64,000 nucleotides of DNA from Oscillospiraceae bacterium (GTDB lineage Bacteria > Bacillota > Clostridia > Oscillospirales > Ruminococcaceae), in NCBI GenBank assembly GCA_018110825.1, contig JAGBCL010000095.1, positions 392,563-456,562 of the forward strand, read 5' to 3'. Position 1 is the first letter of the stretch. Every line of letters starts with the position of its first letter. This document shows, piece by piece, positions 1 through 64,000 of this stretch. The notes beneath the pieces were generated by a model that saw only the letters and a list, made by a program, of their open reading frames with translations, was not told the origin of the DNA and did no database searches. A program made the translations under genes and the position numbers.

Positions 1-121
1 GGAAATTGGATTTTCCGCTGTTATTCGCACCAATTATTACATTTGTTTCAGATAATGACACTTCCATACTTTCTATGGAGCGATAATTCTCAATTCTTAC
101 CTTTGTTATAAGTATTCCCAT
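1..121 (-). CDS. AAA/OLD-type ATPase, N-terminal fragment cut by the window edge
   Basis: Only the first 40 codons are visible. They open with an SMC/OLD-like beta-strand (VRIENYRSIE) and run into a perfect ATP-binding P-loop, GANNSGKSN, at about residues 30-38. This layout is typical of ABC-class AAA ATPases of the OLD, RecF and AbiLii type. The start at 121 follows a clear AAGGAGAT ribosome binding site. The gene lies 38 nt after the restriction nuclease and in the same direction, so it is probably the last gene of that RM operon. Whether a Toprim nuclease domain follows cannot be seen. Confidence 0.75.
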   Translation of the reverse strand, partial: MGILITKVRIENYRSIESMEVSLSETNVIIGANNSGKSNF

Positions 122-159
122 TATTATCTCCTTATCCTTAGTGCGTATCGATCATTTTA

Positions 160-1674
160 TCAAATTAGATTTTGAAAATAAGCCATACTACTCTGAACTT
201 GCGGCCAATCGATTTCCAATCCAAGACCTACCCTGTATGCAGCTCGACCATTCATCTCTCTGATAAAACCCAACTTTTTAAGGAAAGATATTTCGGCTTG
301 AAAAGCTTTTCTTGTACCGCCAGCTCGTATTGTTGATTTTTTGACCAAATGTAATTGTCTATCAAAGGTATTATCCAACCACTGTAAATACGCATCTTTA
401 TCAAAAACATAATTACCATTTGCGTTTTGATAAGAAAAAGCAAATAGGTCATTATCAAATAAATCTTCTGATAGCTTGTAGATATAATGAAGCATTGCAC
501 CATATTGCCCGTTTTGCAAAACAGCAGCTTTGAGTATCTCCATAGGTATACCCTCTAATGATGTTCCTATTCTTTCGCAGGCATCAACGTATTTATACCC
601 CAAGTCAGTTAATGTTCCGTCAGGAGAAAGGAAACCAATATGGAATAAACCAGAATCAATTACTTCTCGGTAGCTATGCGCATCTTTTCGTACTTTTTTA
701 GCATATTCTTCCCAAGCCTCATCTTCTGTTATTGTTTGAGGTGATGCGTTTAACTTAGAAACGAGCTTTTCTTTTATTGAATCTACTCTACCTGAAAACA
801 GTCCTTGCAATTGAGTGTTTGTAATCTGAATTCTAGTTGGTGTATCATTTACAATATAAGGGTTATTATCCTTATAGAACGGAATCATATTATTCCAAAA
901 ATAAAAATGAAACCAATCATGTCTCCACGCTTTATCGGATATGCTATCTCCAGCCGTATTTGATAGATACTTATAGACATCTGCACCTGCAGATATACGC
1001 TGTATTGCTTGAACCAACGGAACAGGAATTCTAACGTCCGAAAGATTTTCTCCAATAGAAGATATTATTTTTACTGATTGACAATATCTAAAAAATGCAT
1101 CAGGGTGACTCATACCTTCTCTCATATGCGCCCATAACGTTGATACACTTCCCGATGTGGAGGCACTAGTCGCAGTTCTATTAATTGTGCGACATGAGGG
1201 TAATGCTATGTTCCTAATACAATTAATTCTGCCTTGAAACGGTCTTGTTGCAGATAGATTGGGAGATTTATATGTGTAAATAAATATAGGTATATCTGGA
1301 GCTGTAGATTGTATCACCCTGTTAATATGCTGTCCAGGGCTGGTATGTGATGTATACTGTTCGGGAATTGCCATAATCGATGCATGATATCCTTTTTCCA
1401 AATATGCAAACGATTGACCTAAAGCCGTCAGGATACCATGAACACCTTCATTAGGTCTTTTATATTCAAAGGCAATGTTTATGTCGTTAGCATTTGATGG
1501 GTTTTGTGCGCAAATCACACCGTCAGCTAACGGCCATTGATGTCCGCCTTCTCGACCAGCAAACACAGACCACGCTCCCTGTGTTCCTAGATTTCCAAAA
1601 AAAGTGTTTTGGTTCTGCATTATTATTTCAGCAATTTCTGATGATGCATAAGCCGCTTCGGTATCATGACTCAT
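160..1674 (-). CDS. Type II restriction endonuclease, PD-(D/E)XK-like
   Basis: A 504-residue protein encoded 2 nt after the stop of an m5C methyltransferase, with a GGAGAGA ribosome binding site. Residues 45-110 contain LADGVI followed by FEYKRPNEG and GILTALGQSFAYLEKG. The spacing of the acidic residue and the ExK strand fits a PD-(D/E)XK nuclease core. The rest of the protein is not recognised and probably carries target recognition. The operon position (XRE, two methyltransferases, this gene) supports the nuclease role more strongly than the sequence alone. Two separate methyltransferases suggest an asymmetric target. The cleavage specificity cannot be read from the sequence. Confidence 0.75.
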   Translation of the reverse strand: MSHDTEAAYASSEIAEIIMQNQNTFFGNLGTQGAWSVFAGREGGHQWPLADGVICAQNPSNANDINIAFEYKRPNEGVHGILTALGQSFAYLEKGYHASIMAIPEQYTSHTSPGQHINRVIQSTAPDIPIFIYTYKSPNLSATRPFQGRINCIRNIALPSCRTINRTATSASTSGSVSTLWAHMREGMSHPDAFFRYCQSVKIISSIGENLSDVRIPVPLVQAIQRISAGADVYKYLSNTAGDSISDKAWRHDWFHFYFWNNMIPFYKDNNPYIVNDTPTRIQITNTQLQGLFSGRVDSIKEKLVSKLNASPQTITEDEAWEEYAKKVRKDAHSYREVIDSGLFHIGFLSPDGTLTDLGYKYVDACERIGTSLEGIPMEILKAAVLQNGQYGAMLHYIYKLSEDLFDNDLFAFSYQNANGNYVFDKDAYLQWLDNTFDRQLHLVKKSTIRAGGTRKAFQAEISFLKKLGFIREMNGRAAYRVGLGLEIDWPQVQSSMAYFQNLI

Positions 1675-1676
1675 AT

Positions 1677-2744
1677 TTATCTCTCCTTGTGTTTAATAAG
1701 ATACTCCATTATACGTTCTATAAAAGGTTCTGCCATCTGTGGTGGAACAGCATTACCAACTTGAATACACTGTTCCTGTCTTGTTCCTGTAAAAACATGA
1801 CTATCGGGAAATGTCTGTATTCTTGCAGCTTCCCTTGCAGTAAGCGTTCGATTTAATGTGGGGTGTATTGGAAATGCATTATGCCCTGGTACCATCGTAG
1901 TTGATGGCTTTGCTCGGTCGAGCCTTTTGTAAACGTGGCTATAATTTGCCACCTTGCCTGTTTTAGAATCTTTCCTTGTTGCTATTGCCAATTCAGGTGG
2001 TAAATCCTCTATATTAAGCTTACAGCCTTCTTTAACATATCCATATCTAGCAGCAACTATTGGCTTATGTGCTAAAGGAACATGATTAGGCACATTATTC
2101 TCTTTTCCAACAAGATCCATAATCACATCGCCAACAGTCCTGTATTTCGGTTCTTTATCCGAATTAAGAGAAAAATGTGTGGGCATGGGCTTTTCATAGT
2201 TAATCCCCAGTCTGTTACCTATCATAAACATTCGATATCTCTCCTGTGGAACACCATAATCGGCGGCACAGACTATTTCGCACCAAATATCATTGTAACC
2301 TAAGTTTTTGAACTGCTTTTTAACGTTATCAACAAATAAGCCTTTATCTAAATTGGTGAATCCCTTAACATTCTCCATAAAGAAGAACTTTGGATTTAAT
2401 TCTTGGACAAGGCGTATGTACTGATATACAAGTGCATTACGAGGATCTTTATGAGGATCGTAATCTTGCGTATTAACAAATCTTCTCTTACCAAATACAG
2501 AAAATCCTTGACAAGGCGGTCCTCCAACTATTAAATCAACTTCTTTTAAGCCAATATATTGCTTTACCGATTCTAGAGATATATTGTTAATATCATCGCA
2601 AATCATGGGAACAGACGGAAAATTAAGAGTATGCGTTTCAGCAAATTGGGGATTTATTTCATTCGCAAATAAAACATCAAATCCACATTCATTTAGTGCT
2701 ATGGATAAACCGCCTGCACCTGAGAACAAATCAATCGCATTCAT
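1677..2744 (-). CDS. DNA (cytosine-5) methyltransferase M1
   Basis: A 355-aa C5-cytosine methyltransferase with all conserved motifs in order. Motif I is DLFSGAGGLS near the N-terminus, and motif IV is GGPPCQGFS with the catalytic Cys. Motif VI is MENVKGF, motif VIII is YGVPQERYRMFMIG, and IX/X are TAREAARIQTFP and QVGNAVPP. It protects host DNA against the adjacent nuclease. Its start overlaps the end of the upstream methyltransferase by 14 nt, which implies translational coupling. The two enzymes are clear paralogues in the core and tail but differ between motifs VIII and IX, where target recognition lies. Confidence 0.95.
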   Translation of the reverse strand: MNAIDLFSGAGGLSIALNECGFDVLFANEINPQFAETHTLNFPSVPMICDDINNISLESVKQYIGLKEVDLIVGGPPCQGFSVFGKRRFVNTQDYDPHKDPRNALVYQYIRLVQELNPKFFFMENVKGFTNLDKGLFVDNVKKQFKNLGYNDIWCEIVCAADYGVPQERYRMFMIGNRLGINYEKPMPTHFSLNSDKEPKYRTVGDVIMDLVGKENNVPNHVPLAHKPIVAARYGYVKEGCKLNIEDLPPELAIATRKDSKTGKVANYSHVYKRLDRAKPSTTMVPGHNAFPIHPTLNRTLTAREAARIQTFPDSHVFTGTRQEQCIQVGNAVPPQMAEPFIERIMEYLIKHKER

Positions 2745-3786
2745 ATAAACCTAATTCCTTTGCTTTTTCTATTTGTGTAATAATAAATCTTGCAAGTTTC
2801 TCTGAAAACATTGGAGGAACCGCATTTCCAACCTGATGTCCCTGTTGTCTGCGGTTACCTTCGAAGATAATACTATCAGGGAATGTTTGAATTCTAGCTG
2901 CTTCACGTACTGTCAAGCTACGATGCAATGTAGGATGAATGGGAAACGCATCATTACCTGGAACCATAGTCAATGCAGGACGAGTTCTACTAAGACGTTT
3001 ATATGTATTACCAAAGTTTTTTCTGTAAAGATCGGGGGGAAGTGCATCTTCAGGTAATCTTCCTCCTTCAGGAATCATTTTATACCTCGCTATGTTTTTT
3101 TCTGTATGTTTTAATGCAACATGGTTTATTGATGGAGCATCTCCAATATTCTCTAAATCTTTAATTACATCCCAGCAATTATTCCACGACGGTAATCCAT
3201 CATTAGGATCATCAGAATGATCAGGTTTAGGAAACTCAATAGGTAATCCAACACGATTACCTATTATGATTACACGATATCTTATTTCAGGCACTCCAAA
3301 ATCAGCCATATTAATAAGTTTATAATCAGCATTATATCCTGCATCTTTTAAAAGATTTAAAACATTCTTCAAATATGCTCCACCTTGCAACGTAAGAATT
3401 CCTTTAACATTCTCCATCACAATGAACTTCGGACGCACTTCTCGTATCAGTTTAGCATATGTTAGAACCAGCTCATTTCTAGGATCGTGCTTCGCTCGTT
3501 TCTCAGGATCAGAAGATACTCTTTTTCCAATCGTTGAGAAACCCTGACAAGGTGGACCTCCAATAATAATATCAAGAGGAGATACATCATGAATATAAGT
3601 ATCAATTTCAGCCACCTCAATTATATTGATGTCTTTATTTATAAAAGGAATATTAGCAAAATTCTTTTTATGCGTTCTTTCAACAAGATCATTATTATCA
3701 ATACAAAGTTTTATATTAAAACCAGCATTCTCAAATCCCAAGTGCAATCCGCCAGCACCTGAAAAAAGATCTATTGCATTATACAT
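2731..3786 (-). CDS. DNA (cytosine-5) methyltransferase M2
   Basis: The second C5-cytosine methyltransferase of the operon, 351 aa from the ATG at 3786. An in-frame GTG three codons upstream overlaps the XRE gene, but the AGGTGAG ribosome binding site is best spaced for the ATG. Motif I is DLFSGAGGLHLGFENAGF, motif IV is GGPPCQGFS and motif VI is MENVKG. Motif VIII is FGVPEIRYRVIIIGNR, and the tail has TVREAARIQTFP and QVGNAVPP. All catalytic residues are present. Two paralogous m5C enzymes with one nuclease are usual for targets whose strands differ, so each enzyme probably modifies one strand. Confidence 0.95.
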   Translation of the reverse strand: MYNAIDLFSGAGGLHLGFENAGFNIKLCIDNNDLVERTHKKNFANIPFINKDINIIEVAEIDTYIHDVSPLDIIIGGPPCQGFSTIGKRVSSDPEKRAKHDPRNELVLTYAKLIREVRPKFIVMENVKGILTLQGGAYLKNVLNLLKDAGYNADYKLINMADFGVPEIRYRVIIIGNRVGLPIEFPKPDHSDDPNDGLPSWNNCWDVIKDLENIGDAPSINHVALKHTEKNIARYKMIPEGGRLPEDALPPDLYRKNFGNTYKRLSRTRPALTMVPGNDAFPIHPTLHRSLTVREAARIQTFPDSIIFEGNRRQQGHQVGNAVPPMFSEKLARFIITQIEKAKELGLYECD

Positions 3787-3787
3787 C

Positions 3788-4009
3788 TTACTCACCTGCC
3801 AATTTCTTTTTTATATCAATATCAACAGCATTTTTTTTGCAATAATCATCAATAAGCTTTAGTGCTTTATATGATGGTTTGCTTTTGCCTGTTTCCCATC
3901 TATTTACCGTTGTAAATGATACCCCAAGTTCTTTAGCAAAATCTTCTTGACTTAATAAACATACTGTTCGTATTTCTTTTATTATTCCAGCCCATTTCAT
4001 GTTAGTCAC
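3788..4009 (-). CDS. XRE-family controller protein of the RM operon
   Basis: A 73-aa helix-turn-helix protein. The HTH_3 pattern is plain: LLSQEDFAKELGVSFTTVNRWETGKSKPS covers both helices. It is the first gene of the operon, ends 1 nt before the M2 ATG, and follows a GGAGGTGA ribosome binding site. Small XRE proteins heading RM operons are usually C (controller) proteins. These delay nuclease expression after entry into a new host and bind their own promoter. The promoter here carries three phased repeats that fit such an operator (4023-4058). Confidence 0.9.
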   Translation of the reverse strand: MTNMKWAGIIKEIRTVCLLSQEDFAKELGVSFTTVNRWETGKSKPSYKALKLIDDYCKKNAVDIDIKKKLAGE

Positions 4010-4022
4010 CTCCGTAAAGCTA

Positions 4023-4058
4023 TAGCATTATTATAGCATATCATTAGCATTATTGCAA
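4023..4058 (-). promoter_or_regulatory. Promoter and phased operator of the XRE-led RM operon
   Basis: Read on the minus strand, TTGCAA (4058-4053), a 17-nt spacer and TATAAT (4035-4030) form a sigma-A-type promoter 20 nt from the XRE start. On the plus strand, three copies of TAGCAT start at 4023, 4034 and 4045. They are exactly 11 bp apart, about one helical turn, and overlap the -10 and spacer. This is what an autoregulatory C-protein operator should look like. Binding by the XRE protein is inferred. Confidence 0.7.
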
Positions 4059-4422
4059 GTACTTTCAAAACAAAGGCACTACACAATATCATATGAAATA
4101 ACGCCTTTGTTAGAATTGGAGTTTAATGTCACTATTTGAATTATGGTTATTTAAAAAATAGTAAATTGAATAAGTAAAAATCTTGGGATTATAACTTTGA
4201 TGATGCTTTGCGATGGAACAAACTTCTCCTTAGTAGATCTTTTAATGCTAATGCATTTTATAAATCGGAACAAAAAATAGAATAGCAATCAGTTATTTAT
4301 TGGTACGCAATATATAACTGATTGCTATTTTGAGGTTACACAGAATTTGGTATGGAGTCGCTATTTTTAAATTAGATATGAAAAACAACGTAAAATCGCC
4401 CTCTAAATTTAGGCGCTGATGT
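4059..4422. other. Intergenic region with 16-bp inverted repeat
   Basis: No gene is visible here. A perfect 16-bp inverted repeat (arms 4281-4296 and 4314-4329, AATAGCAATCAGTTAT and its complement) could be a terminator left from a lost gene. The region should contain the missing 5' part of the methylase gene that begins at 4423, but no reading frame continuing it is present. Confidence 0.5.
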
Positions 4423-5961
4423 TTGTGTTGGATTACCGCAAATTATTTAAGAGCCAACAAGATATCTGCAAAAGATAGAGCTGGTTTTATCTCTGCGATT
4501 ATTCTTGCTTTAACAAACGAAGATTCTATGCTCTATAAAAATGCCAAAGTAGCGATTGATGCAAAAAATTCCAGCAAATCTAAAACATTAACAGATACAA
4601 TTGGAGAAAGTGCCATTACGCTTTTAAAAAACTCTCTTTATGACATTTGGGATAACAAAGATAGAATACCGAAGGTGAAACGTGACGCTTTAGAAGAATA
4701 CTATAACGGAATTTTAGTGAAATCGCTTTTGAATGAGCCGGATGGACTTGAAAAATGCAAACGGTATTACAAATATGGTGACAATGTTCTTTCTTGCTGT
4801 ATCTACTCTGTGTATGAAAATATAACAACAACTTTGCAGCACCATACAGATTTAGATATTATGGGAACATTCTATACCGTGTTTTTAAGATATGCTGCGG
4901 GCGATGCAAAAGACAAAGGTATTGTGTTAACCCCAAAACATATTACGGAGCTGTTTTGTGATATTGCCGAGCATTATTTGGGAAAGAAATTAGATCAAAG
5001 CACAAAAGTAATTGATATCGCTTGTGGAACAGGTGCTTTTCTTATTGCAGCCCTAAATAAAATGGATAGTAACATTAATAAGGCCACAATTAGCGAAGCT
5101 AAAAAGAAAAAATATAGAAAAGATGTCCGAACTAATTGCCTAATAGGCGTAGAAAATGAGCCTTCAATGTTTGCTCTTGCCTATGCAAATATGCGATTCC
5201 ACGGAGATGGAAAATCAAACTTGTATTGTTGCTCATCGTTATTAAAAGACAAAGATACAAAGGGCGTTGTTGATAAAGATGAAGAAGGACACAATGTATC
5301 GTTAATAGATCAGCTGAAAAATAAAAGCGGAAATATTGATGTTGCTATGGTTAATCCCCCGTATTCTACAGATTCCCCCACAGATAAGAAAAAGGGAGAG
5401 AAGCAATCCGGACAGACAGAGCTTGATTTTGTCTACTCAATGCTAACATATTTGAAAAAAGGCGGAATTGGAATAGCAATCGTTCCAATGTCATGTGCGA
5501 GCAATAAAGGAAAAGGTATGCGTGATACAATTTTGAAAGAACATACCTTGTTGGCATGTATGACAATGCCGCCTAAACTGTTCCAAGATAGCAAAGTAGG
5601 AACATCAACATGTATTATGGTTTTCAAAGCACATATTCCGCATAAAGATACTGACAAAATCGTGTTTATGTCCAGATGGTTGGATGATGGTTTTGTTACT
5701 GTTCCGCACAATGGAAGATTTGATAAAAACAATCAGTGGACAGAAATCAAAGCAGAATGGTTACGTCAAATTAAAGGAATATCAAAAAGCGATGATACAG
5801 TTTTCTTAAAACGCATAATAAAAACAGGAAAAGAGGAATGTTTGGCAGAAGCATATGTTGAAACTGATTACTCAAAATTAACGGATGATGATTTTGAAAG
5901 AACTCTAAAAAAATATGCGCTGTTTCTCTACATGCAAGAAAACGATTTGTCAGAGGAGTAA
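4423..5961 (+). CDS. N6-adenine DNA methylase (HsdM-like), 5'-truncated
   Basis: The visible 512 residues contain the adenine methyltransferase core of type I/IIG systems. Motif I (VIDIACGTGAF) is at about residues 196-206 and the catalytic NPPY at 311-314. The protein starts abruptly at a TTG, one codon after an in-frame TGA at 4417, with no ribosome binding site. The first residues (NYLRANKISAKDRAGFISAIILAL) resemble the middle of related proteins that normally carry an extra N-terminal nuclease-like domain. The front of the gene is therefore probably lost. The core and its partner at 5964 are intact, so some methylase activity is possible if translation starts. Confidence 0.75.
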   Translation: MCWITANYLRANKISAKDRAGFISAIILALTNEDSMLYKNAKVAIDAKNSSKSKTLTDTIGESAITLLKNSLYDIWDNKDRIPKVKRDALEEYYNGILVKSLLNEPDGLEKCKRYYKYGDNVLSCCIYSVYENITTTLQHHTDLDIMGTFYTVFLRYAAGDAKDKGIVLTPKHITELFCDIAEHYLGKKLDQSTKVIDIACGTGAFLIAALNKMDSNINKATISEAKKKKYRKDVRTNCLIGVENEPSMFALAYANMRFHGDGKSNLYCCSSLLKDKDTKGVVDKDEEGHNVSLIDQLKNKSGNIDVAMVNPPYSTDSPTDKKKGEKQSGQTELDFVYSMLTYLKKGGIGIAIVPMSCASNKGKGMRDTILKEHTLLACMTMPPKLFQDSKVGTSTCIMVFKAHIPHKDTDKIVFMSRWLDDGFVTVPHNGRFDKNNQWTEIKAEWLRQIKGISKSDDTVFLKRIIKTGKEECLAEAYVETDYSKLTDDDFERTLKKYALFLYMQENDLSEE

Positions 5962-5963
5962 TT

Positions 5964-7010
5964 ATGAAAAAACTAAACGAACTATTTACTGTAACTTATG
6001 GTGTGAATTTGGAATTATACAAGCTAACATTAAGTGATGGTTTGGATTCAATTAATTATGTATCTCGAACGAAAAAAAACAATGGTGTTTCTGCACGAGT
6101 TGAAAGAATTGCAAATCTCAAACCCAATCCGGCAAACACCTTGTCCATAGCTCTTACTGGAAGCGTTCTTGAAGTGTTTTTGCAAGAAGAAGAATATTAT
6201 TCAGGAAGAGATATCGCTTATTTAACCCCCATTAACAGTATGGATAGATACACCTTGCTAATGTATTGTACGCTTATTAGGCATAATCAATTTAAATATT
6301 GTCAAGGAAGAGGAGCGAATACCACAGTTGGGGAAATTTTGTTGCCCGAAATAAGCGAGTTGAGTAAGTATAAAAAATATGATGTTTTGCCTGATATATC
6401 GACTATTCCGGATTATTTTTTGGAAGAAGGATATGAGAAAGCTTGTTGGTATATGGATAACATAGATCAACATGATTTTGAAAATAAGTATAGACCTTCA
6501 TTTTTTAGCGAAAAGCTTGATACATACAGACAAAAAAGAAAAAGGAAACCTTGCTCGTTGAATGAAATATTCGCTATTGAATATCCTAAAACTCTTATAT
6601 ATGCAGAAATGCAGCCCTACTTAGATGGGATAAACTTTGTCAGTTCAAAAGGAAAAAACAATGGTGTGGTTGGACGAGTAGAGAAGAAAGACGGAATAAA
6701 GGTTTATCCTAAAGGATGCATAACTGTTCCTCTAAAAGGATCCGTTTTATCAACTGCTATTCAACAGGAAGATTGCTATGTAGCACATCAAACAGCCGTG
6801 TTAACACCTATTAAAGATATGAGTATATACACAAAAATGTATATCATTACCCTTATCAATGCAAATAAATTTAGATTCAATTATGGTAGGCAGGCAGATA
6901 ATACCTTGAAAGACCTAGAAATCGAACTCCCCATAGACGAACATGGCGATTTTGATTGGAAATATATAGATAACTATATAAAATCCTTGCCATATAGTGC
7001 AAATATTTAA
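5964..7010 (+). CDS. Specificity (S-like) subunit with two target-recognition repeats
   Basis: A 348-aa protein 2 nt after the methylase, with a GAGGAG ribosome binding site. It has two homologous halves. Each contains an INYVS/INFVS segment, a K(K/G)KNNGV turn, a VPLKGSVL/IALTGSVL strand and a closing (G)R(G/Q)A(N/D)NT motif. This two-TRD arrangement is that of type I HsdS and type IIB/IIG S subunits, where each half reads one half-site of a bipartite target. It would direct the N6-adenine methylase encoded just upstream. No HsdR gene is present in the window. Confidence 0.8.
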   Translation: MKKLNELFTVTYGVNLELYKLTLSDGLDSINYVSRTKKNNGVSARVERIANLKPNPANTLSIALTGSVLEVFLQEEEYYSGRDIAYLTPINSMDRYTLLMYCTLIRHNQFKYCQGRGANTTVGEILLPEISELSKYKKYDVLPDISTIPDYFLEEGYEKACWYMDNIDQHDFENKYRPSFFSEKLDTYRQKRKRKPCSLNEIFAIEYPKTLIYAEMQPYLDGINFVSSKGKNNGVVGRVEKKDGIKVYPKGCITVPLKGSVLSTAIQQEDCYVAHQTAVLTPIKDMSIYTKMYIITLINANKFRFNYGRQADNTLKDLEIELPIDEHGDFDWKYIDNYIKSLPYSANI

Positions 7011-7022
7011 TAGGAGATTATT

Positions 7023-7312
7023 ATGAACATTGCTTTTGTAGAGATTAGAAATTTCAGAAAGCTGAAAAGTTGCAGAAGAGATTTAAGCCCCCATCTACTA
7101 TATTTGTTGGAGCAAATAACAGCGGAGAAGCATCGGTAATGTTCGCTCTTATAAAGTTTTTGAAGAAACGTCAACTTGTTATAGAAGATTTTACATTGTC
7201 TAATTTGGCTACTATTGCACATTTAGGAGATAAATATGTTGACGAAGCCAATCCTATCATACCAAACAGTGAAGATTGCATCATTATTAGCTATAATAAC
7301 CCCATGTTTTAG
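7023..7312 (+). pseudogene. Decayed AAA/OLD-type ATPase gene
   Basis: The first frame starts with ATG at 7023 behind AGGAG and reads MNIAFVEIRNFRKLKSC, the usual N-terminal strand of OLD/RecF-type ATPases. It ends after 38 codons. A second frame from about 7070 continues the same protein family: TIFVGANNSGEAS, then FALIKFLKKRQ. A frameshift therefore splits the gene. The P-loop Lys is changed to Glu (GEAS instead of GKS), and the rest of the gene is missing. It lies 12 nt after the S-like gene, matching the position of ATPase genes behind the other two RM modules. Confidence 0.75.
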
Positions 7313-7510
7313 ATGTCTAAAAGGAAGGCAATAAGCTAGTTTAATAGAGAGCTGACCTGATATATTTCCAGTTGTTCTATTCTTAATTTGGTCAGAGCAA
7401 CGGACACACATCTTCCCAATTTATGAATGTTTGAAAACACGTTGTCAAGAAGCGAGATTTGGCGCAGGGGATTCTTCAAGATTTACAGATTAAAAAGAAA
7501 CATAATACAT

Positions 7511-7539
7511 AGTGGCAGTTGGAAATTCCAACTGCCACT
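7511..7539. terminator. Long perfect hairpin (14-bp arms)
   Basis: AGTGGCAGTTGGAA and its reverse complement are separated by a single A. This is a strong hairpin, with no clean T-run on either side. It lies downstream of the decayed ATPase gene and may have ended that operon. Confidence 0.5.
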
Positions 7540-7576
7540 ATTCTTAAATAAGAATCAAACCTGAATTTAATAATTC

Positions 7577-7695
7577 AGTCACGCGCTCTCAGATGTTGCC
7601 CATCCTCTGCACCGCTTTTTATGCAAGCAGGAACATCTGATTGATGTGAAGAACTTAGGCATAAAGGTTATCAAAGGCAAAACAAAATATAATTG
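7577..7695 (+). pseudogene. Unrecognised 3' gene fragment
   Basis: An open frame without a start ends at TGA 7693-7695 and reads ...HLIDVKNLGIKVIKGKTKYN. A good terminator follows at 7706-7744, so this is probably the tail of a lost gene. The family is not recognised. The fragment contains ACCGCTTTTTATGCAA (7611-7626), which recurs exactly at 7924-7939. Confidence 0.35.
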
Positions 7696-7705
7696 AGATT
7701 CAAAC

Positions 7706-7744
7706 CCGATAATTCCCTTGTGGAGTTATCGGGTTATTTCTTTT
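7706..7744 (+). terminator. Intrinsic terminator
   Basis: CCCGATAA and TTATCGGG form a stem, followed by TTATTTCTTTT. Confidence 0.7.
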
Positions 7745-8071
7745 CACTCAATAATATCCCTCATTGTTCCTTTTATAAGAAAACAAAACTCTGTCCTATT
7801 TGAAAAATATCCTAAAATGCAACTTTCAAAATATGCAATCCTGCAAACTTTTCGCTTGGGGTTATAAAATCCTCCTCCGACTGACCTTAATTTATGAAAG
7901 CTGTAATTTGCATTAAAAACATTACCGCTTTTTATGCAAAGCTACAAACTTTCAGAAATTCCCGAAAACAGACTTAAAAAATCGGGCGAAATTGTAGGTA
8001 CTTATGAAAGGGTGTAACGCTCTCTCAAATTTCAAGGAAAGGAATGATGTAAATGAAATTATTACAAGGAG
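7745..8071. other. Upstream region of the relaxase gene; candidate transfer origin
   Basis: No gene is visible. The 16-nt sequence ACCGCTTTTTATGCAA at 7924-7939 repeats 7611-7626. A region directly upstream of a MobA/L relaxase gene is the usual place for oriT, but I see no family signature that would fix the nick site. Confidence 0.35.
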
Positions 8072-9118
8072 GTGCTACATATTGCAATTTATCATTTTAA
8101 CGTCAAGGTCGTAAGCCGTGGCAAAAATGCAAGTGCGGTTGCGAAAGCGGCGTACATATCGGGAGAGAAAATTAAAAACAGCTATGACGGTGTTACCCAC
8201 GATTACCGAAAGAAGAAAGAAATTGTACATAAGGAAATTCTTTTGCCGTCAAACGCTCCACCTGAATTTATGAAACGTGATGTTCTTTGGAATGCTGTTG
8301 AGCAAGCAGAAAAGCGAAAAAACAGCCAAACCGCAAAGCACATTGACGCAGCTTTGCCATTGGAAATATCCCGTGATGAGCAGATTGATTTGGTACGGAA
8401 TTTTTGTCAGCAATGCTTCATTTCAAAAGGAATGTGTGCTGATTTTGCAATTCACGATAAGGGTGACGGTAATCCACACGTTCATATTCTACTCACCACA
8501 CGCAGAGTTAATGAGAATGGATTTACTGTAAAAGACCGTTCTTGGAATGACAAGTCGCTTCTGCTGGAGTGGAGAAAGCTGTGGGCGGATTGGTGCAATC
8601 ACAAGCTGTATGCTGTTTCCGATGAACGAATTGACCACAGAAGTTATGCGTCACAAGGAATTGATAAAATTCCGCAGATGCATTTGGGTGCGGCGGCTTG
8701 TGCGATTGAGAAAAAGGGTTATCGTACTGACAAGGGCAGTCGAAACAGACGGATTGCTCTGACAAATCTTGATATGAAGATTGAAGAGCAGAAACGTGAG
8801 TTAAATGACATTCGCTCCGAGAGAATACGGCTTCGCACAGATTATCTTGAAACTATTGTAGGCTGTCAATATTGCGAAATGCAGAAGCTTGAAGGTAACA
8901 TTTTGCATTTAAAAGATTTTGAGATTGAACTACGGAAAAGGAATGTACAATGTCACATTATGGGTATGACTGATGGCACGGGAGCAATTTTCTTCCCGAA
9001 AGCAGATTATGACAAAGCTGTCGAAGCTTTGAATGTAGTTGAAGGGAGAGCAAATACGACAACCGTGCCGCCTGAACAGAAACAGGACAAGCCTTTGAAG
9101 AAGCACCGTTCACGGTAA
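8072..9118 (+). CDS. MobA/MobL-family relaxase
   Basis: Relaxases of this family nick the transfer origin and pilot the DNA strand during mobilisation. The N-terminus (AIYHFNVKVVSRG, SAVAKAAYISGEKI) is the MobA/L signature. The metal-binding HVHILLTTR lies at about residues 136-144. The C-terminal third is charged and helical. At 348 aa it is shorter than many MobL proteins. The start is unusual: the AAGGAGG ribosome binding site covers the GTG at 8072. The family's normal N-terminus (M-A-I-Y-H-F) would align with ATT at 8081, ideally spaced from that site, so ATT initiation is possible. Confidence 0.9.
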   Translation: MLHIAIYHFNVKVVSRGKNASAVAKAAYISGEKIKNSYDGVTHDYRKKKEIVHKEILLPSNAPPEFMKRDVLWNAVEQAEKRKNSQTAKHIDAALPLEISRDEQIDLVRNFCQQCFISKGMCADFAIHDKGDGNPHVHILLTTRRVNENGFTVKDRSWNDKSLLLEWRKLWADWCNHKLYAVSDERIDHRSYASQGIDKIPQMHLGAAACAIEKKGYRTDKGSRNRRIALTNLDMKIEEQKRELNDIRSERIRLRTDYLETIVGCQYCEMQKLEGNILHLKDFEIELRKRNVQCHIMGMTDGTGAIFFPKADYDKAVEALNVVEGRANTTTVPPEQKQDKPLKKHRSR

Positions 9119-9136
9119 AACGCTGTGCGTATTTTC

Positions 9137-9281
9137 GTTTTGCGCAAGCAAAACTTGAGAGGGGTTGAGGGGAGTTGTTCCCTCACGCACACAAACTCTT
9201 TTTGAGTTTGTATAAGTGCGCCCTTCGGGATATTTGGTTTGTTTGTTCCAAGATTATTGATTAGTGCAAACCAAATATCCC
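9137..9281. repeat. Hairpin cluster between mobilisation genes
   Basis: GTTTTGC-GCAA-GCAAAAC forms a hairpin at 9137-9154. A 15-bp inverted repeat, GGGATATTTGGTTTG (9227-9241) with its complement at 9267-9281, has a 25-nt loop. Such structures in a mobilizable element could serve as a terminator or as part of the transfer or recombination site. Function is not shown by the sequence. Confidence 0.5.
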
Positions 9282-9355
9282 ACAGCGAAGCTGTCCCTCC
9301 TGCATATGCAGTGAGGCAAATTTGATTGATTTTATGAAAGAGAGGAAAATATATT

Positions 9356-9760
9356 ATGGCAAGAAAATTTGATATAGGCGAAATGAAAGCGAAGCTTGCA
9401 AAATATGATGAACGAAAAAGGGAAACAGAAAAAGCTTTGTCGAAGATAGAGACTTCCCGAAAAGAGCTTGTAGCAAAGATTGCTGCCGAGGAAAGAAAAG
9501 AGCGTACTCATAATCTTTGTGAGGTGGGTGGGCTTGTTTACAAGTATTTCGGTGAAAACCTTACGGGTGAACAATTTAAGAATATTCTTGATGTGCTGTT
9601 TAAGATGAACGGCGTGCAGGAGTTCGTCAATGTCGAAAAGGACAAGCGTGCTTTGGCTGAAATTGAAAGGATTGAGAATATCACTTCTGATGTCGATGAG
9701 GAAGAAAATACAGAAACAGAACCGAGTGGTTATCTTGGTTCGGGAAGAGTTAGTGCTTAA
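9356..9760 (+). CDS. Small coiled-coil mobilisation accessory protein
   Basis: 134 aa, start ATG behind AGAGAGGA. The first half is a charged helix (KAKLAKYDERKRETEKALSKIETSRKELVAK), probably coiled coil. It is followed by EERKERTHNLCEVGGLVYKYFG, a pattern seen in small MobC/DUF3847-like proteins of Firmicute mobile elements. These are thought to help the relaxase at oriT or to control copy number. It lies between relaxase and recombinase, as in other integrative mobilizable elements. The family call is tentative. Confidence 0.55.
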   Translation: MARKFDIGEMKAKLAKYDERKRETEKALSKIETSRKELVAKIAAEERKERTHNLCEVGGLVYKYFGENLTGEQFKNILDVLFKMNGVQEFVNVEKDKRALAEIERIENITSDVDEEENTETEPSGYLGSGRVSA

Positions 9761-9775
9761 TGCAGGGAGGATAAA

Positions 9776-10003
9776 TTGAGAAGAAATGTGTTACTTACAA
9801 ATACCGCCATAGAAAACAATTCTATGATTGGCGAAAAATCAGAGCCGAATATTGAAATTCCAACCGATTGTTTGGATGAATTTGTAACTGCTATGAAAAT
9901 TGGCTATTACAAAGAATTTTACAAGCAGGGACTTATTACTTCCGAACAGCTTGAACAGTTGATTTCAATGCAGGGTAAGTTATCTGTGGAAAAAGCAGCT
10001 TAA
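9776..10003 (+). CDS. Small mobile-element protein of unknown function
   Basis: 75 aa from a TTG start, with an AGGGAGGA ribosome binding site at 9764-9771. The C-terminal half (MKIGYYKEFYKQGLITSEQLEQLISMQ) is a short SHOCT-like helical motif found in small proteins encoded just before serine recombinases in Firmicute elements. Role unknown. An internal ATG near 9823 is an alternative start. Confidence 0.5.
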   Translation: MRRNVLLTNTAIENNSMIGEKSEPNIEIPTDCLDEFVTAMKIGYYKEFYKQGLITSEQLEQLISMQGKLSVEKAA

Positions 10004-10128
10004 TTAAAATCCCCTGCATATTCTGTTCTGAAATTCTAATTTTCACATCTTGACTTTCGGCTGCTAAAGTGTTAAAATGTATGTGCAGGGGGATATTTTA
10101 TCCCCATAATATTGGGGGAAGGAGGACT

Positions 10129-11748
10129 ATGAATAACAAAATTAAGGTTGCGGCATACTGCCGTGTTTCTACGGATTATGAAGACCAATTAAATTCGCTT
10201 TCAACGCAGATTAAGTATTTCACTGAATACATAAGCAATCACGATGGCTGGGAACTTATTGAGGTTTACTATGACGAAGGCATAACGGGAACGTCAGTTA
10301 AAAAGCGTGACGGTTTCAACAGAATGATTAAGGATTGCGAAAACGGAAAAATCAACTTGATACTTACAAAAGAGGTTTCACGTTTTGCAAGAAATACCGT
10401 TGATACTCTTTGTTTCACCCGTAAGCTTTCATCGCTTGGCATAGGCGTTATCTTTATGAATGATGGTATTGATACCCGCGATAAAGACGGTGAGCTTCGA
10501 TTGACGATTATGGCTTCTATTGCTCAGGAGGAAAGCCGAAAGGTTTCCGAAAGAGTAAAATGGGGCATAAAGCGTCGAATGGAAAATGGCGTCATTCTTG
10601 GCTGCGGACGAATATGCGGATATAAGGTGGAAAATAAACAGATGGTAATTATTCCTGATGAAGCGGAAATTGTACAAAAAATTTTTCACACATATTTATA
10701 TGATGGTAAGGGCGCTAACACCATTGCGAGAGAACTTAATAATCAGGGACTGCGTACCGTTAACGGAAAGATGTGGTGCTCTCAGGCAATACTTCGTATT
10801 CTGCGAAATGAAAAATATGTAGGAGATTTGACGCAGTGCAAAGTATATTGTACCGATTATCTTACCAAGAAAATGGTCAGAAATCACGGAGAAAATCCTG
10901 ACAAGCCTCTAATTACCGTTTCGGAACATCACGATGGTATTATCCCCCGTGAACTCTGGGATGAGGTTCAGGCAGAACTGGAGCACAGAGGAAGGCTTAC
11001 CAAGGAAGGAATGAAACATTCCAAAACACATTGGCACAGCGACAAGATTTTCTGCGGAAAATGCGGAAAGCCTTATCATATCAACGGTAAGCACACTTAC
11101 AGAAACAGGCTTCTTCGATGCTCCAACAGGGCACGCTACGGAAAAACAGTACAAATTGATGAACACGGCAATACGGTTGGCTGTGATAATGAAAGTGTAA
11201 ACGAAAATGTTCTTGAGTGCTGTATAAAGCACGTTTTGGAAAAGGTAAAGTATTGCCGAAAGGATATTGAGCTTCGCTTAATTGAAGAAATAAAACTGGT
11301 GCAGAAATTTTCCAAAAAATCAGATACAAAAAAGCTTAAAAATGAAATTGAGCATTTAAAAGAGAAAAAGCGCAATGCGATTGACCTTATGCTTGAGGGT
11401 TTGATTTCGAAAGATGACCTGAAACAGCAAACGGAATTTTATGAATGTGAAATCACACGTCTTACCGAAGAAATTGCCAGAAACAAAAACATAGAGCATA
11501 CACATAAGGAGCAGCTTGAACGGATTCAGGAGTACATCGATATGGTCAATCAAACAGAAAATCTCGATACAGACAGTACCGAGATTTACAAAAATATGCT
11601 TGATAGGATAAATGTCTATGGGGGTAATGTGCTGGAGGTTTATCTTACCTGTATACCGTTTGGATTTCGTGTGAACTATCGTGTGGAACGCTGTTCAAGA
11701 ATAGGCAAATTTGATGTTTTTGTTGATGATTGCTGTATAGCTGCTTAG
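10129..11748 (+). CDS. Large serine recombinase
   Basis: 539 aa from the ATG behind GGAAGGAGGACT. It integrates and excises the element by serine-mediated strand exchange. The N-terminal resolvase domain has YCRVSTD with catalytic Ser14, then KEVSRFARNTVDTL and MASIAQEESRKVSERVKWG. A recombinase domain follows (GANTIARELNNQGL, WCSQAILRILRNEKYVGD). Next come a zinc ribbon (FCGKCGKPYHIN, LRCSNRA) and a long C-terminal coiled coil. All expected parts are present, so it looks functional. It is the last gene of the mobilizable element. Confidence 0.95.
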   Translation: MNNKIKVAAYCRVSTDYEDQLNSLSTQIKYFTEYISNHDGWELIEVYYDEGITGTSVKKRDGFNRMIKDCENGKINLILTKEVSRFARNTVDTLCFTRKLSSLGIGVIFMNDGIDTRDKDGELRLTIMASIAQEESRKVSERVKWGIKRRMENGVILGCGRICGYKVENKQMVIIPDEAEIVQKIFHTYLYDGKGANTIARELNNQGLRTVNGKMWCSQAILRILRNEKYVGDLTQCKVYCTDYLTKKMVRNHGENPDKPLITVSEHHDGIIPRELWDEVQAELEHRGRLTKEGMKHSKTHWHSDKIFCGKCGKPYHINGKHTYRNRLLRCSNRARYGKTVQIDEHGNTVGCDNESVNENVLECCIKHVLEKVKYCRKDIELRLIEEIKLVQKFSKKSDTKKLKNEIEHLKEKKRNAIDLMLEGLISKDDLKQQTEFYECEITRLTEEIARNKNIEHTHKEQLERIQEYIDMVNQTENLDTDSTEIYKNMLDRINVYGGNVLEVYLTCIPFGFRVNYRVERCSRIGKFDVFVDDCCIAA

Positions 11749-11760
11749 GTTGTGGTTTTG

Positions 11761-11847
11761 GTGCACAATGGTACTTTTGACAGCGGGGCTATCAGAAATC
11801 TTTGCGCTCTCCGAGGGGATGAGGCGATACGGCTTTATAAGAATTAG
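11761..11847 (+). pseudogene. Short 3' gene fragment after the recombinase
   Basis: A start-less frame ending at TAG 11845-11847 reads VHNGTFDSGAIRNLCALRGDEAIRLYKN. It has the composition of a real protein tail and may be what is left of a gene at the element's right junction. Family not recognised. Confidence 0.3.
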
Positions 11848-11861
11848 CAATGTCATAAATG

Positions 11862-13730
11862 TTATTTGTTTAATTTCGTAAAAAGAGATTTCCAAACATC
11901 CACATACTTGCTATCTATATCGCTTTTGCTTTTACTTTTGAGAATATTCTTTGCAGACTTCGCCATATCTACTTTCCAGCCTTTTTCTAAATCTATGGAA
12001 TATTTTTGAGCGAAGGCTTCAATTTGCGGGACAAGAGGAAGAGTATCATCATAATCATCTTCAAAGTCATCATCTTCAACAGTATTAAAAAGTCTAGATA
12101 TATATCTCTTTACAAGTATATATGGAATAATATCTTCGACCTCGCTGTTATCCATATTAGTTAGTGATTGAACATCGATAATTTTGGATTTGCTTTCTTT
12201 GTATAATCCAGATTGCAATTTATTGACGGCATCCTTACCGTTTTTATCTGAATCTACTATTACAAAGGGGAGTTCATCCGCCTTGCTACTAACTATACTT
12301 ACAACGCCAGATATTCCTTTTACGCCACCCGAAGGCATAAAGACAAGTTCCTGCTTAGGACAAATTATTTTTTCTTTTATTATGAATGTTTTTATCGCAT
12401 TTAAATAGTGCTGGTCAGAAGGACCTTCTACTACGATAGGTTGACATCCTTGCAATAAAATATCTGATACGCTTAAACCCATTGCAGCGTGTACAGCGTA
12501 GATTGAATGTTCGTTTAATGAAGCTGCTCCTTGTCTTAAATCGCTTGAAACAACTGTGTAACCTTCCTCATCCATATATACAACTCTGCATCTATCGATA
12601 TTTGTTGTATCAATAATAAACGGCGAATGTGTTGTATGTACGATTTGATTGTTTTCGGAAAGATTGTCAAAAAATTTCGACAGGTCTTTCTGCGCCATCG
12701 GGTGTAGCGTTAATCCAGCTTCGTCCAAAAGCAGTACTGAATTTTTATGTTGTTCTTGGCTTTCAACCAAGAAAATTAAATAAAAACTAATAAACCATTG
12801 CAAACCTGTACTACGCAATTCTAATGCAACTTCGTCTGGACGAATTTTATCAGACACCCAAATGTTAAAGTAATCACCGTCGGCTTCAAATCGAAATTTA
12901 TACTCTCCTTGATTCCACCAGTTTTTAAATTTGCGAGTAAGTTCTCCAGAAGCAGATTGCAATAAAATACTTCGTTGTTCTTTGTTTTTTTCCGCTTTCA
13001 ATATATCGTCTGGATTTGGAGTCGGATTCTGCGCTTTTGTACGCTCTTTTGCAATATCTTTGGGGTCTTTGCCTAATTCTAAAATTTCTTCTGGATTTAG
13101 TTTTACAAAATCAAAAAGTACACGTAAAGTTCGTACTTGTTCTTCGTTTGTATCAATGCCTGTTATAGTTTCACCATTCAACCATTTGACAACATAAGGT
13201 AAATATATTCTTGATGAAAGATTTCCATAATTAGAATAATAAACAAATTTAGGGATTTCATCTAATGTCACCTCGGTTAAGACCTTATTGAATTCTTCTT
13301 CAGAAACAATCTCTGTTTCTTCGCCATCCTCATTAGTTGAACAGATTTGATTTTGCAATGGGTATTTATCAAATCCGATTGTGCGATGACCGTCATAATA
13401 TTTTGAAACCGTAATAATGGTTTCTTTTTCAAATGTGCAGTTAGCTTTTTTAGATATAACTTCTTTGCTTTCTTCGTCAAGTATAAACTCTGCTTCAATA
13501 AACCTTACTTTTTGGATTTCGTTTCTTAATGAGCTTTGCTTTGATACAGGAAGGTCGTGCAAAACATCAATATTGCCTTCTCTTGCAGGATTTAATTTCC
13601 ATAACGCTAACAATACGTTAGACTTTCCAGACTCATTAACACCAACCAAAGTGGTAACATCATTACAATCTACCCAGCCGCTATCTTCAATAGAGCGGAA
13701 ATTTGTAACTCTAAAACGTAATAATTGCAT
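11862..13730 (-). CDS. OLD-family ATP-dependent endonuclease (AAA + Toprim)
   Basis: 622 aa. The ATPase part begins LRFRVTNFRSIEDSG, with Walker A GVNESGKS at residues 30-37. Walker B (LLLDEAGLTLHP) is followed by the H-loop (VHTTHSPFI). The C-terminal Toprim nuclease has PIVVEGPSDQHYL with the catalytic Glu, the FMPSGG turn and FVIVDSDKNG with the DxD pair. OLD nucleases, including GajA of the Gabija system, act in phage defence. No GajB-like helicase lies next to it. It starts 13 nt after the HpaII-like nuclease gene and is probably cotranscribed with that RM module. Confidence 0.9.
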   Translation of the reverse strand: MQLLRFRVTNFRSIEDSGWVDCNDVTTLVGVNESGKSNVLLALWKLNPAREGNIDVLHDLPVSKQSSLRNEIQKVRFIEAEFILDEESKEVISKKANCTFEKETIITVSKYYDGHRTIGFDKYPLQNQICSTNEDGEETEIVSEEEFNKVLTEVTLDEIPKFVYYSNYGNLSSRIYLPYVVKWLNGETITGIDTNEEQVRTLRVLFDFVKLNPEEILELGKDPKDIAKERTKAQNPTPNPDDILKAEKNKEQRSILLQSASGELTRKFKNWWNQGEYKFRFEADGDYFNIWVSDKIRPDEVALELRSTGLQWFISFYLIFLVESQEQHKNSVLLLDEAGLTLHPMAQKDLSKFFDNLSENNQIVHTTHSPFIIDTTNIDRCRVVYMDEEGYTVVSSDLRQGAASLNEHSIYAVHAAMGLSVSDILLQGCQPIVVEGPSDQHYLNAIKTFIIKEKIICPKQELVFMPSGGVKGISGVVSIVSSKADELPFVIVDSDKNGKDAVNKLQSGLYKESKSKIIDVQSLTNMDNSEVEDIIPYILVKRYISRLFNTVEDDDFEDDYDDTLPLVPQIEAFAQKYSIDLEKGWKVDMAKSAKNILKSKSKSDIDSKYVDVWKSLFTKLNK

Positions 13731-13743
13731 AATTTGTCCTCCT

Positions 13744-14817
13744 CTACTTCACAAACCTAATCTGAACATTCAATTTCAAATACTGCTGTCCGTCAACTTC
13801 ATAAATATTACCAAAGCCGTGTTTGCTCTTGCTTGGAGTATCGAAACGTGTATTGGCATACATATAATTCTTGAAAGCATTGTGGTTATAAATGTGATAG
13901 CATACCACATCTCCATCGTCCTTGACAATGATATAACCGCCTGTTGCTTCGTAATCGCCTGTCCACATAGTGTTTGGCACCATTCCGAGAGCTATATTCG
14001 TAAGCATTTCCTTTGACTTATGACGCAGGAACACTTTGTTGTCAAGCGTTGATATTATGCCTGCTTCGGCAACCATATCGGTAAGTTCAGAAATACTATG
14101 AGACTTACCTTGATAGTAATACTTAATCATTTCAGCAAATACAGCAGGCATTTCTGTCATAACCATTTTAAGATTGAAATCAAGGGTTTTGTTATCCGTT
14201 TCAACAAATTCGATATCCGCACCTTTTGATGCAAGGAAATCAAACTTGTCCTTGAACTTCTTGAATTCATGGAATGTATTGATTTCATCATCAGTTAGCT
14301 TGTGTCCTATCACCTTATAAGTGAAATTTGTTGCTCCTGAAGCGTTGAAAAGAGTAGAGGGACTTCCAAGCTGAGATTTAATACTGAAACCAAAAGTATC
14401 GTCACGTCCGGACATAATATCGTGCACCATAAGACGAATATCCGCTTTGTCCTGTGATTTTGCTTTTAAGGTTTTACACTTGATTGATTCTGCAAAACCC
14501 CATACTTCGGGAAGCTCAAACGCTCCTTTGGTGTTTTTCTTTGCTTTTAAACCGGCAAGAAGCTTGTCCGTCTGTTCAACGAAAGAAGCAATGGGGATAC
14601 TGCATATTTCTTCGCCATTACCTGCGTTAATAACCTTTACTTCAGCTGTGCGGCAATATTCAAGAGTATCATTGCCCTGAGCGCGAATTACTTTAAGTAC
14701 ATCATAGTAAATATCGGGGATTTTATTTGTATCAGCGTCGGCAGCATACAGTTTACCGTCTGCCAAAAGCTTGAAAAGCGTATATAATTCGCTCCATTCT
14801 CCTACATTTCCTGTCAT
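13744..14817 (-). CDS. HpaII-family type II restriction endonuclease
   Basis: 357 aa, almost the length of R.HpaII. The N-terminus GEWSELYTLFKLLADGKLYAA matches the conserved start of the HpaII restriction enzyme family. The central DDTFGFSIKSQLGSPSTLFNASGATNF block fits its nuclease core (D..FSIKS). If the specificity is conserved it would cut CCGG, but I cannot verify this by alignment. Its operon partners are an m5C methyltransferase and a Vsr-like nickase, the same gene set as the Haemophilus HpaII system. Confidence 0.85.
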   Translation of the reverse strand: MTGNVGEWSELYTLFKLLADGKLYAADADTNKIPDIYYDVLKVIRAQGNDTLEYCRTAEVKVINAGNGEEICSIPIASFVEQTDKLLAGLKAKKNTKGAFELPEVWGFAESIKCKTLKAKSQDKADIRLMVHDIMSGRDDTFGFSIKSQLGSPSTLFNASGATNFTYKVIGHKLTDDEINTFHEFKKFKDKFDFLASKGADIEFVETDNKTLDFNLKMVMTEMPAVFAEMIKYYYQGKSHSISELTDMVAEAGIISTLDNKVFLRHKSKEMLTNIALGMVPNTMWTGDYEATGGYIIVKDDGDVVCYHIYNHNAFKNYMYANTRFDTPSKSKHGFGNIYEVDGQQYLKLNVQIRFVK

Positions 14818-14823
14818 AATCTT

Positions 14824-15105
14824 TTACCTGCTTTTTAAAAATTCATAATAGTGATTCATAGCAACGCTGTACATTCTATTTCCTTTGGTATCTTTTAAAT
14901 CAAAAAATCGGTTGGAAGTAATATCCTTCATCATTGAGTCAAATTCAATCGAAGAAGTGACATTATAAAGTTCTTTATCAATAACACCTTCCGAAAGCAT
15001 ATCCTTTGTAATTGCTCTTATTGCACGAGTGTATTTTCTTATAGAGCTTTCTGATAACTTTGTTGTTTCTTCAAGCCATTCTCTGAATAATTTCTCCATA
15101 TTCAC
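14824..15105 (-). CDS. Integrase-N-like small protein of the RM operon
   Basis: 93 aa. FREWLEETTKLSESSIRKYTRAIRAITKDML resembles the SAM-like N-terminal fold of phage integrases. The same fold occurs as a front domain of several restriction proteins. GNRMYSVAMNHYYEFLKSR at the end completes that domain. No catalytic domain follows, so it is free-standing here. It ends 6 nt before the nuclease start and lies 8 nt after the methyltransferase. It may help DNA binding by the nuclease, but its role is unknown. Confidence 0.65.
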   Translation of the reverse strand: MNMEKLFREWLEETTKLSESSIRKYTRAIRAITKDMLSEGVIDKELYNVTSSIEFDSMMKDITSNRFFDLKDTKGNRMYSVAMNHYYEFLKSR

Positions 15106-15113
15106 ACCTCATA

Positions 15114-16235
15114 TCATTTGTTGAGTTCAGCCAAGCACTTCTTCATAAACTTTGCCATTTCTTCAACAGCAGGGATTGTAACGGCATTACCGAACTGCTT
15201 GTATTTCGGACCGTCAGCAAGCTTTTCGGGGAAACTGAAATTATCTTCACCGGTCTTTTTATCAATGAAAGCGTAATTCACAAAACCTTGTAGTTTACCC
15301 CATTCTCTCGGTGTCATAGCTCTTATGCCTTTATCGTTAAGGGGAGTCTGCTTGGAAGCAACCACCTTACCAGCAACACCTTTCTTTGGGTCAATAACGA
15401 GATTACGCTCTTTTCCTGAGCCGCCTGTTGCAAGAATTGCGTTGGAAACAGGGTGTTCAATCTCGGGAAGGTTTACAATTTTATATCCGAATCCGTTGCC
15501 CTTGCTTTCGTGTCTTGATTTATGACGTTCAAGCGTTTCCACATATCCTGAGGAAAGGAAATATTTATCATCGGCATTCATTTCAAGCAAATCGTGCAAA
15601 TCCTCATAGATAGGCTTTTTTCTGCATGTCGGAAGCTCGTTCGGAAGGCTATCGACAATATCACCGAAATGTTTTCTGCTGAAACCCATGATATAAACTC
15701 TCGGTCTGTTCTGCGGAACACCGAAATTTCTGGAATTGCGCACAAAATCTCTCGCATTATAAATAAGTTTACCATTTTCATCTTTGGTTACACCGATAAC
15801 CTTATAATCAAGACCATTTACAAGAACATCGAGGATTGTTGCAAATGTCTTTCCTCGCTCATGAGTAATAAGATTATCCACATTTTCAAGCATAAATGCC
15901 TTTGGAGTAGTTCGTCTGAGCATTTCCGCAATATCAAAGAAAAGTGTACCCCTTGTCTTATCAAGAAATCCTTCTTGCTTACCTGCTCGGCTGAATGCCT
16001 GACAAGGAAAACCCGCAAGAAGTACATCATAATCTGTATCATCAACCTTTTGCTTGAATTCTTCGGTTGTTATATCATTCATAGGATTTTCACCGTAAAG
16101 GTGTTCATATGTAAGGCAAGCATTTTTATCAATTTCTGCCGACAGCACATTTTCAAAGCAGCCTGCAAGCTCATATCCACGACGTATACCACCGATACCG
16201 GCACAAAGGTCTATTGTTTTATATTTTTTAGGCAT
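15114..16235 (-). CDS. DNA (cytosine-5) methyltransferase of the HpaII-like system
   Basis: 373 aa from the ATG at 16235, behind CGAAGGAGAA. Motif I is DLCAGIGGIRRGYELAG and motif IV is AGFPCQAFSRAG with the catalytic Cys. Motif VI is MLENVDNL, motif VIII is NFGVPQNRPRVYIMGF, and the tail is TPREWGKLQGF and KQFGNAVTIPAVE. This is the protecting methylase of the cassette. It differs clearly in sequence from the two m5C enzymes at 1.7-3.8 kb, so the two modules were acquired independently. Confidence 0.95.
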   Translation of the reverse strand: MPKKYKTIDLCAGIGGIRRGYELAGCFENVLSAEIDKNACLTYEHLYGENPMNDITTEEFKQKVDDTDYDVLLAGFPCQAFSRAGKQEGFLDKTRGTLFFDIAEMLRRTTPKAFMLENVDNLITHERGKTFATILDVLVNGLDYKVIGVTKDENGKLIYNARDFVRNSRNFGVPQNRPRVYIMGFSRKHFGDIVDSLPNELPTCRKKPIYEDLHDLLEMNADDKYFLSSGYVETLERHKSRHESKGNGFGYKIVNLPEIEHPVSNAILATGGSGKERNLVIDPKKGVAGKVVASKQTPLNDKGIRAMTPREWGKLQGFVNYAFIDKKTGEDNFSFPEKLADGPKYKQFGNAVTIPAVEEMAKFMKKCLAELNK

Positions 16236-16237
16236 TT

Positions 16238-16669
16238 TTATTCTCCTTCGTAGTCCGCCTGAGTGCGAACTGCTTTTTCGATTATATCGGCACAATCCGA
16301 AAGTTTCTTTTTTATATCGTTACCCCAGAAGCGAAGAACAATCCAACCGTCAGCTTCAAGTGCTGCGGTAACTTCCTTATCTCGCTCCATATTGCGTTCT
16401 ATCTTAGGTATCCAGAATTCCTGATTGGATTTGAAATCCTTTTTGCGTTCTTCCCAGTTGTAGCCGTGCCAAAATTCGCTATCACAAAACACGGCAACCT
16501 TTTTGCCGATAAAGGCAATATCGGGTTTCCCGCAAACTGTTTTGACATTCTTTCTGTATCGCAAGCCTCTGCTCCAAAGTTCTTTCATCAGCATAACTTC
16601 TATTTTCGAGCCTTTACATTTGACTTGCTTCATATTGTAGCTGATTTGTTCTGGAGTTTTCTTGCTCAT
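16238..16669 (-). CDS. vsr: Vsr-like very-short-patch mismatch endonuclease
   Basis: 143 aa. Vsr nicks next to T:G mismatches produced by deamination of 5-methylcytosine, so it guards against the mutagenic cost of the methylase encoded 2 nt downstream. Visible signatures: MSKKTPEQISYNMKQVKCKGSKIE, LWSRGLRYRKNVKTVCGKPDIAF with the metal-binding Asp, and VFCDSEFWHGY. The ATG at 16669 is preferred. A GTG three codons upstream lies inside the AAGGTGA ribosome binding site. It is the first gene of the V-M-x-R-OLD operon. Confidence 0.92.
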   Translation of the reverse strand: MSKKTPEQISYNMKQVKCKGSKIEVMLMKELWSRGLRYRKNVKTVCGKPDIAFIGKKVAVFCDSEFWHGYNWEERKKDFKSNQEFWIPKIERNMERDKEVTAALEADGWIVLRFWGNDIKKKLSDCADIIEKAVRTQADYEGE

Positions 16670-16771
16670 ACAATTCACCTTGTCGTTTTTTGATTATATT
16701 TACTCCATTATATTATATCACAATTCATAAGAAAAAGCAACTGTCGAATTGTAGCTTTTCCCAAAAGCGAA

Positions 16772-16816
16772 ACCCCGTATCTAACGGATTTAATCGTCGG
16801 ATACGGGGTAATTTTT
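16772..16816. terminator. Strong hairpin with T-run
   Basis: ACCCCGTATC (16772-16781) pairs with GATACGGGGT (16800-16809), followed by AATTTTTTA on the plus strand. No intact plus-strand gene precedes it. Confidence 0.6.
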
Positions 16817-16932
16817 TACTTACCAAATTCAAGACTCATCACGAGCGTTATATCTTCCCGCTGATTTAGCCTTAAATACTTGCCATTAGCCTTCTGATAG
16901 ACTCTTGCCATTTCAAAGGTTATCGGGAATTC
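16816..16932 (-). pseudogene. 3' fragment of an unrecognised gene
   Basis: A frame reading ...ITFEMARVYQKANGKYLRLNQREDI then TLVMSLEFGK ends at TAA 16818-16816. The upstream part is broken by a stop near 16935. Protein-like composition and a defined end suggest a remnant. Family unknown. Confidence 0.35.
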
Positions 16933-17244
16933 TCATTGAATTGCTATCGGGGAACTAATCCCTAATACCAATGGCGGCGTGTAGGGGTGAGAGAAACGCA
17001 AAAATACCGCTTTACCAAAACTTAAACATTTCTCAAACAACTTAAATCATCTTTGCTGTATAACCAATCAATAACAATGATGTGTATACTACCTTTGCAC
17101 TAAAGCTTCTTTTTTAATGATTTCCTGTAAATTTCCTGTAAAATACAGAATGATATTGATTTTTTGGCTAAATTACGTGGCTTGGAGAAGTAATGTTCAT
17201 TTTCTGCCGTGGCAAACAAACATTATTCTATGCATTTCAATTCC
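16933..17244. other. Intergenic region without recognisable gene
   Basis: AT-rich. A short tandem repeat (ATTTCCTGTAA twice, about 17122-17144) is the only structure I see. Confidence 0.4.
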
Positions 17245-17703
17245 TCACTTCTTCAAATCCAGCACCATAAACACATCCGAGCGCTCATTTTCGTTGTACC
17301 TCTCCGCGTCAGCAAATCCAAATCTGCGGTACAAACCAATTGCTTTCGTGCTTGTGGAAAGGGAGTCAAGATACATCTTTCCGTACCCCATATCTTTTGC
17401 ATAATCAATAGCCTTACCCAGCAAGCGTTTTCCGTAACCCATACCGTGATATTTTTCCAACAGATATAGCGATTTCAGTTCACAGCTTGCATTATCAAGT
17501 TCCTTAACTCCAACCGCACCGATGATTTTACCACCGTCAAACATACACCAGAATGCCTTGAAACAGTGTTCAATGTCAAGATAAAAACCGTGTCGTGTCT
17601 GCAAATCCAAAGCACGTCCCGACTCTGGCAGGCATTGCTCCAGAAATTCAATCAGAAGTTGCTCAAATTCTTTTTGGTATTCTATAGGCTCAAAGCTTTG
17701 CAT
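17245..17703 (-). CDS. GNAT-family N-acetyltransferase
   Basis: 152 aa from the ATG at 17703, preceded by AAAGGA at suitable spacing. Upstream in-frame ATGs lack ribosome binding sites. The acetyl-CoA binding motif A is LKSLYLLEKYHGMGYGKRLLGKAIDYAKDMGY, with the Q/RxxGxG/A equivalent YHGMGYG. Motif B is AIGLYRRFGF. The substrate is unknown. It stands alone between the defence island and spoIIID. Confidence 0.88.
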   Translation of the reverse strand: MQSFEPIEYQKEFEQLLIEFLEQCLPESGRALDLQTRHGFYLDIEHCFKAFWCMFDGGKIIGAVGVKELDNASCELKSLYLLEKYHGMGYGKRLLGKAIDYAKDMGYGKMYLDSLSTSTKAIGLYRRFGFADAERYNENERSDVFMVLDLKK

Positions 17704-17801
17704 TTTATCACGTCCTTTTGCTGTTTTCATTATAGCAACAATAGAGAAAGTTGTCAATGATGAAGCCACTTCTGCATAAAGCGGAAGTGGCTTTGTAATG
17801 T

Positions 17802-18074
17802 TTATTTATCTTTGTGTTTTTCTTCATATTTGTGCTTTGTCGCCATACCACCGCGGATGTGACGTTCCTGCTTGTTTATTTCAAGGATTTCCTTGACGGC
17901 AGGGTACATCTGCGGGTTGATTATGGGGAGTTTTTCTGTTATATCTTTATGCACTGTAGACTTGGAGACCCCAAAGTGTTTAGCTGCCGCACGAACAGTA
18001 GCCTTATTCTCCAGTATGTATCTCCCAAGAATCACAGCACGTTCCTCAATGTCCTGAACGGGTTTTGTTTTCAA
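17802..18074 (-). CDS. spoIIID: Sporulation transcriptional regulator SpoIIID
   Basis: 90 aa. SpoIIID is a small DNA-binding regulator of the mother-cell programme of sporulation. The conserved core is complete: IEERAVILGRYILENKATVRAAAKHFGVSKSTVHKDITEKLP with its HTH, then NKQERHIRGGMATKHKY. The start is probably TTG at 18074 behind GGGGTGA. It shows the organism is a spore former or descends from one. Degenerate copies of this locus occur at several other places in the window. Confidence 0.93.
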   Translation of the reverse strand: MKTKPVQDIEERAVILGRYILENKATVRAAAKHFGVSKSTVHKDITEKLPIINPQMYPAVKEILEINKQERHIRGGMATKHKYEEKHKDK

Positions 18075-18088
18075 ATACGGTCACCCCT

Positions 18089-18113
18089 ATACATAGTTAT
18101 TCTTTCTATGTAT
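18089..18113. promoter_or_regulatory. Dyad upstream of spoIIID
   Basis: ATACATAG and CTATGTAT form a perfect 8-bp dyad with a 9-nt centre, 15 nt upstream of the start codon. It may be an autoregulatory or sporulation-sigma element. A decayed version precedes the spoIIID pseudogene at about 23090. Confidence 0.45.
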
Positions 18114-18292
18114 ATGCGGGGGAGATGAGGATAATGCGGATAAAGATTTTATGCTGGACTGTATTGTGATTAGTGAGATAGTATAATTAACTATTTTTGT
18201 CTATAAATCTGAACAATAAATAAAAGCGTTGCCTTTCATAACTGATTGGCAACGCTTTTTGCAAGTTATAAAATAACATTGTATATTTAATG

Positions 18293-20605
18293 TTATTTGC
18301 AGGAAACATCTTCATCGCCATAAATTCCGCCTCTTGTTCCTGTAGCGATATAAACTCTGCCGTTGTGTCTGAAGTCACCGTCCATTGAAATAATGCCCCC
18401 GAACATGTGTGAGGAAGTATTGATTTTTGCCCAGCTTTCTCCGCTGTCAAGGCTTTTCCAAAAGCCGTATTCGCCGAAAATTCTGCCACAGATAAACAGC
18501 GCAGGCTCGCTGTCACTGTTACCTGTTCCGAAGCCAACAGCCTTGACAAAATCATCCTTTTCGGTAATTCTCTCCGCATGAACATTTTTTTCGTTAAAAT
18601 GCAGTTTCCATAAGCCGTTCTCGCAGAGTGCTGCATAGCATACGCCCTCGCAGTTAGGAAGAAAGCGAATTTCCACTCCCTTGTATCCGTCTATGCCTGA
18701 CATACGGCATAAAGGAAAATCTTCGGAAACGGAAAGCTGACAAAAGCTTGCACCGTTATCCATACTCATATAAAGCTGGCCATTTTCACCAAATCCGTAA
18801 GCTTTGGCAGCATTGACACGATCGGTAAAAAATTTTATGTGCAGTTCACTTTCAGAAATGTCATTTCTCTGCAAATCATATATGGTTATTTTGCTGAATT
18901 TCTTTTCAGAAATGTTGTATCTGACTGCACAGAAACAGGGAAGCTTCATATATTCATAGGCAAGGGTCCAGAGAATTGCACTACCATCTGCAGTTATCGC
19001 TGCCCAACCACTGTTGTAGTTCGGTTTTTGAATATTCTCGGATACCTCATCAAGTATATCGGAAATGTCGGTAGGGTAACCAATATGTGTGAAGCTTTCT
19101 CCGCCGTTCGTTGTAAGAATTACTCCGCCTTTAGTCTCTCCTGTCCAGTTTCCGCGGGCGGTTGTAATGAATGTGTCAGGATTGTTTTGCAGAAAATCTG
19201 CATTCAGACAGGTTATGTAACGGTCCCCGTTTTCATTTGCAAAGGAATTTTCGCAAGGCTCGTCAAGGTCGCTGAACACAAATCCACCCAAATCGCCTAC
19301 AAGGTCAATAACCTTGTTTTTACCCGAAGGCAGACTGTATATGTTCATGTGTACGGTTTCCTCCACACCGCTGCAAAGCGTGGATACAAAACAGTTATCC
19401 GTTGTAAGTCCGTTCAGCGCAAAAATTCCCGTCCCCGTGTTAATTACAGAAAAATCAGGGTTGAATGGGTCGATGCGCAGACAGCTCATCCAGTGAAGCG
19501 GAATACGCTTTCCGTTATATTTAGGCTTCAGATACGGCACGTCAACTTGGAAGCTGTCTGTGTCGGTGCTTTGAATTGTTTTGTAGCTTTTTCCGTTGTC
19601 ATAAGATATGAAAATGCTGTCACCGTGACCGCCGATAGAGCAGACCGCAATAATATTTTTGTGTACGTCAACTCCACCCAGACCAAACGGCAGTCTGCGT
19701 TTATGGTTTTTGTCCGTAAAGTCACTTGCTGTAGGTGTCATATCCTCAGCAAAAATCAGTTTCCCGTCTGAAATTGTGTAACGATATAGCCTTCCGTCAA
19801 ATCCACCGCCGTTGTCGCAGGCAAAGTCATTCCAGCCACCCCAGTGATTTTGGAGGAAGGAGTGTGTGAAGGTCACATAAACATTTTCTCCATAGTAAGC
19901 AATAGCATAGGGAACAAATCCGTTGTGTGAACAGCGTTCATCATCAAGCGGAGCGGGTATGTCAAGCTTTTCAAAGCTTTTCCCAAAATCATAGCTTGCA
20001 TAAAGTGTGTGTCCTCGGTTATTTCCGTCAGCGGTAGTTTCACCTGTGCAGGAAACAAGCATTATCTCCGTACCCTTCGGAAAGTATACAAAAACAATAT
20101 TTTCTTCACAGAAATCAAGTCTTGTCCAGCTTTCTCCGTTATCCGCAGATTGCCATAAACCCTCACCCTGACTTCCGAAAAAAAGCTTACCGTTTTTGTA
20201 AGCAAGTCTTTCGGCAGATGAACGTGCAGGGGCGTTTCCATTACAGCAGAATGGTACAGATTTTTCAGTGAAGCTGTCACCGTAATTCTCTGAAATCAGC
20301 AGTGCGGATTTTCCGTGAGGAAAGCCTTTTCTGCTGTTTCCGCACATTGCATACAGCATATTCGGTTTATCCTCATCAAGTGCAATGGAAAGCGGCAAAG
20401 CAAGATAGCGATTAAATTCCGTTATCCAGTCAGCAAGAGAGTGCCACTTATTATTTCCAAAATCAAATCGGTAAATGCCGCCTATGTCTGTTCGTGCGTA
20501 CAGAATATTTTTGATGTTCGGGTGAAAGACAAAGCCTGTTACAAAGCCTCCACCGGGCACAGAAAGGCTGTGATAGTTATATTTTATATCATCAAGTCTT
20601 TTCAT
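18293..20605 (-). CDS. GH74 xyloglucanase-type glycosidase, apparently cytoplasmic
   Basis: 770 aa from the ATG at 20605 behind GGAGG. GH74 enzymes cleave xyloglucan with two seven-bladed propellers. The N-terminus GGGFVTGFVFHPNIKNILYARTDIGGIYRFD is diagnostic, with a catalytic Asp in the RTDIGG motif. BNR/Asp-box repeats recur (SADNGESW, SYDNGKS, TTNGGESF, SMDNGASF, SLDSGESW). There is no signal peptide, dockerin or CBM. It probably acts inside the cell on imported xyloglucan oligosaccharides. It is transcribed divergently from a GH31 alpha-xylosidase gene, which supports that substrate. Confidence 0.9.
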   Translation of the reverse strand: MKRLDDIKYNYHSLSVPGGGFVTGFVFHPNIKNILYARTDIGGIYRFDFGNNKWHSLADWITEFNRYLALPLSIALDEDKPNMLYAMCGNSRKGFPHGKSALLISENYGDSFTEKSVPFCCNGNAPARSSAERLAYKNGKLFFGSQGEGLWQSADNGESWTRLDFCEENIVFVYFPKGTEIMLVSCTGETTADGNNRGHTLYASYDFGKSFEKLDIPAPLDDERCSHNGFVPYAIAYYGENVYVTFTHSFLQNHWGGWNDFACDNGGGFDGRLYRYTISDGKLIFAEDMTPTASDFTDKNHKRRLPFGLGGVDVHKNIIAVCSIGGHGDSIFISYDNGKSYKTIQSTDTDSFQVDVPYLKPKYNGKRIPLHWMSCLRIDPFNPDFSVINTGTGIFALNGLTTDNCFVSTLCSGVEETVHMNIYSLPSGKNKVIDLVGDLGGFVFSDLDEPCENSFANENGDRYITCLNADFLQNNPDTFITTARGNWTGETKGGVILTTNGGESFTHIGYPTDISDILDEVSENIQKPNYNSGWAAITADGSAILWTLAYEYMKLPCFCAVRYNISEKKFSKITIYDLQRNDISESELHIKFFTDRVNAAKAYGFGENGQLYMSMDNGASFCQLSVSEDFPLCRMSGIDGYKGVEIRFLPNCEGVCYAALCENGLWKLHFNEKNVHAERITEKDDFVKAVGFGTGNSDSEPALFICGRIFGEYGFWKSLDSGESWAKINTSSHMFGGIISMDGDFRHNGRVYIATGTRGGIYGDEDVSCK

Positions 20606-20639
20606 TGTATCCTCCATGTAAACAATTACATTTTATAAT

Positions 20640-20668
20640 ATTGTAGCATTTGTGTTAATATATGTCAA
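20640..20668 (-). promoter_or_regulatory. Sigma-A promoter of the GH74 gene
   Basis: On the minus strand: TTGACA (20668-20663), a 17-nt spacer and TACAAT (20645-20640). The -35 lies in one arm of an inverted repeat, TGTCAAC/GTTGACA (20663-20669 and 20676-20682). The other arm supplies a TTGACA facing the GH31 gene. Confidence 0.75.
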
Positions 20669-20711
20669 CATAAAGGTTGACAATTTTTCTCAAAATATTG
20701 TTGCAATTTAA

Positions 20712-20725
20712 CAACATGTATGTTG
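20712..20725. promoter_or_regulatory. Operator-like palindrome in the divergent GH74/GH31 region
   Basis: CAACAT-GT-ATGTTG is a perfect 6-bp-arm dyad located 33 nt before the GH31 start. It could bind a local repressor, but no regulator gene of this pathway lies beside it. Confidence 0.45.
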
Positions 20726-20758
20726 CTATAAGGAAAATAATTTGTGGAGGTAATTGCA

Positions 20759-22825
20759 ATGGGCATATATATTGATGGAAACCGACTTATAATAAGAAAC
20801 GGCAATTCACAGGTGTGGATTGAGCCTTGGGGTGAAAACTCCCTGCGTGTAAGAATGACAGCCGAGCCTGAAATGGATAAGCACGACTGGGCTTTGTGTG
20901 AGCCTGTGAAGGAGTGTAAGGCTGAAATACGCAAGGAAACAGTTGACACAACTGACCCGTGGTATAAAAGCGAGGAGTATGCACACTATCATCAGACGGG
21001 TGATAATTATTACATAACAAACGGAAAGATTACCGCAAAGGTTGATTATGAAGGGCAAATCAGCTACTACAATCAGCGTGGTGAATTGCTTACCGAGGAG
21101 TACTGGCGAAACAGAAACCGCCTTAACAGATATTGTACCTCTTTGAGATTGCCTGCAAGAGTGCTGAAATGCAGTAAGGGCGGCACGGACTATGAGCTTA
21201 CCGCACGTTTTGAAGCCTATGATGATGAAAAGATTTTCGGCATGGGACAATATCAGGAAAAGCACCTCAACAAGAAGGGTGCGTCACTTGAACTTGCACA
21301 TCGTAATTCTCAATCAAGCGTACCATTTTTCCTCTCCAGCAGGGGTTACGGCTTTTTCTGGAATAATCCCGCTGTCGGTACGGTTACATTCGGTACAAAT
21401 AAAACTGAGTGGTACGCTAAATCCACACAGAAGCTTGATTACTTCATCACAGCAGGTGATACTCCCGCCGAAATAGAAAAGAACTATACCGCCGCAGTTG
21501 GCAGAGCACCGAGAATGCCCGAATATGGTCTTGGCTATTGGCAGTGTAAGCTTCGTTACAGAAATCAGGAGGAGCTTCTTGCAGTTGCAAGAGAGCACAA
21601 GCGCAGAGGTCTGCCGATGGATGCAATCGTGGTTGACTTCTTTCATTGGACAAGGCAGGGTGATTTCAAGTTTGAACCTCGTGACTGGCCTGACCCTGAT
21701 GCAATGGTAAAGGAACTCAAAGAACTTGGAATTGAAACTGTAGTTTCCGTTTGGCCGACAATTGACGAAAAAAGCGAGAATTTCGGAGAAATGGCAGATA
21801 AGGGATACCTTGTTTCAACTGACAGAGGCAACGGTTTGCACATGACTTGGATGGGTAACACAGTTTTCTTTGATGCAACAAATCCGGGTGCACAGAAATT
21901 CGTGTGGGAGAAGTGCAAGGAGAATTACTACAAAAAGGGTATCCGTACATTCTGGCTTGACGAGGCGGAGCCTGAATACGACTCATACGAGTTTGATGTT
22001 TATCGTTACTATGCAGGTACAGCTTTACAATGCACAAATATCTATCCGCTTATGTACGCAAAGGGCTTCTGGGACGGATTAAAAGCCGAGGGAGAGAAGG
22101 ATGTGCTGAGCCTTGTGCGTTGTGCCTGGGCAGGCAGTCAGAAGTATGGTGTGCTTGCCTGGTCGGGCGATATTCATTCTTCCTTTCGTGCAATGCGTGA
22201 ACAGCTTCAGGCTGGTCTTAATATGGCTATTGCAGGTATACCCTGGTGGACATCCGATATAGGCGGCTTTATGGGCGGCGATATTTCCGACCCGAGCTTC
22301 AGGGAATTGCTTGTTCGTTGGTTCCAGTGGGGAGCATTCAACCCCGTGTTCCGTATGCACGGCGAAAGAAGTCCCTGGTATGAGCGTGAACAGGAATACA
22401 TCAACGGAGTACGACAGCTCACGTCAGGACAGGACAACGAGGTGTGGAGCTTCGGCGAGGATAACTACGAAATACTGAAAAAGTACCTATTTATCCGAGA
22501 AAGACTCCGTCCGTATATCAGAAGAACAATGGATGAATGCAGTGAAAATGGTACACCTGTAATGCGTCCTGTTTTTTATGATTTTTATAATGACAAAGTT
22601 GCTTGGAACATTGAGGATGAGTATATGTTTGGCAGAGACATTCTTGTTGCACCGATTATGGAAGAAGGGGCAAGAGAACGTACCGTGTATCTCCCCGAAG
22701 GTGAGAAATGGACTGATGCGTACACAAAGAAGACTTATGACGGAGGTCAGTATGTAACTGTTCCTGCACCGATTGAGATTATCCCTGTTTTCACAAGGAG
22801 TAATGCGAAGATGGATATTTATTAA
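20759..22825 (+). CDS. GH31 alpha-xylosidase (YicI-like)
   Basis: 688 aa from the ATG behind GTGGAGGT. GH31 retaining glycosidases remove alpha-linked xylose or glucose from non-reducing ends. The nucleophile is Asp401 in FWLDEAEPE, and the acid/base is Asp471 in WSGDIHSSF. PWWTSDIGGF and the MRPVFYDF region are typical of the YicI branch. There is no signal peptide. Beside a GH74 enzyme it most likely trims xylose from xyloglucan oligosaccharides in the cytoplasm. A 30-nt hairpin follows the stop codon. Confidence 0.92.
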   Translation: MGIYIDGNRLIIRNGNSQVWIEPWGENSLRVRMTAEPEMDKHDWALCEPVKECKAEIRKETVDTTDPWYKSEEYAHYHQTGDNYYITNGKITAKVDYEGQISYYNQRGELLTEEYWRNRNRLNRYCTSLRLPARVLKCSKGGTDYELTARFEAYDDEKIFGMGQYQEKHLNKKGASLELAHRNSQSSVPFFLSSRGYGFFWNNPAVGTVTFGTNKTEWYAKSTQKLDYFITAGDTPAEIEKNYTAAVGRAPRMPEYGLGYWQCKLRYRNQEELLAVAREHKRRGLPMDAIVVDFFHWTRQGDFKFEPRDWPDPDAMVKELKELGIETVVSVWPTIDEKSENFGEMADKGYLVSTDRGNGLHMTWMGNTVFFDATNPGAQKFVWEKCKENYYKKGIRTFWLDEAEPEYDSYEFDVYRYYAGTALQCTNIYPLMYAKGFWDGLKAEGEKDVLSLVRCAWAGSQKYGVLAWSGDIHSSFRAMREQLQAGLNMAIAGIPWWTSDIGGFMGGDISDPSFRELLVRWFQWGAFNPVFRMHGERSPWYEREQEYINGVRQLTSGQDNEVWSFGEDNYEILKKYLFIRERLRPYIRRTMDECSENGTPVMRPVFYDFYNDKVAWNIEDEYMFGRDILVAPIMEEGARERTVYLPEGEKWTDAYTKKTYDGGQYVTVPAPIEIIPVFTRSNAKMDIY

Positions 22826-22830
22826 TGAAA

Positions 22831-23110
22831 AGCCGTCGCAGTCTCAAAACTGCGACGGCTAAACTTATGTTTGTATAACTACAAAATAACAAAAAATGTA
22901 TTTTTAAATTTGCGACAACCATATGCACTGTGGACTTGAAGACCCCAAAATATGATACAAATTTATTTGTATTGCTGTTTGCACGAACAGTAGCCTTGTT
23001 TTCCAGTATGTATCTCCCAAGAATCACAGCACGTTCCTCAATGTCCTGAACGGGTTTTGGTTTCAAAATATACTCACCCCCATACATAGTTATTTTTTCT
23101 ATTTATATGC
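22831..23110 (-). pseudogene. Degenerate spoIIID copy with attached hairpin
   Basis: The minus-strand reading from about 23076 begins KPVQDIEERAVILGRYILENKATVRA, identical to the intact SpoIIID. About 30 nt carrying an ATACAAAT/ATTTGTAT hairpin interrupts it, then it resumes as FGVFKSTVHMV. The second half of the gene is lost and replaced by AT-rich sequence ending in a hairpin (AGCCGTCGCAGT and its complement, 22831-22860). The upstream leader is still recognisable. This is the best-preserved member of a family of spoIIID-derived remnants in the window. Confidence 0.8.
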
Positions 23111-23187
23111 GGGGGACAAAAAGCTAATGCAATTTTGTAAGTTGTCATTTATGTGTAGCTGTCCATATAATCAATTTATAGAAATAC

Positions 23188-23235
23188 TTGATAAAAGTTA
23201 TATTGCATTATATAATATATCTTAAGATATATTAT
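23188..23235 (+). promoter_or_regulatory. tetR promoter with overlapping 24-bp palindrome
   Basis: TTGATA (23188-23193), a 17-nt spacer and TATAAT (23211-23216). A perfect 24-bp palindrome with arm ATAATATATCTT covers 23212-23235 and so overlaps the -10 and start point. This is the expected layout of a TetR autoregulatory operator. Confidence 0.75.
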
Positions 23236-23249
23236 GCGGGAGGTTTATT

Positions 23250-23864
23250 ATGCCGCCCCAAAAAATAGTAAAAGAAACCTTGTTGGAATACGCATTCAGA
23301 ATAGCTGAGGAAAAGGGAATAGATGCTGTTACATCACGAAGTGTTGCAAAGTTGGCAGGGTGCTCTATTCAGCCTGTGTTCAGTCATTTTCCTACAATGG
23401 AGGCATTGCATCAGGCAACGTTTGATTATGCATATGATAAATTTGTTCAGGAAATTCTTGTGTTTGAAAAACTTCCCGATTTTCTTCCGAGGACAACAAA
23501 ATGGGTTCTTGACCTGGCAAGAAATAAACCTAATCTTTATCATATGCTTTATCTTTCAAACAGCTTCAATGGAAACATCTTGCTTGATGTAATGATGGAT
23601 TTTGAAAGCAACAAGAAAATGATAGCCAAAATGACGGAGCTTTACGGGATAGAAGAAAATACCTGCAAGGATATACTGCTTCGAAGCTGTCTTTTTTTGA
23701 TGGGAATAGCAACGATGATATGCGTAAATCATATGGACTTCAGCGATGAACAGGTCGCATTAATGATGAAACAGACTGTTTCTGATATGTACAGGGAACG
23801 AAAGGACGTGCATTATGAGAAAAATAGGTTTGATAAAAGCGTTGTTTCTTACAAGAAAAGCTGA
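23250..23864 (+). CDS. TetR/AcrR-family transcriptional repressor
   Basis: 204 aa, start ATG behind GGGAGGT. The N-terminal HTH reads LLEYAFRIAEEKGIDAVTSRSVAKLAGCSIQPVFSHFPTMEALHQ. The C-terminal ligand domain is all helical. It overlaps the following CoA-ligase-like gene by 50 nt, so the two are translationally coupled. It probably represses its own operon through the palindrome at 23212-23235. The ligand is unknown and may be the acid activated by the downstream enzyme. Confidence 0.9.
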   Translation: MPPQKIVKETLLEYAFRIAEEKGIDAVTSRSVAKLAGCSIQPVFSHFPTMEALHQATFDYAYDKFVQEILVFEKLPDFLPRTTKWVLDLARNKPNLYHMLYLSNSFNGNILLDVMMDFESNKKMIAKMTELYGIEENTCKDILLRSCLFLMGIATMICVNHMDFSDEQVALMMKQTVSDMYRERKDVHYEKNRFDKSVVSYKKS

Positions 23865-25161
23865 CAAAATGAGTGCAGCAGAACGAACTGCCTTACAGCA
23901 GGAACGTTTAAAAGAGCTTGTTTCTTATGTAAAGGAAAACAGTCCATATTTTGCAGACCTTTATAAGAATGCAAATGAAAATACACCGTTGTCCGAAATG
24001 CCTGTTACAAATAAAAAGGAAATGATGGTGAATTTCGACAAGTGGCTTACAGACAGCAGCATAACCAAAGAAAAGGTTGAGGATTTTATGTCCGATGTTT
24101 CAAATGTCGGCACAAAACTTGATGGAAAGTATCTTGTGTATACAACATCAGGCTCTACGGGAAATCCCTGCATAATGCTTTACGATGAATCAACAATAAA
24201 TGTTTCTTCTGCTATTGGAGCACTCAGAAGTTTTGCACGAAAAGATGATATGACAGCTTTTATGAAGTCGGGCAAAAAAACAATGGCTCTTTTTGCAGAT
24301 GGCGGATTTTATCTCGGTTGTGGTTCTGTAAGATACAATCTTCGCAAAATGCCTTGGAAGAAAAAGGTGATGAGAACCTGTGATGTGCGAAAGCCTACTG
24401 ATGAAATTGTAAGTACACTTAATGAGTATCAGCCTTCAATGATAGGCTGTTATCCTACAGCTATGGAAGTTCTTGCAGCTGAACAGGAACAGGGCAGACT
24501 TAAAATCAAGCCTGCAATAATTATGACAGGCGGCGAAAAGCTTAATGATGAAGTCCGTGAACATTTGTCGGAAGTTTTTGATTGTTACGTTCAGACGAAT
24601 TATTCCTGCACTGAAGGCGGAACGATGGCTTGCGAATGTACAGAACGTCATTTTCATATAAACGATGACTGGGTTATTCTTGAAGCGGTTGACGAAAACA
24701 ACAAGCCTGTTCCGTTTGGTACTCAATCCGCAAAGGTTCTGCTAACAAATCTGGCAAATAAAATCTGTCCGGTAATCCGATTTGAAATTACTGACAGAAT
24801 TATTATGCACAATGAACCATGCAAGTGCGGCAATACAAGACCGTGGCTTACAATTGAAGGCAGAACTGATGATATTATTTTTTTTGAAAACGGAGTAAGG
24901 ATTGCACCAATGCTGCTTTATGCAATACTGAAAGAGGTGCACGGAATTAACCGCTTTCAGCTTATTCAGCATAATGACGACCGTCTTGAACTAAGGCTGA
25001 TTGCGGACAATAAACAGGAAATTTTTACAGTTGCCAAAAAAGCAGTTGAGGATTATCTTTCTGAAAATGGAGTTTTGACAGAGGTTTTTCTTTCCGATGA
25101 AGCACCTGCGGCACATCCTGTCAGCGGAAAGTATAAGCATATTATTGCCAAAAACAAATAG
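23815..25161 (+). CDS. PaaK/CapK-like AMP-forming CoA ligase
   Basis: 448 aa, in the adenylate-forming superfamily. The phosphate loop is YTTSGSTGNPC, the adenine-binding motif is TNYSCTEGG, and the ITDRI and EGRTDDIIFFENGVRIAP segments mark the hinge. The length and arrangement are those of phenylacetate-CoA ligase (PaaK/CapK) proteins. Cysteines in MACECTERHFH and CKCGN may bind metal, as in some PaaK relatives. It activates an unknown, possibly aromatic, acid. It starts inside the tetR gene and is probably controlled by it. Confidence 0.8.
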   Translation: MRKIGLIKALFLTRKADKMSAAERTALQQERLKELVSYVKENSPYFADLYKNANENTPLSEMPVTNKKEMMVNFDKWLTDSSITKEKVEDFMSDVSNVGTKLDGKYLVYTTSGSTGNPCIMLYDESTINVSSAIGALRSFARKDDMTAFMKSGKKTMALFADGGFYLGCGSVRYNLRKMPWKKKVMRTCDVRKPTDEIVSTLNEYQPSMIGCYPTAMEVLAAEQEQGRLKIKPAIIMTGGEKLNDEVREHLSEVFDCYVQTNYSCTEGGTMACECTERHFHINDDWVILEAVDENNKPVPFGTQSAKVLLTNLANKICPVIRFEITDRIIMHNEPCKCGNTRPWLTIEGRTDDIIFFENGVRIAPMLLYAILKEVHGINRFQLIQHNDDRLELRLIADNKQEIFTVAKKAVEDYLSENGVLTEVFLSDEAPAAHPVSGKYKHIIAKNK

Positions 25162-25181
25162 ATGCTATGAAGGAAAAATGG

Positions 25182-25340
25182 AGGGATTGCAGTATTATGC
25201 AGCAATCCCTTAAACTATGTCTGAATAACTACAAAATTAATTTTTTTGATTACGGCACATTCTTCAATGTCCTGAATGGGTTCTGTTTTTAAATGCGGTC
25301 TACCCATAAAATTTATGGAGTAAATTTCATAGTTGTTCTT
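25182..25340 (-). repeat. Hairpin plus 5' spoIIID remnant
   Basis: An AGGGATTGC hairpin (25182-25210) is followed by the AATAACTACAAAAT segment of the dispersed repeat. About 15 spoIIID codons follow on the minus strand (KTEPIQDIEECAVI, near 25250-25295), then part of the spoIIID leader dyad. The rest of spoIIID is absent. Confidence 0.65.
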
Positions 25341-25367
25341 TCTGCGTATATGCTTGTGAATAATGTA

Positions 25368-25523
25368 TTACTGGTCAAGGCCAAAATCAGTCTCATAAGC
25401 TGCAACAAGCTTTTCAGGCAAGTCGAAAACAGGCTGTCCGCCAATAAGGTTTGTGCCTGCTTCAATTCTAAGGTAAGCGATATTTTCAGTACCTTCCTTT
25501 TCAATGCAAGCCTTGACCTGATT
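25368..25523 (-). pseudogene. 3' fragment of an unrecognised gene
   Basis: 51 codons ending at TAA 25370-25368 read like a real protein tail: CIEKEGTENIAYLRIEAG, NLIGGQPVFDLPEKLVAAYE, FGLDQ. An in-frame stop (25526-25524) lies just upstream. The family is not recognised. It abuts the spoIIID remnant at 25182-25340. Confidence 0.5.
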
Positions 25524-25612
25524 TCAACAGCAATTGATTTGTGCTAATGAACAAATTACTTGGTGAGGGAGTAGTTATAAATGTGAAAAACTAACGAAAT
25601 GTTTTAAAACTC

Positions 25613-25641
25613 TTGACATTATCAGTTTACAGTGCTAAAAT
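25613..25641 (+). promoter_or_regulatory. Promoter of the ilvA T-box leader
   Basis: TTGACA (25613-25618), a 17-nt spacer and TAAAAT (25636-25641). Confidence 0.85.
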
Positions 25642-25649
25642 GTAGCTAA

Positions 25650-25937
25650 ATTGAATAGTAAAGGCGTTGACGAAGACGGAAGCTATAAGCTGTTTTCCCA
25701 GAGAGTCGGGGGTGGTGCAATCCCGATAAAACACAGTAGATTTTCCCATCCCTTCTGAGCCGGAAGCCCCAAAGGTTTTTACACCCAGTAGGCGTTTCCC
25801 GTGAATGCTGCGTAAATGCATAGAGGTTGTCAGACTTCGAAGAGGTGGCGGATTTTTATCCGCAATTTGAGTGGTACCGCGAGTGATAAGTGTTTTTCAC
25901 CCGTCTCAAAGCAAGGCTTTGGGGCGGGTTTTTATTT
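25650..25937 (+). ncRNA. T-box riboswitch upstream of ilvA
   Basis: T-box leaders bind an uncharged tRNA and then prevent termination. Stem I features are present: AGAGAG, GGGGGTGGTG, and the CTTCTGAGCC end. The T-box bulge GAGTGGTACCGCG is at 25869-25881. The terminator CCCGTCTCAAAGC/GCTTTGGGGCGGG (25900-25928) is followed by TTTTTATTTT. By its spacing from GAGCC, the candidate specifier codon is ATC (Ile) at 25748-25750. That reading is tentative because the stem was folded by eye. It agrees with control of isoleucine synthesis. Confidence 0.93.
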
Positions 25938-25990
25938 TGCCCTAAAGCAAGTACACAAAGCATATAATTGATTGAAAGGCGGAATGAATT

Positions 25991-27181
25991 ATGTTATCTC
26001 TCGACAAGGTTTTCAATGCTCAGACGATGCTGAAAAGCATCATCCGTGAAACAAATATGGTGCGTGCATACGGAATTGCTCCCGATTGTGAACTTTATCT
26101 CAAACCTGAAAATTTACAAATTACAGGCTCGTTCAAGGTGAGAGGCTCAGCTTACAAAATCGCTATGCTTTCCGATGAGGAAAAGGCAAAGGGCGTAATC
26201 GCCTGCTCTGCGGGAAACCACGCTCAGGGTGTTGCTCTTGCGGCAACCAAAAACGGCATCAAATCACTTATCTGCTTGCCTGACAGTGCACCTATCTCCA
26301 AGGTTGAGGCAACAAAGGGTTTTGGTGCTGATGTATGCCTTGTGGAAGGCTGTTACGATGACGCTTATCAGAAGGCACTTGAACTGAAAGAAAGTGAAGG
26401 CTATACTTTTGTACACCCATTCGACGATGAAAATGTTATCGCTGGTCAGGGCACGATTGCACTTGAAATTCTCAGTGGGCTTGACGATATTGACGCTGTT
26501 GTTGTGCCAATCGGAGGCGGAGGACTTATTTCGGGTATCGCGTACACGGTAAAACAGATACGTCCTTCCGTCAAGGTTTACGGCGTACAGGTTGCAGGTG
26601 CACCGAGTATGTACAACTCAATAAATAACGGCGAAATAGAGTGTCTTTCCTCCGTATCAACAATTGCCGACGGTATCGCTGTTAAAAAGCCGGGCGAAAA
26701 CACTTACGCACTTGTAAAGGAGTACGTTGACGAAATTGCCCTTGTAAGCGATGACGAGGTTGCAAGTGCAATCCTTGCTCTTGTTGAAAAGCAGAAGATG
26801 ATTGCCGAGGGTGCAGGTGCAACAGCCGTTGCGGCAGTAATGTTCAACAAATTTGACCTGAAGGGCAAGCGTGTTGCGGCAGTTGTATCAGGTGGCAATA
26901 TTGACGTAACAAGCCTTTCCCGTGTTATCGACAGAGGTCTGCGCAACTCGGGACGTTCATCGAGCCTGCTTATTGAGCTTATAGATAAGCCCGGTCAGCT
27001 GAAGGACATTTCCCGCATAATTGCTGATTGCGGCGGTAATGTTACAGGTGTACACTACGAAAAGGGCAACACCGAAAGCGTAAACGGCTGTTTCCTCCGT
27101 ATCGAAATGGAAACAAGGGATTATATGCACGTCAACCTTATCACGAGAACACTTCGTGACGAAGGCTTTAAGCTTGTCTAA
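25991..27181 (+). CDS. ilvA: Threonine dehydratase with C-terminal ACT domain
   Basis: 396 aa. It deaminates threonine to 2-oxobutyrate, the first step of isoleucine synthesis from threonine. The PLP Lys is K49 in ITGSFKVRGSAY. CSAGNHAQGVA and PIGGGGLISG bind the cofactor phosphate. The C-terminal ACT domain is LLIELIDKPGQLKDISRIIADCGGNVTGVHYEK. The length is that of the short, single-ACT type shared by some catabolic enzymes. T-box control and the neighbouring ridA favour a biosynthetic role here. Confidence 0.9.
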   Translation: MLSLDKVFNAQTMLKSIIRETNMVRAYGIAPDCELYLKPENLQITGSFKVRGSAYKIAMLSDEEKAKGVIACSAGNHAQGVALAATKNGIKSLICLPDSAPISKVEATKGFGADVCLVEGCYDDAYQKALELKESEGYTFVHPFDDENVIAGQGTIALEILSGLDDIDAVVVPIGGGGLISGIAYTVKQIRPSVKVYGVQVAGAPSMYNSINNGEIECLSSVSTIADGIAVKKPGENTYALVKEYVDEIALVSDDEVASAILALVEKQKMIAEGAGATAVAAVMFNKFDLKGKRVAAVVSGGNIDVTSLSRVIDRGLRNSGRSSSLLIELIDKPGQLKDISRIIADCGGNVTGVHYEKGNTESVNGCFLRIEMETRDYMHVNLITRTLRDEGFKLV

Positions 27182-27201
27182 TACTGAAAGGAGTAATTCT
27201 T

Positions 27202-27579
27202 ATGAGTAACAAAATTCACACAAACAATGCACCTGCGGCAATCGGTCCTTACTCTCAGGCTGTTGTAACAGGAAACCTCATCTTTACCTCGGGACAGATT
27301 GCACTTAACCCTGAAACGGGTGCACTTGAAGGCACAAACATTACCGAGCAGACTCACCGCGTCTGCAAAAATCTTTCCGCTGTACTTTCCGAAGCAGGCG
27401 GCTCACTTGAAAGTGCTGTCAAGACGGTCTGCTTTTTAAGTGATATGGCTGATTTTGCCGAGTTCAACGCTGTTTACGGACAGTATTTCACTGAAAAACC
27501 AGCCCGTTCTTGCGTTGCAGTAAAGGAGCTTCCTAAGGGTGCGCTTGTGGAGGTGGAGGTTATTGCAGAAATCCATTGA
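27202..27579 (+). CDS. ridA: RidA-family enamine/imine deaminase
   Basis: 125 aa, start behind GAAAGGAG, 20 nt after ilvA. RidA hydrolyses the reactive enamine/imine made by threonine and serine dehydratases, so it works directly with the upstream enzyme. The pattern is typical: AIGPYSQAVVTGNLIFTSGQIALNPETG, then RSCVAVKELPKGALVEVEVIA with the substrate-binding Arg. Confidence 0.95.
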   Translation: MSNKIHTNNAPAAIGPYSQAVVTGNLIFTSGQIALNPETGALEGTNITEQTHRVCKNLSAVLSEAGGSLESAVKTVCFLSDMADFAEFNAVYGQYFTEKPARSCVAVKELPKGALVEVEVIAEIH

Positions 27580-27709
27580 GCAGCATAAAGGTATGCGTGA
27601 AAGATGTTGATAATCCAGTAAAACTTGTAAAATTGCAAATGAAATGATATTCAAAAATTGTTATTTTATACAAATTTTATGTAATTTGATATTTCTTTCA
27701 AAAAAACTA

Positions 27710-27760
27710 TTGCATTTTTATCAACGAAGTGCTACTATAAAGCTGTACAGCTTTAAAGCT
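27710..27760 (+). promoter_or_regulatory. Promoter and palindromic leader of the ABC importer operon
   Basis: TTGCAT (27710-27715), a 17-nt spacer and TACTAT (27733-27738). The 16-bp perfect palindrome AAAGCTGTACAGCTTT follows directly after the -10. Further AAAGC/GCTTT copies appear in the next 25 nt. It may be an operator at the transcription start. Confidence 0.6.
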
Positions 27761-27839
27761 TTTATGTGCTAAAGCTTTGGCGATGTTTTGTAATTCAGGG
27801 AAAGTGAAAAATCACACCCTTTGGAAAGGAAAGAATTTT

Positions 27840-28805
27840 ATGAAAATGAAGAAAATCCTTGCAGCAGTTGCTGCTGCAGCAATGCTTGCAACTTGCACAG
27901 CTTGTTCCGCTGACAACGGCAAAATCAAAATCGGTATCTCCAAGATGATGACACACGACGCTATGGACAGAGCTGAAAACGGATTTATCGACGCTCTCAA
28001 TGCAAACGGATACGATGACACAAAGGTTGAAATCGACGCACAGAATGGTCAGGGTGAAACCTCCAACCTCAACACAATCGCAACACAGTTTGTAGGTGAC
28101 AACGTTGATCTTATTTTTGCTATTGCAACTCCTGCTGCTCAGGCTGCACAGGGTCAGACAACAGAAATTCCGATTATCGGTACAGCTATCACAGACTTTG
28201 CAGATGCAGGTCTTGTAAACTCCAACGATAACCCAGGTACCAACGTTTCCGGTACAACAGATATGAACCCTGTAAAAGAACAGATTGACCTTATGCTCAA
28301 GCTTGTTCCTGATACAAAGACAGTTGGTTTCCTCTACAATTCCTCCGAGGACAATTCCGTTCTTCAGGTTGGTATTGCTAAGGAATATGTTGAAAGCCTC
28401 GGTCTCCAGTGGACAGAAAAGACAGTTTCCAATACAAACGAAGTTCAGCAGGCTACAACTTCCATTGTTACAGAGTGTGATGCAATCTATATTCCTACCG
28501 ACAACATTTTCGCTTCTTCTATGACAACAGTTTACGAGGTTGCTGTTGAAGCAAAAATGCCTGTAATCTGTGGTGAAAGCGGTATGGTAATGTCAGGCGG
28601 ACTTGCTACACTTGGTCTTGATTACTATGACCTTGGTTACCAGGCTGGTCTTATGGCAATCAGAGTACTCGAAGGCGAGGACATTTCCAAGATGCCAATC
28701 GAGGGTGCTTCCGAGTTCGTTTACTGCATCAATGGTGACTTTGCCGAAGCAATCGGAATGACAATTCCTGAAGATTTGCAGCAGTACGTTACAAAGGCTG
28801 AATAA
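27840..28805 (+). CDS. ABC importer substrate-binding lipoprotein (TrpX-like)
   Basis: 321 aa from the ATG at 27840, behind AAAGGAAAG. A lipoprotein signal peptide (KKILAAVAAAAMLATCTAC) anchors it outside the membrane. The body KIKIGISKMMTHDAMDRAENGF to VSGTTDMNPVKEQIDLMLKLVPDTKTVGFLYN belongs to the ABC_sub_bind family. Members in streptococci bind tryptophan (TrpX), but others bind different ligands. It is followed by matching permease and ATPase genes. Confidence 0.85.
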   Translation: MKMKKILAAVAAAAMLATCTACSADNGKIKIGISKMMTHDAMDRAENGFIDALNANGYDDTKVEIDAQNGQGETSNLNTIATQFVGDNVDLIFAIATPAAQAAQGQTTEIPIIGTAITDFADAGLVNSNDNPGTNVSGTTDMNPVKEQIDLMLKLVPDTKTVGFLYNSSEDNSVLQVGIAKEYVESLGLQWTEKTVSNTNEVQQATTSIVTECDAIYIPTDNIFASSMTTVYEVAVEAKMPVICGESGMVMSGGLATLGLDYYDLGYQAGLMAIRVLEGEDISKMPIEGASEFVYCINGDFAEAIGMTIPEDLQQYVTKAE

Positions 28806-28887
28806 TTACATAATAAATAATGCGGGGCGGTATAATTATACCGCTGCCGCATTTTTGGAAGAAAAACGTTTTTGAAAGGAAATCATT

Positions 28888-29880
28888 ATGGTAAACATAA
28901 TTCTTGGTGCAATAGCGTTAGGTCTGCTGTGGGGAATAATGACGCTGGGTGTGCATCTTACATATCGTATCCTTGATGTTGCCGACCTTACTGTTGAAGG
29001 CACAATCACAACAGGTGGTGCAATTGCCGCAATTATGATAACCAGCGGTATAAATCCGTGGCTGTCCTGTCTTGCAGCCCTCGGTGCAGGTCTTATCGGC
29101 GGTCTGGTAACAGCGCTTCTTCACACAAAGCTGAAAATTCCTGCACTTCTTTCCGGTATTCTTACAATGACAGCCTGCTATTCCATAAACCTTCGTATAA
29201 TGGGCAAGGCGAATATTCCTCTGCCGTCAACAGGTTCAAACAAGGTTGAAACCGTGTTTACACCTGTGCACGAGCTGATGAAGAAGCTTGTAGGTGAGTA
29301 CGACGACAGTGCTTCTGCTGCATGGTTTTATGATATTATCTGCAGCAAGAACTTTTCCGCAATGCTTGTTGGTATACTTGTTATAATTGTGATTTCGGTT
29401 ATCACATACTGGTTTTTCGGTACAGAGCTCGGCTGTGCAATCCGTGCAACAGGCAACAATCAGAAGATGGTTCGTGCGCAGGGTATCAGTACAACACTTA
29501 TGATTATCATTTGCCTTATGCTTTCAAATGGTCTTGTTGCACTTTCAGGTGCATTTATCGCACAGTATCAGGCATACGCTGATATTCAGATGGGTATCGG
29601 TTCAATCGTAATTGGTCTTGCTTCACTTATCATCGGCGAGGTGCTTATCGGTACAAAGACATTCAAAAGAAATCTTGTTGCACTTGCCGTCGGTGCGGTT
29701 GTGTACAGAATTATCATTGCACTTGTTATGGCGGCTGGTATGGCGGCAAATGACCTTAAGCTGTTTACAGCAATTACAGTTACACTTTGTCTGTCCTTGC
29801 CTCTTATCAAGGATAAACTCAACAAAATCGTCAGCAAGCGCAACGGCGAAGCAGCTGTTACCGCAGAAAAGGAGGGTTAA
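28888..29880 (+). CDS. ABC importer permease (TrpY-like)
   Basis: 330 aa, strongly hydrophobic, about eight to nine membrane segments. It begins LGAIALGLLWGIMTLGVHLTYRILDVADLTVEGTITTGG, a hallmark of the BPD_transp_2 permeases paired with ABC_sub_bind proteins. ELGCAIRATGNNQKMVRAQGI is the cytoplasmic loop that contacts the ATPase. It is separated by 3 nt from the ATPase gene. Confidence 0.88.
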   Translation: MVNIILGAIALGLLWGIMTLGVHLTYRILDVADLTVEGTITTGGAIAAIMITSGINPWLSCLAALGAGLIGGLVTALLHTKLKIPALLSGILTMTACYSINLRIMGKANIPLPSTGSNKVETVFTPVHELMKKLVGEYDDSASAAWFYDIICSKNFSAMLVGILVIIVISVITYWFFGTELGCAIRATGNNQKMVRAQGISTTLMIIICLMLSNGLVALSGAFIAQYQAYADIQMGIGSIVIGLASLIIGEVLIGTKTFKRNLVALAVGAVVYRIIIALVMAAGMAANDLKLFTAITVTLCLSLPLIKDKLNKIVSKRNGEAAVTAEKEG

Positions 29881-29883
29881 ACC

Positions 29884-30681
29884 ATGTTAAAAATGATTGA
29901 TATACACAAGACCTTCAATGCTGGTACAGTAAACGAAAAAAAGGCACTCAACGGGCTTAACCTTACCCTCGAAAAGGGTGATTTCGTTGCGGTAATCGGC
30001 GGCAACGGAGCGGGTAAGTCAACCATGCTCAATGCCCTTTCGGGTGTGTGGCCTGTTGATAAGGGCGAGATTATCGTTGACGGAGTAAACATCACGAAAA
30101 AGGTTGAACATCAGCGTGCACCATACCTCGGAAGAGTTTTTCAGGACCCTATGATGGGTACTGCGGCAAATATGGAAATTCAGGAAAACCTTGCCCTTGC
30201 TCTCAGACGCGGACAGAAAAGAACACTCCGCTGGGGTATTACCGAAAAGGAACGTCGTGAGTATAAGGAATTACTTGCAACACTTGACCTTGGACTTGAA
30301 AACCGAATGACGACTAAGGTTGGTTTGCTTTCAGGCGGTCAGCGTCAGGCGCTTACGCTTCTTATGGCAACTCTCCGTCAGCCGAAAATTCTTCTGCTTG
30401 ACGAACACACAGCCGCACTTGACCCTAAAACAGCGGCAAAGGTGCTGGAGCTGTCCGATAAGATTATTTCCGACAATGGCTTGACAGCGTTGATGGTTAC
30501 ACATAATATGAAGGACGCTATCAAGCACGGTAATAGACTTATAATGATGAACAACGGACAAATTATTTTTGACGTAAAGGGTGAGGAGAAGAAAAATCTC
30601 ACTGTAAACTCTCTGCTTCAGAAGTTTACCGAAATCAGCGGAAGTGAATTTGCAAATGACAGAATGTTGTTGTCAGAATAA
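29884..30681 (+). CDS. ABC importer ATP-binding protein (TrpZ-like)
   Basis: 265 aa. Walker A is GGNGAGKST, the signature is LLSGGQRQALTL, Walker B is ILLLDEHTAALDP, and the switch His is in VTHNMKDA. It powers the importer encoded upstream. The whole unit resembles TrpXYZ-type amino-acid importers. The substrate is not fixed by sequence. Confidence 0.9.
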   Translation: MLKMIDIHKTFNAGTVNEKKALNGLNLTLEKGDFVAVIGGNGAGKSTMLNALSGVWPVDKGEIIVDGVNITKKVEHQRAPYLGRVFQDPMMGTAANMEIQENLALALRRGQKRTLRWGITEKERREYKELLATLDLGLENRMTTKVGLLSGGQRQALTLLMATLRQPKILLLDEHTAALDPKTAAKVLELSDKIISDNGLTALMVTHNMKDAIKHGNRLIMMNNGQIIFDVKGEEKKNLTVNSLLQKFTEISGSEFANDRMLLSE

Positions 30682-30706
30682 AATTTAGTTGTTATGAGGC
30701 TATACT

Positions 30707-32143
30707 ATGAAAAAGACCTATGTTACGTCAATGCCCAACCATATCGGTGCCTTTCTGAAAGCAAGCAAGTGTTTTTCTGCTCTTGGAATCAATATAACAC
30801 GTGTCAGCTATAATAAGGCAGTTGATTCTCACACTCTTTTTATAGATGCTGAGGGTACGAAAGAACAGTTGGAAAAGGCTGATACAGAGCTTAAAAAAAT
30901 TGGTTATCTGCACAGTAACACCAATAAAACAAGTATCGTGCTGATTGAGTTTCAACTCAGGGATGTACCCGGAAGCGTTACGGACATATTAACTTTAATC
31001 AACGATTTTAATTTCAATATTTCATACCTCAGTTCGCAGGAAAATGGAACTGATTATCAACTTTTTAAAATGGGCTTATATGTTGAGGATTTTGATAAGA
31101 TAACCGAATTTATCAAAGAAGCTGAAAAGCTTTGCAAGGTACGTGTTATAGACTATAACAGCTCAGAGAAAATCTATGACAACAGCATATTCTATAATGC
31201 ATATGTTACGGGACTTTCTCAGATAATGGGGTTATCTGAGGATATCAGCCGTGAGTTGCTCGTCCATGTGAACCTTGCAATGCAGACGCTTGATGAACAA
31301 GGCTTGTCACCTTACAGAACCTTTGACAGTATAAGTAAATTTGCCGAGTTATTGGGCACATCAAAGGGTGAAGCATTTTCGCCGAGAATAAGTACGCATA
31401 AGATATCCGAAAATACGGAAATAACCTTGATAGAGCCTCCTTGCGGAAGCAATACCATGATTATAAGAAGCAATGACAAGTATTTGTTCGTTGATAGCGG
31501 ATATGCTTGTTACCGTGAGGAAATGCTGAAAATATTCAGAAATATTATTCCTGATTTTGAAAACGTAAAGAAAACCATTCTTGTAACTCATGCGGACGTT
31601 GACCATTGCGGGTTGCTGCCATTGTTTGATGAAATCATAGCAGGTGCAAAAACAGCACTTTGTCTGAAAAATGAATTCATCGGAAAAGATGGATATCGTG
31701 AGGAAAATCCGCTTCACAAGCCGTATATCAATATATGCAAGGCGCTTACTTCATACACGCCTGTAAATCCAGATAAAATCACAGTATTATGGAACAATAT
31801 TGAAGAATTGAAGGAACCTCTTACACAGGTAGGATTTTTTGATTTTGAAGAACTGCATTTTGAAGTGTACGAGGGTAAAGGCGGTCATCTACCTGGTGAG
31901 ATTGTGCTGATCGATTATAGAAATCACATTGCAATTACGGGTGATATCTATATAAACATCAAGGGACTTACCCGCGAACAGGCTGAATACAATCAGTATG
32001 CACCGATTCTGATGACTTCCGTTGATACTGACCCTGCACTGTGTGCTTTGGAAAGAAACGCTGTCATGCAGCGTTTGGGAGTAGGCAAATGGCAGATTTT
32101 CGGTGCACACGGATTCAAAAAGGATTATTCGGTCAGCTTTTAA
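30707..32143 (+). CDS. Tandem ACT domains fused to a metallo-beta-lactamase domain
   Basis: 478 aa. Two ACT-like ligand-sensing domains occupy about residues 1-150 (SMPNHIGAFLKASKCFSALGINITRVSY and LRDVPGSVTDILTLINDFNFNISYLSSQ). After a helical linker, a metallo-beta-lactamase fold follows: GSNTMIIRSNDKYLFVDSGY, the metal motif THADVDHCG, GKGGHLPGEIVLID and ITGDI. The motif is HxDxDH, not HxHxDH, which is a notable change. ACT domains usually bind amino acids, so hydrolase activity may be amino-acid-gated. It begins 25 nt after the importer ATPase gene. Confidence 0.8.
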   Translation: MKKTYVTSMPNHIGAFLKASKCFSALGINITRVSYNKAVDSHTLFIDAEGTKEQLEKADTELKKIGYLHSNTNKTSIVLIEFQLRDVPGSVTDILTLINDFNFNISYLSSQENGTDYQLFKMGLYVEDFDKITEFIKEAEKLCKVRVIDYNSSEKIYDNSIFYNAYVTGLSQIMGLSEDISRELLVHVNLAMQTLDEQGLSPYRTFDSISKFAELLGTSKGEAFSPRISTHKISENTEITLIEPPCGSNTMIIRSNDKYLFVDSGYACYREEMLKIFRNIIPDFENVKKTILVTHADVDHCGLLPLFDEIIAGAKTALCLKNEFIGKDGYREENPLHKPYINICKALTSYTPVNPDKITVLWNNIEELKEPLTQVGFFDFEELHFEVYEGKGGHLPGEIVLIDYRNHIAITGDIYINIKGLTREQAEYNQYAPILMTSVDTDPALCALERNAVMQRLGVGKWQIFGAHGFKKDYSVSF

Positions 32144-32173
32144 AAAAGTATTTATGATGAAATATAAAGCAAA

Positions 32174-32290
32174 AAGGGATTACTGTGTTGTGCAGCAATC
32201 CCTTATTATATATATCCCGACCTATACAAAATAACAAAAATTGTATTTTCTAATTTGCAACAACCATTTGCCGAACCGTTGATATTTAGT
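32174..32290. repeat. Terminator hairpin plus dispersed AT-rich repeat
   Basis: AAGGGATT/AATCCCTT (32174-32204) probably ends the preceding operon. It is followed by the repeat segment CTACAAAATAAC..TTTGC(G/A)ACAACCAT, shared with 22.87, 35.77 and 45.64 kb. No gene lies between 32144 and 32350. Confidence 0.6.
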
Positions 32291-32350
32291 TTGTTAACAT
32301 AACAATTACATTTGCTTTGAAAGAACGATTATATTGATAATTACAGCGGA

Positions 32351-34084
32351 TTAATCGTCACCATCAAAAACTGAAATAATTGGGTATTCATCATAATTTT
32401 TGGTAGTTACATCAAGTTTATCATAAGGAACAAGACATGGATGTGTCTTGGCAATATCATTTCGATTTTTAGAATATCTGAATCCCTCTGTACGCATATA
32501 TGCGTTCCAGCGTCTGTGTTCAAGCTGCTTGTTTTCTTCGGTAACTTCAACATTCAAACCAAGACTCTTGCGGATTTTCCAGAACATTGATGCTGATATT
32601 GATGAGCGGTAATTAAACTCAAAATCATAAAATGCAGAAAAGTCTTCTTCCTGTTTTGAACCGTTCCACATAGAAAACATCTTCTTGCCCATTTTCTCAA
32701 GTTCAGTATTCATTATTTTTTCGTATGTGTAAATGTCATCAGGAAGAATAAAGTTTATGTCGTATGCCTGATGTTTATGGTTTGTTATATTTATCTGATT
32801 GTTACCATTGAAGTCAATATGTGACATAACAGTGTGAATTTCAGGTTTTGTTTCCATTCTTTCGAAGCATTCACGAAGATAAATCGCAGCTTCAAAATTC
32901 TTTTCATCATCACCAAGTGCAACAAACACAGCTGTTACTGATTTCATTTCAGGAATAGCTTCAATCTGTGCTTCAAAAATATCCTGTCCGTCAAAAAAGT
33001 TGATTTTGTAGTTGATTTCATCGTTGTCGGAAAGCAGTTCAGTATTGACAAGTTCAGGACATTTTACAGCAAATGAATTTCTGATATTGCGTATGTCAAA
33101 TACGTTTATGTTGAGTTTGTAATCAAGATGCTGACCTGACCATAACGCAGCCTTGAGGTATTCCTCGCCGTATTGTCCCATACCAATCACAGCAAGATTT
33201 ATTTCCTTGTTTTCGTTAACACAATCCAGCACAGGCTTTTCGTAGATGAAGTTGTATACAAGATTTTGTATTTCATTAATTCTGCGTACCCGTACACCGC
33301 AGTCATCAATGCCGTTAAGCAATGGTCCTGCTTTTTTCAGTGATGTGAAGAAATACAAGTCAATTCCTGTATTATCAGACGAATTTGTTTTCAGCTTTTC
33401 GGTAAGCTTAGGAAGTGTCTTGACAATGCTGAGAATAGCAATGGCATTGTTGAGATTAATAGCTTCGTCGTTATCACAGATAAAGAGTGTTATGTGTTTT
33501 GCAAATTTCAGAATTATAGGATTGATTTCGGAAATACTTCCGCTGAAACAAATAATATCATTCCGTGTGCGGAAGGTTGTGTTTTCGGAATTGTAAAAAA
33601 CAATTACCGCATCGGGATTATGTTTTTTTATATCTTCGGCAAGAAGCGTTGAGCGGGTGTTTGCACTTGAAAAAATATAAACATCCTTCATACCTGAAAG
33701 TGCAAGTCTGATACCCGAAGAAATGTTGCCGAAAATAGAAAGTATAAGTCCGAATGTAAGCAACGGTGCAATAAGATAAAGCAGGTTAAGTACAAAAACA
33801 TATGTGATATTGAACCACAAAGGAAGCGTACCAAAATCAAATTCCGAAGCGAAGAAATCTTCGTTGAGTCCGAAAACCTTTATCGAGCGTACAATTGAGA
33901 TAATTATTGTATTGATTGTGTCAGAAATGCTTGCACAGCTTTCAGACGGGAAAAACAATGCAAACAGCGCAAGGAATAACCCTGCGCCTGTTGTTAGAAG
34001 TTTATTTTCGGTGTTTCTGAAAAATCTTATTGCAGTTACAGCAAGTATTACAGCTGCAATTGAAAAGCAGATAATAAAAATCAT
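32351..34084 (-). CDS. Membrane protein with two Rossmann-like domains and a C-terminal RyR domain
   Basis: 577 aa. Three to four membrane segments lie in the first 120 residues. They are followed by a Rossmann-like domain (MKDVYIFSSANTRSTLLAEDIKK) and then a second with an NAD-type glycine motif (LAVIGMGQYGEEYLKAA), as in TrkA-N proteins. The last 57 residues (EHRRWNAYMRTEGFRY, then KTHPCLVPYDKL) match the RyR domain of ryanodine receptors. There is no ion-pore selectivity sequence. It is encoded 12 nt after a TIR protein and behind AAGGGG. A likely role is sensing a nucleotide or NAD product and acting at the membrane. Confidence 0.8.
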   Translation of the reverse strand: MIFIICFSIAAVILAVTAIRFFRNTENKLLTTGAGLFLALFALFFPSESCASISDTINTIIISIVRSIKVFGLNEDFFASEFDFGTLPLWFNITYVFVLNLLYLIAPLLTFGLILSIFGNISSGIRLALSGMKDVYIFSSANTRSTLLAEDIKKHNPDAVIVFYNSENTTFRTRNDIICFSGSISEINPIILKFAKHITLFICDNDEAINLNNAIAILSIVKTLPKLTEKLKTNSSDNTGIDLYFFTSLKKAGPLLNGIDDCGVRVRRINEIQNLVYNFIYEKPVLDCVNENKEINLAVIGMGQYGEEYLKAALWSGQHLDYKLNINVFDIRNIRNSFAVKCPELVNTELLSDNDEINYKINFFDGQDIFEAQIEAIPEMKSVTAVFVALGDDEKNFEAAIYLRECFERMETKPEIHTVMSHIDFNGNNQINITNHKHQAYDINFILPDDIYTYEKIMNTELEKMGKKMFSMWNGSKQEEDFSAFYDFEFNYRSSISASMFWKIRKSLGLNVEVTEENKQLEHRRWNAYMRTEGFRYSKNRNDIAKTHPCLVPYDKLDVTTKNYDEYPIISVFDGDD

Positions 34085-34096
34085 TTTATTTACCCC

Positions 34097-35653
34097 TTAT
34101 TTTGTGAGATAGAAATCAGTAAAAGCAATCTGCGGAGAGAAATGAGTAGAATCAGCAGCAATCTTGATGTGCTTGATGCCTGTTATGTCATATTCATAAT
34201 TCTTTGGAAGCTCAGATTTTACAACTGTAAACGGTTCTGCCTCCTCACCATCAAGCCAGATATGTACAATGACATCCTTTTCGTAATCGCTTCCGTCAAC
34301 ACGACCGGCAGAAAAAGTCATCTTCTGATATTCACCGCCGACATTGAACATAACCTGATTTTCATAATAGTTTGCATTAAGAACAACAGCAGTGTTGTAT
34401 TCAGCGCCTGCAACTATTACACTTTTTTCAAAATCATTGTCAAGAATGTCTGTTCTATGATATTCATATGGCATAAGGTCTGAGGGAATATTAAGCTTGT
34501 CAAGTGCTGTATCAAATGCAAGCGAAGCTGACGAAGGAACTTCATCATCAATATTCTTGCAAAGATAAAAATCCGTAAATGCAATCTGCGGAGAAAAATG
34601 ATTAGAGTCAGCAGCAATCTTGATGTGCTTGACGCCTGTTATGTCATATTCGTAATTCTTTGGGAGCTCTGATTTTGCAACTTTAAACGGTTCTGCCTCC
34701 TCACCATCAAGCCAGATGCGTACAATGACATCCTTTTCGTAATCGCTTCCGTCAACACGACCGGCAGAAAAAGTCAGCTTCTGATATTCGCCGCCAACAT
34801 TGAACATAACCTGATTTTCATGATAGTTTGAATTAAGAACAACAGCAGTGTTGTATTCAGCACCTGCAACTGTTATAGTTTTTTCAAAATCATTATCGAG
34901 AATATCTGCATTGTGATATTCATATGGCATAAGGTCAGCGGGAACAGCAGTAATATTCTGATTTGCAGATGGTGCTTCAGGTGTAGCTTCTGTACCGAGA
35001 GATTGAGTAGTTCCGATTGTGTTTTCATCAGTCGGAAGTACAACGTTTATTGAAGCATCATTCTGGTGTTCGGTTTTGTTTTTGTCACCTGAACGGCTTG
35101 CCCCGATAATTATGAATATAAGTACAAGCAGAATTATCGCTGCTGCAATCGGAACCTTATATTTCTTGAAATTTATGGGTGCATAAACAACAGTATTATC
35201 CTTTATTTCAGTAATGTTTACAGTATTTATATATGTAGAATTGCTTGTCTTTCTTTTGCCTGTAGCTGAAAAAATAGCATTGCAAAGTTCATCAATTTTA
35301 TAATCATTTTTGGCAACATCCGCAGTAATCCAGTGCGAATTCAGAAGATAATATTCAAATTCACCCTCAAGTTTTGTATTATCAATTTTATATGGAATAA
35401 TACACAGATTTCTTGCCCCTGCAAGTCCGATTTCTCTCGGGACCTGTGTGGATTTTGCGGAATTCTTGCTGTAAATGATAAGAAAAACTCTTGACTTTGT
35501 AATTGCATCATTTATTGATTTAGCCCAGTCTTCACCAGGAGTTATATCTCTTGATGAAATCCAGCAGCTGATACCTCTCGATTCAAGCTGACGGTATAGC
35601 ATTTTTGCAACTTCACTGTCGGCTGAACTGTGACTGATAAAAACATCTGCCAT
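34097..35653 (-). CDS. Membrane-anchored TIR protein with two external repeat domains
   Basis: 518 aa. Residues 1-130 are a TIR domain: DVFISHSSADSEVAKMLYRQLESRGISCW, then SRVFLIIYSKNSAKSTQVPREIGLA. Glu74 sits where the NADase Glu lies in catalytic TIRs. One membrane helix follows (VPIAAAIILLVLIFIIIGA, about 170-188) and a Ser/Thr/Pro-rich linker. Two nearly identical domains of about 120 residues come next (LMPYEYHNADILDNDFEKT to SPQIAFTDFYL), resembling NPCBM-type carbohydrate-binding folds. The TIR is thus inside and the binding repeats outside. It heads an operon with the RyR-domain protein. Confidence 0.85.
   Translation of the reverse strand: MADVFISHSSADSEVAKMLYRQLESRGISCWISSRDITPGEDWAKSINDAITKSRVFLIIYSKNSAKSTQVPREIGLAGARNLCIIPYKIDNTKLEGEFEYYLLNSHWITADVAKNDYKIDELCNAIFSATGKRKTSNSTYINTVNITEIKDNTVVYAPINFKKYKVPIAAAIILLVLIFIIIGASRSGDKNKTEHQNDASINVVLPTDENTIGTTQSLGTEATPEAPSANQNITAVPADLMPYEYHNADILDNDFEKTITVAGAEYNTAVVLNSNYHENQVMFNVGGEYQKLTFSAGRVDGSDYEKDVIVRIWLDGEEAEPFKVAKSELPKNYEYDITGVKHIKIAADSNHFSPQIAFTDFYLCKNIDDEVPSSASLAFDTALDKLNIPSDLMPYEYHRTDILDNDFEKSVIVAGAEYNTAVVLNANYYENQVMFNVGGEYQKMTFSAGRVDGSDYEKDVIVHIWLDGEEAEPFTVVKSELPKNYEYDITGIKHIKIAADSTHFSPQIAFTDFYLTK
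34111..34930. repeat. Intragenic direct repeat of about 355 bp
   Basis: Segments of about 34111-34470 and 34565-34925 are nearly identical in DNA as well as protein, separated by about 95 nt. The high nucleotide identity points to a recent duplication or gene conversion of the external domain of the TIR protein. Confidence 0.85.
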
Positions 35654-35683
35654 GTTGATTCCCCTTATTTTGAATATATTTTC

Positions 35684-35712
35684 ATTGTACTATAATTTGC
35701 TTTTTATGTCAA
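35684..35712 (-). promoter_or_regulatory. Consensus promoter of the TIR/RyR operon
   Basis: On the minus strand: TTGACA (35712-35707), a 17-nt spacer and TACAAT (35689-35684), 31 nt before the TIR start. Confidence 0.85.
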
Positions 35713-35716
35713 TAAA

Positions 35717-35815
35717 AACCGCCGCAGTCACAAAAGTCACAAAAACTGCGGCGGTTAAATTATACTCTAATACCTACAAAATAAAAAAATGTATTTTCTA
35801 ATTTGCGACAACCTT
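35717..35815. repeat. Hairpin plus dispersed AT-rich repeat
   Basis: AACCGCCGCAGT (35717-35728) pairs with its complement at 35745-35756. The CCTACAAAATAA..TTTGCGACAACC segment of the dispersed family follows. The hairpin lies just upstream of the TIR promoter. Confidence 0.65.
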
Positions 35816-35849
35816 GAAAAGACAATTGCATTTCATATGATGAGGTATT

Positions 35850-35990
35850 CCTAAGATTGAAGAATGGGCAAATGCTGTCATAGAATCAGGATATGATGGA
35901 AATATCAGCTTGGAGGGAAGCTATTTCCCCGAATTTGATGAGTGTATGCACCGTACACGTAAAATTATTGATTGTTTCAACCGCACTTGA
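35850..35990 (+). pseudogene. 3' fragment of a sugar isomerase/epimerase-like TIM-barrel gene
   Basis: 46 codons ending at TGA read KIEEWANAVIESGYDGNISLEG, YFPEFDECMHRTRKIIDCFNRT. This is the usual last strand and helix of xylose-isomerase-like sugar isomerase/epimerase proteins (the G-Y-D/T-G-x-I-x-L-E pattern). The upstream part is absent. The stop codon overlaps the -35 element of the GH26 promoter. Confidence 0.6.
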
Positions 35991-36014
35991 CAAATATTTT
36001 TTAGCGTGTAAAAT
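35987..36014 (+). promoter_or_regulatory. Promoter of the GH26 gene
   Basis: TTGACA (35987-35992), a 16-nt spacer and TAAAAT (36009-36014). Confidence 0.75.
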
Positions 36015-36053
36015 TGAAGTTATAATATGTGTAAAACAATAGGAGGATTCATT

Positions 36054-37022
36054 ATGAGTGACAAGCTTTTTATTCCACAGAATAAAAACGCACAGGACTG
36101 CGTTAAGAATGTAATGAAATATCTTTCCGATATTACCTATGAAAAAGTTATAACGGGTCAGCACACGCAAACAATGGCACAGGAGGAATTGCATTACATT
36201 GAACAGGTTACTGGCAAACAGCCTGCACTTCTCGGATTTGAGCTTCTTTCCTATTCGCCAAACATCAACTATTCTGAAACAGATGACGAGTGTATGAAAG
36301 AAGTTGAGGGAAATTACGGCACGCTGAAAAGAGCATGGGAATGGGCAGAGAAAAAGGGACTTATCACATTTACATGGCACTGGTTTTCACCTCTTGGCGG
36401 ACGTTCAAAATCTTTTTTTACAATTAACACCGACTTTGATGCGAGCAAGGCGGTAATTGACGGTACACCCGAAAATATTGCACTCATTTCCGATATGGAT
36501 ATGATGGCAGGTCTGCTTCGCCCGTTCTGCGACAAGCATATTCCGATTTTATGGCGACCTTTTCACGAGGGTGAAGGTGACTGGTTCTGGTGGGGGGCGA
36601 AGGGAAAAGATACTCTCAAAAAACTGTGGAGAATTATGTATGAGCGTTATACCAATGTACATAAGCTGAACAATCTTATCTGGGTGTGGAACTCACCTCT
36701 TCCCGAATCCTATCCCGGAGATGATGTTGTTGACATTATTTCAAGGGATATGTATCCTCCTGCTCACGAGCATAACAGCAGAAGTGAACGTTATTATGAG
36801 CTTGTAAAAATCAGTGAACAGCCGAAAATTGTACTTATTGGTGAAACGGGAACAATTCCGTCAGCAAAGGCGATTACCGAAGAAAAAATCGGCTGGGCAA
36901 GCTATATGACCTGGTCGAACGAATTCTGTATGAGTGAAGATTACACTACGAAGGAAGCATTGAAGGAAATGTACAATAGTCCTTATGCAGTTACAAAGGA
37001 CGAACTTCCGGAACTATATTGA
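36054..37022 (+). CDS. GH26 beta-mannanase-type glycosidase, cytoplasmic
   Basis: 322 aa from the ATG behind AGGAGGA. GH26 enzymes act mainly on beta-mannans. The acid/base motif is WRPFHEGEGDWFWWG with Glu172, and the nucleophile motif is LIGETGT with Glu264. ITGQHTQ and FTWHWFSPLGG are further family features. There is no signal peptide or carbohydrate-binding module, so it probably acts on imported manno-oligosaccharides. It is monocistronic: its own promoter precedes it and a terminator follows at 37039. Confidence 0.9.
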   Translation: MSDKLFIPQNKNAQDCVKNVMKYLSDITYEKVITGQHTQTMAQEELHYIEQVTGKQPALLGFELLSYSPNINYSETDDECMKEVEGNYGTLKRAWEWAEKKGLITFTWHWFSPLGGRSKSFFTINTDFDASKAVIDGTPENIALISDMDMMAGLLRPFCDKHIPILWRPFHEGEGDWFWWGAKGKDTLKKLWRIMYERYTNVHKLNNLIWVWNSPLPESYPGDDVVDIISRDMYPPAHEHNSRSERYYELVKISEQPKIVLIGETGTIPSAKAITEEKIGWASYMTWSNEFCMSEDYTTKEALKEMYNSPYAVTKDELPELY

Positions 37023-37038
37023 TTTGATAAATTAACTG

Positions 37039-37067
37039 AGGGATTGCTGTAAAATACAGCAATCCCT
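37039..37067 (+). terminator. Terminator-like hairpin after the GH26 gene
   Basis: AGGGATTGCTGT pairs with its complement at 37056-37067. Related GGGATT..AATCCC hairpins follow genes at 25.2 and 32.2 kb. Confidence 0.6.
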
Positions 37068-37191
37068 GATTTGTGTTTGCATGATTGCAAATCAACATCG
37101 GATATTTTTTGTACCTGTTTATAAGAAATATCAACAATTTCCTAAAACGGGTATTGCAATATATTAAAATTGATGAAAAAAGAACAAAAAC

Positions 37192-37220
37192 TTGACAATT
37201 TTATCGGCAAGTGCTATACT
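37192..37220 (+). promoter_or_regulatory. Promoter of the leader peptide-APH-ABC operon
   Basis: TTGACA (37192-37197), a 17-nt spacer and TATACT (37215-37220). Confidence 0.85.
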
Positions 37221-37255
37221 AACCCCATAATTTACTAAGAAAAGGAGGCAGACAA

Positions 37256-37351
37256 ATGATTAAGTTTACACATCACACATCCGAAACATTAATACTCAGG
37301 AATGAACACTTGTCTGCCGAAAAGCGTATCCTTGCGATATGTAGTTTTTGA
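37256..37351 (+). CDS. 31-residue leader peptide
   Basis: A short ORF with an excellent ribosome binding site (AAAGGAGG), placed between a consensus promoter and an intrinsic terminator. It begins MIKFTHHTSETLILR and ends KRILAICSF. GGCAGACAA, which joins the ribosome binding site to the start codon (37247-37255), is perfectly complementary to TTGTCTGCC inside the ORF (37310-37318). A ribosome stalling on the ORF would therefore change the RNA fold. Position and structure fit the leader peptides that control antibiotic-resistance genes by ribosome stalling. A RiPP or signal peptide precursor is the alternative. Confidence 0.7.
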   Translation: MIKFTHHTSETLILRNEHLSAEKRILAICSF

Positions 37352-37357
37352 CGGTCA

Positions 37358-37401
37358 GGGCGTGCATTTCTGTATGAAGTGCACGCCCTTTTTGTTTTTT
37401 G
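37358..37401 (+). terminator. Attenuator-like intrinsic terminator
   Basis: GGGCGTGCATTTC pairs over 13 bp with GAAGTGCACGCCC, followed by TTTTTGTTTTTT. It starts 7 nt after the leader-peptide stop and ends 22 nt before the APH gene, so the downstream genes need readthrough or antitermination. Confidence 0.9.
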
Positions 37402-37422
37402 TTTGAGGAAAGGAGTAGGAAA

Positions 37423-38091
37423 ATGAAAAGAATACAAACCCAAATCAATATAGATGATTTTCCAAACGAGCTTCATTACATATTTGAAAATGCAAAAGTT
37501 TATGACAGCAGTTCTCATCCGACTATGACAGTACTGTACAGCGAAAACGGCTACTATGTCAAGATAGGTGAAAAAGGAAGTCTGACAAAGGAAGCTGAAA
37601 TGGCGAAGCTGTTTGAACGTAACGGAATTGGTGTCGAGGTTGTTTCCTACATTTCCGATGTCAAGGACTACATGGTTACAAGACCTGCAAAGGGCGAGGA
37701 TTGTACGCATTATCTGAATGACCCGGAAAAACTTTGCAGGATTCTTGCCGAAGCAATGAAATTCCTGCACAGCAGACCCGTTGCAGATATTCCCGTATCT
37801 GCGTGTATGGAAACTTATGCGGGTCTGGATTTTATGAAGCAGGATACATTCATTCATGGTGATTTTTGTTTACCAAATATAATACTTGATGACTGGAAAT
37901 TCAGCACTTTCATTGATGTTGGGCTCGCAGGAGTCGGTGACAGGCATATCGACATTTATTGGGCACTCTGGTCGCTTAATCATAATCTGAAAACTGACAA
38001 GTACACAGACTGTTTTCTTGATTTGTATGGAAAAGACAGCTACGATAAAGATATTCTGAAAAAGGTTGCTGAAATTGAGTCACAGATGTAA
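37423..38091 (+). CDS. Aminoglycoside phosphotransferase-like kinase
   Basis: 222 aa from the ATG behind GAGGAAAGGAG. The catalytic loop is FIHGDFCLPNIILD, with the Asp of HGD and the downstream Asn. The metal site FIDVGLAGVGDRHIDIYWAL closely follows APH(3')-type enzymes (IDxGxxGxxDRxxD). It is some 40 residues shorter than usual APH(3'), mostly in the N-lobe. It probably phosphorylates an antibiotic or other small molecule. Being the first gene after an attenuator and before four ABC exporter genes supports a resistance or self-protection role. Confidence 0.8.
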   Translation: MKRIQTQINIDDFPNELHYIFENAKVYDSSSHPTMTVLYSENGYYVKIGEKGSLTKEAEMAKLFERNGIGVEVVSYISDVKDYMVTRPAKGEDCTHYLNDPEKLCRILAEAMKFLHSRPVADIPVSACMETYAGLDFMKQDTFIHGDFCLPNIILDDWKFSTFIDVGLAGVGDRHIDIYWALWSLNHNLKTDKYTDCFLDLYGKDSYDKDILKKVAEIESQM

Positions 38092-38128
38092 AATTTGATA
38101 ATTATTCAAAAAGAAAGGACTGATTAAA

Positions 38129-39955
38129 ATGAAGGAGAAAAAAGAAAGCAAAGTCCGCATATTTGCCAACAACTTCTATGCACTGAAAACCGTGTGGCAG
38201 ATAAGCAAGCGTCAGGTAATACATCTTGCTGTGGGAAATATCATTCACTATGTTGAGTGGATTTTTATGAGCATTTTCTTCCTGCGGTACGTCATAGGCG
38301 CAATAGAAAGAGAAGCACCCTTTGAGGAGATAATGCTGTTTATCGGCATCTGCTTTGCTGTGTGCTGTTCTATTGCGATATATTCAAGCTATCGCAAGGC
38401 TGTGGTTTATCCATGTACTGAGAATAAAGTTTACCGTTGCCTGTACAGAAAGCTTTATGCAAAGGCAAGAAACGTGGAGCTTCGCTGTTTTGAGGACGCA
38501 GACTTTTACAACAAGTACACGATGGCACTTGAAAATTCCGCTGATAAGATGATATCCTCGGTAAGAATGCTGTTCGAGGTGCTTTTTGGTGCAGTTGCGG
38601 CACTGGCGGCGTTCTGGTCGATGTTTACCATAGACCCGTGGTCAGTGCTGTTTGTAATTTCACCAATCATAGGTAACTTCGTTTTCGGACGTCTTATGAA
38701 CAAGATATGGGGCGGCAGATACGTTGATACAGTCAAAAACAACCGTATTGCCGAATACGTAAACCGTGTTATGCACCTTGCGGAATACGCAAAGGAGATA
38801 CGCTATTCAAGCATTCACCAGCTTATGATGAGCCGATACAACAAGGCTATGGACGGAAATGTGCAGGTTGCTGACAAGTACGCAAAGAAAGCTATTGTCT
38901 ACAACTGGGCACAGAACGTTACCACATTTGCTCTTGTTTTCGAGGGTATAATGATTTACTCCGCATACCGTACTATCGTTTCGCAGACTATGGGACTTGC
39001 GGAGCTTGCCATTATGTTCTCGGCAATGAATACGTCCTCTTGGATGCTTTTCTGTATGTTCAACAACATTACCGAGGCTATGAAAAACGGACAGTTCCTT
39101 GAATATTTCCGCACCTTTATGGAATACGAGGAGAAAATCCCCGAAGACCAAGACGGCATCATTCCCGAAAAGATACGCTCTATTGAGTTCAAGAATGTTT
39201 GCTTTGAGTACAAGAAAAGCGAGCAGGTAATCAACAACCTCAGCTTTAAAATTGAAGGCGACAAGGTTTGCGCTCTTGTTGGTCACAACGGCGCAGGAAA
39301 ATCCACTATCATCAAGCTTTTGTTCCGACTTTACGACCCCACAAGCGGCGAAATTCTAGTCAACGGCATAAACATCAAGGAATACAATCTCAAGGAGTAC
39401 CGCAAGCAGTTCTCCGCTGCTTTTCAGGATTATAAAGTCATGGCTATGTCGGTTAAGGATAACGTGCTTATGGGAGAAAAGTTCGATAATCACGATGAAA
39501 CAGCCGAGCGTGCACTGAAATGTGCAGGCGTCTGGGATAAGGTTTCGAGCCTTTCAAATGGTATGAATACCATTATGACAAAGGAGTTCGATAACGACGG
39601 TGCTGTTCTTTCAGGCGGCGAACAGCAGAAAATTGTTGTTGCAAGAGCATTTGCACAGCAGGCAAGTGTCAAGGTTTTTGACGAGCCGAGTTCAGCCCTT
39701 GATCCTATTGCTGAATATGATTTATACAAGGGAATCATGGACGAAAGCAAGGGACACATCACGCTGTTCATTTCGCACCGCCTGTCCTCCGTTAAGGACG
39801 CAGACAAGGTGTTTATGCTTGAAAACGGTGCTGTTATCGAGCAGGGCACTCACCGTCAGCTTATGGATATGGGGGGCAAATACTGCGAGATGTTCACAAA
39901 ACAGGCACAGAATTACCTTGCGGACGAAACTTACAGAGAGGGGGTTACAGCATGA
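38129..39955 (+). CDS. ABC exporter half-transporter 1
   Basis: 608 aa. An N-terminal six-helix membrane domain (residues 20-320) is fused to an ATPase domain. Walker A is VGHNGAGKST, the signature is LSGGEQQK, Walker B is VKVFDEPSSALDP and the switch is FISHRLSS. It resembles the permease-ATPase exporters found in bacteriocin and drug export loci. The next gene starts within its stop codon (ATGA), so the two form a heterodimer pair. No peptidase C39 domain is present. The cargo is unknown. Confidence 0.9.
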   Translation: MKEKKESKVRIFANNFYALKTVWQISKRQVIHLAVGNIIHYVEWIFMSIFFLRYVIGAIEREAPFEEIMLFIGICFAVCCSIAIYSSYRKAVVYPCTENKVYRCLYRKLYAKARNVELRCFEDADFYNKYTMALENSADKMISSVRMLFEVLFGAVAALAAFWSMFTIDPWSVLFVISPIIGNFVFGRLMNKIWGGRYVDTVKNNRIAEYVNRVMHLAEYAKEIRYSSIHQLMMSRYNKAMDGNVQVADKYAKKAIVYNWAQNVTTFALVFEGIMIYSAYRTIVSQTMGLAELAIMFSAMNTSSWMLFCMFNNITEAMKNGQFLEYFRTFMEYEEKIPEDQDGIIPEKIRSIEFKNVCFEYKKSEQVINNLSFKIEGDKVCALVGHNGAGKSTIIKLLFRLYDPTSGEILVNGINIKEYNLKEYRKQFSAAFQDYKVMAMSVKDNVLMGEKFDNHDETAERALKCAGVWDKVSSLSNGMNTIMTKEFDNDGAVLSGGEQQKIVVARAFAQQASVKVFDEPSSALDPIAEYDLYKGIMDESKGHITLFISHRLSSVKDADKVFMLENGAVIEQGTHRQLMDMGGKYCEMFTKQAQNYLADETYREGVTA

Positions 39956-41742
39956 AAAAGTTTAAAAAGCTGTTAGCCGATAATCTGTGGCTGTTTAAGA
40001 TATGCTACAAAGCCGCACCGTCCTATATGATTTGCTACATAATCGAGGCAATACGAAACGAGCTTGTAGTATTCCTTGAATTTACGCTGGCGCTTAACTT
40101 TGTTTTAGAGTGTGCAGAGTTCGGCAGACCGTTCAAGACAGCGGCAATTTTCCTGCTGTCACTTCTTGCGTTTGTAGTGCTGGGACTGCTTTTCAATGCT
40201 TTTCTTTATCAGAAATTACAGCAGAAGGCACAGCCGAAAATCAAGCAGGCGATAAAGCAGATGATGTTTGACAAGGCAAAGGAAATCGACCTTGAATGCT
40301 ACGACAACCCCGAATTCTACAACGATTATGTGCTGTCCGTTTCCGAGGTTGATAATCAGATAGGACGTATATTCACGCTTATCACAAACCTCTGCACGGG
40401 ACTTGTTTCAATCGTACTTTCGGGTGCATTTTTTATCGGCACTGACCCTATCTCGTTTATCTTCATAGCGGTATCCTTTGCCGCTTCCTTATGGTCAGGC
40501 AAGGCTCTGAACAAGCTGAATTTCAAAATCAGAAACGAGAAAAATCCTCACGAAAGAAAGCTTGGATATGTAAACCGTGTGTTCTATCTCAATGACTACG
40601 CAAAGGAAGTCCGACTCAACACTGAGGTTTCCGACGAGTTGCTTAAAGACTTTGACGAAACCAATGACAAGGTTCTCGCAATCGACAAAAAGAACGCGGG
40701 AAAGCGTTTCGGCTTGCAGCTTCTAAAGGACTACATCTGCAACAATTTCCTTATTGACGTTGTGTATATGGTTTATCTTGTGTACTGTGCGGCAGTGCTC
40801 CACAGAATTTCCTACAGTAACGTTGCCGTAATGCGTGGTACAGCAAACAGAATGAAAAACCGTATGCGCCAGTTTTCCGACGTATTCCCGAAAATGGAGG
40901 AGATAAGCCTTTACGTTCAGAAAATGAAGAATTTTCTTGACATTGAGCCGAAAATTATCAGCACTGACAAAAAGCCGCTTCCCGAAAAGCCTACTGAAAT
41001 TGAGCTTCGTAACGTTTCCTTCGGCTACAACGAAAAGGATGGTTATATCCTGAATAACGTAAGTATGAAGCTTGACCCGTACAGCAAAATTGCTATTGTC
41101 GGCTACAACGGTGCGGGCAAGACCACGCTGATAAAGCTGATTATGCGTTTGTATGACCCTAATGAGGGCGAAATTCTGCTTGACGGTGTTAATATAAAGG
41201 AATATGATGTTGAGGAATACCGCCGCAAGATAGGAACGGTTTTCCAGGACTTCAAGATTTTTGCCGCAACGGTAAAGGAGAATGTTCTGCTTGATTTTGC
41301 TGAATATGGCAAGGACGAGGATGTGCTCAACGCTATAGGAAAAAGCGGCTTTGCTGAACGTCTTGAAACACTTGAATGTGGACTTGAAACAAATCTTACC
41401 ACAGAGTTTGAGGAGGACGGCGTGAACCTTTCGGGCGGTGAGGGACAGAAGCTTGCAGTTGCCCGTGTATTCTACAAGGACGCTAACCTGATTATCCTTG
41501 ACGAGCCAAGCTCCGCACTTGACCCGATTGCTGAGTATCACCTCAACCATTCAATGCTTACAGCGGCTGAAAATAAATCAGTCGTGTTCATCTCTCACAG
41601 ACTCTCAACAACAAGAATTGCCGACCGTATCTATATGCTTGAAAAAGGCAGGATTATCGAGGAAGGCAGTCACGCTGAACTACTTGAGCGAAAGGGCAAG
41701 TACGCTGAAATGTGGCGTGTTCAAGCAGGACAATATCTATAA
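39952..41742 (+). CDS. ABC exporter half-transporter 2
   Basis: 596 aa, same architecture as its neighbour. Walker A is VGYNGAGKTT, the signature is LSGGEGQKLAVAR, Walker B is LIILDEPSSALDP and the switch is FISHRLST. It overlaps the preceding gene by 4 nt. The catalytic Glu after Walker B is present in both halves, so both ATP sites of a heterodimer could be active. Confidence 0.9.
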   Translation: MKKFKKLLADNLWLFKICYKAAPSYMICYIIEAIRNELVVFLEFTLALNFVLECAEFGRPFKTAAIFLLSLLAFVVLGLLFNAFLYQKLQQKAQPKIKQAIKQMMFDKAKEIDLECYDNPEFYNDYVLSVSEVDNQIGRIFTLITNLCTGLVSIVLSGAFFIGTDPISFIFIAVSFAASLWSGKALNKLNFKIRNEKNPHERKLGYVNRVFYLNDYAKEVRLNTEVSDELLKDFDETNDKVLAIDKKNAGKRFGLQLLKDYICNNFLIDVVYMVYLVYCAAVLHRISYSNVAVMRGTANRMKNRMRQFSDVFPKMEEISLYVQKMKNFLDIEPKIISTDKKPLPEKPTEIELRNVSFGYNEKDGYILNNVSMKLDPYSKIAIVGYNGAGKTTLIKLIMRLYDPNEGEILLDGVNIKEYDVEEYRRKIGTVFQDFKIFAATVKENVLLDFAEYGKDEDVLNAIGKSGFAERLETLECGLETNLTTEFEEDGVNLSGGEGQKLAVARVFYKDANLIILDEPSSALDPIAEYHLNHSMLTAAENKSVVFISHRLSTTRIADRIYMLEKGRIIEEGSHAELLERKGKYAEMWRVQAGQYL

Positions 41743-41883
41743 TTCATCCATCCACCTCAACATTTAAGGAGGTAAGTTTGAAAATAATTTTCAAACTGTG
41801 AGTTTTGTGTTTTTGAAACTGCCGTTTCAAATTTTGTAAACAAAACCACACAAAACGTCACATGAAAGGAGGAAGTCATATTT
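41743..41883 (+). promoter_or_regulatory. Structured intergenic leader with a possible 7-codon ORF
   Basis: AAGGAGGTAAG is followed by TTG at 41778 and a 7-codon ORF (MKIIFKL, stop at 41799-41801). Three stems overlap or follow it: TTTGAAAAT/ATTTTCAAA, TTTGAAAC/GTTTCAAA and GTTTTGTG/CACAAAAC. The second exporter pair starts after them. This resembles a second short-peptide attenuator, this time acting on translation of the third transporter. Inference only. Confidence 0.5.
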
Positions 41884-43689
41884 ATGACAAAAGAAAAACC
41901 AAAACATTCCTCTCTGTCGAATGTAATGTATATGCTGAAAATCCTGTGGCGGGGCAGTAAAGGCTACGTCATTTACACGTTCATCAAGGAATTCAACGAG
42001 AACGTGTTCTGGACAATATTTTCGGTATATCTGACAGAGTGGATTTATGTTGCAATTGAAAACAAAACGCCCTTTACGGCGCTTGCTTCATTTGTGGGAG
42101 CAATGTGTATCGGGCACATCTGCATCCACATCACGGCAGCAATTCATCAGCTTTGCGAAAAGCAGTTTTTGCCGAAGATGTATCAGGATTTCTACAAGCG
42201 TGTTATTCGCAAGTCAATTTCAATGGAGTATGCCGAGTTTGAGCGTCCCGATTTCTATGACAAGTACACCCGTGCGCTGAATGAGTGTCAGTGGAGGGGA
42301 AACAATATCCTCTACTACTCAGCATACCTCGTTGCGGGTATTGCTTCGGTAATTGCGGCAACAATAATTGTTGCGGACGTTGACCCTGTGCTGCTTGTTT
42401 TCATTGTGCCTATGGTTGCGGTGTCGATGTTCTTCGGTAAGAAGGAGGGCGACCTGTACTACTCACTTGATATGTCCAATACCCGTGATGGTCGTATCGG
42501 AGGCTATGCAAAGCGTGTGTTCTACGAAAAGAAATATGCCGCTGAATTACGTCTTTTCGGTATCGGGAAATTACTGCTTTCTCGTCACGAAAAGGCTTAT
42601 GAGGAAATGGAGGAGCGTACACGGAAAATCCGCAGGAAACTCTGTATTATTGAGCCGTTGAAGTGGATTATCTACAACCTTTTGTCCACAATTCTGCCGT
42701 ATCTTTACATAGCTTTCGTGCTTAACGAGGGCGAGGTGCAGACGGCGGCGTACATCGCTATGATACCTGCACTCAGCACGCTTTCGTGGAGAACTTCCGA
42801 TGCAGTTGAGCTCATAGTTGCTCTTGCAAAGGAAAGTGCATTCGTAAACAATCTCCGTGAGTTTCTTTCCTACGAGCCTAAGATAAGCGAAAGTGAGCTT
42901 ATCAAGGCGAAAAATCTTTCCGATATCGAAATCAAGGATATGTGCTTCACCTATGAGGGTGCAGACAAGCCTACACTTCACGATGTAAACATCTCAATCC
43001 GCAAGGGCGAGAAGATTGCCATTGTAGGTCATAACGGTGCAGGCAAGACAACTCTTGTAAAGTTGATTATGGGACTTTACAATCCAACCAAGGGTGCAAT
43101 AAAAATCAGCGGCGAGGACACGTCAAGGTACGAGCCTAAATCCCTGCACCGTCGTTTCGGTACGGTGTTCCAGGATTTACAGGTGTTTGCACTTCCTCTT
43201 TCTCACAACGTCTTAATGCGTAAGCCTAAGACTGACGAAGAAAGAAAACTTGTTGAGGATTCACTTCGCAAAGCACAGTTCGGCGAAAAGCTTGACAGCC
43301 TTGAAAAAGGCATTGACACAATGGTTACCAAGGAGTTTGATGAAAACGGTATGGGACTTTCGGGCGGCGAGGCACAGAAGATTGCTATTGCAAGAGTTTT
43401 TGTACGAAAACCAGACATTGTAATCCTTGACGAGCCAAGCTCCGCACTTGACCCCATTGCCGAATATAATATGTACAAGAATATGCTTACCGCAACTGAT
43501 GGTGAAACGGTTATATTCATTTCACACCGTCTTTCCGCAACCCGTGATGCTGACCGTATCTATATGTTTGAGCACGGTACTGTAATTGAGCAGGGAAGCC
43601 ACGCTGAGCTTATGGAGCTTAACGGAAAATACGCGGAAATGTGGAAGCTTCAGGCACAGAATTACTTAGCAGAGGAGGTGTCGGTATGA
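41884..43689 (+). CDS. ABC exporter half-transporter 3
   Basis: 601 aa, start behind AAAGGAGGA. Membrane domain, then Walker A VGHNGAGKTT, signature LSGGEAQKIAIAR, Walker B IVILDEPSSALDP and switch FISHRLSA. It ends in a 4-nt overlap with the fourth transporter gene. The cluster thus consists of two heterodimeric exporters in series, which probably arose by tandem duplication. Confidence 0.9.
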   Translation: MTKEKPKHSSLSNVMYMLKILWRGSKGYVIYTFIKEFNENVFWTIFSVYLTEWIYVAIENKTPFTALASFVGAMCIGHICIHITAAIHQLCEKQFLPKMYQDFYKRVIRKSISMEYAEFERPDFYDKYTRALNECQWRGNNILYYSAYLVAGIASVIAATIIVADVDPVLLVFIVPMVAVSMFFGKKEGDLYYSLDMSNTRDGRIGGYAKRVFYEKKYAAELRLFGIGKLLLSRHEKAYEEMEERTRKIRRKLCIIEPLKWIIYNLLSTILPYLYIAFVLNEGEVQTAAYIAMIPALSTLSWRTSDAVELIVALAKESAFVNNLREFLSYEPKISESELIKAKNLSDIEIKDMCFTYEGADKPTLHDVNISIRKGEKIAIVGHNGAGKTTLVKLIMGLYNPTKGAIKISGEDTSRYEPKSLHRRFGTVFQDLQVFALPLSHNVLMRKPKTDEERKLVEDSLRKAQFGEKLDSLEKGIDTMVTKEFDENGMGLSGGEAQKIAIARVFVRKPDIVILDEPSSALDPIAEYNMYKNMLTATDGETVIFISHRLSATRDADRIYMFEHGTVIEQGSHAELMELNGKYAEMWKLQAQNYLAEEVSV

Positions 43690-45518
43690 GTAAGAAGAAC
43701 GAACAGAAAAAAGACAAAATCAAGATGTCAAGGCTTATTTCCAACGTGTTTTATGTTGTAAAATATGCTCTCCGTCACGACAAGAAGCTGCTCCTTTCAT
43801 ACATTGTAAGCCAATGCGTTTTCAGAGGTATCGGCGCATTCATTGATACATTCCTGCTTATGGAAATCATCAATATTTTCACCACAACCGCAGACGTAAT
43901 AAGCGTGGTAAAAATACTTGCGGTTATGTTTTCTTTGCACGTTGTACGAATGATAATTTTCCGTTACCTTGAAAATTATTTCTGGACGAAAATGGTTGGA
44001 TTCACGGGAAAGGTACAGCGTGAGCTTATGGAAAAGGCTCAGCTGATGGACTTGAAATGCTATGACATTCCCGAATATTTCGATGATTTCATCATTGCCG
44101 CTTCACAGTCAGAGGAGATGTGCAAGAAAGCGATTATGAGTGCCGCAAGTATTATTTCCACCGTGGTTGCAATGGCTGTTTCGGGAACAATGATTATCAC
44201 CCTCAATCCTGTTGTAGCGGTTTTCCCTGTAATCGGCTTCATCATCAACATTCTGACACGCTTCAGAATTACAAAGCTTGAGTATGAATACAACCTCGAA
44301 AAACAGCGTATCGGAAGAAAGGCTGACTACTCAAAGCGTGTGTTCTATCAGCCTGAGTACGCAAAGGAAATCAAGCTGACAGGCATTGAAGAAGCACTTA
44401 TGGAGCAGTACGATGAGGCTATTGCCGAGGAGAGAAAAATGGCATTGAAATACTCGCTGAAAATTCTTCCGCCAACACTTATCAACTGGATTTGCGTGTT
44501 CACGCTTTGCCAGTTTTACGCTGTTCCTGTTTATCTTGCGTACCTTGCAATCGAAAAGAAATCCATTCAGCTTGGTGAAGTTGCATCCCTGAAAAATGCA
44601 ACAAACCTGATTAAAAGTCAGCTTGACCAGATGAACTATGCTCTTGTTGATTTTCAGAATGTGGGGCAGTACGCTGAAAAGTTCCGCCGCTTTATGAATT
44701 ACGAAATCAACATTGAGGGATGTGAGGGTGAAGTTGCTGTTCCCGAAAATGATTGCACGCTTGAACTGCGTAATGTAAGCTTCAAATACAAGGACAGCGA
44801 GAAATACGTCCTGCGTAACGTAAGTATGACAATCCGCAAGGGTGAGAAGCTTGCTCTTGTAGGCGAAAACGGTGCAGGTAAGTCTACACTTATAAAGCTT
44901 ATTATGCGGCTTTATGACGTAACCGAGGGAGAAATTCTTTTCGGCGGAGTTGATATCCGAAAGCTTGACACAAAGGCTTACCGTGAGAAAATCGGAGCCG
45001 TGTTCCAGGATTTTCAGATTTACGGTGCAAGCCTTGCTGAAAACGTAAAGACGGATTTTGTTGCTGAAAGCGACAGCGGGAAAATTGTTGAAGCCCTTGA
45101 AAGAGCGGATTTCGGAAGTAAGCTTGCAACCCTTGAAAGAGGCATTGATACCGAGCTTACCAAGGAATTTTCCGAGGAGGGAACAATGCTTTCGGGCGGC
45201 GAGGGACAGAAGGCGGCAATTGCAAGAATGTTTATGCGTGATATGCCGATTGCAATCCTTGACGAGCCGAGCTCGGCGCTTGACCCGATTGCTGAGTACC
45301 GCCTCAACAAGAGTATGCTTGACAATGCGGAAAATCAGGCGGTTATCCTTATTTCCCACCGACTTTCCACTACCAAGGATGCTGACAGAATTATTCTCCT
45401 TGAAAACGGCTCAATTGCCGAAAGCGGAACACACAGCGAGTTGCTTTCTAACGGCGGAACTTACGCTGAAATGTGGAATGTTCAGGCGGAAAAATACTGT
45501 GCTTCAATTTATGCTTAA
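43686..45518 (+). CDS. ABC exporter half-transporter 4
   Basis: 610 aa from the ATG at 43686, which overlaps the stop of transporter 3 (ATGA). Walker A is VGENGAGKST, the signature is LSGGEGQKAAIAR, Walker B is IAILDEPSSALDP and the switch is LISHRLST. It is the last gene of the operon. A GC-rich hairpin follows at 45586. Confidence 0.9.
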   Translation: MSKKNEQKKDKIKMSRLISNVFYVVKYALRHDKKLLLSYIVSQCVFRGIGAFIDTFLLMEIINIFTTTADVISVVKILAVMFSLHVVRMIIFRYLENYFWTKMVGFTGKVQRELMEKAQLMDLKCYDIPEYFDDFIIAASQSEEMCKKAIMSAASIISTVVAMAVSGTMIITLNPVVAVFPVIGFIINILTRFRITKLEYEYNLEKQRIGRKADYSKRVFYQPEYAKEIKLTGIEEALMEQYDEAIAEERKMALKYSLKILPPTLINWICVFTLCQFYAVPVYLAYLAIEKKSIQLGEVASLKNATNLIKSQLDQMNYALVDFQNVGQYAEKFRRFMNYEINIEGCEGEVAVPENDCTLELRNVSFKYKDSEKYVLRNVSMTIRKGEKLALVGENGAGKSTLIKLIMRLYDVTEGEILFGGVDIRKLDTKAYREKIGAVFQDFQIYGASLAENVKTDFVAESDSGKIVEALERADFGSKLATLERGIDTELTKEFSEEGTMLSGGEGQKAAIARMFMRDMPIAILDEPSSALDPIAEYRLNKSMLDNAENQAVILISHRLSTTKDADRIILLENGSIAESGTHSELLSNGGTYAEMWNVQAEKYCASIYA

Positions 45519-45585
45519 AATCAGAATGTACCAGTCCATAAAAACGGACAATAGAAAAATCCATCTTATGGTATAAAGAAATAAA

Positions 45586-45716
45586 AACCGTCGCAGTTAC
45601 AAAAAATGCGGCGGTTAAGCTTTATTCAAATTCCTGCTGAATAATAAAAATGCATTTGGGGGATTTGCGCCAACCATCCTGCCTTTCAAGAATCACAGCA
45701 CGTTTATAAATGTTCT
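45586..45716. repeat. Hairpin plus dispersed repeat and spoIIID remnant
   Basis: AACCGTCGCA/TGCGGCGGTT forms the hairpin at 45586-45616. A divergent copy of the repeat (TTTGCGCCAACCAT) follows. About 30 nt matching the middle of spoIIID on the minus strand (AAGAATCACAGCACG, near 45688-45702) comes next. Confidence 0.6.
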
Positions 45717-45788
45717 GACTGCAGATCTTGCGTTGCAGCAGGTGCAGTGATTGATGGAAGTGACGGTCTTTCTACAGGCAGAAAATGA
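45717..45788 (+). pseudogene. Very short 3' gene fragment
   Basis: 24 codons ending at TGA read SCVAAGAVIDGSDGLSTGRK. It is protein-like but too short to assign, and lies against the spoIIID remnant. The stretch 45789-46019 holds no other recognisable feature. Confidence 0.3.
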
Positions 45789-46019
45789 AGTAATGATTGT
45801 ATGAGAAAGAGTGGGCTGCATATATTACACAAATAGCTTTAATGGTAATTGACATTATATATTGCTTAATATATAATAAATATATTAAAATGTTTATTTT
45901 TCAGGCTTATCCGACGAATATCATGAATACTACGGAAAATGTTATCAATTACACATTTTCTTGTTATTACAGTCAAACAGATGGACACAGAGCAATATTT
46001 AGAATTAAGAGGGGTTAAA

Positions 46020-47498
46020 ATGAAACAGAAAACAAGAATAATAATTTACATAGCAATATCAGTAACAGCACTTGTACTGGGAATAATTGCAGTGCTGTCC
46101 ATACCTGATAAATCACAAGCAAAAACAGCAGATGAATTTATAAAAACAGGTAACAAATATTTGATAGAACTTTCTTATGACAAGGCGGTAATTGAGTTCA
46201 ACAAAGCCATTGAAATTGAACCAAGAAATGCAGATGCCTATATCGGACTTGTTGAAGCTTATATGGGACTTGGTGAGGATGAAAAGGCTATCGAAACTCT
46301 TGAACTTGGGTATGAGAATACAAGAGATGAGAGGATTAAGAAAATGCTTGATGAACTGTTAGGAATAACAGAGAAAACGGAGATTACTACTGCTGAGGTC
46401 ACGACTGAAACAACCACTACTGTTTCCGAAACAGGAAATTTTATTGATGAAATGGTTGAGATTTATATTCCGATGGCATTTTTCGAAGGTCCATATGATG
46501 AATATGGATATGGCTCTTTCATGGAACATATTTATACTGGTAAGGGATATGAAATTAATGTGCAAAGTTCACAAGCAGAATATTGTCATGTAATCTATGT
46601 TATTTCTGACGAATTACCTTTTGAAGCAGATTCGAGAATTGATGGACCTATATCAATAGCCATTAGCAAATATAATGATTCATATCATTATAGTTTTAAC
46701 CATAATAAAAAGACAAGGTATAGTGTTTATGAAAATCCAGAAATCACTAAGTATAATGAAAACGGTAATATTATAGAACGTGCTGAAAATGAGTATGATT
46801 TAGAAAATAGGTTGGTTAAAAGCACAGTATACAACAGCGACAATGAGGTAATTAGGGTTAAGGAACTGATTTATGATGAAAATGGACTTTTAAATTGCGT
46901 TATGGAAAACGATAAACTCCGCTGTGAATGTTTTTATGATAATAATGGAAATAAAGTAAAAGAAATTGTATACACTTATGACGGTGAAGAAAATTACATT
47001 GAAGAATGGGAATATGACTCAAACAATAATTGTGTCAGCTATATGCATATAGGTTGTACTTATTCATCTAAATCCAGGTATAACTGGGAATACGATTCAT
47101 CAGGCAATAGAATTAAGGAAACATATATGGATATTAATAGTTCTTACTCTTGGGAGGATACATACGATAATAATGGAAATCTGATAGAGAGCGGTTCAGA
47201 TAATTATTACGATAAATATGAATATGATTCTGCGGGCAGAATGATAAAAAAATATTCGGATTATAATAACGATGGAGAATGGGATAGTATATATACATAC
47301 CGATATGATTCTGACGGGGTATTCTACGAATATGACTGGGAATATTATTCTGAATATCATAGCAGTAAGGAAACAACTTCTTACGACCCCAATACACATC
47401 ATACAGTTTCTGAGAATATAAAATATATGAAAATAGCGCTTCCGTCAATATTTATTGAACAGATAAAGAATGAGTATGGTATTGACCTTGCGGCGTAA
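46020..47498 (+). CDS. Membrane-anchored TPR protein with YD/RHS-like repeats
   Basis: 492 aa from the ATG at 46020 behind GAGGGG. One N-terminal membrane helix (IIIYIAISVTALVLGIIAVLSI) puts the rest outside. A TPR pair follows at about residues 40-110 (YDKAVIEFNKAIEIEPRNADAYIGLVEAYMGLGEDEKAIETLE). A Thr-rich linker then leads to about 200 residues of repeats of the type YDxxGNxIKExxYD (DNNGNKVKE, DSSGNRIKE, DNNGNLIES, DSAGRMIKK), as in YD/RHS surface proteins. There is no toxin domain. Function unknown. Confidence 0.7.
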   Translation: MKQKTRIIIYIAISVTALVLGIIAVLSIPDKSQAKTADEFIKTGNKYLIELSYDKAVIEFNKAIEIEPRNADAYIGLVEAYMGLGEDEKAIETLELGYENTRDERIKKMLDELLGITEKTEITTAEVTTETTTTVSETGNFIDEMVEIYIPMAFFEGPYDEYGYGSFMEHIYTGKGYEINVQSSQAEYCHVIYVISDELPFEADSRIDGPISIAISKYNDSYHYSFNHNKKTRYSVYENPEITKYNENGNIIERAENEYDLENRLVKSTVYNSDNEVIRVKELIYDENGLLNCVMENDKLRCECFYDNNGNKVKEIVYTYDGEENYIEEWEYDSNNNCVSYMHIGCTYSSKSRYNWEYDSSGNRIKETYMDINSSYSWEDTYDNNGNLIESGSDNYYDKYEYDSAGRMIKKYSDYNNDGEWDSIYTYRYDSDGVFYEYDWEYYSEYHSSKETTSYDPNTHHTVSENIKYMKIALPSIFIEQIKNEYGIDLAA

Positions 47499-47675
47499 TC
47501 AGACGAAGAAACCGTCCGCAGAAAAAGCAGACAAATCTCTGAATTCAGGTAATAATTAGCGGGTTTTACCGATGAGGAAATTGCGTATACTCATCAAGCG
47601 ATTTGTGTTAATAAACAAATTGCTTGATGAGTAAGCGTTTTTTTATGTAAAAAATAACAAAATATTTTAAAACTC

Positions 47676-47704
47676 TTGACATCATTGATTTACAGTGCTA
47701 AAAT
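47676..47704 (+). promoter_or_regulatory. Promoter of the second T-box leader
   Basis: TTGACA (47676-47681), a 17-nt spacer and TAAAAT (47699-47704). It is nearly identical to the promoter at 25613-25641. Confidence 0.85.
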
Positions 47705-47711
47705 GTAGATG

Positions 47712-47998
47712 AATTAAATAGCAAAGGCGTTGACGAAGACGGAAGCTATAAGCTGTTTTCCCAGAGAGTCGGGGGTGGTGCAATCCCGATAAAACACAGT
47801 AGATTTTCCCATCCCTTCCGAGCCGGAAGCCCCAAAGGTTTTTACACCCAGTAGGCGTTTCCCGTGAATGCTGCGTAAATGCATAGAGGTTGTCAGACTT
47901 CGAAGAGGTGGCGGATTTTTATCCGCAATTTGAGTGGTACCGCGAGTGATAAGTAATTTTCACCCGTCTCAAAGCAAGGCTTTGGGGCGGCTTTTTTA
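47712..47998 (+). ncRNA. T-box riboswitch upstream of the acyl-CoA synthetase fusion gene
   Basis: The T-box GAGTGGTACCGCG is at 47932-47944. The terminator starts CCCGTCTCAAAGC at 47963 and ends in a T-run near 47998. The leader is almost base-for-base the same as the one before ilvA, including the candidate ATC specifier at 47811-47813. Both should therefore answer to the same tRNA. The right terminator arm has lost one basal pair compared with the first copy. Confidence 0.93.
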
Positions 47999-48032
47999 TT
48001 GCCCCGAAAAATTAATCGAAAGGGGCATTATT

Positions 48033-50360
48033 ATGTCAAACAGTGTAAACAATCCAACAACTGAACAGAGCATCCGTGAGGTTGCACAGCGTATCCGCAC
48101 TCTTCGTGAGGATATGGGTATTTCCTTTGAAACTATGGCTTCAAAAACAGGCTTAAGTGTCGAAGAATACAAGAAGATGGAAAAGGGCGAGACTGATTTC
48201 AGCTTTACATTTATCCATAAGTGTGCAGGAGTTTTCGGTGTGGATATTGCTGAATTAATGGAAGGCGATAGTCCTGAGCTTACGGGATATACCGTTACAA
48301 GAAAAGGCGAGGGCAAGCCTATTGTAAGAAGAGCAGGTTTCGGTTATAATCGTCTTGCACATAAATTCAAAAATAAGATTATTGAGCCATATCACGTTGT
48401 AATTCCTTATTCGGAAGAAGCACTTACCAAACCACGTCACCTCTCAAGTCATGCAGGTCAGGAGATGGATATTGTTATAAAGGGAAAACTTCGTATGATT
48501 GTCGGAAATCATACAGAAACGCTTTATGAGGGCGACAGCATTTATTATGACAGTTCTATACCGCATAACGAAATTGCACTTGACGGTGAGGATTGTGAAA
48601 TCTATGCTATTGTTATGAAGCCTGCAGATGCTGAGGAAGTTCCTGAAATCAAAAATGTTGTAAAGGAATTCAAATATACAAACTTCGATGAGGCAGGAAT
48701 TGCTCATCCTGTTTCAGATAAATTCGTAATCTGTGAAACCGACGAAACAGGTACTCTTTCATCAGTTAATTTCAAGAATGAAGAAAGCTTTAACTTTGCG
48801 TATGATATTGTTGACGCAATGGCCGAAAAGGCTCCAGATAAAGTTGCTATGATTCATGTTGCCGAGGATAAGAGTGAAAGAATCTTTACATTCAAGGACA
48901 TAAAGGAATATTCATGCCAGACAGCAAATTATTTCAAATCCCTCGGCATAAGAAAAGGCGATAAGGTAATGCTTGTTCTTAAAAGACATTATCAGTTCTG
49001 GTTCTCAATCCTTGCCCTTCACAGACTCGGAGCAGTTGTTATCCCTGCGTCAAATCAACTTGTAAAGCATGACTTTGAGTATCGTTTTGATGCTGCTGAA
49101 ATCTCCGCAATTGTCTGCACATCTGACGGAAGCGTTTCCGATGAGGTTGATCTTGCTGCACCGAACTGCAAATCCCTTAAAACAAAAATTATTGTAGGAA
49201 AGTCAAAAGATGGCTGGAATGACTTCAACGCAGAGCTTCCTGCATTTTCAAAGGAGTTTCCACGTACAGAAGAAACAGCTTGCGGAAGTGAGCCAATGCT
49301 TATGTTCTTTACATCAGGAACAACAGGTTACCCAAAGATTGCCATGCACGATTTCAAGTATCCTCTGGGACACTATACAACTGCAAGATACTGGCACAAT
49401 GTTGACCCCAACGGAATTCATTTTACAATATCCGATACAGGCTGGGGCAAGGCTTTATGGGGTAAGCTCTATGGCCAATGGATGTGTGAAACTGCTGTTT
49501 TCGTTTACGATTTCGAGCGTTTCCATGCTGATGATATTCTTCCGATGTTTAAAAAATACAACATCACAACATTCTGTGCACCGCCGACAATGTATCGTTT
49601 CTTTATAAAGGAAGACCTTTCCAAATACGACCTTTCAAGTCTTAAATATGCGACAATTGCAGGAGAGGCTTTGAATCCTGAGGTGTTCTATCAGTTCAGG
49701 AAAGCAACGGGCATTTCTCTTATGGAAGGTTTTGGACAGACAGAAACAACACTTTCTGTTGCAAACTTTGTGGGAATGGATGCAAAGCCTGGTAGTATGG
49801 GTAGACCAAATCCACTTTATGATGTTCATATCCTCAATTCTGACGGTACAGAAGCAGGCGATGGAGAAACAGGCGAAATCTGCATAAGAGTCGGAGATAA
49901 AAAGCCTTGCGGACTGTTTATGAGTTACTACAACAACGAGGAAAGCACAAGAGAAGCATGGCACGATGGTTGGTATCATACAGGTGATACCGCAAGAATG
50001 GACGAGGACGGATATTTCTGGTATGTAGGCAGAGTTGATGATCTTATCAAGTCATCTGGATACCGTATCGGACCATTTGAAATTGAAAGTGTTATCATGG
50101 AGCTTCCATATGTTCTTGAATGTGCTGTAACAGGTGTTCCCGATGAAATCAGAGGTCAGGTTGTTAAGGCCACAATTGTTCTCACAAATGGAACTGAGGG
50201 AACAGACGAACTTAAAAAAGAAATTCAGACTTACGTCAAGGAACATACAGCGCCTTATAAATATCCGAGAGTTGTCGAATTCAGGGATAGCCTTCCGAAG
50301 ACTGTGGGAAGCGGAAAAATCCGTCGTTCTGAAATCAGAGCACAGGATGCACAGAAATAA
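48033..50360 (+). CDS. XRE-cupin-acyl-CoA synthetase fusion protein
   Basis: 775 aa from the ATG at 48033 behind GAAAGGGG. Residues 12-75 are an XRE helix-turn-helix (IRTLREDMGISFETMASKTGLSVEEYKKMEKGE), and about 110-200 are a cupin (HAGQEMDIVIKGKLRMIVG, YYDSSIPHN). From about 240 onward it is an AMP-forming acyl-CoA synthetase: MFFTSGTTGYPKIAMH, GFGQTETT, YHTGDTARMDEDGYFWYVGRVDDLIKSSGYRIGPFEIE, and the catalytic Lys in GSGKIRR. It resembles medium- or branched-chain synthetases. T-box control suggests it supplies an amino-acid precursor. Confidence 0.88.
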   Translation: MSNSVNNPTTEQSIREVAQRIRTLREDMGISFETMASKTGLSVEEYKKMEKGETDFSFTFIHKCAGVFGVDIAELMEGDSPELTGYTVTRKGEGKPIVRRAGFGYNRLAHKFKNKIIEPYHVVIPYSEEALTKPRHLSSHAGQEMDIVIKGKLRMIVGNHTETLYEGDSIYYDSSIPHNEIALDGEDCEIYAIVMKPADAEEVPEIKNVVKEFKYTNFDEAGIAHPVSDKFVICETDETGTLSSVNFKNEESFNFAYDIVDAMAEKAPDKVAMIHVAEDKSERIFTFKDIKEYSCQTANYFKSLGIRKGDKVMLVLKRHYQFWFSILALHRLGAVVIPASNQLVKHDFEYRFDAAEISAIVCTSDGSVSDEVDLAAPNCKSLKTKIIVGKSKDGWNDFNAELPAFSKEFPRTEETACGSEPMLMFFTSGTTGYPKIAMHDFKYPLGHYTTARYWHNVDPNGIHFTISDTGWGKALWGKLYGQWMCETAVFVYDFERFHADDILPMFKKYNITTFCAPPTMYRFFIKEDLSKYDLSSLKYATIAGEALNPEVFYQFRKATGISLMEGFGQTETTLSVANFVGMDAKPGSMGRPNPLYDVHILNSDGTEAGDGETGEICIRVGDKKPCGLFMSYYNNEESTREAWHDGWYHTGDTARMDEDGYFWYVGRVDDLIKSSGYRIGPFEIESVIMELPYVLECAVTGVPDEIRGQVVKATIVLTNGTEGTDELKKEIQTYVKEHTAPYKYPRVVEFRDSLPKTVGSGKIRRSEIRAQDAQK

Positions 50361-50377
50361 AATCTGTAATTAACAAT

Positions 50378-50413
50378 TAACCGCCGTGGTTCTTGAACTA
50401 TGGCGGTTAAACT
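50378..50413 (+). terminator. Hairpin after the synthetase gene
   Basis: TTAACCGCC and GGCGGTTAA form the base of an imperfect stem. The following sequence is only moderately T-rich. The region 50414-50600 shows no gene. Confidence 0.5.
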
Positions 50414-50605
50414 GTTTCTGTGTACTGTTTTGTCCATTCAGAATATATTCAGCAATCCTACCCGGAATGAATTCATATTATTAAAATAAGAAACATTTTT
50501 AGCAGGATTTATATTTTTTAATTTTAAAAATGCTTTTTCTTAGTTTACAAATTAGTAATATTGTGTTATAATTTTTTTATAAATATTCATAAAAATGTTT
50601 AATTG

Positions 50606-50647
50606 TGCAGATTTGCACACCAAATATGTGGTAAATTATGTTACAAT
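50606..50647 (+). promoter_or_regulatory. Shared 20-bp box with extended -10 promoter, copy 1
   Basis: TGCAGATTTGCACACCAAAT (50606-50625), exactly 16 nt, then TACAAT (50642-50647) preceded by TGT (extended -10). There is no TTGACA-like -35. The box sits in its place, so a dedicated activator or alternative factor probably recognises it. It precedes the first LRR-kinase gene. Confidence 0.75.
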
Positions 50648-50704
50648 AAAACTAAGTTTATGTATAGATGAATTTTCATCAAATCAACACAGGTGGTGGG
50701 GCAT

Positions 50705-52561
50705 TTGAAAAATTTATGCGGCAATTGTTTTTCAGAGTTGAATGGTGAAGTATGTCACAATTGTGGATATATAAATCCTGCTGATGTTCAGGAGCCATAT
50801 GCTCTTGTGGTAGGAACAGTTTTAAAAGACAGATATCTGATTGGAAAGACAATTGGTAAGGGCGGTTTCGGTATTACATACTTATCATACGATATAAAGC
50901 TTGATAAAACCGTGGCTTTAAAAGAGTATTTTCCGCGAGGTATGGCTGTTCGTGCTTCAGATAATGTTACAGTTGAAGTTCTGGCAAGCGAACAAATCAA
51001 TGCCTTCAAAGAGGGACAAGAAAAATTTTCTTCTGAGGCAGCTATGCTTTATCAGGTGAAGGATTGTCCTGAAATTATCGGCATGTTTGATATATTTGAT
51101 GCAAATGGAACAGCATATTGTGTTATGGAGTTTGTAAATGGAGTTACTCTTAAAGAATATACCTCATCTGATGGTGCAATAACAACTAATCAGGCAGTCT
51201 ACATTCTTAAAAAATTGCTTCCGTCCTTGAATATTCTTCATAAATATAATATTATCCATCGGGATATAACACCTGAAAATATAATACTTTGCCATAATGG
51301 TGATGTAAAGCTTATTGATTTTGGTTCGGCAAGATATTTTTCAGAAAACACCGAAGATAATTATTCGGTAATATTAAAGCCGGGATTTGCGCCCCTTGAA
51401 CAATATCAGCGCAACGGAAATCAAGGGGCATGGACAGATATTTATTCCCTTGCACTTTCTTTGTATTACGGAATGACATTGAATATCCCTTATGATCCTA
51501 TGACACGTCTTGATGATGATGCACCATTTTGCCGTGAGCTTGAAGCAATTCCGGAAAAGCTTAGGGAAATAATCAGCAAGGCAGCAAGTGTACGGAAAGA
51601 AGACAGATACAGTACTGCCAAAGAACTTTTGGATGACGTTGAAAAATGTGGTATAGAAGAGAAAGGTTTCAAAATTACTTGTAAGGATAATAATAGCAAG
51701 CCGTCATTCTTTACACGATATAAGAAAAAAATTATGACATCAGTTGTTGCAGTAGTAATTCTTGCCGCGGTTATTATTTGTGTACCATTTGTAAAAAGGT
51801 TCATAGATGACAGAAGTATTCCTGACGAAATAAGAATAGGAGAAGAATTTTTTCCTATTGACAGCGAGAAGCTTGATTTATCAAACCGACAGCTTACAAA
51901 TGCGGCAATTGCCAATCTCAAGCATATGAAAAATCTGAAGAGTCTGAATCTGGATGATAACTTTATTACGGATTTGTCTGTACTTGAAGAACTGGACCAG
52001 CTTGAAAAATTGTATTTCTCCAATAATAATGTATCGGATATAAGTTTTGTTGAGGATATGGATAATCTTACTCATATAAGCGGTGAAAACAGCGGAGTTT
52101 CCGATATTTCGCCACTTAAGGGGAAAACGAAGCTTACACAGGTTTTCTTTGGTAATGCTTATGTAACGGATATTACACCTCTTTCAGACAGTAGGGGATT
52201 GAAAAAAGTGGGATTCAACGAGGCACAGATAGGTGACCTTGAAGCGTTCAGGGGAATGACAGAGCTGGAAATGGTATGCTTGTCCGGTTGTAACATTTCA
52301 GATATTTCTCCGTTGGCTGACAGCCATAATCTTCAGTATGTATATCTCGGAAGAAATAATGTTTCTGATTTATCACCACTGAAAAACTGCATTGGTATAA
52401 CAGATTTGTTTCTGGACAACAACCCTATAAAGGATTCACTTGCCACTTTTGAGGGAATAACGGTTTATGGAGTGGTTGTAGCGGACTGCAATGAACTGAC
52501 AGATGAAGATGCCGAATATCTGTGTCAGATAATGAAAGGTGAATTTACGATAGAATACTGA
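50705..52561 (+). CDS. Transmembrane Ser/Thr protein kinase with external LRR sensor
   Basis: About 618 aa from a TTG at 50705 behind AGGTGG; GTG codons at 50693 and 50696 are alternatives. A zinc ribbon (CGNCFSELNGEVCHNCGY) opens the protein. A Hanks-type kinase follows with IGKGGFGITYLSYD, the ATP Lys in VALKEYFPRG, HRDITPEN and LIDFG. Its APLEQY..NGNQGAWTDIYSLA segment is typical of this Clostridial kinase group. A membrane helix at about 335-357 leads to LRRs (LDLSNRQLTNAAIANLKHMKNLKSLNLDDN), placed outside. The kinase probably reports an envelope ligand. Confidence 0.88.
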   Translation: MKNLCGNCFSELNGEVCHNCGYINPADVQEPYALVVGTVLKDRYLIGKTIGKGGFGITYLSYDIKLDKTVALKEYFPRGMAVRASDNVTVEVLASEQINAFKEGQEKFSSEAAMLYQVKDCPEIIGMFDIFDANGTAYCVMEFVNGVTLKEYTSSDGAITTNQAVYILKKLLPSLNILHKYNIIHRDITPENIILCHNGDVKLIDFGSARYFSENTEDNYSVILKPGFAPLEQYQRNGNQGAWTDIYSLALSLYYGMTLNIPYDPMTRLDDDAPFCRELEAIPEKLREIISKAASVRKEDRYSTAKELLDDVEKCGIEEKGFKITCKDNNSKPSFFTRYKKKIMTSVVAVVILAAVIICVPFVKRFIDDRSIPDEIRIGEEFFPIDSEKLDLSNRQLTNAAIANLKHMKNLKSLNLDDNFITDLSVLEELDQLEKLYFSNNNVSDISFVEDMDNLTHISGENSGVSDISPLKGKTKLTQVFFGNAYVTDITPLSDSRGLKKVGFNEAQIGDLEAFRGMTELEMVCLSGCNISDISPLADSHNLQYVYLGRNNVSDLSPLKNCIGITDLFLDNNPIKDSLATFEGITVYGVVVADCNELTDEDAEYLCQIMKGEFTIEY

Positions 52562-52578
52562 TAAAGAGAGGTATAGAA

Positions 52579-52983
52579 ATGTATATTATTACAGAAGACC
52601 TTGAAAAGAAGCTTCGTGAGGAAGATGAATTTGATGAAAAGACAATAATTGAGAATCAGTCAGAAGCGGTATACACAGCCATTGATAAATATATGTCAGA
52701 AAAGAATATACAACGTTCTGAGCTTATACGCCGTCTTAATCTTGAACGGACTTATGGATATCAGATATTGAACGGAACAAGAATTCCTACCCGAATTCAT
52801 ATAATAAAAATCGGACTTGTTCTAGAGCTTACTCTTGATGAAATTCAGCGTCTTCTGAAAATTGGCGGCAAGGAAGTTCTGTATGCACGAAATATTACTG
52901 ACGCAAGAGCAATATATGCAATCGAGCATCATTTTAACTATGAGGATGCCTGTGAATTTATCTGGAATAATAATATTGCATAA
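52579..52983 (+). CDS. Small HTH-like cytoplasmic protein downstream of the kinase
   Basis: 134 aa, start behind AAAGAGAGG, 17 nt after the kinase gene. The segment VYTAIDKYMSEKNIQRSELIRRLNLERTYGYQILNGTRIPTRIHIIKIGLVLELTLDEIQRLLKIGG has the order of an XRE-type HTH, including the conserved G-x-R-x-P turn. It is a probable DNA-binding output or modulator of the kinase. It is cotranscribed with the kinase and may be its substrate, but this is inference. Confidence 0.7.
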   Translation: MYIITEDLEKKLREEDEFDEKTIIENQSEAVYTAIDKYMSEKNIQRSELIRRLNLERTYGYQILNGTRIPTRIHIIKIGLVLELTLDEIQRLLKIGGKEVLYARNITDARAIYAIEHHFNYEDACEFIWNNNIA

Positions 52984-52997
52984 TCAGAAAAAAAGTG

Positions 52998-53039
52998 TGC
53001 AGATTTGCAAACCAAATTCTTTATAAAGTATGCTACAAT
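52998..53039 (+). promoter_or_regulatory. Shared 20-bp box with extended -10 promoter, copy 2
   Basis: TGCAGATTTGCAAACCAAAT (52998-53017), 16 nt, then TACAAT (53034-53039) preceded by TGC. It differs from copy 1 at one position of the box. It precedes the protease-FHA gene. Confidence 0.75.
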
Positions 53040-53083
53040 TAAACAAATACAGCTTGGTATACAAGTAAAGAAGGGGTGTTCTT

Positions 53084-54376
53084 ATGAAAAAGTTAAGAAA
53101 TCTGCTGTCTGTTATGGTAATGACTCTTATTGCAATAAGCATTTCTGCGTTTCCGTCCTACGCTGAGGAAAATTCGGCACGAAACGGTATTGTTTATATT
53201 GAGTCCAAATTCGTTGCTTCACATGATCAGGAATTTATTTTTGACTATGGCGGAATATACGCTTATGCCTATGCGGGTGAGGAGGTAAGTTTCCGAGGAA
53301 CAGGATTTGCTATCGGTAAGCCCGGTGAACCGGTAAGCTATATTGTTACTAATGCTCATGTAGTGCTCGACAATACTGCAGAAGGTATTAAATCAATTGA
53401 TCCGCTTAATCAGAACATGACATTGAACAGTAATAAAGCAACTGAGGTAAAGGTTTATTTTTCCAAGGCTGCAAATGATTTTATGTATGCTCAGATTTAT
53501 ATGGTCAATGAAGAAAAGGATATATGTGTACTTAAGCTTCCTGAGCCAACAGAGAAAAGAGAGCCGCTTGTAATATGCAAATCCACTGATATTGATATGG
53601 ACGACAGCTTTGCAGCTATCGGTTTTCCTGCTTCATCAGACGGATTTATGGATGATACAAGCCTTAAATATGATATTTCAGACGTAACAAAAACAACGGG
53701 TGGTATTTCACGAAAGAGTACTGATATAAACGGTGTTGAGGTTTATCAGATTGACATTAAAATTTCTTCAGGTAACTCAGGTGGTGCGCTTGTAAATTCA
53801 AAAGGTCAGGTTGTAGGTATTACTACATATGCAGTTGGTGACAGAAATTATGCTATTGTAATTGATGAGCTTCTTAACCTTATCAGCCGCGATACTGTTG
53901 AATATACTCTTTCAACTGAGCTTTCAGTCTGGGATACTCACGGCACATTGCTTACAATAATTATCATAGCAGGTGTTGTAGTGATAGCAGCGGTTGTTGT
54001 AATAATCATCTTTGTAAAGCGTAAGCCAAAGAAAAACCGTCCGCGTGCACCGAAGAACAGACAAGCAGTAATTACAGGCATAAAAGGCGTCCTGACAGGT
54101 CAGAGCTTTGTAATTGACGGAAGTGTTACAATAGGCAGAAATGCTCAGAAATGTTCGGTGTGCTATCCGGTAAATACAAAGGGTGTATCAGGTGTGCATT
54201 GTGAAATCAGACAGTGCGGCAACGACTACCAGATAGTTGACCTTGGTTCAAGTTGTGGAACATTTCTTTCAAACGGACAAAAACTTGTTCCAAATGTTCC
54301 GGTAACAATTACCGATGACATGTGTTTCCTGCTTGGCGGACAGAGCGAAGTGATGAAGTTCAATATCAAACAATAA
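53084..54376 (+). CDS. Exported trypsin-like protease with cytoplasmic FHA domain
   Basis: 430 aa. A signal peptide (LLSVMVMTLIAISISAFPSYAEE) exports a trypsin-fold protease with a complete triad: His92 in VTNAHVV, Asp146 in EKDICVLKL and Ser232 in SSGNSGGALV. A membrane helix follows (LLTIIIIAGVVVIAAVVVIIIF, about 288-310) with a basic stop-transfer KRKPKKNRPR. A cytoplasmic FHA domain ends the protein (VTIGRNAQKCSVCYP, GVSGVHCEIR, LGSSCGTFLSNG). The FHA domain should bind phosphothreonine made by the neighbouring kinases and so link kinase state to proteolysis outside the membrane. Confidence 0.9.
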   Translation: MKKLRNLLSVMVMTLIAISISAFPSYAEENSARNGIVYIESKFVASHDQEFIFDYGGIYAYAYAGEEVSFRGTGFAIGKPGEPVSYIVTNAHVVLDNTAEGIKSIDPLNQNMTLNSNKATEVKVYFSKAANDFMYAQIYMVNEEKDICVLKLPEPTEKREPLVICKSTDIDMDDSFAAIGFPASSDGFMDDTSLKYDISDVTKTTGGISRKSTDINGVEVYQIDIKISSGNSGGALVNSKGQVVGITTYAVGDRNYAIVIDELLNLISRDTVEYTLSTELSVWDTHGTLLTIIIIAGVVVIAAVVVIIIFVKRKPKKNRPRAPKNRQAVITGIKGVLTGQSFVIDGSVTIGRNAQKCSVCYPVNTKGVSGVHCEIRQCGNDYQIVDLGSSCGTFLSNGQKLVPNVPVTITDDMCFLLGGQSEVMKFNIKQ

Positions 54377-54418
54377 TCAGAATCCCCCATATTCCTTGCG
54401 GAATATGGGGGATTCTGA
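54377..54418. terminator. Perfect 19-bp inverted repeat
   Basis: Arms 54377-54395 and 54400-54418 (TCAGAATCCCCCATATTCC and complement) have a TTGC loop, and the repeat begins right at the gene's end. No T-run follows on either strand. Confidence 0.6.
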
Positions 54419-54428
54419 TAAGAAAAAC

Positions 54429-54462
54429 AGCCTTGTATGGAATACATACAAGGCTATTTTTT
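54429..54462. terminator. Bidirectional intrinsic terminator
   Basis: AGCCTTGTATG/CATACAAGGCT with ATTTTTT on the plus side and GTTTTTCT on the minus side. It separates the convergent protease and kinase genes. Confidence 0.85.
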
Positions 54463-54471
54463 AGCAGTTGG

Positions 54472-56979
54472 TTAGTACCAATAATTAAAGATTCCTGGAG
54501 AATACATCAAATTTACAATATAAGATGCTTGTTCTTCTGTCAGTCCCATATTGTGTATGTATAGCTTTCCACCGTCATTCATTGTAATCGCCTTAAAAGT
54601 GTCAAGTGTATCGGCAGTAATATTATTTCCTGAGAGGAACAGCTCATCAAAGCCTTTAGAGCCACTTAATGCAGACACATCCGAAACGTTGTTATCAGCC
54701 ATATACAGCTTTTTAAGATTACGACAATTCTTTAACCCCGAAATATCCTCAACAGTTGCTTGAGTCAAACAAATAGTTTCAAGTTTTGTCATTCCCTCGA
54801 ATGCATCAAGATTTTTTATCGGACAACGGTTAAAACCAACAGCAACAAGATTTGTTAATTCGCTTATAGGTGAAAGGTCTGAAATAGGGTTATCATCAAG
54901 CCATAATTGTGTTACTTTGGTTTTATCTTTTAATGGAGAAAGATCGCTGATATTATTATTATGTGCACCCAGAACATCAAGATTATCAAGGTTTTTTACA
55001 AATGAAATATTACTGATATTATTGTTGTGAAGCTGAACATTTTCAAGCTTTGTAAGGTTTCCGAGTACAGAAACATCAGTAAGGTTATTGTCACACAAAT
55101 CAATATATGTAAGGTTAGTCATATATTTAAGGTCCTCAATATCCTCATCGTCAAGATTAAGTCCCATTAAGTAAAGTTCATCAAGCTCAACAGAATAATA
55201 TTTGTCACCGATTTTTATTTCTGATGGTGTACCAGGTGCTGTTTCAGGCGGCGTATCATTATTTTCAGAAATATCATAATTCTTGATATCAGTAATATCC
55301 TGAAGTGTGTCTTTGAAATAGGTCATATATTCAAGATTTTTTGCTGTTGCATTTTTCTGCATTGCTTCAAGTTTGTCGGTATATTTATCAAAGCAAGAGC
55401 CGTATTCGCAGATTTTGTAGCAAGGATTTCCTGCACTTTCATAATAGATTAATGCAATACCGTCTGTATTTGATGCAAAATAATTATAATAAATTAAAGA
55501 AGTAGATTCCTGCACGGAAATCAGAACGTTGCACTTATGCTCGTTCATAAGTTCTCCTGCATAACGGGTCAAAGTATCTTCATTGGTAGATGTAAGATAA
55601 TTATCAGGATCATTAACTATAAGCTTGGGTATAACCTTATCTGTTGTAGCAGTTACATCTTCATCTTTTTTCTTGTCTTTTGTTTTAGAAGATGCAGTAG
55701 TAGTTACAGCTGTACCTGGATTATCCCCGGATGAATTATTCTTTTCTTTTCCGCCAAACAGTACAATTGCCGCAATTATTCCTGCAATAACAACGATAGC
55801 TGTAATTATTCCGATTATGAGTTTAACAGGAACAGCCGCAGTTTCTTTTGATTGTTCAGCAGGAGCATCATTCGGTAAAGAGGATACTGTTGTTTCATTC
55901 TGCGTAATTTTAGGCTGTGTAGCTGTAAGATTAACTGTACCTATCGGTTGTGCAGTATGAACAACTTGATGAATAGGTGCTGATTCAACGGCATCAATTA
56001 TAGGTACAGCCTCAATTTCTGCATTTTCCAAAGCCTTACGGAAATCAAAGATATCAGCATACCTGTCTGTTATTCTCAGCATAGTTGCCTTTTCGATTAT
56101 TTCCCATAATTCTTCATTTATATTGTGGGAATTGGCAAGAAACTCACTGTCATCTTCCATTCGTGTCATCGGATCCTCAAGAGTATCAAGCGTCATTGAG
56201 TAATACAGCGATGCACCCAATGAATAAATATCTGTCCAAGGACCTTGTTTGCCTTTTTTCTGATACTGTTCAAGAGGAGCAAAACCAGGTTTCAGAATTA
56301 CCGAAAGGCTTTGTGATTTTTCTGCCATTACCTGACGTGCGGCACCGAAATCAAGGAGCTTTATCGTTCCATCATCACACAGCATAATATTATCAGGTGA
56401 AATATCACGATGAAGCACGTTGGAACTGTGTGCTATCATGAGAGCATTGGAAATAGCATTGGCAACAAAAATCGCTTGTTCCGCAGAAAGCGTGCCATGC
56501 TTATTTACGTATGATTTAAGAGTTTCACCTTTAAGATATTCCATTGAGAAATATACAGTATCATTTTCATAGAAGAATTCATATACGCTTACAATATTGG
56601 GATTGCCATTGAATTTTGAGACGAGTTTTGCTTCGTTGTAAAATTTTTCTGCACCGTTTTGAAATACACTTGCAGCTTCTGCGTTGGTAACTGAAACTGT
56701 CGGATTTCCATTTGCTCTTACTGCAAGTCCGAATGGATAAAATTCCTTTATGGCAACTGTTTTTTCCATTTTGGAGTCATATGCAAGATATGTTATTCCA
56801 AAACCGCCTTTTCCAATTACGTGACCAACAACGTATCTTCCCATAAGAACACTACCGCAAGGCAGTATGGTTGGGTCAGCTACAGCAGTATTCTTATTAT
56901 AACCGCATATTTCACACGTTTCTGAAGCTGTTTCTGCAAAACAGCTTTCACATAATTGTTTATTACCAAGTTTGATCAT
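54472..56979 (-). CDS. Transmembrane Ser/Thr kinase with TPM-like and LRR external domains
   Basis: 835 aa from the ATG at 56979 behind AAAGGA. A zinc ribbon (CESCFAETASETCEICGY) is followed by a Hanks kinase: IGKGGFGITYLAYD, the Lys in VAIKEFYPFG, HRDISPDN, LLDFGAAR and APLEQYQKKGKQGPWTDIYSLG. One membrane helix is at about 390-412 (LIIGIITAIVVIAGIIAAIVLF). Outside come a Thr/Lys linker, a domain resembling TPM/YgcG (VNDPDNYLTSTNEDTLTRYAGEL) and LRRs of the DLCDNNLTDVSVLGNLTKLENVQ type. It is the last gene of the FHA-PP2C-PP2C-kinase operon. Confidence 0.88.
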   Translation of the reverse strand: MIKLGNKQLCESCFAETASETCEICGYNKNTAVADPTILPCGSVLMGRYVVGHVIGKGGFGITYLAYDSKMEKTVAIKEFYPFGLAVRANGNPTVSVTNAEAASVFQNGAEKFYNEAKLVSKFNGNPNIVSVYEFFYENDTVYFSMEYLKGETLKSYVNKHGTLSAEQAIFVANAISNALMIAHSSNVLHRDISPDNIMLCDDGTIKLLDFGAARQVMAEKSQSLSVILKPGFAPLEQYQKKGKQGPWTDIYSLGASLYYSMTLDTLEDPMTRMEDDSEFLANSHNINEELWEIIEKATMLRITDRYADIFDFRKALENAEIEAVPIIDAVESAPIHQVVHTAQPIGTVNLTATQPKITQNETTVSSLPNDAPAEQSKETAAVPVKLIIGIITAIVVIAGIIAAIVLFGGKEKNNSSGDNPGTAVTTTASSKTKDKKKDEDVTATTDKVIPKLIVNDPDNYLTSTNEDTLTRYAGELMNEHKCNVLISVQESTSLIYYNYFASNTDGIALIYYESAGNPCYKICEYGSCFDKYTDKLEAMQKNATAKNLEYMTYFKDTLQDITDIKNYDISENNDTPPETAPGTPSEIKIGDKYYSVELDELYLMGLNLDDEDIEDLKYMTNLTYIDLCDNNLTDVSVLGNLTKLENVQLHNNNISNISFVKNLDNLDVLGAHNNNISDLSPLKDKTKVTQLWLDDNPISDLSPISELTNLVAVGFNRCPIKNLDAFEGMTKLETICLTQATVEDISGLKNCRNLKKLYMADNNVSDVSALSGSKGFDELFLSGNNITADTLDTFKAITMNDGGKLYIHNMGLTEEQASYIVNLMYSPGIFNYWY

Positions 56980-57011
56980 ACTGATCAATCCTTTCTGTTA
57001 ATCCGTTTCTA

Positions 57012-58088
57012 TCACCATACACAATTTGCGGTAACGTTCGGCATAGTATCAGGGTAAAGCCAAGATCGGCTTGTTGGAGTTATGACAGAATCATCGTGAT
57101 GTGTTTCAACAGGAACTTCCGTAGATGAAACTATTTGACTTTCATCATCTGTAATATAAGACCCACTTGTATCAGATTCACCTGTATCAGATTCATTTTT
57201 ATTTGGTTCATCTGGATCTGACAATATTGTTTCTGATATAGTTGTTTCATTATTTGGTTCAATGTCAGAACCGGATTTATCTTTTACAAAAATCGGTACA
57301 ATCAGATATGCAATCAGCGCAAGCAATGCAATAATCAAAGCAACAAGGAATCCGGAACGTACACTTTTCGGTTTAGAGTGAGTAATTAATGATTCTGTAT
57401 GTACTATTCCGCATATAACAGAGTAATTGTCACCTTCACCCTCTGTCTTTAACATAAGTCTTTTCAGCATACAGTTCATCCATTGTTCCGCTGAGAAAGA
57501 CTTCAGCAGGTCAAGTTCCATTTCCGTTTCATAAATATTTTCCCAGAAACCATCACTGCATACTATAAATGCGTCACCATCCATAAGGTCAATAGGCTGA
57601 TACATTTTATTGAGTTTAAGCTGCCCGGGATTGCCGAGAACCTTAAGCAGTTTTGAACGGTCATCGTTCCCGCGGATATCTTCGTATTCAAGTTCTCCCA
57701 TATCTACCGATACCTGACAAACTGAATGGTCCTTTGTGTGTGCAAAAAGACGATTGTTTCTGAACAGATAAACCCTGCTGTCACCTACATTCGCATAATG
57801 GAAACGGTCATCGCTTATAACCGCCAGTGCAGTTGTTGTAAGTGCACCGATGCCGAGGTTACGTACTTCCTCATTAGTCCTTTCAAACAGATTGATAAAA
57901 TCTGTTTCCGAATAATCACTCCCGAGATTTTTTTCAATAAAATCTATTGCTGCAGCAGATGCTTCTTCTCCGGCATCATGTCCTCCGAGTCCGTCTGCAA
58001 CAATAAACATATTATTTCTGCATAACAGCGAATCTTCGTTGATATCACGTCCTCCGCTGTCTGTAAATGAAGCAGTATCAATTAACAT
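57012..58088 (-). CDS. PP2C-type phosphatase with C-terminal membrane anchor
   Basis: 358 aa. PPM-family metal-dependent phosphatase: DSGGRDINEDSLL, FIVADGLGGHDAGEEAS, VGDSRVYLFRNNRL and FIVCSDGFWE supply the metal-binding Asp residues. At about 236-262 is a membrane helix (FLVALIIALLALIAYLIVPIF), followed by a Ser/Thr/Asp-rich external tail of some 90 residues. It should reverse phosphorylation by the adjacent kinases at the membrane. Encoded between the second PP2C gene and kinase 2. Confidence 0.9.
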   Translation of the reverse strand: MLIDTASFTDSGGRDINEDSLLCRNNMFIVADGLGGHDAGEEASAAAIDFIEKNLGSDYSETDFINLFERTNEEVRNLGIGALTTTALAVISDDRFHYANVGDSRVYLFRNNRLFAHTKDHSVCQVSVDMGELEYEDIRGNDDRSKLLKVLGNPGQLKLNKMYQPIDLMDGDAFIVCSDGFWENIYETEMELDLLKSFSAEQWMNCMLKRLMLKTEGEGDNYSVICGIVHTESLITHSKPKSVRSGFLVALIIALLALIAYLIVPIFVKDKSGSDIEPNNETTISETILSDPDEPNKNESDTGESDTSGSYITDDESQIVSSTEVPVETHHDDSVITPTSRSWLYPDTMPNVTANCVW

Positions 58089-58102
58089 TTGCTCATCTCC
58101 AA

Positions 58103-58888
58103 TCAGACAAACTCAAGAATTACAGCAGTAAAATTGTCCTGATTTTCGTACTGCTTATATGATATTTTCAACTGAATATCATTTGCGGCTTCTTGTGCCG
58201 ACTGTGAAAGCGATTCAATTATTTCAATATCATCAAGTGCGTTGTAAACACCATCACTGCAAATCAGAAGTTTATCATTTTTCAGCGGTGTAAATGGTTT
58301 TACATTAATATCGGGAGAAAGATTTTTTTTAGCACCAATATATTCATCAAGACTATCCTTTTGCGGGTCAGTCAGTGCATCATCAAGATATTCATCTCCT
58401 GAAAGTACAGAATTCAGCAATGAATTGAGATAATCAAAATCTGTTGTCATCTGGTATAGTCTGTTTTTTCTGTAAAGATAAATTCTGCTGTCACCTGTTG
58501 AACAGAAAAACACACCCTTTTTGCAGCAATGTACTGTTGATGCGGTTGCACCGCCGTTGTACCGGCTTGTGCAAATATGCTGACTAATTGAATTGTACAA
58601 TGATGTAAATTGTGTTAAAGTCTGGTATGATACGTCAATACTGCTAAGTTTTTCAATTATTGTCGTAACAGTATATCTGCTGACTTTGTCACCGTCAGAC
58701 AAACCGCCCATACCGTCAGACACAACAGCTGTAAGACCGCACTTTCTGACAGACTTTTTATCAAGAGCCGAAAAACCGAAGCTGTCCTCCTGATAAGGAC
58801 GTGCTCCTTTGCCTTGTGCGTTTCCGAGTATTATTCTGGTTACATCAGAATTTTCAATTTCCATCGGAACAAAGATTTCGTTGTTCAT
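58103..58888 (-). CDS. Soluble PP2C-type phosphatase
   Basis: 261 aa from the ATG at 58888. An in-frame TTG two codons upstream overlaps the end of the FHA gene. Motifs: GARPYQEDSFGF, VVSDGMGGLSDGDKVS, STGDSRIYLYRKNRL, LLICSDGVYNAL, NFTAVILEF. There is no membrane segment, unlike the PP2C encoded downstream. It may act on soluble substrates such as the HTH-like protein or FHA partner. Confidence 0.9.
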   Translation of the reverse strand: MNNEIFVPMEIENSDVTRIILGNAQGKGARPYQEDSFGFSALDKKSVRKCGLTAVVSDGMGGLSDGDKVSRYTVTTIIEKLSSIDVSYQTLTQFTSLYNSISQHICTSRYNGGATASTVHCCKKGVFFCSTGDSRIYLYRKNRLYQMTTDFDYLNSLLNSVLSGDEYLDDALTDPQKDSLDEYIGAKKNLSPDINVKPFTPLKNDKLLICSDGVYNALDDIEIIESLSQSAQEAANDIQLKISYKQYENQDNFTAVILEFV

Positions 58889-58890
58889 AA

Positions 58891-59472
58891 TCAATATGAG
58901 AACTGTTCATTGCAGAAACTTCTGAACACAAGTTTTGTAGAACCGATTTCTATTGTATCATAATCCTTGATTTCAGCAGGAACAAGCAGAATTGAATTGT
59001 TATGATAGATGTTGTTCTTGGAAGAACTTGGAGTAATAAAGAATTTTGAGCTTCGTGCGTCAAATGCAATTATTGCATCGCCCTCTTTTGATACAGCCTT
59101 ATCAAAGAAAAGGTCAATGTCAAACTGAGCGCCTCTTCCAATGAAATTCTTTTCACTGTGAACGGTAAATGATGTTCCGCATTTTACACCTTCAACAGCA
59201 ACAAGCCATCCTCTTACGGGATTTATTCCTACATCTGTAACATTGAGTGCAACTGTTACACCCATACCTTTTTTAGACTTAGGCTGAACATTTTCCTGAG
59301 GAACAGTGTTAGACATTGCGAAATTATCTGCCGAATCAACAGGAACTGTGCTTGGAAAATCAGGTTCGGAATTGCCGAGAGGACGTGTTCCGAAAGAGTT
59401 TACATCACTGCAATAAGGACATTCAGTAAAAATTTTTTCATCAAAAATATGGCCGTTGTTACATTGTTTCAT
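58891..59472 (-). CDS. FHA-domain protein with N-terminal zinc ribbon
   Basis: 193 aa, start behind AAAGGAG. CNNGHIFDEKIFTECPYC is a zinc ribbon of the same general kind as in the two kinases. After a Ser/Pro-rich linker, the C-terminal FHA domain reads NFIGRGAQFDIDLFFDKAVSKEGDAIIAF, with a Ser-rich loop and NNIYHNNSIL. It should bind phosphothreonine peptides. It heads the operon FHA, PP2C, PP2C, kinase, whose promoter carries box copy 3. Confidence 0.85.
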   Translation of the reverse strand: MKQCNNGHIFDEKIFTECPYCSDVNSFGTRPLGNSEPDFPSTVPVDSADNFAMSNTVPQENVQPKSKKGMGVTVALNVTDVGINPVRGWLVAVEGVKCGTSFTVHSEKNFIGRGAQFDIDLFFDKAVSKEGDAIIAFDARSSKFFITPSSSKNNIYHNNSILLVPAEIKDYDTIEIGSTKLVFRSFCNEQFSY

Positions 59473-59518
59473 CTGTAATCAGACTCCTTTCGCATTTACG
59501 TACAAATATATATATTAT

Positions 59519-59560
59519 ATTATAGCAAAAGTAAAAAAGGTTTTGGTGTGCATTTCTGCA
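59519..59560 (-). promoter_or_regulatory. Shared 20-bp box with extended -10 promoter, copy 3
   Basis: On the minus strand: TGCAGAAATGCACACCAAAA (59560-59541), 16 nt, then TATAAT (59524-59519) preceded by TGC. Box-to-(-10) spacing is identical to copies 1 and 2. It drives the FHA-phosphatase-kinase operon. Confidence 0.75.
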
Positions 59561-59596
59561 TTATTTTTCAAATTTGCGTTTTTTTTGACAAATATC

Positions 59597-59625
59597 TTGA
59601 AAGCCGCGTAAAACTGTGTTATAAT
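59597..59625 (+). promoter_or_regulatory. Promoter of the LRR lipoprotein gene
   Basis: TTGAAA (59597-59602), a 17-nt spacer and TATAAT (59620-59625). It diverges from box copy 3. Confidence 0.7.
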
Positions 59626-59670
59626 TCAGCAAAATCAAAGCGTAAGCTGTTTTGAAAACGGAGGATAATT

Positions 59671-61275
59671 ATGAAAAAAATACGTTATTCAAAAATTATA
59701 GCGTTGGTTCTTGCAACAGGTATGCTTATGACAGGATGCGCAGAAGATACTGCTGCAGAAAATGAAACAACTGCATCAGAAACTTCAGCGTCCGTCGAAA
59801 ATGTCACAACAGCTAAGAATAAATTAGAACCGGAAGAAACAACGACAGCTCCTGCGGAAACCGAGATTGATTTAGGAACAGTTGCAACAGAAATCACACC
59901 TGAATATGATTTTTCTGATTTGCCTATTGAAGAACTGTTCACATATACTGTTTTTGATGACCATGTGAGAATTGACAAGTGTCTGAAATTCAGTGAACAG
60001 TACATTATTCCTGAAGAAATTGAAGGTAAAAAGGTAACAGAAATCGGTGAATACTGTTTTACTGATTTATCAGGTTCTTATGAACGCAATGTAATAAAGA
60101 ATGTTTTTCTGCCGGATACAGTTGAAGTTCTGAATGAGTGTGCATTCAGTGGTGTTGGTGAATTGAGTGGTGTAACAATAACCGTACCCAAAAACCTCAG
60201 GAAAATAGGAGAGAGTGCTTTTTCATCCTGCGGACTTGTAGATATTACAATTCCCGCAGGTGTAACTGAAATAGGTGAAAATGCTTTTTCGAGTGCTGCA
60301 TATCTTAAGTATGTTAAATTCGAAGGACAACTTGAAAGCCTTCCCGGTGGATGCTTTTGGGGCTGTGAGAACTTAAAATATTTATATCTGCCTGAAAAGC
60401 TTGTTTCAATAGGTAATAATTGCTTTAATGAATGTGAAGCTCTCGAAGAAGTAACAATTCCTGATAGTGTTGTTGAAATAGGCGATACAGCTTTTAACGC
60501 TTGTGCAATTGATAATCTGACTATTCCTGAAACTGTTGCATATATCGGAAACGGAGCTTTTAATAATACACCTTTTCTTGAATCGAATCAGCCGCTTATT
60601 ATAAACGGAATACTTGTTGATTATAGTTCAGCAACTGATGATGTAGTCCTTGCTGACAATATAACTGTTATTGGTGAAGGTGCATTCATCGGAAACAAGC
60701 AGATAAAAAGCGTAGACATTCCTGACAGTGTTACTGTTATTGGTAGCCGTGCTTTTCAGAGATGTAAAAATCTTGAAAGTGTTAAAATTCCTGAAAGTGT
60801 GACGAAAATTGAAAGTGCTGCTTTTTATGGATGTGAAAAGCTTAATAATGTAGTTATTCCTGACAGCGTTACATTTATTGGGGATTCTGCTTTTGAAAGA
60901 TGTGAAATCCTGAGTGATATTACAATTCCTGAAACAATATCTGATATTGATGGAAGTGCATTTGATTATACGCCTTTCCTTGAAGCAAATCAGCCGCTTA
61001 TCATAAACAATACACTTATTCGTTATTCTTCCGATGATGAAATAACAGAAGCAGTCATCCCTGATGGGGTAACAAAAATAACACCGTATGCTTTTAAAAG
61101 GTTCGAAATTAAAAGCGTATTCATTCCAGACAGTGTGACTGAAATAGGGGAGGGTGCATTCTTAATTTGCGAATACCTTACAAGTGTAAGTATGCCTTCT
61201 GATGTAATTGTCGGCGAAAATGCCTTTGCAGGAACACCTGTTGAGCAGGATAGCTCACTTATTGAATACAGATAA
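59671..61275 (+). CDS. BspA-type leucine-rich-repeat lipoprotein
   Basis: 534 aa. Lipoprotein signal peptide with lipobox LMTGC, then a Thr/Glu-rich linker. About 17 LRR_5 repeats of the BspA/Treponema type follow (VTEIGEYCFTDL, LRKIGESAFSSCGLVDITIPAGVTEIGENAF). Surface-anchored, probably in binding or adhesion. It is transcribed divergently from the FHA operon, next to two kinases with other LRR types, and could be a ligand or co-receptor. Confidence 0.88.
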   Translation: MKKIRYSKIIALVLATGMLMTGCAEDTAAENETTASETSASVENVTTAKNKLEPEETTTAPAETEIDLGTVATEITPEYDFSDLPIEELFTYTVFDDHVRIDKCLKFSEQYIIPEEIEGKKVTEIGEYCFTDLSGSYERNVIKNVFLPDTVEVLNECAFSGVGELSGVTITVPKNLRKIGESAFSSCGLVDITIPAGVTEIGENAFSSAAYLKYVKFEGQLESLPGGCFWGCENLKYLYLPEKLVSIGNNCFNECEALEEVTIPDSVVEIGDTAFNACAIDNLTIPETVAYIGNGAFNNTPFLESNQPLIINGILVDYSSATDDVVLADNITVIGEGAFIGNKQIKSVDIPDSVTVIGSRAFQRCKNLESVKIPESVTKIESAAFYGCEKLNNVVIPDSVTFIGDSAFERCEILSDITIPETISDIDGSAFDYTPFLEANQPLIINNTLIRYSSDDEITEAVIPDGVTKITPYAFKRFEIKSVFIPDSVTEIGEGAFLICEYLTSVSMPSDVIVGENAFAGTPVEQDSSLIEYR

Positions 61276-61296
61276 ACAAATCCATCTGCAAAAATA

Positions 61297-61332
61297 ATGC
61301 CGCACCAAAATTTATTGGTGCGGCATTTGTTA
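61297..61332. terminator. Terminator hairpin after the LRR gene
   Basis: ATGCCGCACCAA/TTGGTGCGGCAT (61297-61308 and 61315-61326), followed by TTGTTATT. It lies between convergent genes and may serve both. Confidence 0.75.
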
Positions 61333-61908
61333 TTCACAATAAAAAAGAATAAAAAGTTCTTCATTATTTATATTGATTATTGTTCCGTAAGCAGTATTGC
61401 ATCTGCTCCATCTTTCGGGATGATATTCAGATAAAATATAGAAGCGGCCCAAATCACAATAATAATCTTCACACATAGTTTCACCGTCTGAGTACTTATG
61501 TCTGACAATTCCATTGAACTTGTATTTGAAACAAATATCTTTTTTTGAATGTATCATAGCAGCTTTTTGGCGTGCGTTTATTTCAGATTGCATCCGGAAG
61601 TAAATTATCAGCATAACAACAGGCAAAACAATTAATAAACCGCTTAGCTTGATTCCCATATTGGAATTCAGTACGAAAAGTATGCATAAAAAATCTAAAA
61701 TAGCAGATATGATTCCAATTGTCAGAAATATCGAAGAAATTTTTTTGGTTTTCTCATTGAAAACAGATATACAATCACGCAATGCGTACTCTAATGTTTC
61801 ATTAAAATGACATTGTGTACCGGATTGTATATATTCCTTCAAGCTATCGCTTACAACAGAAAAATTTTTCTGCACTACTGAGGGCTTTTTGCATACATCG
61901 ATAATCAT
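61330..61908 (-). CDS. Small membrane protein of unknown function
   Basis: 192 aa. Two adjacent hydrophobic helices at about residues 58-103 (IFLTIGIISAILDFLCILFVL and GLLIVLPVVMLIIYF) separate an N-terminal and a C-terminal cytoplasmic part. The C-terminal part has Cys and aromatic residues (MCEDYYCDLGRFYILSEYHPERW). No family recognised. The end of the gene overlaps the terminator of the convergent LRR gene. Confidence 0.6.
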   Translation of the reverse strand: MIIDVCKKPSVVQKNFSVVSDSLKEYIQSGTQCHFNETLEYALRDCISVFNEKTKKISSIFLTIGIISAILDFLCILFVLNSNMGIKLSGLLIVLPVVMLIIYFRMQSEINARQKAAMIHSKKDICFKYKFNGIVRHKYSDGETMCEDYYCDLGRFYILSEYHPERWSRCNTAYGTIININNEELFILFYCE

Positions 61909-62064
61909 TGTTGTTTCCTCCCGAAATGTGTAGTTAGATTTAATGTTTTATCCAATTATTTATGACTTTTTCGGAATTCAAGTTGTTATGAACAGTATGT
62001 GGTAAATAACAGCTTTTCTTAAAGAAGTGATGAGTGGGTGTTTGTGCTTGAAAAAAGCTTTGTT

Positions 62065-63537
62065 TTAAGATTTATTGTTCTCATAGTATGCAAGCAGGTC
62101 GTACGCACCATAAGGAATAATGCCGCAAAGAATGTCAAAAGTCCATAAGCTACCGTTGAGAACAATCAGTTCTTCAGGACTCTTACGGATTCCCTTCTTT
62201 ACAAATTCATCACCGTAAGCATTGTAACAATATATTGATTCTCCGTCACAAATCCAATTGGTCATATCTTCACCATATACATTGTTTCTGATATCAATAG
62301 TCATGTCAATTTCAATCCAGCTGCCATTAATGTACACAAGATTCCAGGTATGGTCTGTATCATCGGCTGTTATACAAGGAATACCTTGTGCACGGCACAT
62401 TGTCAGCAGGATATTGACCCAGTCATGGCACACACCGATTCTTGATTGCCAGGTATCATATTTGCCGCTGGAATCGTTCTGTGCAAATGATCTGATACCT
62501 TTGTCCGCTTTGTAGTTGTCGTAAGCAAGGTTTTCACACATCCACTCGTGGAATGCGAAAAGTTTTCTTGATTCGGACCAGTTTTCTTTAATTATATCAT
62601 CAGACAAATCCATCCACAAATCCGTTTCTATCTGATTAAGCCAGGGATAACAAAGATCACTTGTGTCAATTGCGTTTTCAGGTGTAATATTCTGAAGTTC
62701 GAGAAGGTAATCAATTCTGTCACGGCGTGCTTTGAAATCTTCAAGTTCAGAATTACTCATTGTTTCAACAGAACAGAGTTTGACAGAACCATCGTTTGCA
62801 TACATGAAAACAATGGACGTCTGATTGTTGGACCAGGTAGTGCTAATGGCGTAAAGACCATTTGCATAAGAAGACATATCAAGCTTTTGGGTTTTGTCCG
62901 AAACCTTTATGGACTTGACACTTGTGTCGGATATAATGTCAATGCTTTTTACAGATACCTTACAGATATAGGGATAGTCATTATATGACGAGAAATACAC
63001 ATAACCGTTTTTAACTTCAGCTGTCATGCCGTAGTGCATTCTCATAGGGTGGATTGTACCATCGCGGCTGATACCGACGTCTTTAATATCAGAAAAATCG
63101 TAGAGTACAAGGTTGTTGGTTTGCTTGAAGTTCTGAATGCCGTCATATACGAGGATAGTGCGGTTGTTGAGTTCCTTTATAGTGGCAACAGGCTTGGCAG
63201 CAGGTTCAGTTGCAGCAGTAACCTTTGTGGTTACAGTTGTTTGTGATTCAGTAATAGTTTGTGGTGTCGCAGTAATCTCCGATTCAGCAGTAGTTTCTGA
63301 TGCGACAGTTATCTTTGGTGTCACAGTGGTTGCTTCGGTGGTTGTAACGATTGTGGTTACTGTTTCAGTTTTGGAAACTGTGTTAACGGTTGTTGTTCCC
63401 TTTTCAGCAACAGAAACAGTTACTGTTGTTTCCTCAGAAGTATCCTCTGACTTTTCAGACGTAGTGCCGTGTTTACAACCTGAGAATACAGTAAAGGAAA
63501 TCACTGCTGATAAAATAATCGATAATAATTTTTTCAT
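62065..63537 (-). CDS. Transglutaminase-like lipoprotein
   Basis: 490 aa from the ATG at 63537 behind AGGA; an ATG ten codons upstream lacks a ribosome binding site. Lipoprotein signal (LLSIILSAVISFTVFSGC), then about 100 residues of Thr/Val-rich linker. A beta-rich domain follows, then a transglutaminase-fold domain: GVCHDWVNILLTMCRAQGIPC with Cys370, DHTWNLV with His396, and WIEIDMTID. The triad looks complete. Bacterial proteins of this type may act as proteases or crosslinkers in the envelope. Confidence 0.85.
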   Translation of the reverse strand: MKKLLSIILSAVISFTVFSGCKHGTTSEKSEDTSEETTVTVSVAEKGTTTVNTVSKTETVTTIVTTTEATTVTPKITVASETTAESEITATPQTITESQTTVTTKVTAATEPAAKPVATIKELNNRTILVYDGIQNFKQTNNLVLYDFSDIKDVGISRDGTIHPMRMHYGMTAEVKNGYVYFSSYNDYPYICKVSVKSIDIISDTSVKSIKVSDKTQKLDMSSYANGLYAISTTWSNNQTSIVFMYANDGSVKLCSVETMSNSELEDFKARRDRIDYLLELQNITPENAIDTSDLCYPWLNQIETDLWMDLSDDIIKENWSESRKLFAFHEWMCENLAYDNYKADKGIRSFAQNDSSGKYDTWQSRIGVCHDWVNILLTMCRAQGIPCITADDTDHTWNLVYINGSWIEIDMTIDIRNNVYGEDMTNWICDGESIYCYNAYGDEFVKKGIRKSPEELIVLNGSLWTFDILCGIIPYGAYDLLAYYENNKS

Positions 63538-63567
63538 TGTATTTTTCCTGTTTTTATTTGTTCCCAT

Positions 63568-63720
63568 TTCTTATATGGCGGGCAGGGCGTATTGTGCTCA
63601 GCTACGTTGATTCTTTAGTTTGCCCTATGGAATAACTGAATTTGAAAATTCTTCTTTATATATTAACTGACAATTATAACATATTACAACCTGCATAGCA
63701 AGAATTATTGCCATAAAAGC
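63568..63720 (-). promoter_or_regulatory. Promoter and possibly structured leader of the transglutaminase gene
   Basis: Minus strand: TTGCTA, a 17-nt spacer and TATAAT (about 63701-63673). The leader then contains AGGGCAAAC paired through AGGGC/GCCCT with sequence about 35 nt on, and GGCGGGCAGGGCG near the start codon. It could be a structured RNA, but it does not match a riboswitch class I can name. Confidence 0.4.
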
Positions 63721-63746
63721 GTAAAGCTGGTACGGAGGAAACAGAA

Positions 63747-63830
63747 ATGCAGAATATCCCCACTACAATAATTGTAATGGAAGAAAATCTTGAAAAAATA
63801 ACGGTTTCCGTTGTCAATGACTCATATTAA
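63747..63830 (+). CDS. Possible 27-residue small ORF
   Basis: ATG behind a good GGAGGAAACAG site, ending TAA 63828-63830. It reads QNIPTTIIVMEENLEKITVSV. It may be a genuine small protein or the front end of a lost gene. No family recognised. Confidence 0.35.
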   Translation: MQNIPTTIIVMEENLEKITVSVVNDSY

Positions 63831-63855
63831 AGGAATTATCGAGATACTTTTTTAG

Positions 63856-64000
63856 TTAAGTCCAATCCTCTTTTCCGTCCCTATGCTGTTTCAAGGCGGC
63901 GAAGCGAAGCAGCTGCTTGCGTGAGGAAATTCCCAGCTTGCTGTAAATATTCTTGTTGTGATATTTGAGTGTATTTTCGGTAATGTGAAGAATTTCTGCA
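63856..64000 (-). CDS. LuxR-type regulator, C-terminal end, cut by window edge
   Basis: Only the last 48 codons are present: AEILHITENTLKYHNKNIYSKLGISSRKQLLRFAALK. This is the second half of a LuxR/GerE helix-turn-helix with the recognition helix (ENTLKYHNKNIYSKLG). The stop is TAA 63858-63856. The N-terminal sensing part lies beyond the window. Confidence 0.85.
   Translation of the reverse strand, partial: AEILHITENTLKYHNKNIYSKLGISSRKQLLRFAALKQHRDGKEDWT

What the first reader, a model, noticed from the sequence alone, without database searches (positions are those of the whole stretch)
32351..35653. Two-gene membrane TIR / Rossmann-RyR operon as a candidate new sensing or defence system
Seen: a consensus promoter drives a TIR protein with Glu74 at the NADase position, one membrane helix and two external carbohydrate-binding-like repeats. 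Twelve nt later comes a membrane protein with two Rossmann-like domains and a C-terminal RyR domain. Known: catalytic TIRs cleave NAD and make signal nucleotides in phage defence, and TrkA-N-type folds bind NAD. Inference: the external repeats sense a surface event, the TIR makes an NAD-derived product, and the RyR/Rossmann protein responds at the membrane. A TIR with its sensor outside the cell is unusual for bacterial immunity.
Basis: partly seen in the sequence, partly recalled or inferred. Interest (0 to 1): 0.82.

Follow-up and report, generated by a model that had tools for sequence, protein, structure and literature searches.

The report
Bacterial TIR receptor with RyR partner
A gut-type bacterium carries a two-gene unit in which a membrane receptor with a TIR domain (a kind that cuts NAD) sits beside a membrane protein bearing a ligand-binding domain of animal ryanodine receptors; the pairing recurs in related bacteria and may be a signal-and-channel switch, perhaps against phages.

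Summary
In detail: two co-directional minus-strand genes, 12 nt apart, behind a near-consensus promoter. Gene 1 (34097-35653) is TIR - one TM - two NPCBM repeats, with Glu74 at the conserved catalytic place. Gene 2 (32351-34084) is TM segments - two Rossmann/RCK-like domains - RyR.

The pair is no accident. In order and family draws 19 of 43 long-RyR loci (window included) have a TIR within 5 kb, 0.64 expected; 0 of 74 TrkA_N matches do. One genome fuses both domains. Glu74 is kept in 27 of 27 aligned RyR-linked TIRs. Their sensors vary (NPCBM, LRR, propeller-like, NB-ARC-TPR). Four RyR proteins are K+-channel-like (TVGYG), with cytoplasmic parts related to gene 2's. A 2026 preprint shows that phage RyR proteins bind or cleave the TIR products 2'/3'cADPR; gene 2 keeps all four ligand residues at identical spacing.

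Best reading: outside sensor -> TIR makes a cADPR-type signal -> RyR-RCK membrane protein opens. Shown: anatomy, recurrence, residue conservation. Inferred: signal, gating, defence. Against: gene 2 has no K+ filter, 24 of 43 loci lack a nearby TIR, and 10 of 61 long RyR proteins show no TM.

The parts
34097..35653 (-). gene 1: TIR - one TM - two NPCBM repeats (518 aa), receptor and presumed signal synthase
35363..35644 (-). TIR domain, residues 4-97
   Evidence: PF13676 E 4.5e-22
35432..35434 (-). codon of Glu74, conserved catalytic position
   Evidence: E in 27 of 27 aligned RyR-linked TIRs, window included
35099..35155 (-). single transmembrane segment, about residues 167-185
   Evidence: hydropathy
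34556..34942 (-). NPCBM repeat 1, about residues 238-366
   Evidence: PF08305, two stretches, E 4.5e-12; repeat alignment
34100..34486 (-). NPCBM repeat 2, about residues 390-518
32351..34084 (-). gene 2: TM segments - two Rossmann/RCK-like domains - RyR (577 aa), presumed signal receptor and membrane effector
33743..34084 (-). membrane part, hydrophobic segments starting at residues 1, 29 and 96; no TxGYG filter
32834..33205 (-). second Rossmann/RCK-like domain, about residues 294-417, GMGxxG at 301
   Evidence: G301, G303, G306 invariant in the 14 rows of A3; profile match to K+-channel-like family
32381..32548 (-). RyR domain, residues 513-568, with H523, W526, H548, D565
35684..35712 (-). 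promoter-like TTGACA-17-TACAAT ahead of gene 1
32174..32204 (-). terminator-like stem (12 pairs) about 150 nt after gene 2; the stem also lies after the converging plus-strand gene

Best explanation
A two-gene signalling unit. Gene 1 is a one-pass receptor: NPCBM lectin-like repeats outside the cell, TIR inside. On binding (a glycan or glycosylated invader or cell-wall product) the TIR domains cluster and convert NAD into a cyclic-ADP-ribose-type signal. Gene 2 is the receptor-effector: its RyR domain binds that signal, and the two RCK-like Rossmann domains pass the binding to the membrane segments, which open as a channel and collapse the ion gradient. Because the RyR domain also keeps the His/Asp pair that cleaves the signal in phage RyDEP, gene 2 may also turn the signal off. 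A role in phage defence or cell suicide is plausible but not shown. Shown here: gene structure, domains, recurrence as a unit, conservation of the catalytic Glu and of the RyR ligand residues, relation of gene 2's cytoplasmic part to K+-channel-like proteins. Inferred: product, binding, gating, topology, trigger, purpose.
For: Recurrence: a TIR within 5 kb of 19 of 43 long-RyR loci, 0.64 expected, the same 19 by Pfam and by my own HMM, which was trained on these loci and is not independent; control 0 of 74 TrkA_N matches within 6 kb of a TIR. Of 61 long RyR ORFs, 29 have a TIR within 5 kb and 19 within 200 bp; all 19 lie on the TIR's strand (18 loci, two of the ORFs flank one TIR, one is a fusion; fusion by Pfam). 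E74 in 27 of 27. H523/W526/H548/D565 match RyDEP H75/W78/H100/D117 in identity and exact spacing, all four present in 38 of 42 long RyR proteins aligned. RyDEP and relatives bind or cleave 2'/3'cADPR (PMC13232231). TVGYG and ion-channel matches in L060, L061, L062 (L060 to KcsA) and L149; L060, L062 and L149 stand beside a TIR-TM gene. Family profiles: gene 2's family to the K+-channel-like family E 3.2e-19, the shorter family 1.1e-46. Sensors vary.
Against: Gene 2 has no K+ filter and no Pfam channel match, so 'channel' rests on distant kin. 24 of 43 long-RyR loci have no TIR within 5 kb; six of these have a contig end within about 2 kb (L061, L070, L071, L079, L082, L095), and four of the 24 genomes have no TIR_2 at all. 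10 of 61 long RyR proteins show no TM by hydropathy, 5 of them among the 19 next to a TIR, so a membrane effector is not universal. The nearest receptor relative (L143, TIR-TM-NPCBM) has a 252-aa RyR protein without TM and a DHH protein between them. On a looser HMM alignment 40 of 65 RyR stretches show all four ligand residues, 10 end before the last one and 15 differ. In the preprint the tested homologues other than RyDEP did not cleave, two of eight did not bind. Gene 2's immediate neighbours are metabolic. No usable 3D model.
Confidence: 0.52

Rival explanations
1. Gene 2 is an off-switch, not an effector: its RyR domain binds or hydrolyses the TIR signal, and the true effector is elsewhere or is NAD loss itself.
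For: RyR ligand and catalytic residues are all kept; the relatives studied in PMC13232231 are a cleaver and sponges; L143 has a soluble RyR protein plus a separate DHH protein that could be the effector; 10 of 61 long RyR proteins show no TM; 7 of 14 stand-alone RyR genes lie near a TIR gene (L054, L073, L074, L092, L093, L101, L105).
Against: A mere sponge needs no TM segments and two Rossmann domains; four relatives carry a K+-type filter; separate stand-alone RyR genes coexist with the membrane form in L073, L074, L081, L084, L087, L137, L138.
Confidence: 0.22
2. The TIR is a plain NAD-depleting toxin triggered from outside, and gene 2's Rossmann domains sense NAD/NADH and act as an ion-homeostasis regulator.
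For: RCK/TrkA_N folds commonly bind NAD (recalled); catalytic Glu kept.
Against: The RyR domain with its cADPR-type pocket is the shared element across partners; TrkA_N matches do not sit by TIRs in these genomes, 0 of 74.
Confidence: 0.12
3. Same wiring, but for sensing glycans, cell-wall damage or kin rather than phages (this can be true together with the best explanation's signalling steps).
For: NPCBM is a carbohydrate-binding-type domain and neighbours include glycoside hydrolases and transporters; no relative found in three scans of viral contigs.
Against: Patchy spread: of 21 genomes of the genus only the window's matches over the full length; a truncated relic in a related MAG (L018); sensor turnover; phage counter-proteins of the RyR family.
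Confidence: 0.25
4. Chance neighbourhood of two unrelated genes.
For: 24 of 43 loci lack a nearby TIR.
Against: 19 of 43 against 0.64 expected (18 of 42 without the window); same strand for 19 of 19 RyR ORFs with a TIR within 200 bp; one fusion.
Confidence: 0.02

Closest known systems
Thoeris (TIR ThsB + signal-gated effector ThsA)
   Same: TIR with conserved Glu beside a gene whose product carries a domain of a family able to bind cADPR isomers; the TIR domain matches PADLOC ThsB models (to 5.2e-10) among others, its best PADLOC match being the TIR of a short-Argonaute system (5.9e-11)
   Different: Partner is a RyR-Rossmann membrane protein; it matches no PADLOC or NCBIfam model at E<=1; the TIR is a one-pass receptor with NPCBM outside
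Phage RyDEP (RyR-domain anti-Thoeris protein, PMC13232231)
   Same: RyR domain with the same four ligand residues at the same spacing
   Different: RyDEP is a phage protein that disarms Thoeris; gene 2 is a chromosomal membrane protein in an operon with a TIR
K+ channels with RCK domains (KcsA-type pore; MthK-like layout recalled)
   Same: TM part followed by RCK-like domains; kin with TVGYG
   Different: Window protein lacks the filter; ligand domain is RyR
Animal ryanodine receptors (Repeat12 domain)
   Same: RyR domain homology (human RyR3 E 1.1e-4; L060 to RyR2 3.5e-12)
   Different: All the rest of the giant receptor is absent
NPCBM-TIR conflict proteins (eLife 2021, PMC8195603)
   Same: NPCBM fused to TIR, proposed as lectin-like invader sensor (passages read)
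   Different: There called intracellular and placed with AP-ATPase and caspase genes; here a TM separates the two and the partner is RyR
Toll-like receptors
   Same: Ectodomain-TM-TIR logic; L069 and L077 have LRR on the far side of the TM
   Different: TIR is N-terminal, catalytic Glu kept, partner is RyR

Membership tests
Thoeris | TIR protein (ThsB-like) with conserved catalytic Glu | tested here: met
   PADLOC ThsB models to 5.2e-10, TIR part only, and not the best PADLOC match; E74
Thoeris | Adjacent ThsA-type effector of a modelled kind | tested here: not met
   gene 2 has no PADLOC (2023) or NCBIfam match at E<=1
Thoeris | TIR makes an ADPR-type signal that activates the partner | not testable with these tools
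   needs enzymology
RyR domain (PF02026) | Pfam match over curated cut-off | tested here: met
   31.9 bits against 27.4
RyR domain (PF02026) | ligand residues H, W, H, D of RyDEP | tested here: met
   H523, W526, H548, D565 with identical spacing
RCK-gated K+ channel | T-x-G-Y/F-G filter between two TMs | tested here: not met
   absent in window protein; present in L060, L061, L062, L149
RCK-gated K+ channel | RCK/TrkA_N domains after the last TM | tested here: inconclusive
   no Pfam match in window protein; profile match of its family to K+-channel-like kin E 3.2e-19
NPCBM proteins | PF08305 over cut-off | tested here: met
   46.6 bits against 23.9, two stretches
Anti-phage defence system | protects against phage | not testable with these tools
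   no experiment

The most novel reading that the evidence does not exclude
Bacteria run a whole TIR -> cADPR-type signal -> RyR-gated channel axis: interchangeable Toll-like (TIR-TM-LRR/NPCBM/propeller) and NLR-like (TIR-NB-ARC-TPR) receptors signal to a common class of RyR-RCK membrane channels, with stand-alone RyR proteins as off-switches. The cADPR-ryanodine-receptor link of animals would then have a prokaryotic immune counterpart or ancestor, and phage RyDEP would be a captured part of it.
Probability: 0.33. Interest if true: 0.93.

Novelty: new variant of a known kind. Interest (0 to 1): 0.78.

Why it matters
It would add a channel-type effector with a RyR ligand domain to TIR signalling, suggest why phages carry RyR proteins, give bacteria receptors built like Toll and NLR proteins with an outside sensor, and make the question whether RyR domains are direct cADPR receptors testable in a 577-residue (or about 520-residue K+-channel-like) bacterial protein. 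Literature: in ten searches of the held library the only listed paper whose title or abstract joins RyR domains with bacterial TIR signals is PMC13232231, whose main text has no hit for 'Rossmann', 'membrane' or 'bacterial RyR'. Most other listed papers were not opened, two searches were capped lists out of more than 1000 papers, and papers outside that library were not searchable, so prior mention of the gene pair cannot be excluded.

Tried and rejected
Structure prediction of both window proteins gave unusable models (mean pLDDT 35.7 and 38.6); no fold search was run on them. Viral contigs: three scans found no relative (with RyR-protein alignments, 49 with gene 1); pattern-based scans have limited reach. 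Plasmids: no match to gene 2; with the K+-channel-like L060 protein one Arcobacter plasmid, where NAD-binding, RyR and DUF4062 genes lie in a row next to an integrase, with a type I restriction subunit nearby. Phage records: one unverified faecal scaffold, MT835673, with a gene-2 relative and no TIR found in the fetched part. Common partner in TIR-less loci: of the recurrent neighbour clusters only one looked of interest, a transglutaminase-like group in L064-L066 (Pfam on the L066 member; the L064 and L065 members are tied to it by BLAST, and the L065 one has no Pfam match). PADLOC on ten neighbour proteins: two with matches.

What was left out of counts: the 43-locus count uses one locus per genome with an RyR ORF of 280 aa or more; genomes with stand-alone RyR only (G178, G492, G365, G549, G448) were dropped, as were the phylum draw and the plasmid and phage records. 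It includes the window, by which the search was begun; without it 18 of 42. The 42-row alignment A2 holds 42 of 48 long RyR proteins then in hand (left out: L049, one of L062, L075, L079, both of L087). Of the phylum draw L101 (weak RyR match in a 1507-aa ORF) and L105 (stand-alone RyR), both with TIR genes in the stretch, are not in the count of 8; L103 and L104 are from one genus. In the second draw 20 stretches from 19 of the 29 matching genomes were fetched; five of the other ten were already held or are the window's, five (G978, G1070, G1128, G1151, G1157) were not looked at. Several of the 27 aligned TIRs are cut by contig ends; one is the fusion. The 74 TrkA_N matches of the control include more than one per protein and 11 below the cut-off.
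Full report
OBSERVATION. The promoter match is 11 of 12 with 17-nt spacing; a terminator-like stem lies after gene 2. Pfam gives TIR_2 4.5e-22, NPCBM 4.5e-12 and RyR 1.6e-7. The RyR stretch also matches solved bacterial RyR domains (1.3e-7) and human RyR3 (1.1e-4). The window lies in a 3.1-Mb genome of 124 contigs, 96% complete, with this as its only RyR match and one other TIR_2.

DOES THE PAIR RECUR? RyR was sought in 197 genomes of the family: 13 have it, the window's included. A profile of long RyR proteins was sought in 394 genomes of the order: 43 have a match. Surrounding DNA was fetched and genes were called by a simple script. Over the loci fetched to that point, 61 RyR ORFs of at least 280 aa were seen; 29 (in 23 loci) have a TIR within 5 kb, 19 (in 18 loci) within 200 bp, all 19 on the TIR's strand. 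Counting one long-RyR locus per genome of the order and family draws, 19 of 43 have a TIR within 5 kb; from the number of TIR_2 matches (133 in 48 genomes) 0.64 would be expected, Poisson P about 1e-21; without the window 18 of 42. The Poisson model ignores clustering of defence genes, so a control was made: in the 19 genomes with the pair, none of 74 TrkA_N matches lies within 6 kb of a TIR, the nearest on the same contig being 21.8 kb away; this controls for RCK-like genes, not for defence genes as such. In G225 both domains lie in one 669-aa ORF, confirmed by Pfam (TIR_2 8.8e-12, RyR 4.2e-18; L106). A second draw, with the profile of gene 2's own subfamily in 396 family genomes, gave 29 genomes with matches; of 20 stretches fetched, 7 (6 genomes, 4 genera) have a TIR, all confirmed by Pfam. 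In 398 genomes of the phylum 10 match, one the window's; of eight long-RyR loci read from the others, four have a TIR close by (L096, L100, L103, L104). Against: 24 of 43 loci have no TIR within 5 kb; six of these have a contig end within about 2 kb, and four of the genomes have no TIR_2 at all.

WHAT THE PARTNERS ARE. Of 20 partner proteins given to Pfam have TIR_2; the twentieth, on an Arcobacter plasmid, has DUF4062. Their other parts differ: LRR after a TM (L069, L077), RHS/MORN-type repeats (L060, L062), DUF6273 and DUF5050 (L080), PQQ_2-type repeats over the cut-off (L140, L145; under it in L144, L149), NB-ARC with TPR (L148, L151), TPR (L058), LRR without TM (L075, L103, L104), NPCBM (window, L143). 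Fourteen of the 34 TIR proteins (27, 7) have one hydrophobic segment just after the TIR. Glu74 is kept in 27 of 27, with F5 and S7. L143, in another genus, is the receptor nearest in layout: alignable along its length, 30% identical over 537 positions; there the RyR protein is 252 aa without TM (43% identical over 126 positions of its C-terminal half) and a DHH/DHHA1 protein stands between.

WHAT GENE 2 IS. Its family (14 rows, the others 30-34% identical to the window protein) keeps a membrane N-terminus, a first Rossmann motif of the FSELN type (FSSAN in the window), GMGxxG-like second motif and the RyR domain. Relatives L060, L061, L062 carry TVGYG, and three of 42 members match Ion_trans_2; L060 matches KcsA (residues 30-111, 4.3e-14) and animal RyR2 (458-512, 3.5e-12); L149 is a fourth (Ion_trans_2 2.7e-13). 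In L060, L062 and L149 the order is: RyR membrane protein without filter, RyR K+-channel-like protein, TIR-TM protein; L061 ends 0.8 kb after its gene. Profile comparison aligns gene 2's family with the K+-channel-like family from the last TM through the RyR domain, E 3.2e-19, and the shorter 470-aa family with E 1.1e-46. Not every long RyR protein is a membrane protein: 10 of 61 show no TM by hydropathy, five of these next to a TIR, one of them an AAA protein with two RyR domains (L080).

LIGAND. The preprint PMC13232231 (abstract, passages and its section 5 read; [quoted passage not shown] six of eight tested homologues bind, and those other than RyDEP did not cleave. H523, W526, H548 and D565 of gene 2 have the same identities and spacings (3, 22 and 17). 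In 42 long RyR proteins aligned, H523 is kept in 42, W526 in 41, H548 in 40, D565 in 39; all four in 38. On a looser HMM alignment of 65 stretches, 40 show all four, 10 end before the last, 15 differ; among 14 stand-alone RyR proteins 10 have Thr at the H548 place and 4 have all four.

MECHANISM. Outside sensing by NPCBM, signal made by TIR, binding by RyR, opening of the membrane part. NPCBM has been proposed as a lectin-like invader sensor fused to TIR (PMC8195603, passages read), there inside the cell. That gene 2 itself is a channel is an inference from kin, since it has no K+ filter; it could conduct another ion, disrupt the membrane, or be an off-switch. Defence is favoured by patchiness (3 of 21 genomes of the genus match: the window's over its full length, G178 by a stand-alone RyR, G975 by the Rossmann part of a 1412-aa frame that I did not examine), by a truncated relic in a related MAG (L018), by sensor turnover and by the phage counter-proteins; gene 2's immediate neighbours are metabolic.

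NOVELTY. It works like Thoeris (TIR plus signal-gated effector) but fails the test for the modelled effector types, so I file it as a new variant of a known kind. Literature searches; papers opened: PMC13232231, PMC8195603 and PMC13142454 (passages); the rest were seen as listings only. I found no description of the TIR / RyR-membrane pair there; papers outside the library were not searchable.

Noticed in passing
window 54472-56988 (-): Ser/Thr kinase domain and leucine-rich repeats in one 838-aa protein, another sensor-like modular protein.
   Followed up: no
window 10069-13730: Large serine recombinase beside an AAA_15/AAA_21 ATPase: a possible mobile or abortive-infection-like unit.
   Followed up: no
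window 30707-32143 (+): ACT domains fused to a metallo-beta-lactamase domain, next to ABC transporter genes.
   Followed up: no
window 59671-63567: BspA-type LRR protein and a transglutaminase-like protein; a transglutaminase-like gene also sits by a TIR-less RyR gene in L066, with BLAST relatives by L064 and L065.
   Followed up: partly
L018 6082-6666: A 194-aa C-terminal piece, 66% identical to gene 2, without TMs: a relic in a goat-colon MAG.
   Followed up: partly
L074 4744-8118: 1124-aa protein with IetA- and DolB-like matches between RyR genes, with two TIR genes in the same stretch.
   Followed up: partly
L143 5210-6718: DHH/DHHA1 protein between a TIR-TM-NPCBM gene and a RyR gene: possible other effector.
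   Followed up: partly
L073, L074, L081, L084, L087 and others: Stand-alone RyR genes of about 95 aa next to long RyR genes; 10 of 14 stand-alone ones have Thr in place of the second ligand His.
   Followed up: partly
L108 (CP146529.1): Arcobacter plasmid with NAD-binding, RyR and DUF4062-TPR genes in a row, by an integrase, a type I restriction subunit nearby.
   Followed up: partly
L111 (G975:C30): Same genus as the window: a 1412-aa frame matches the Rossmann part of gene 2's family (E 2.1e-9).
   Followed up: no
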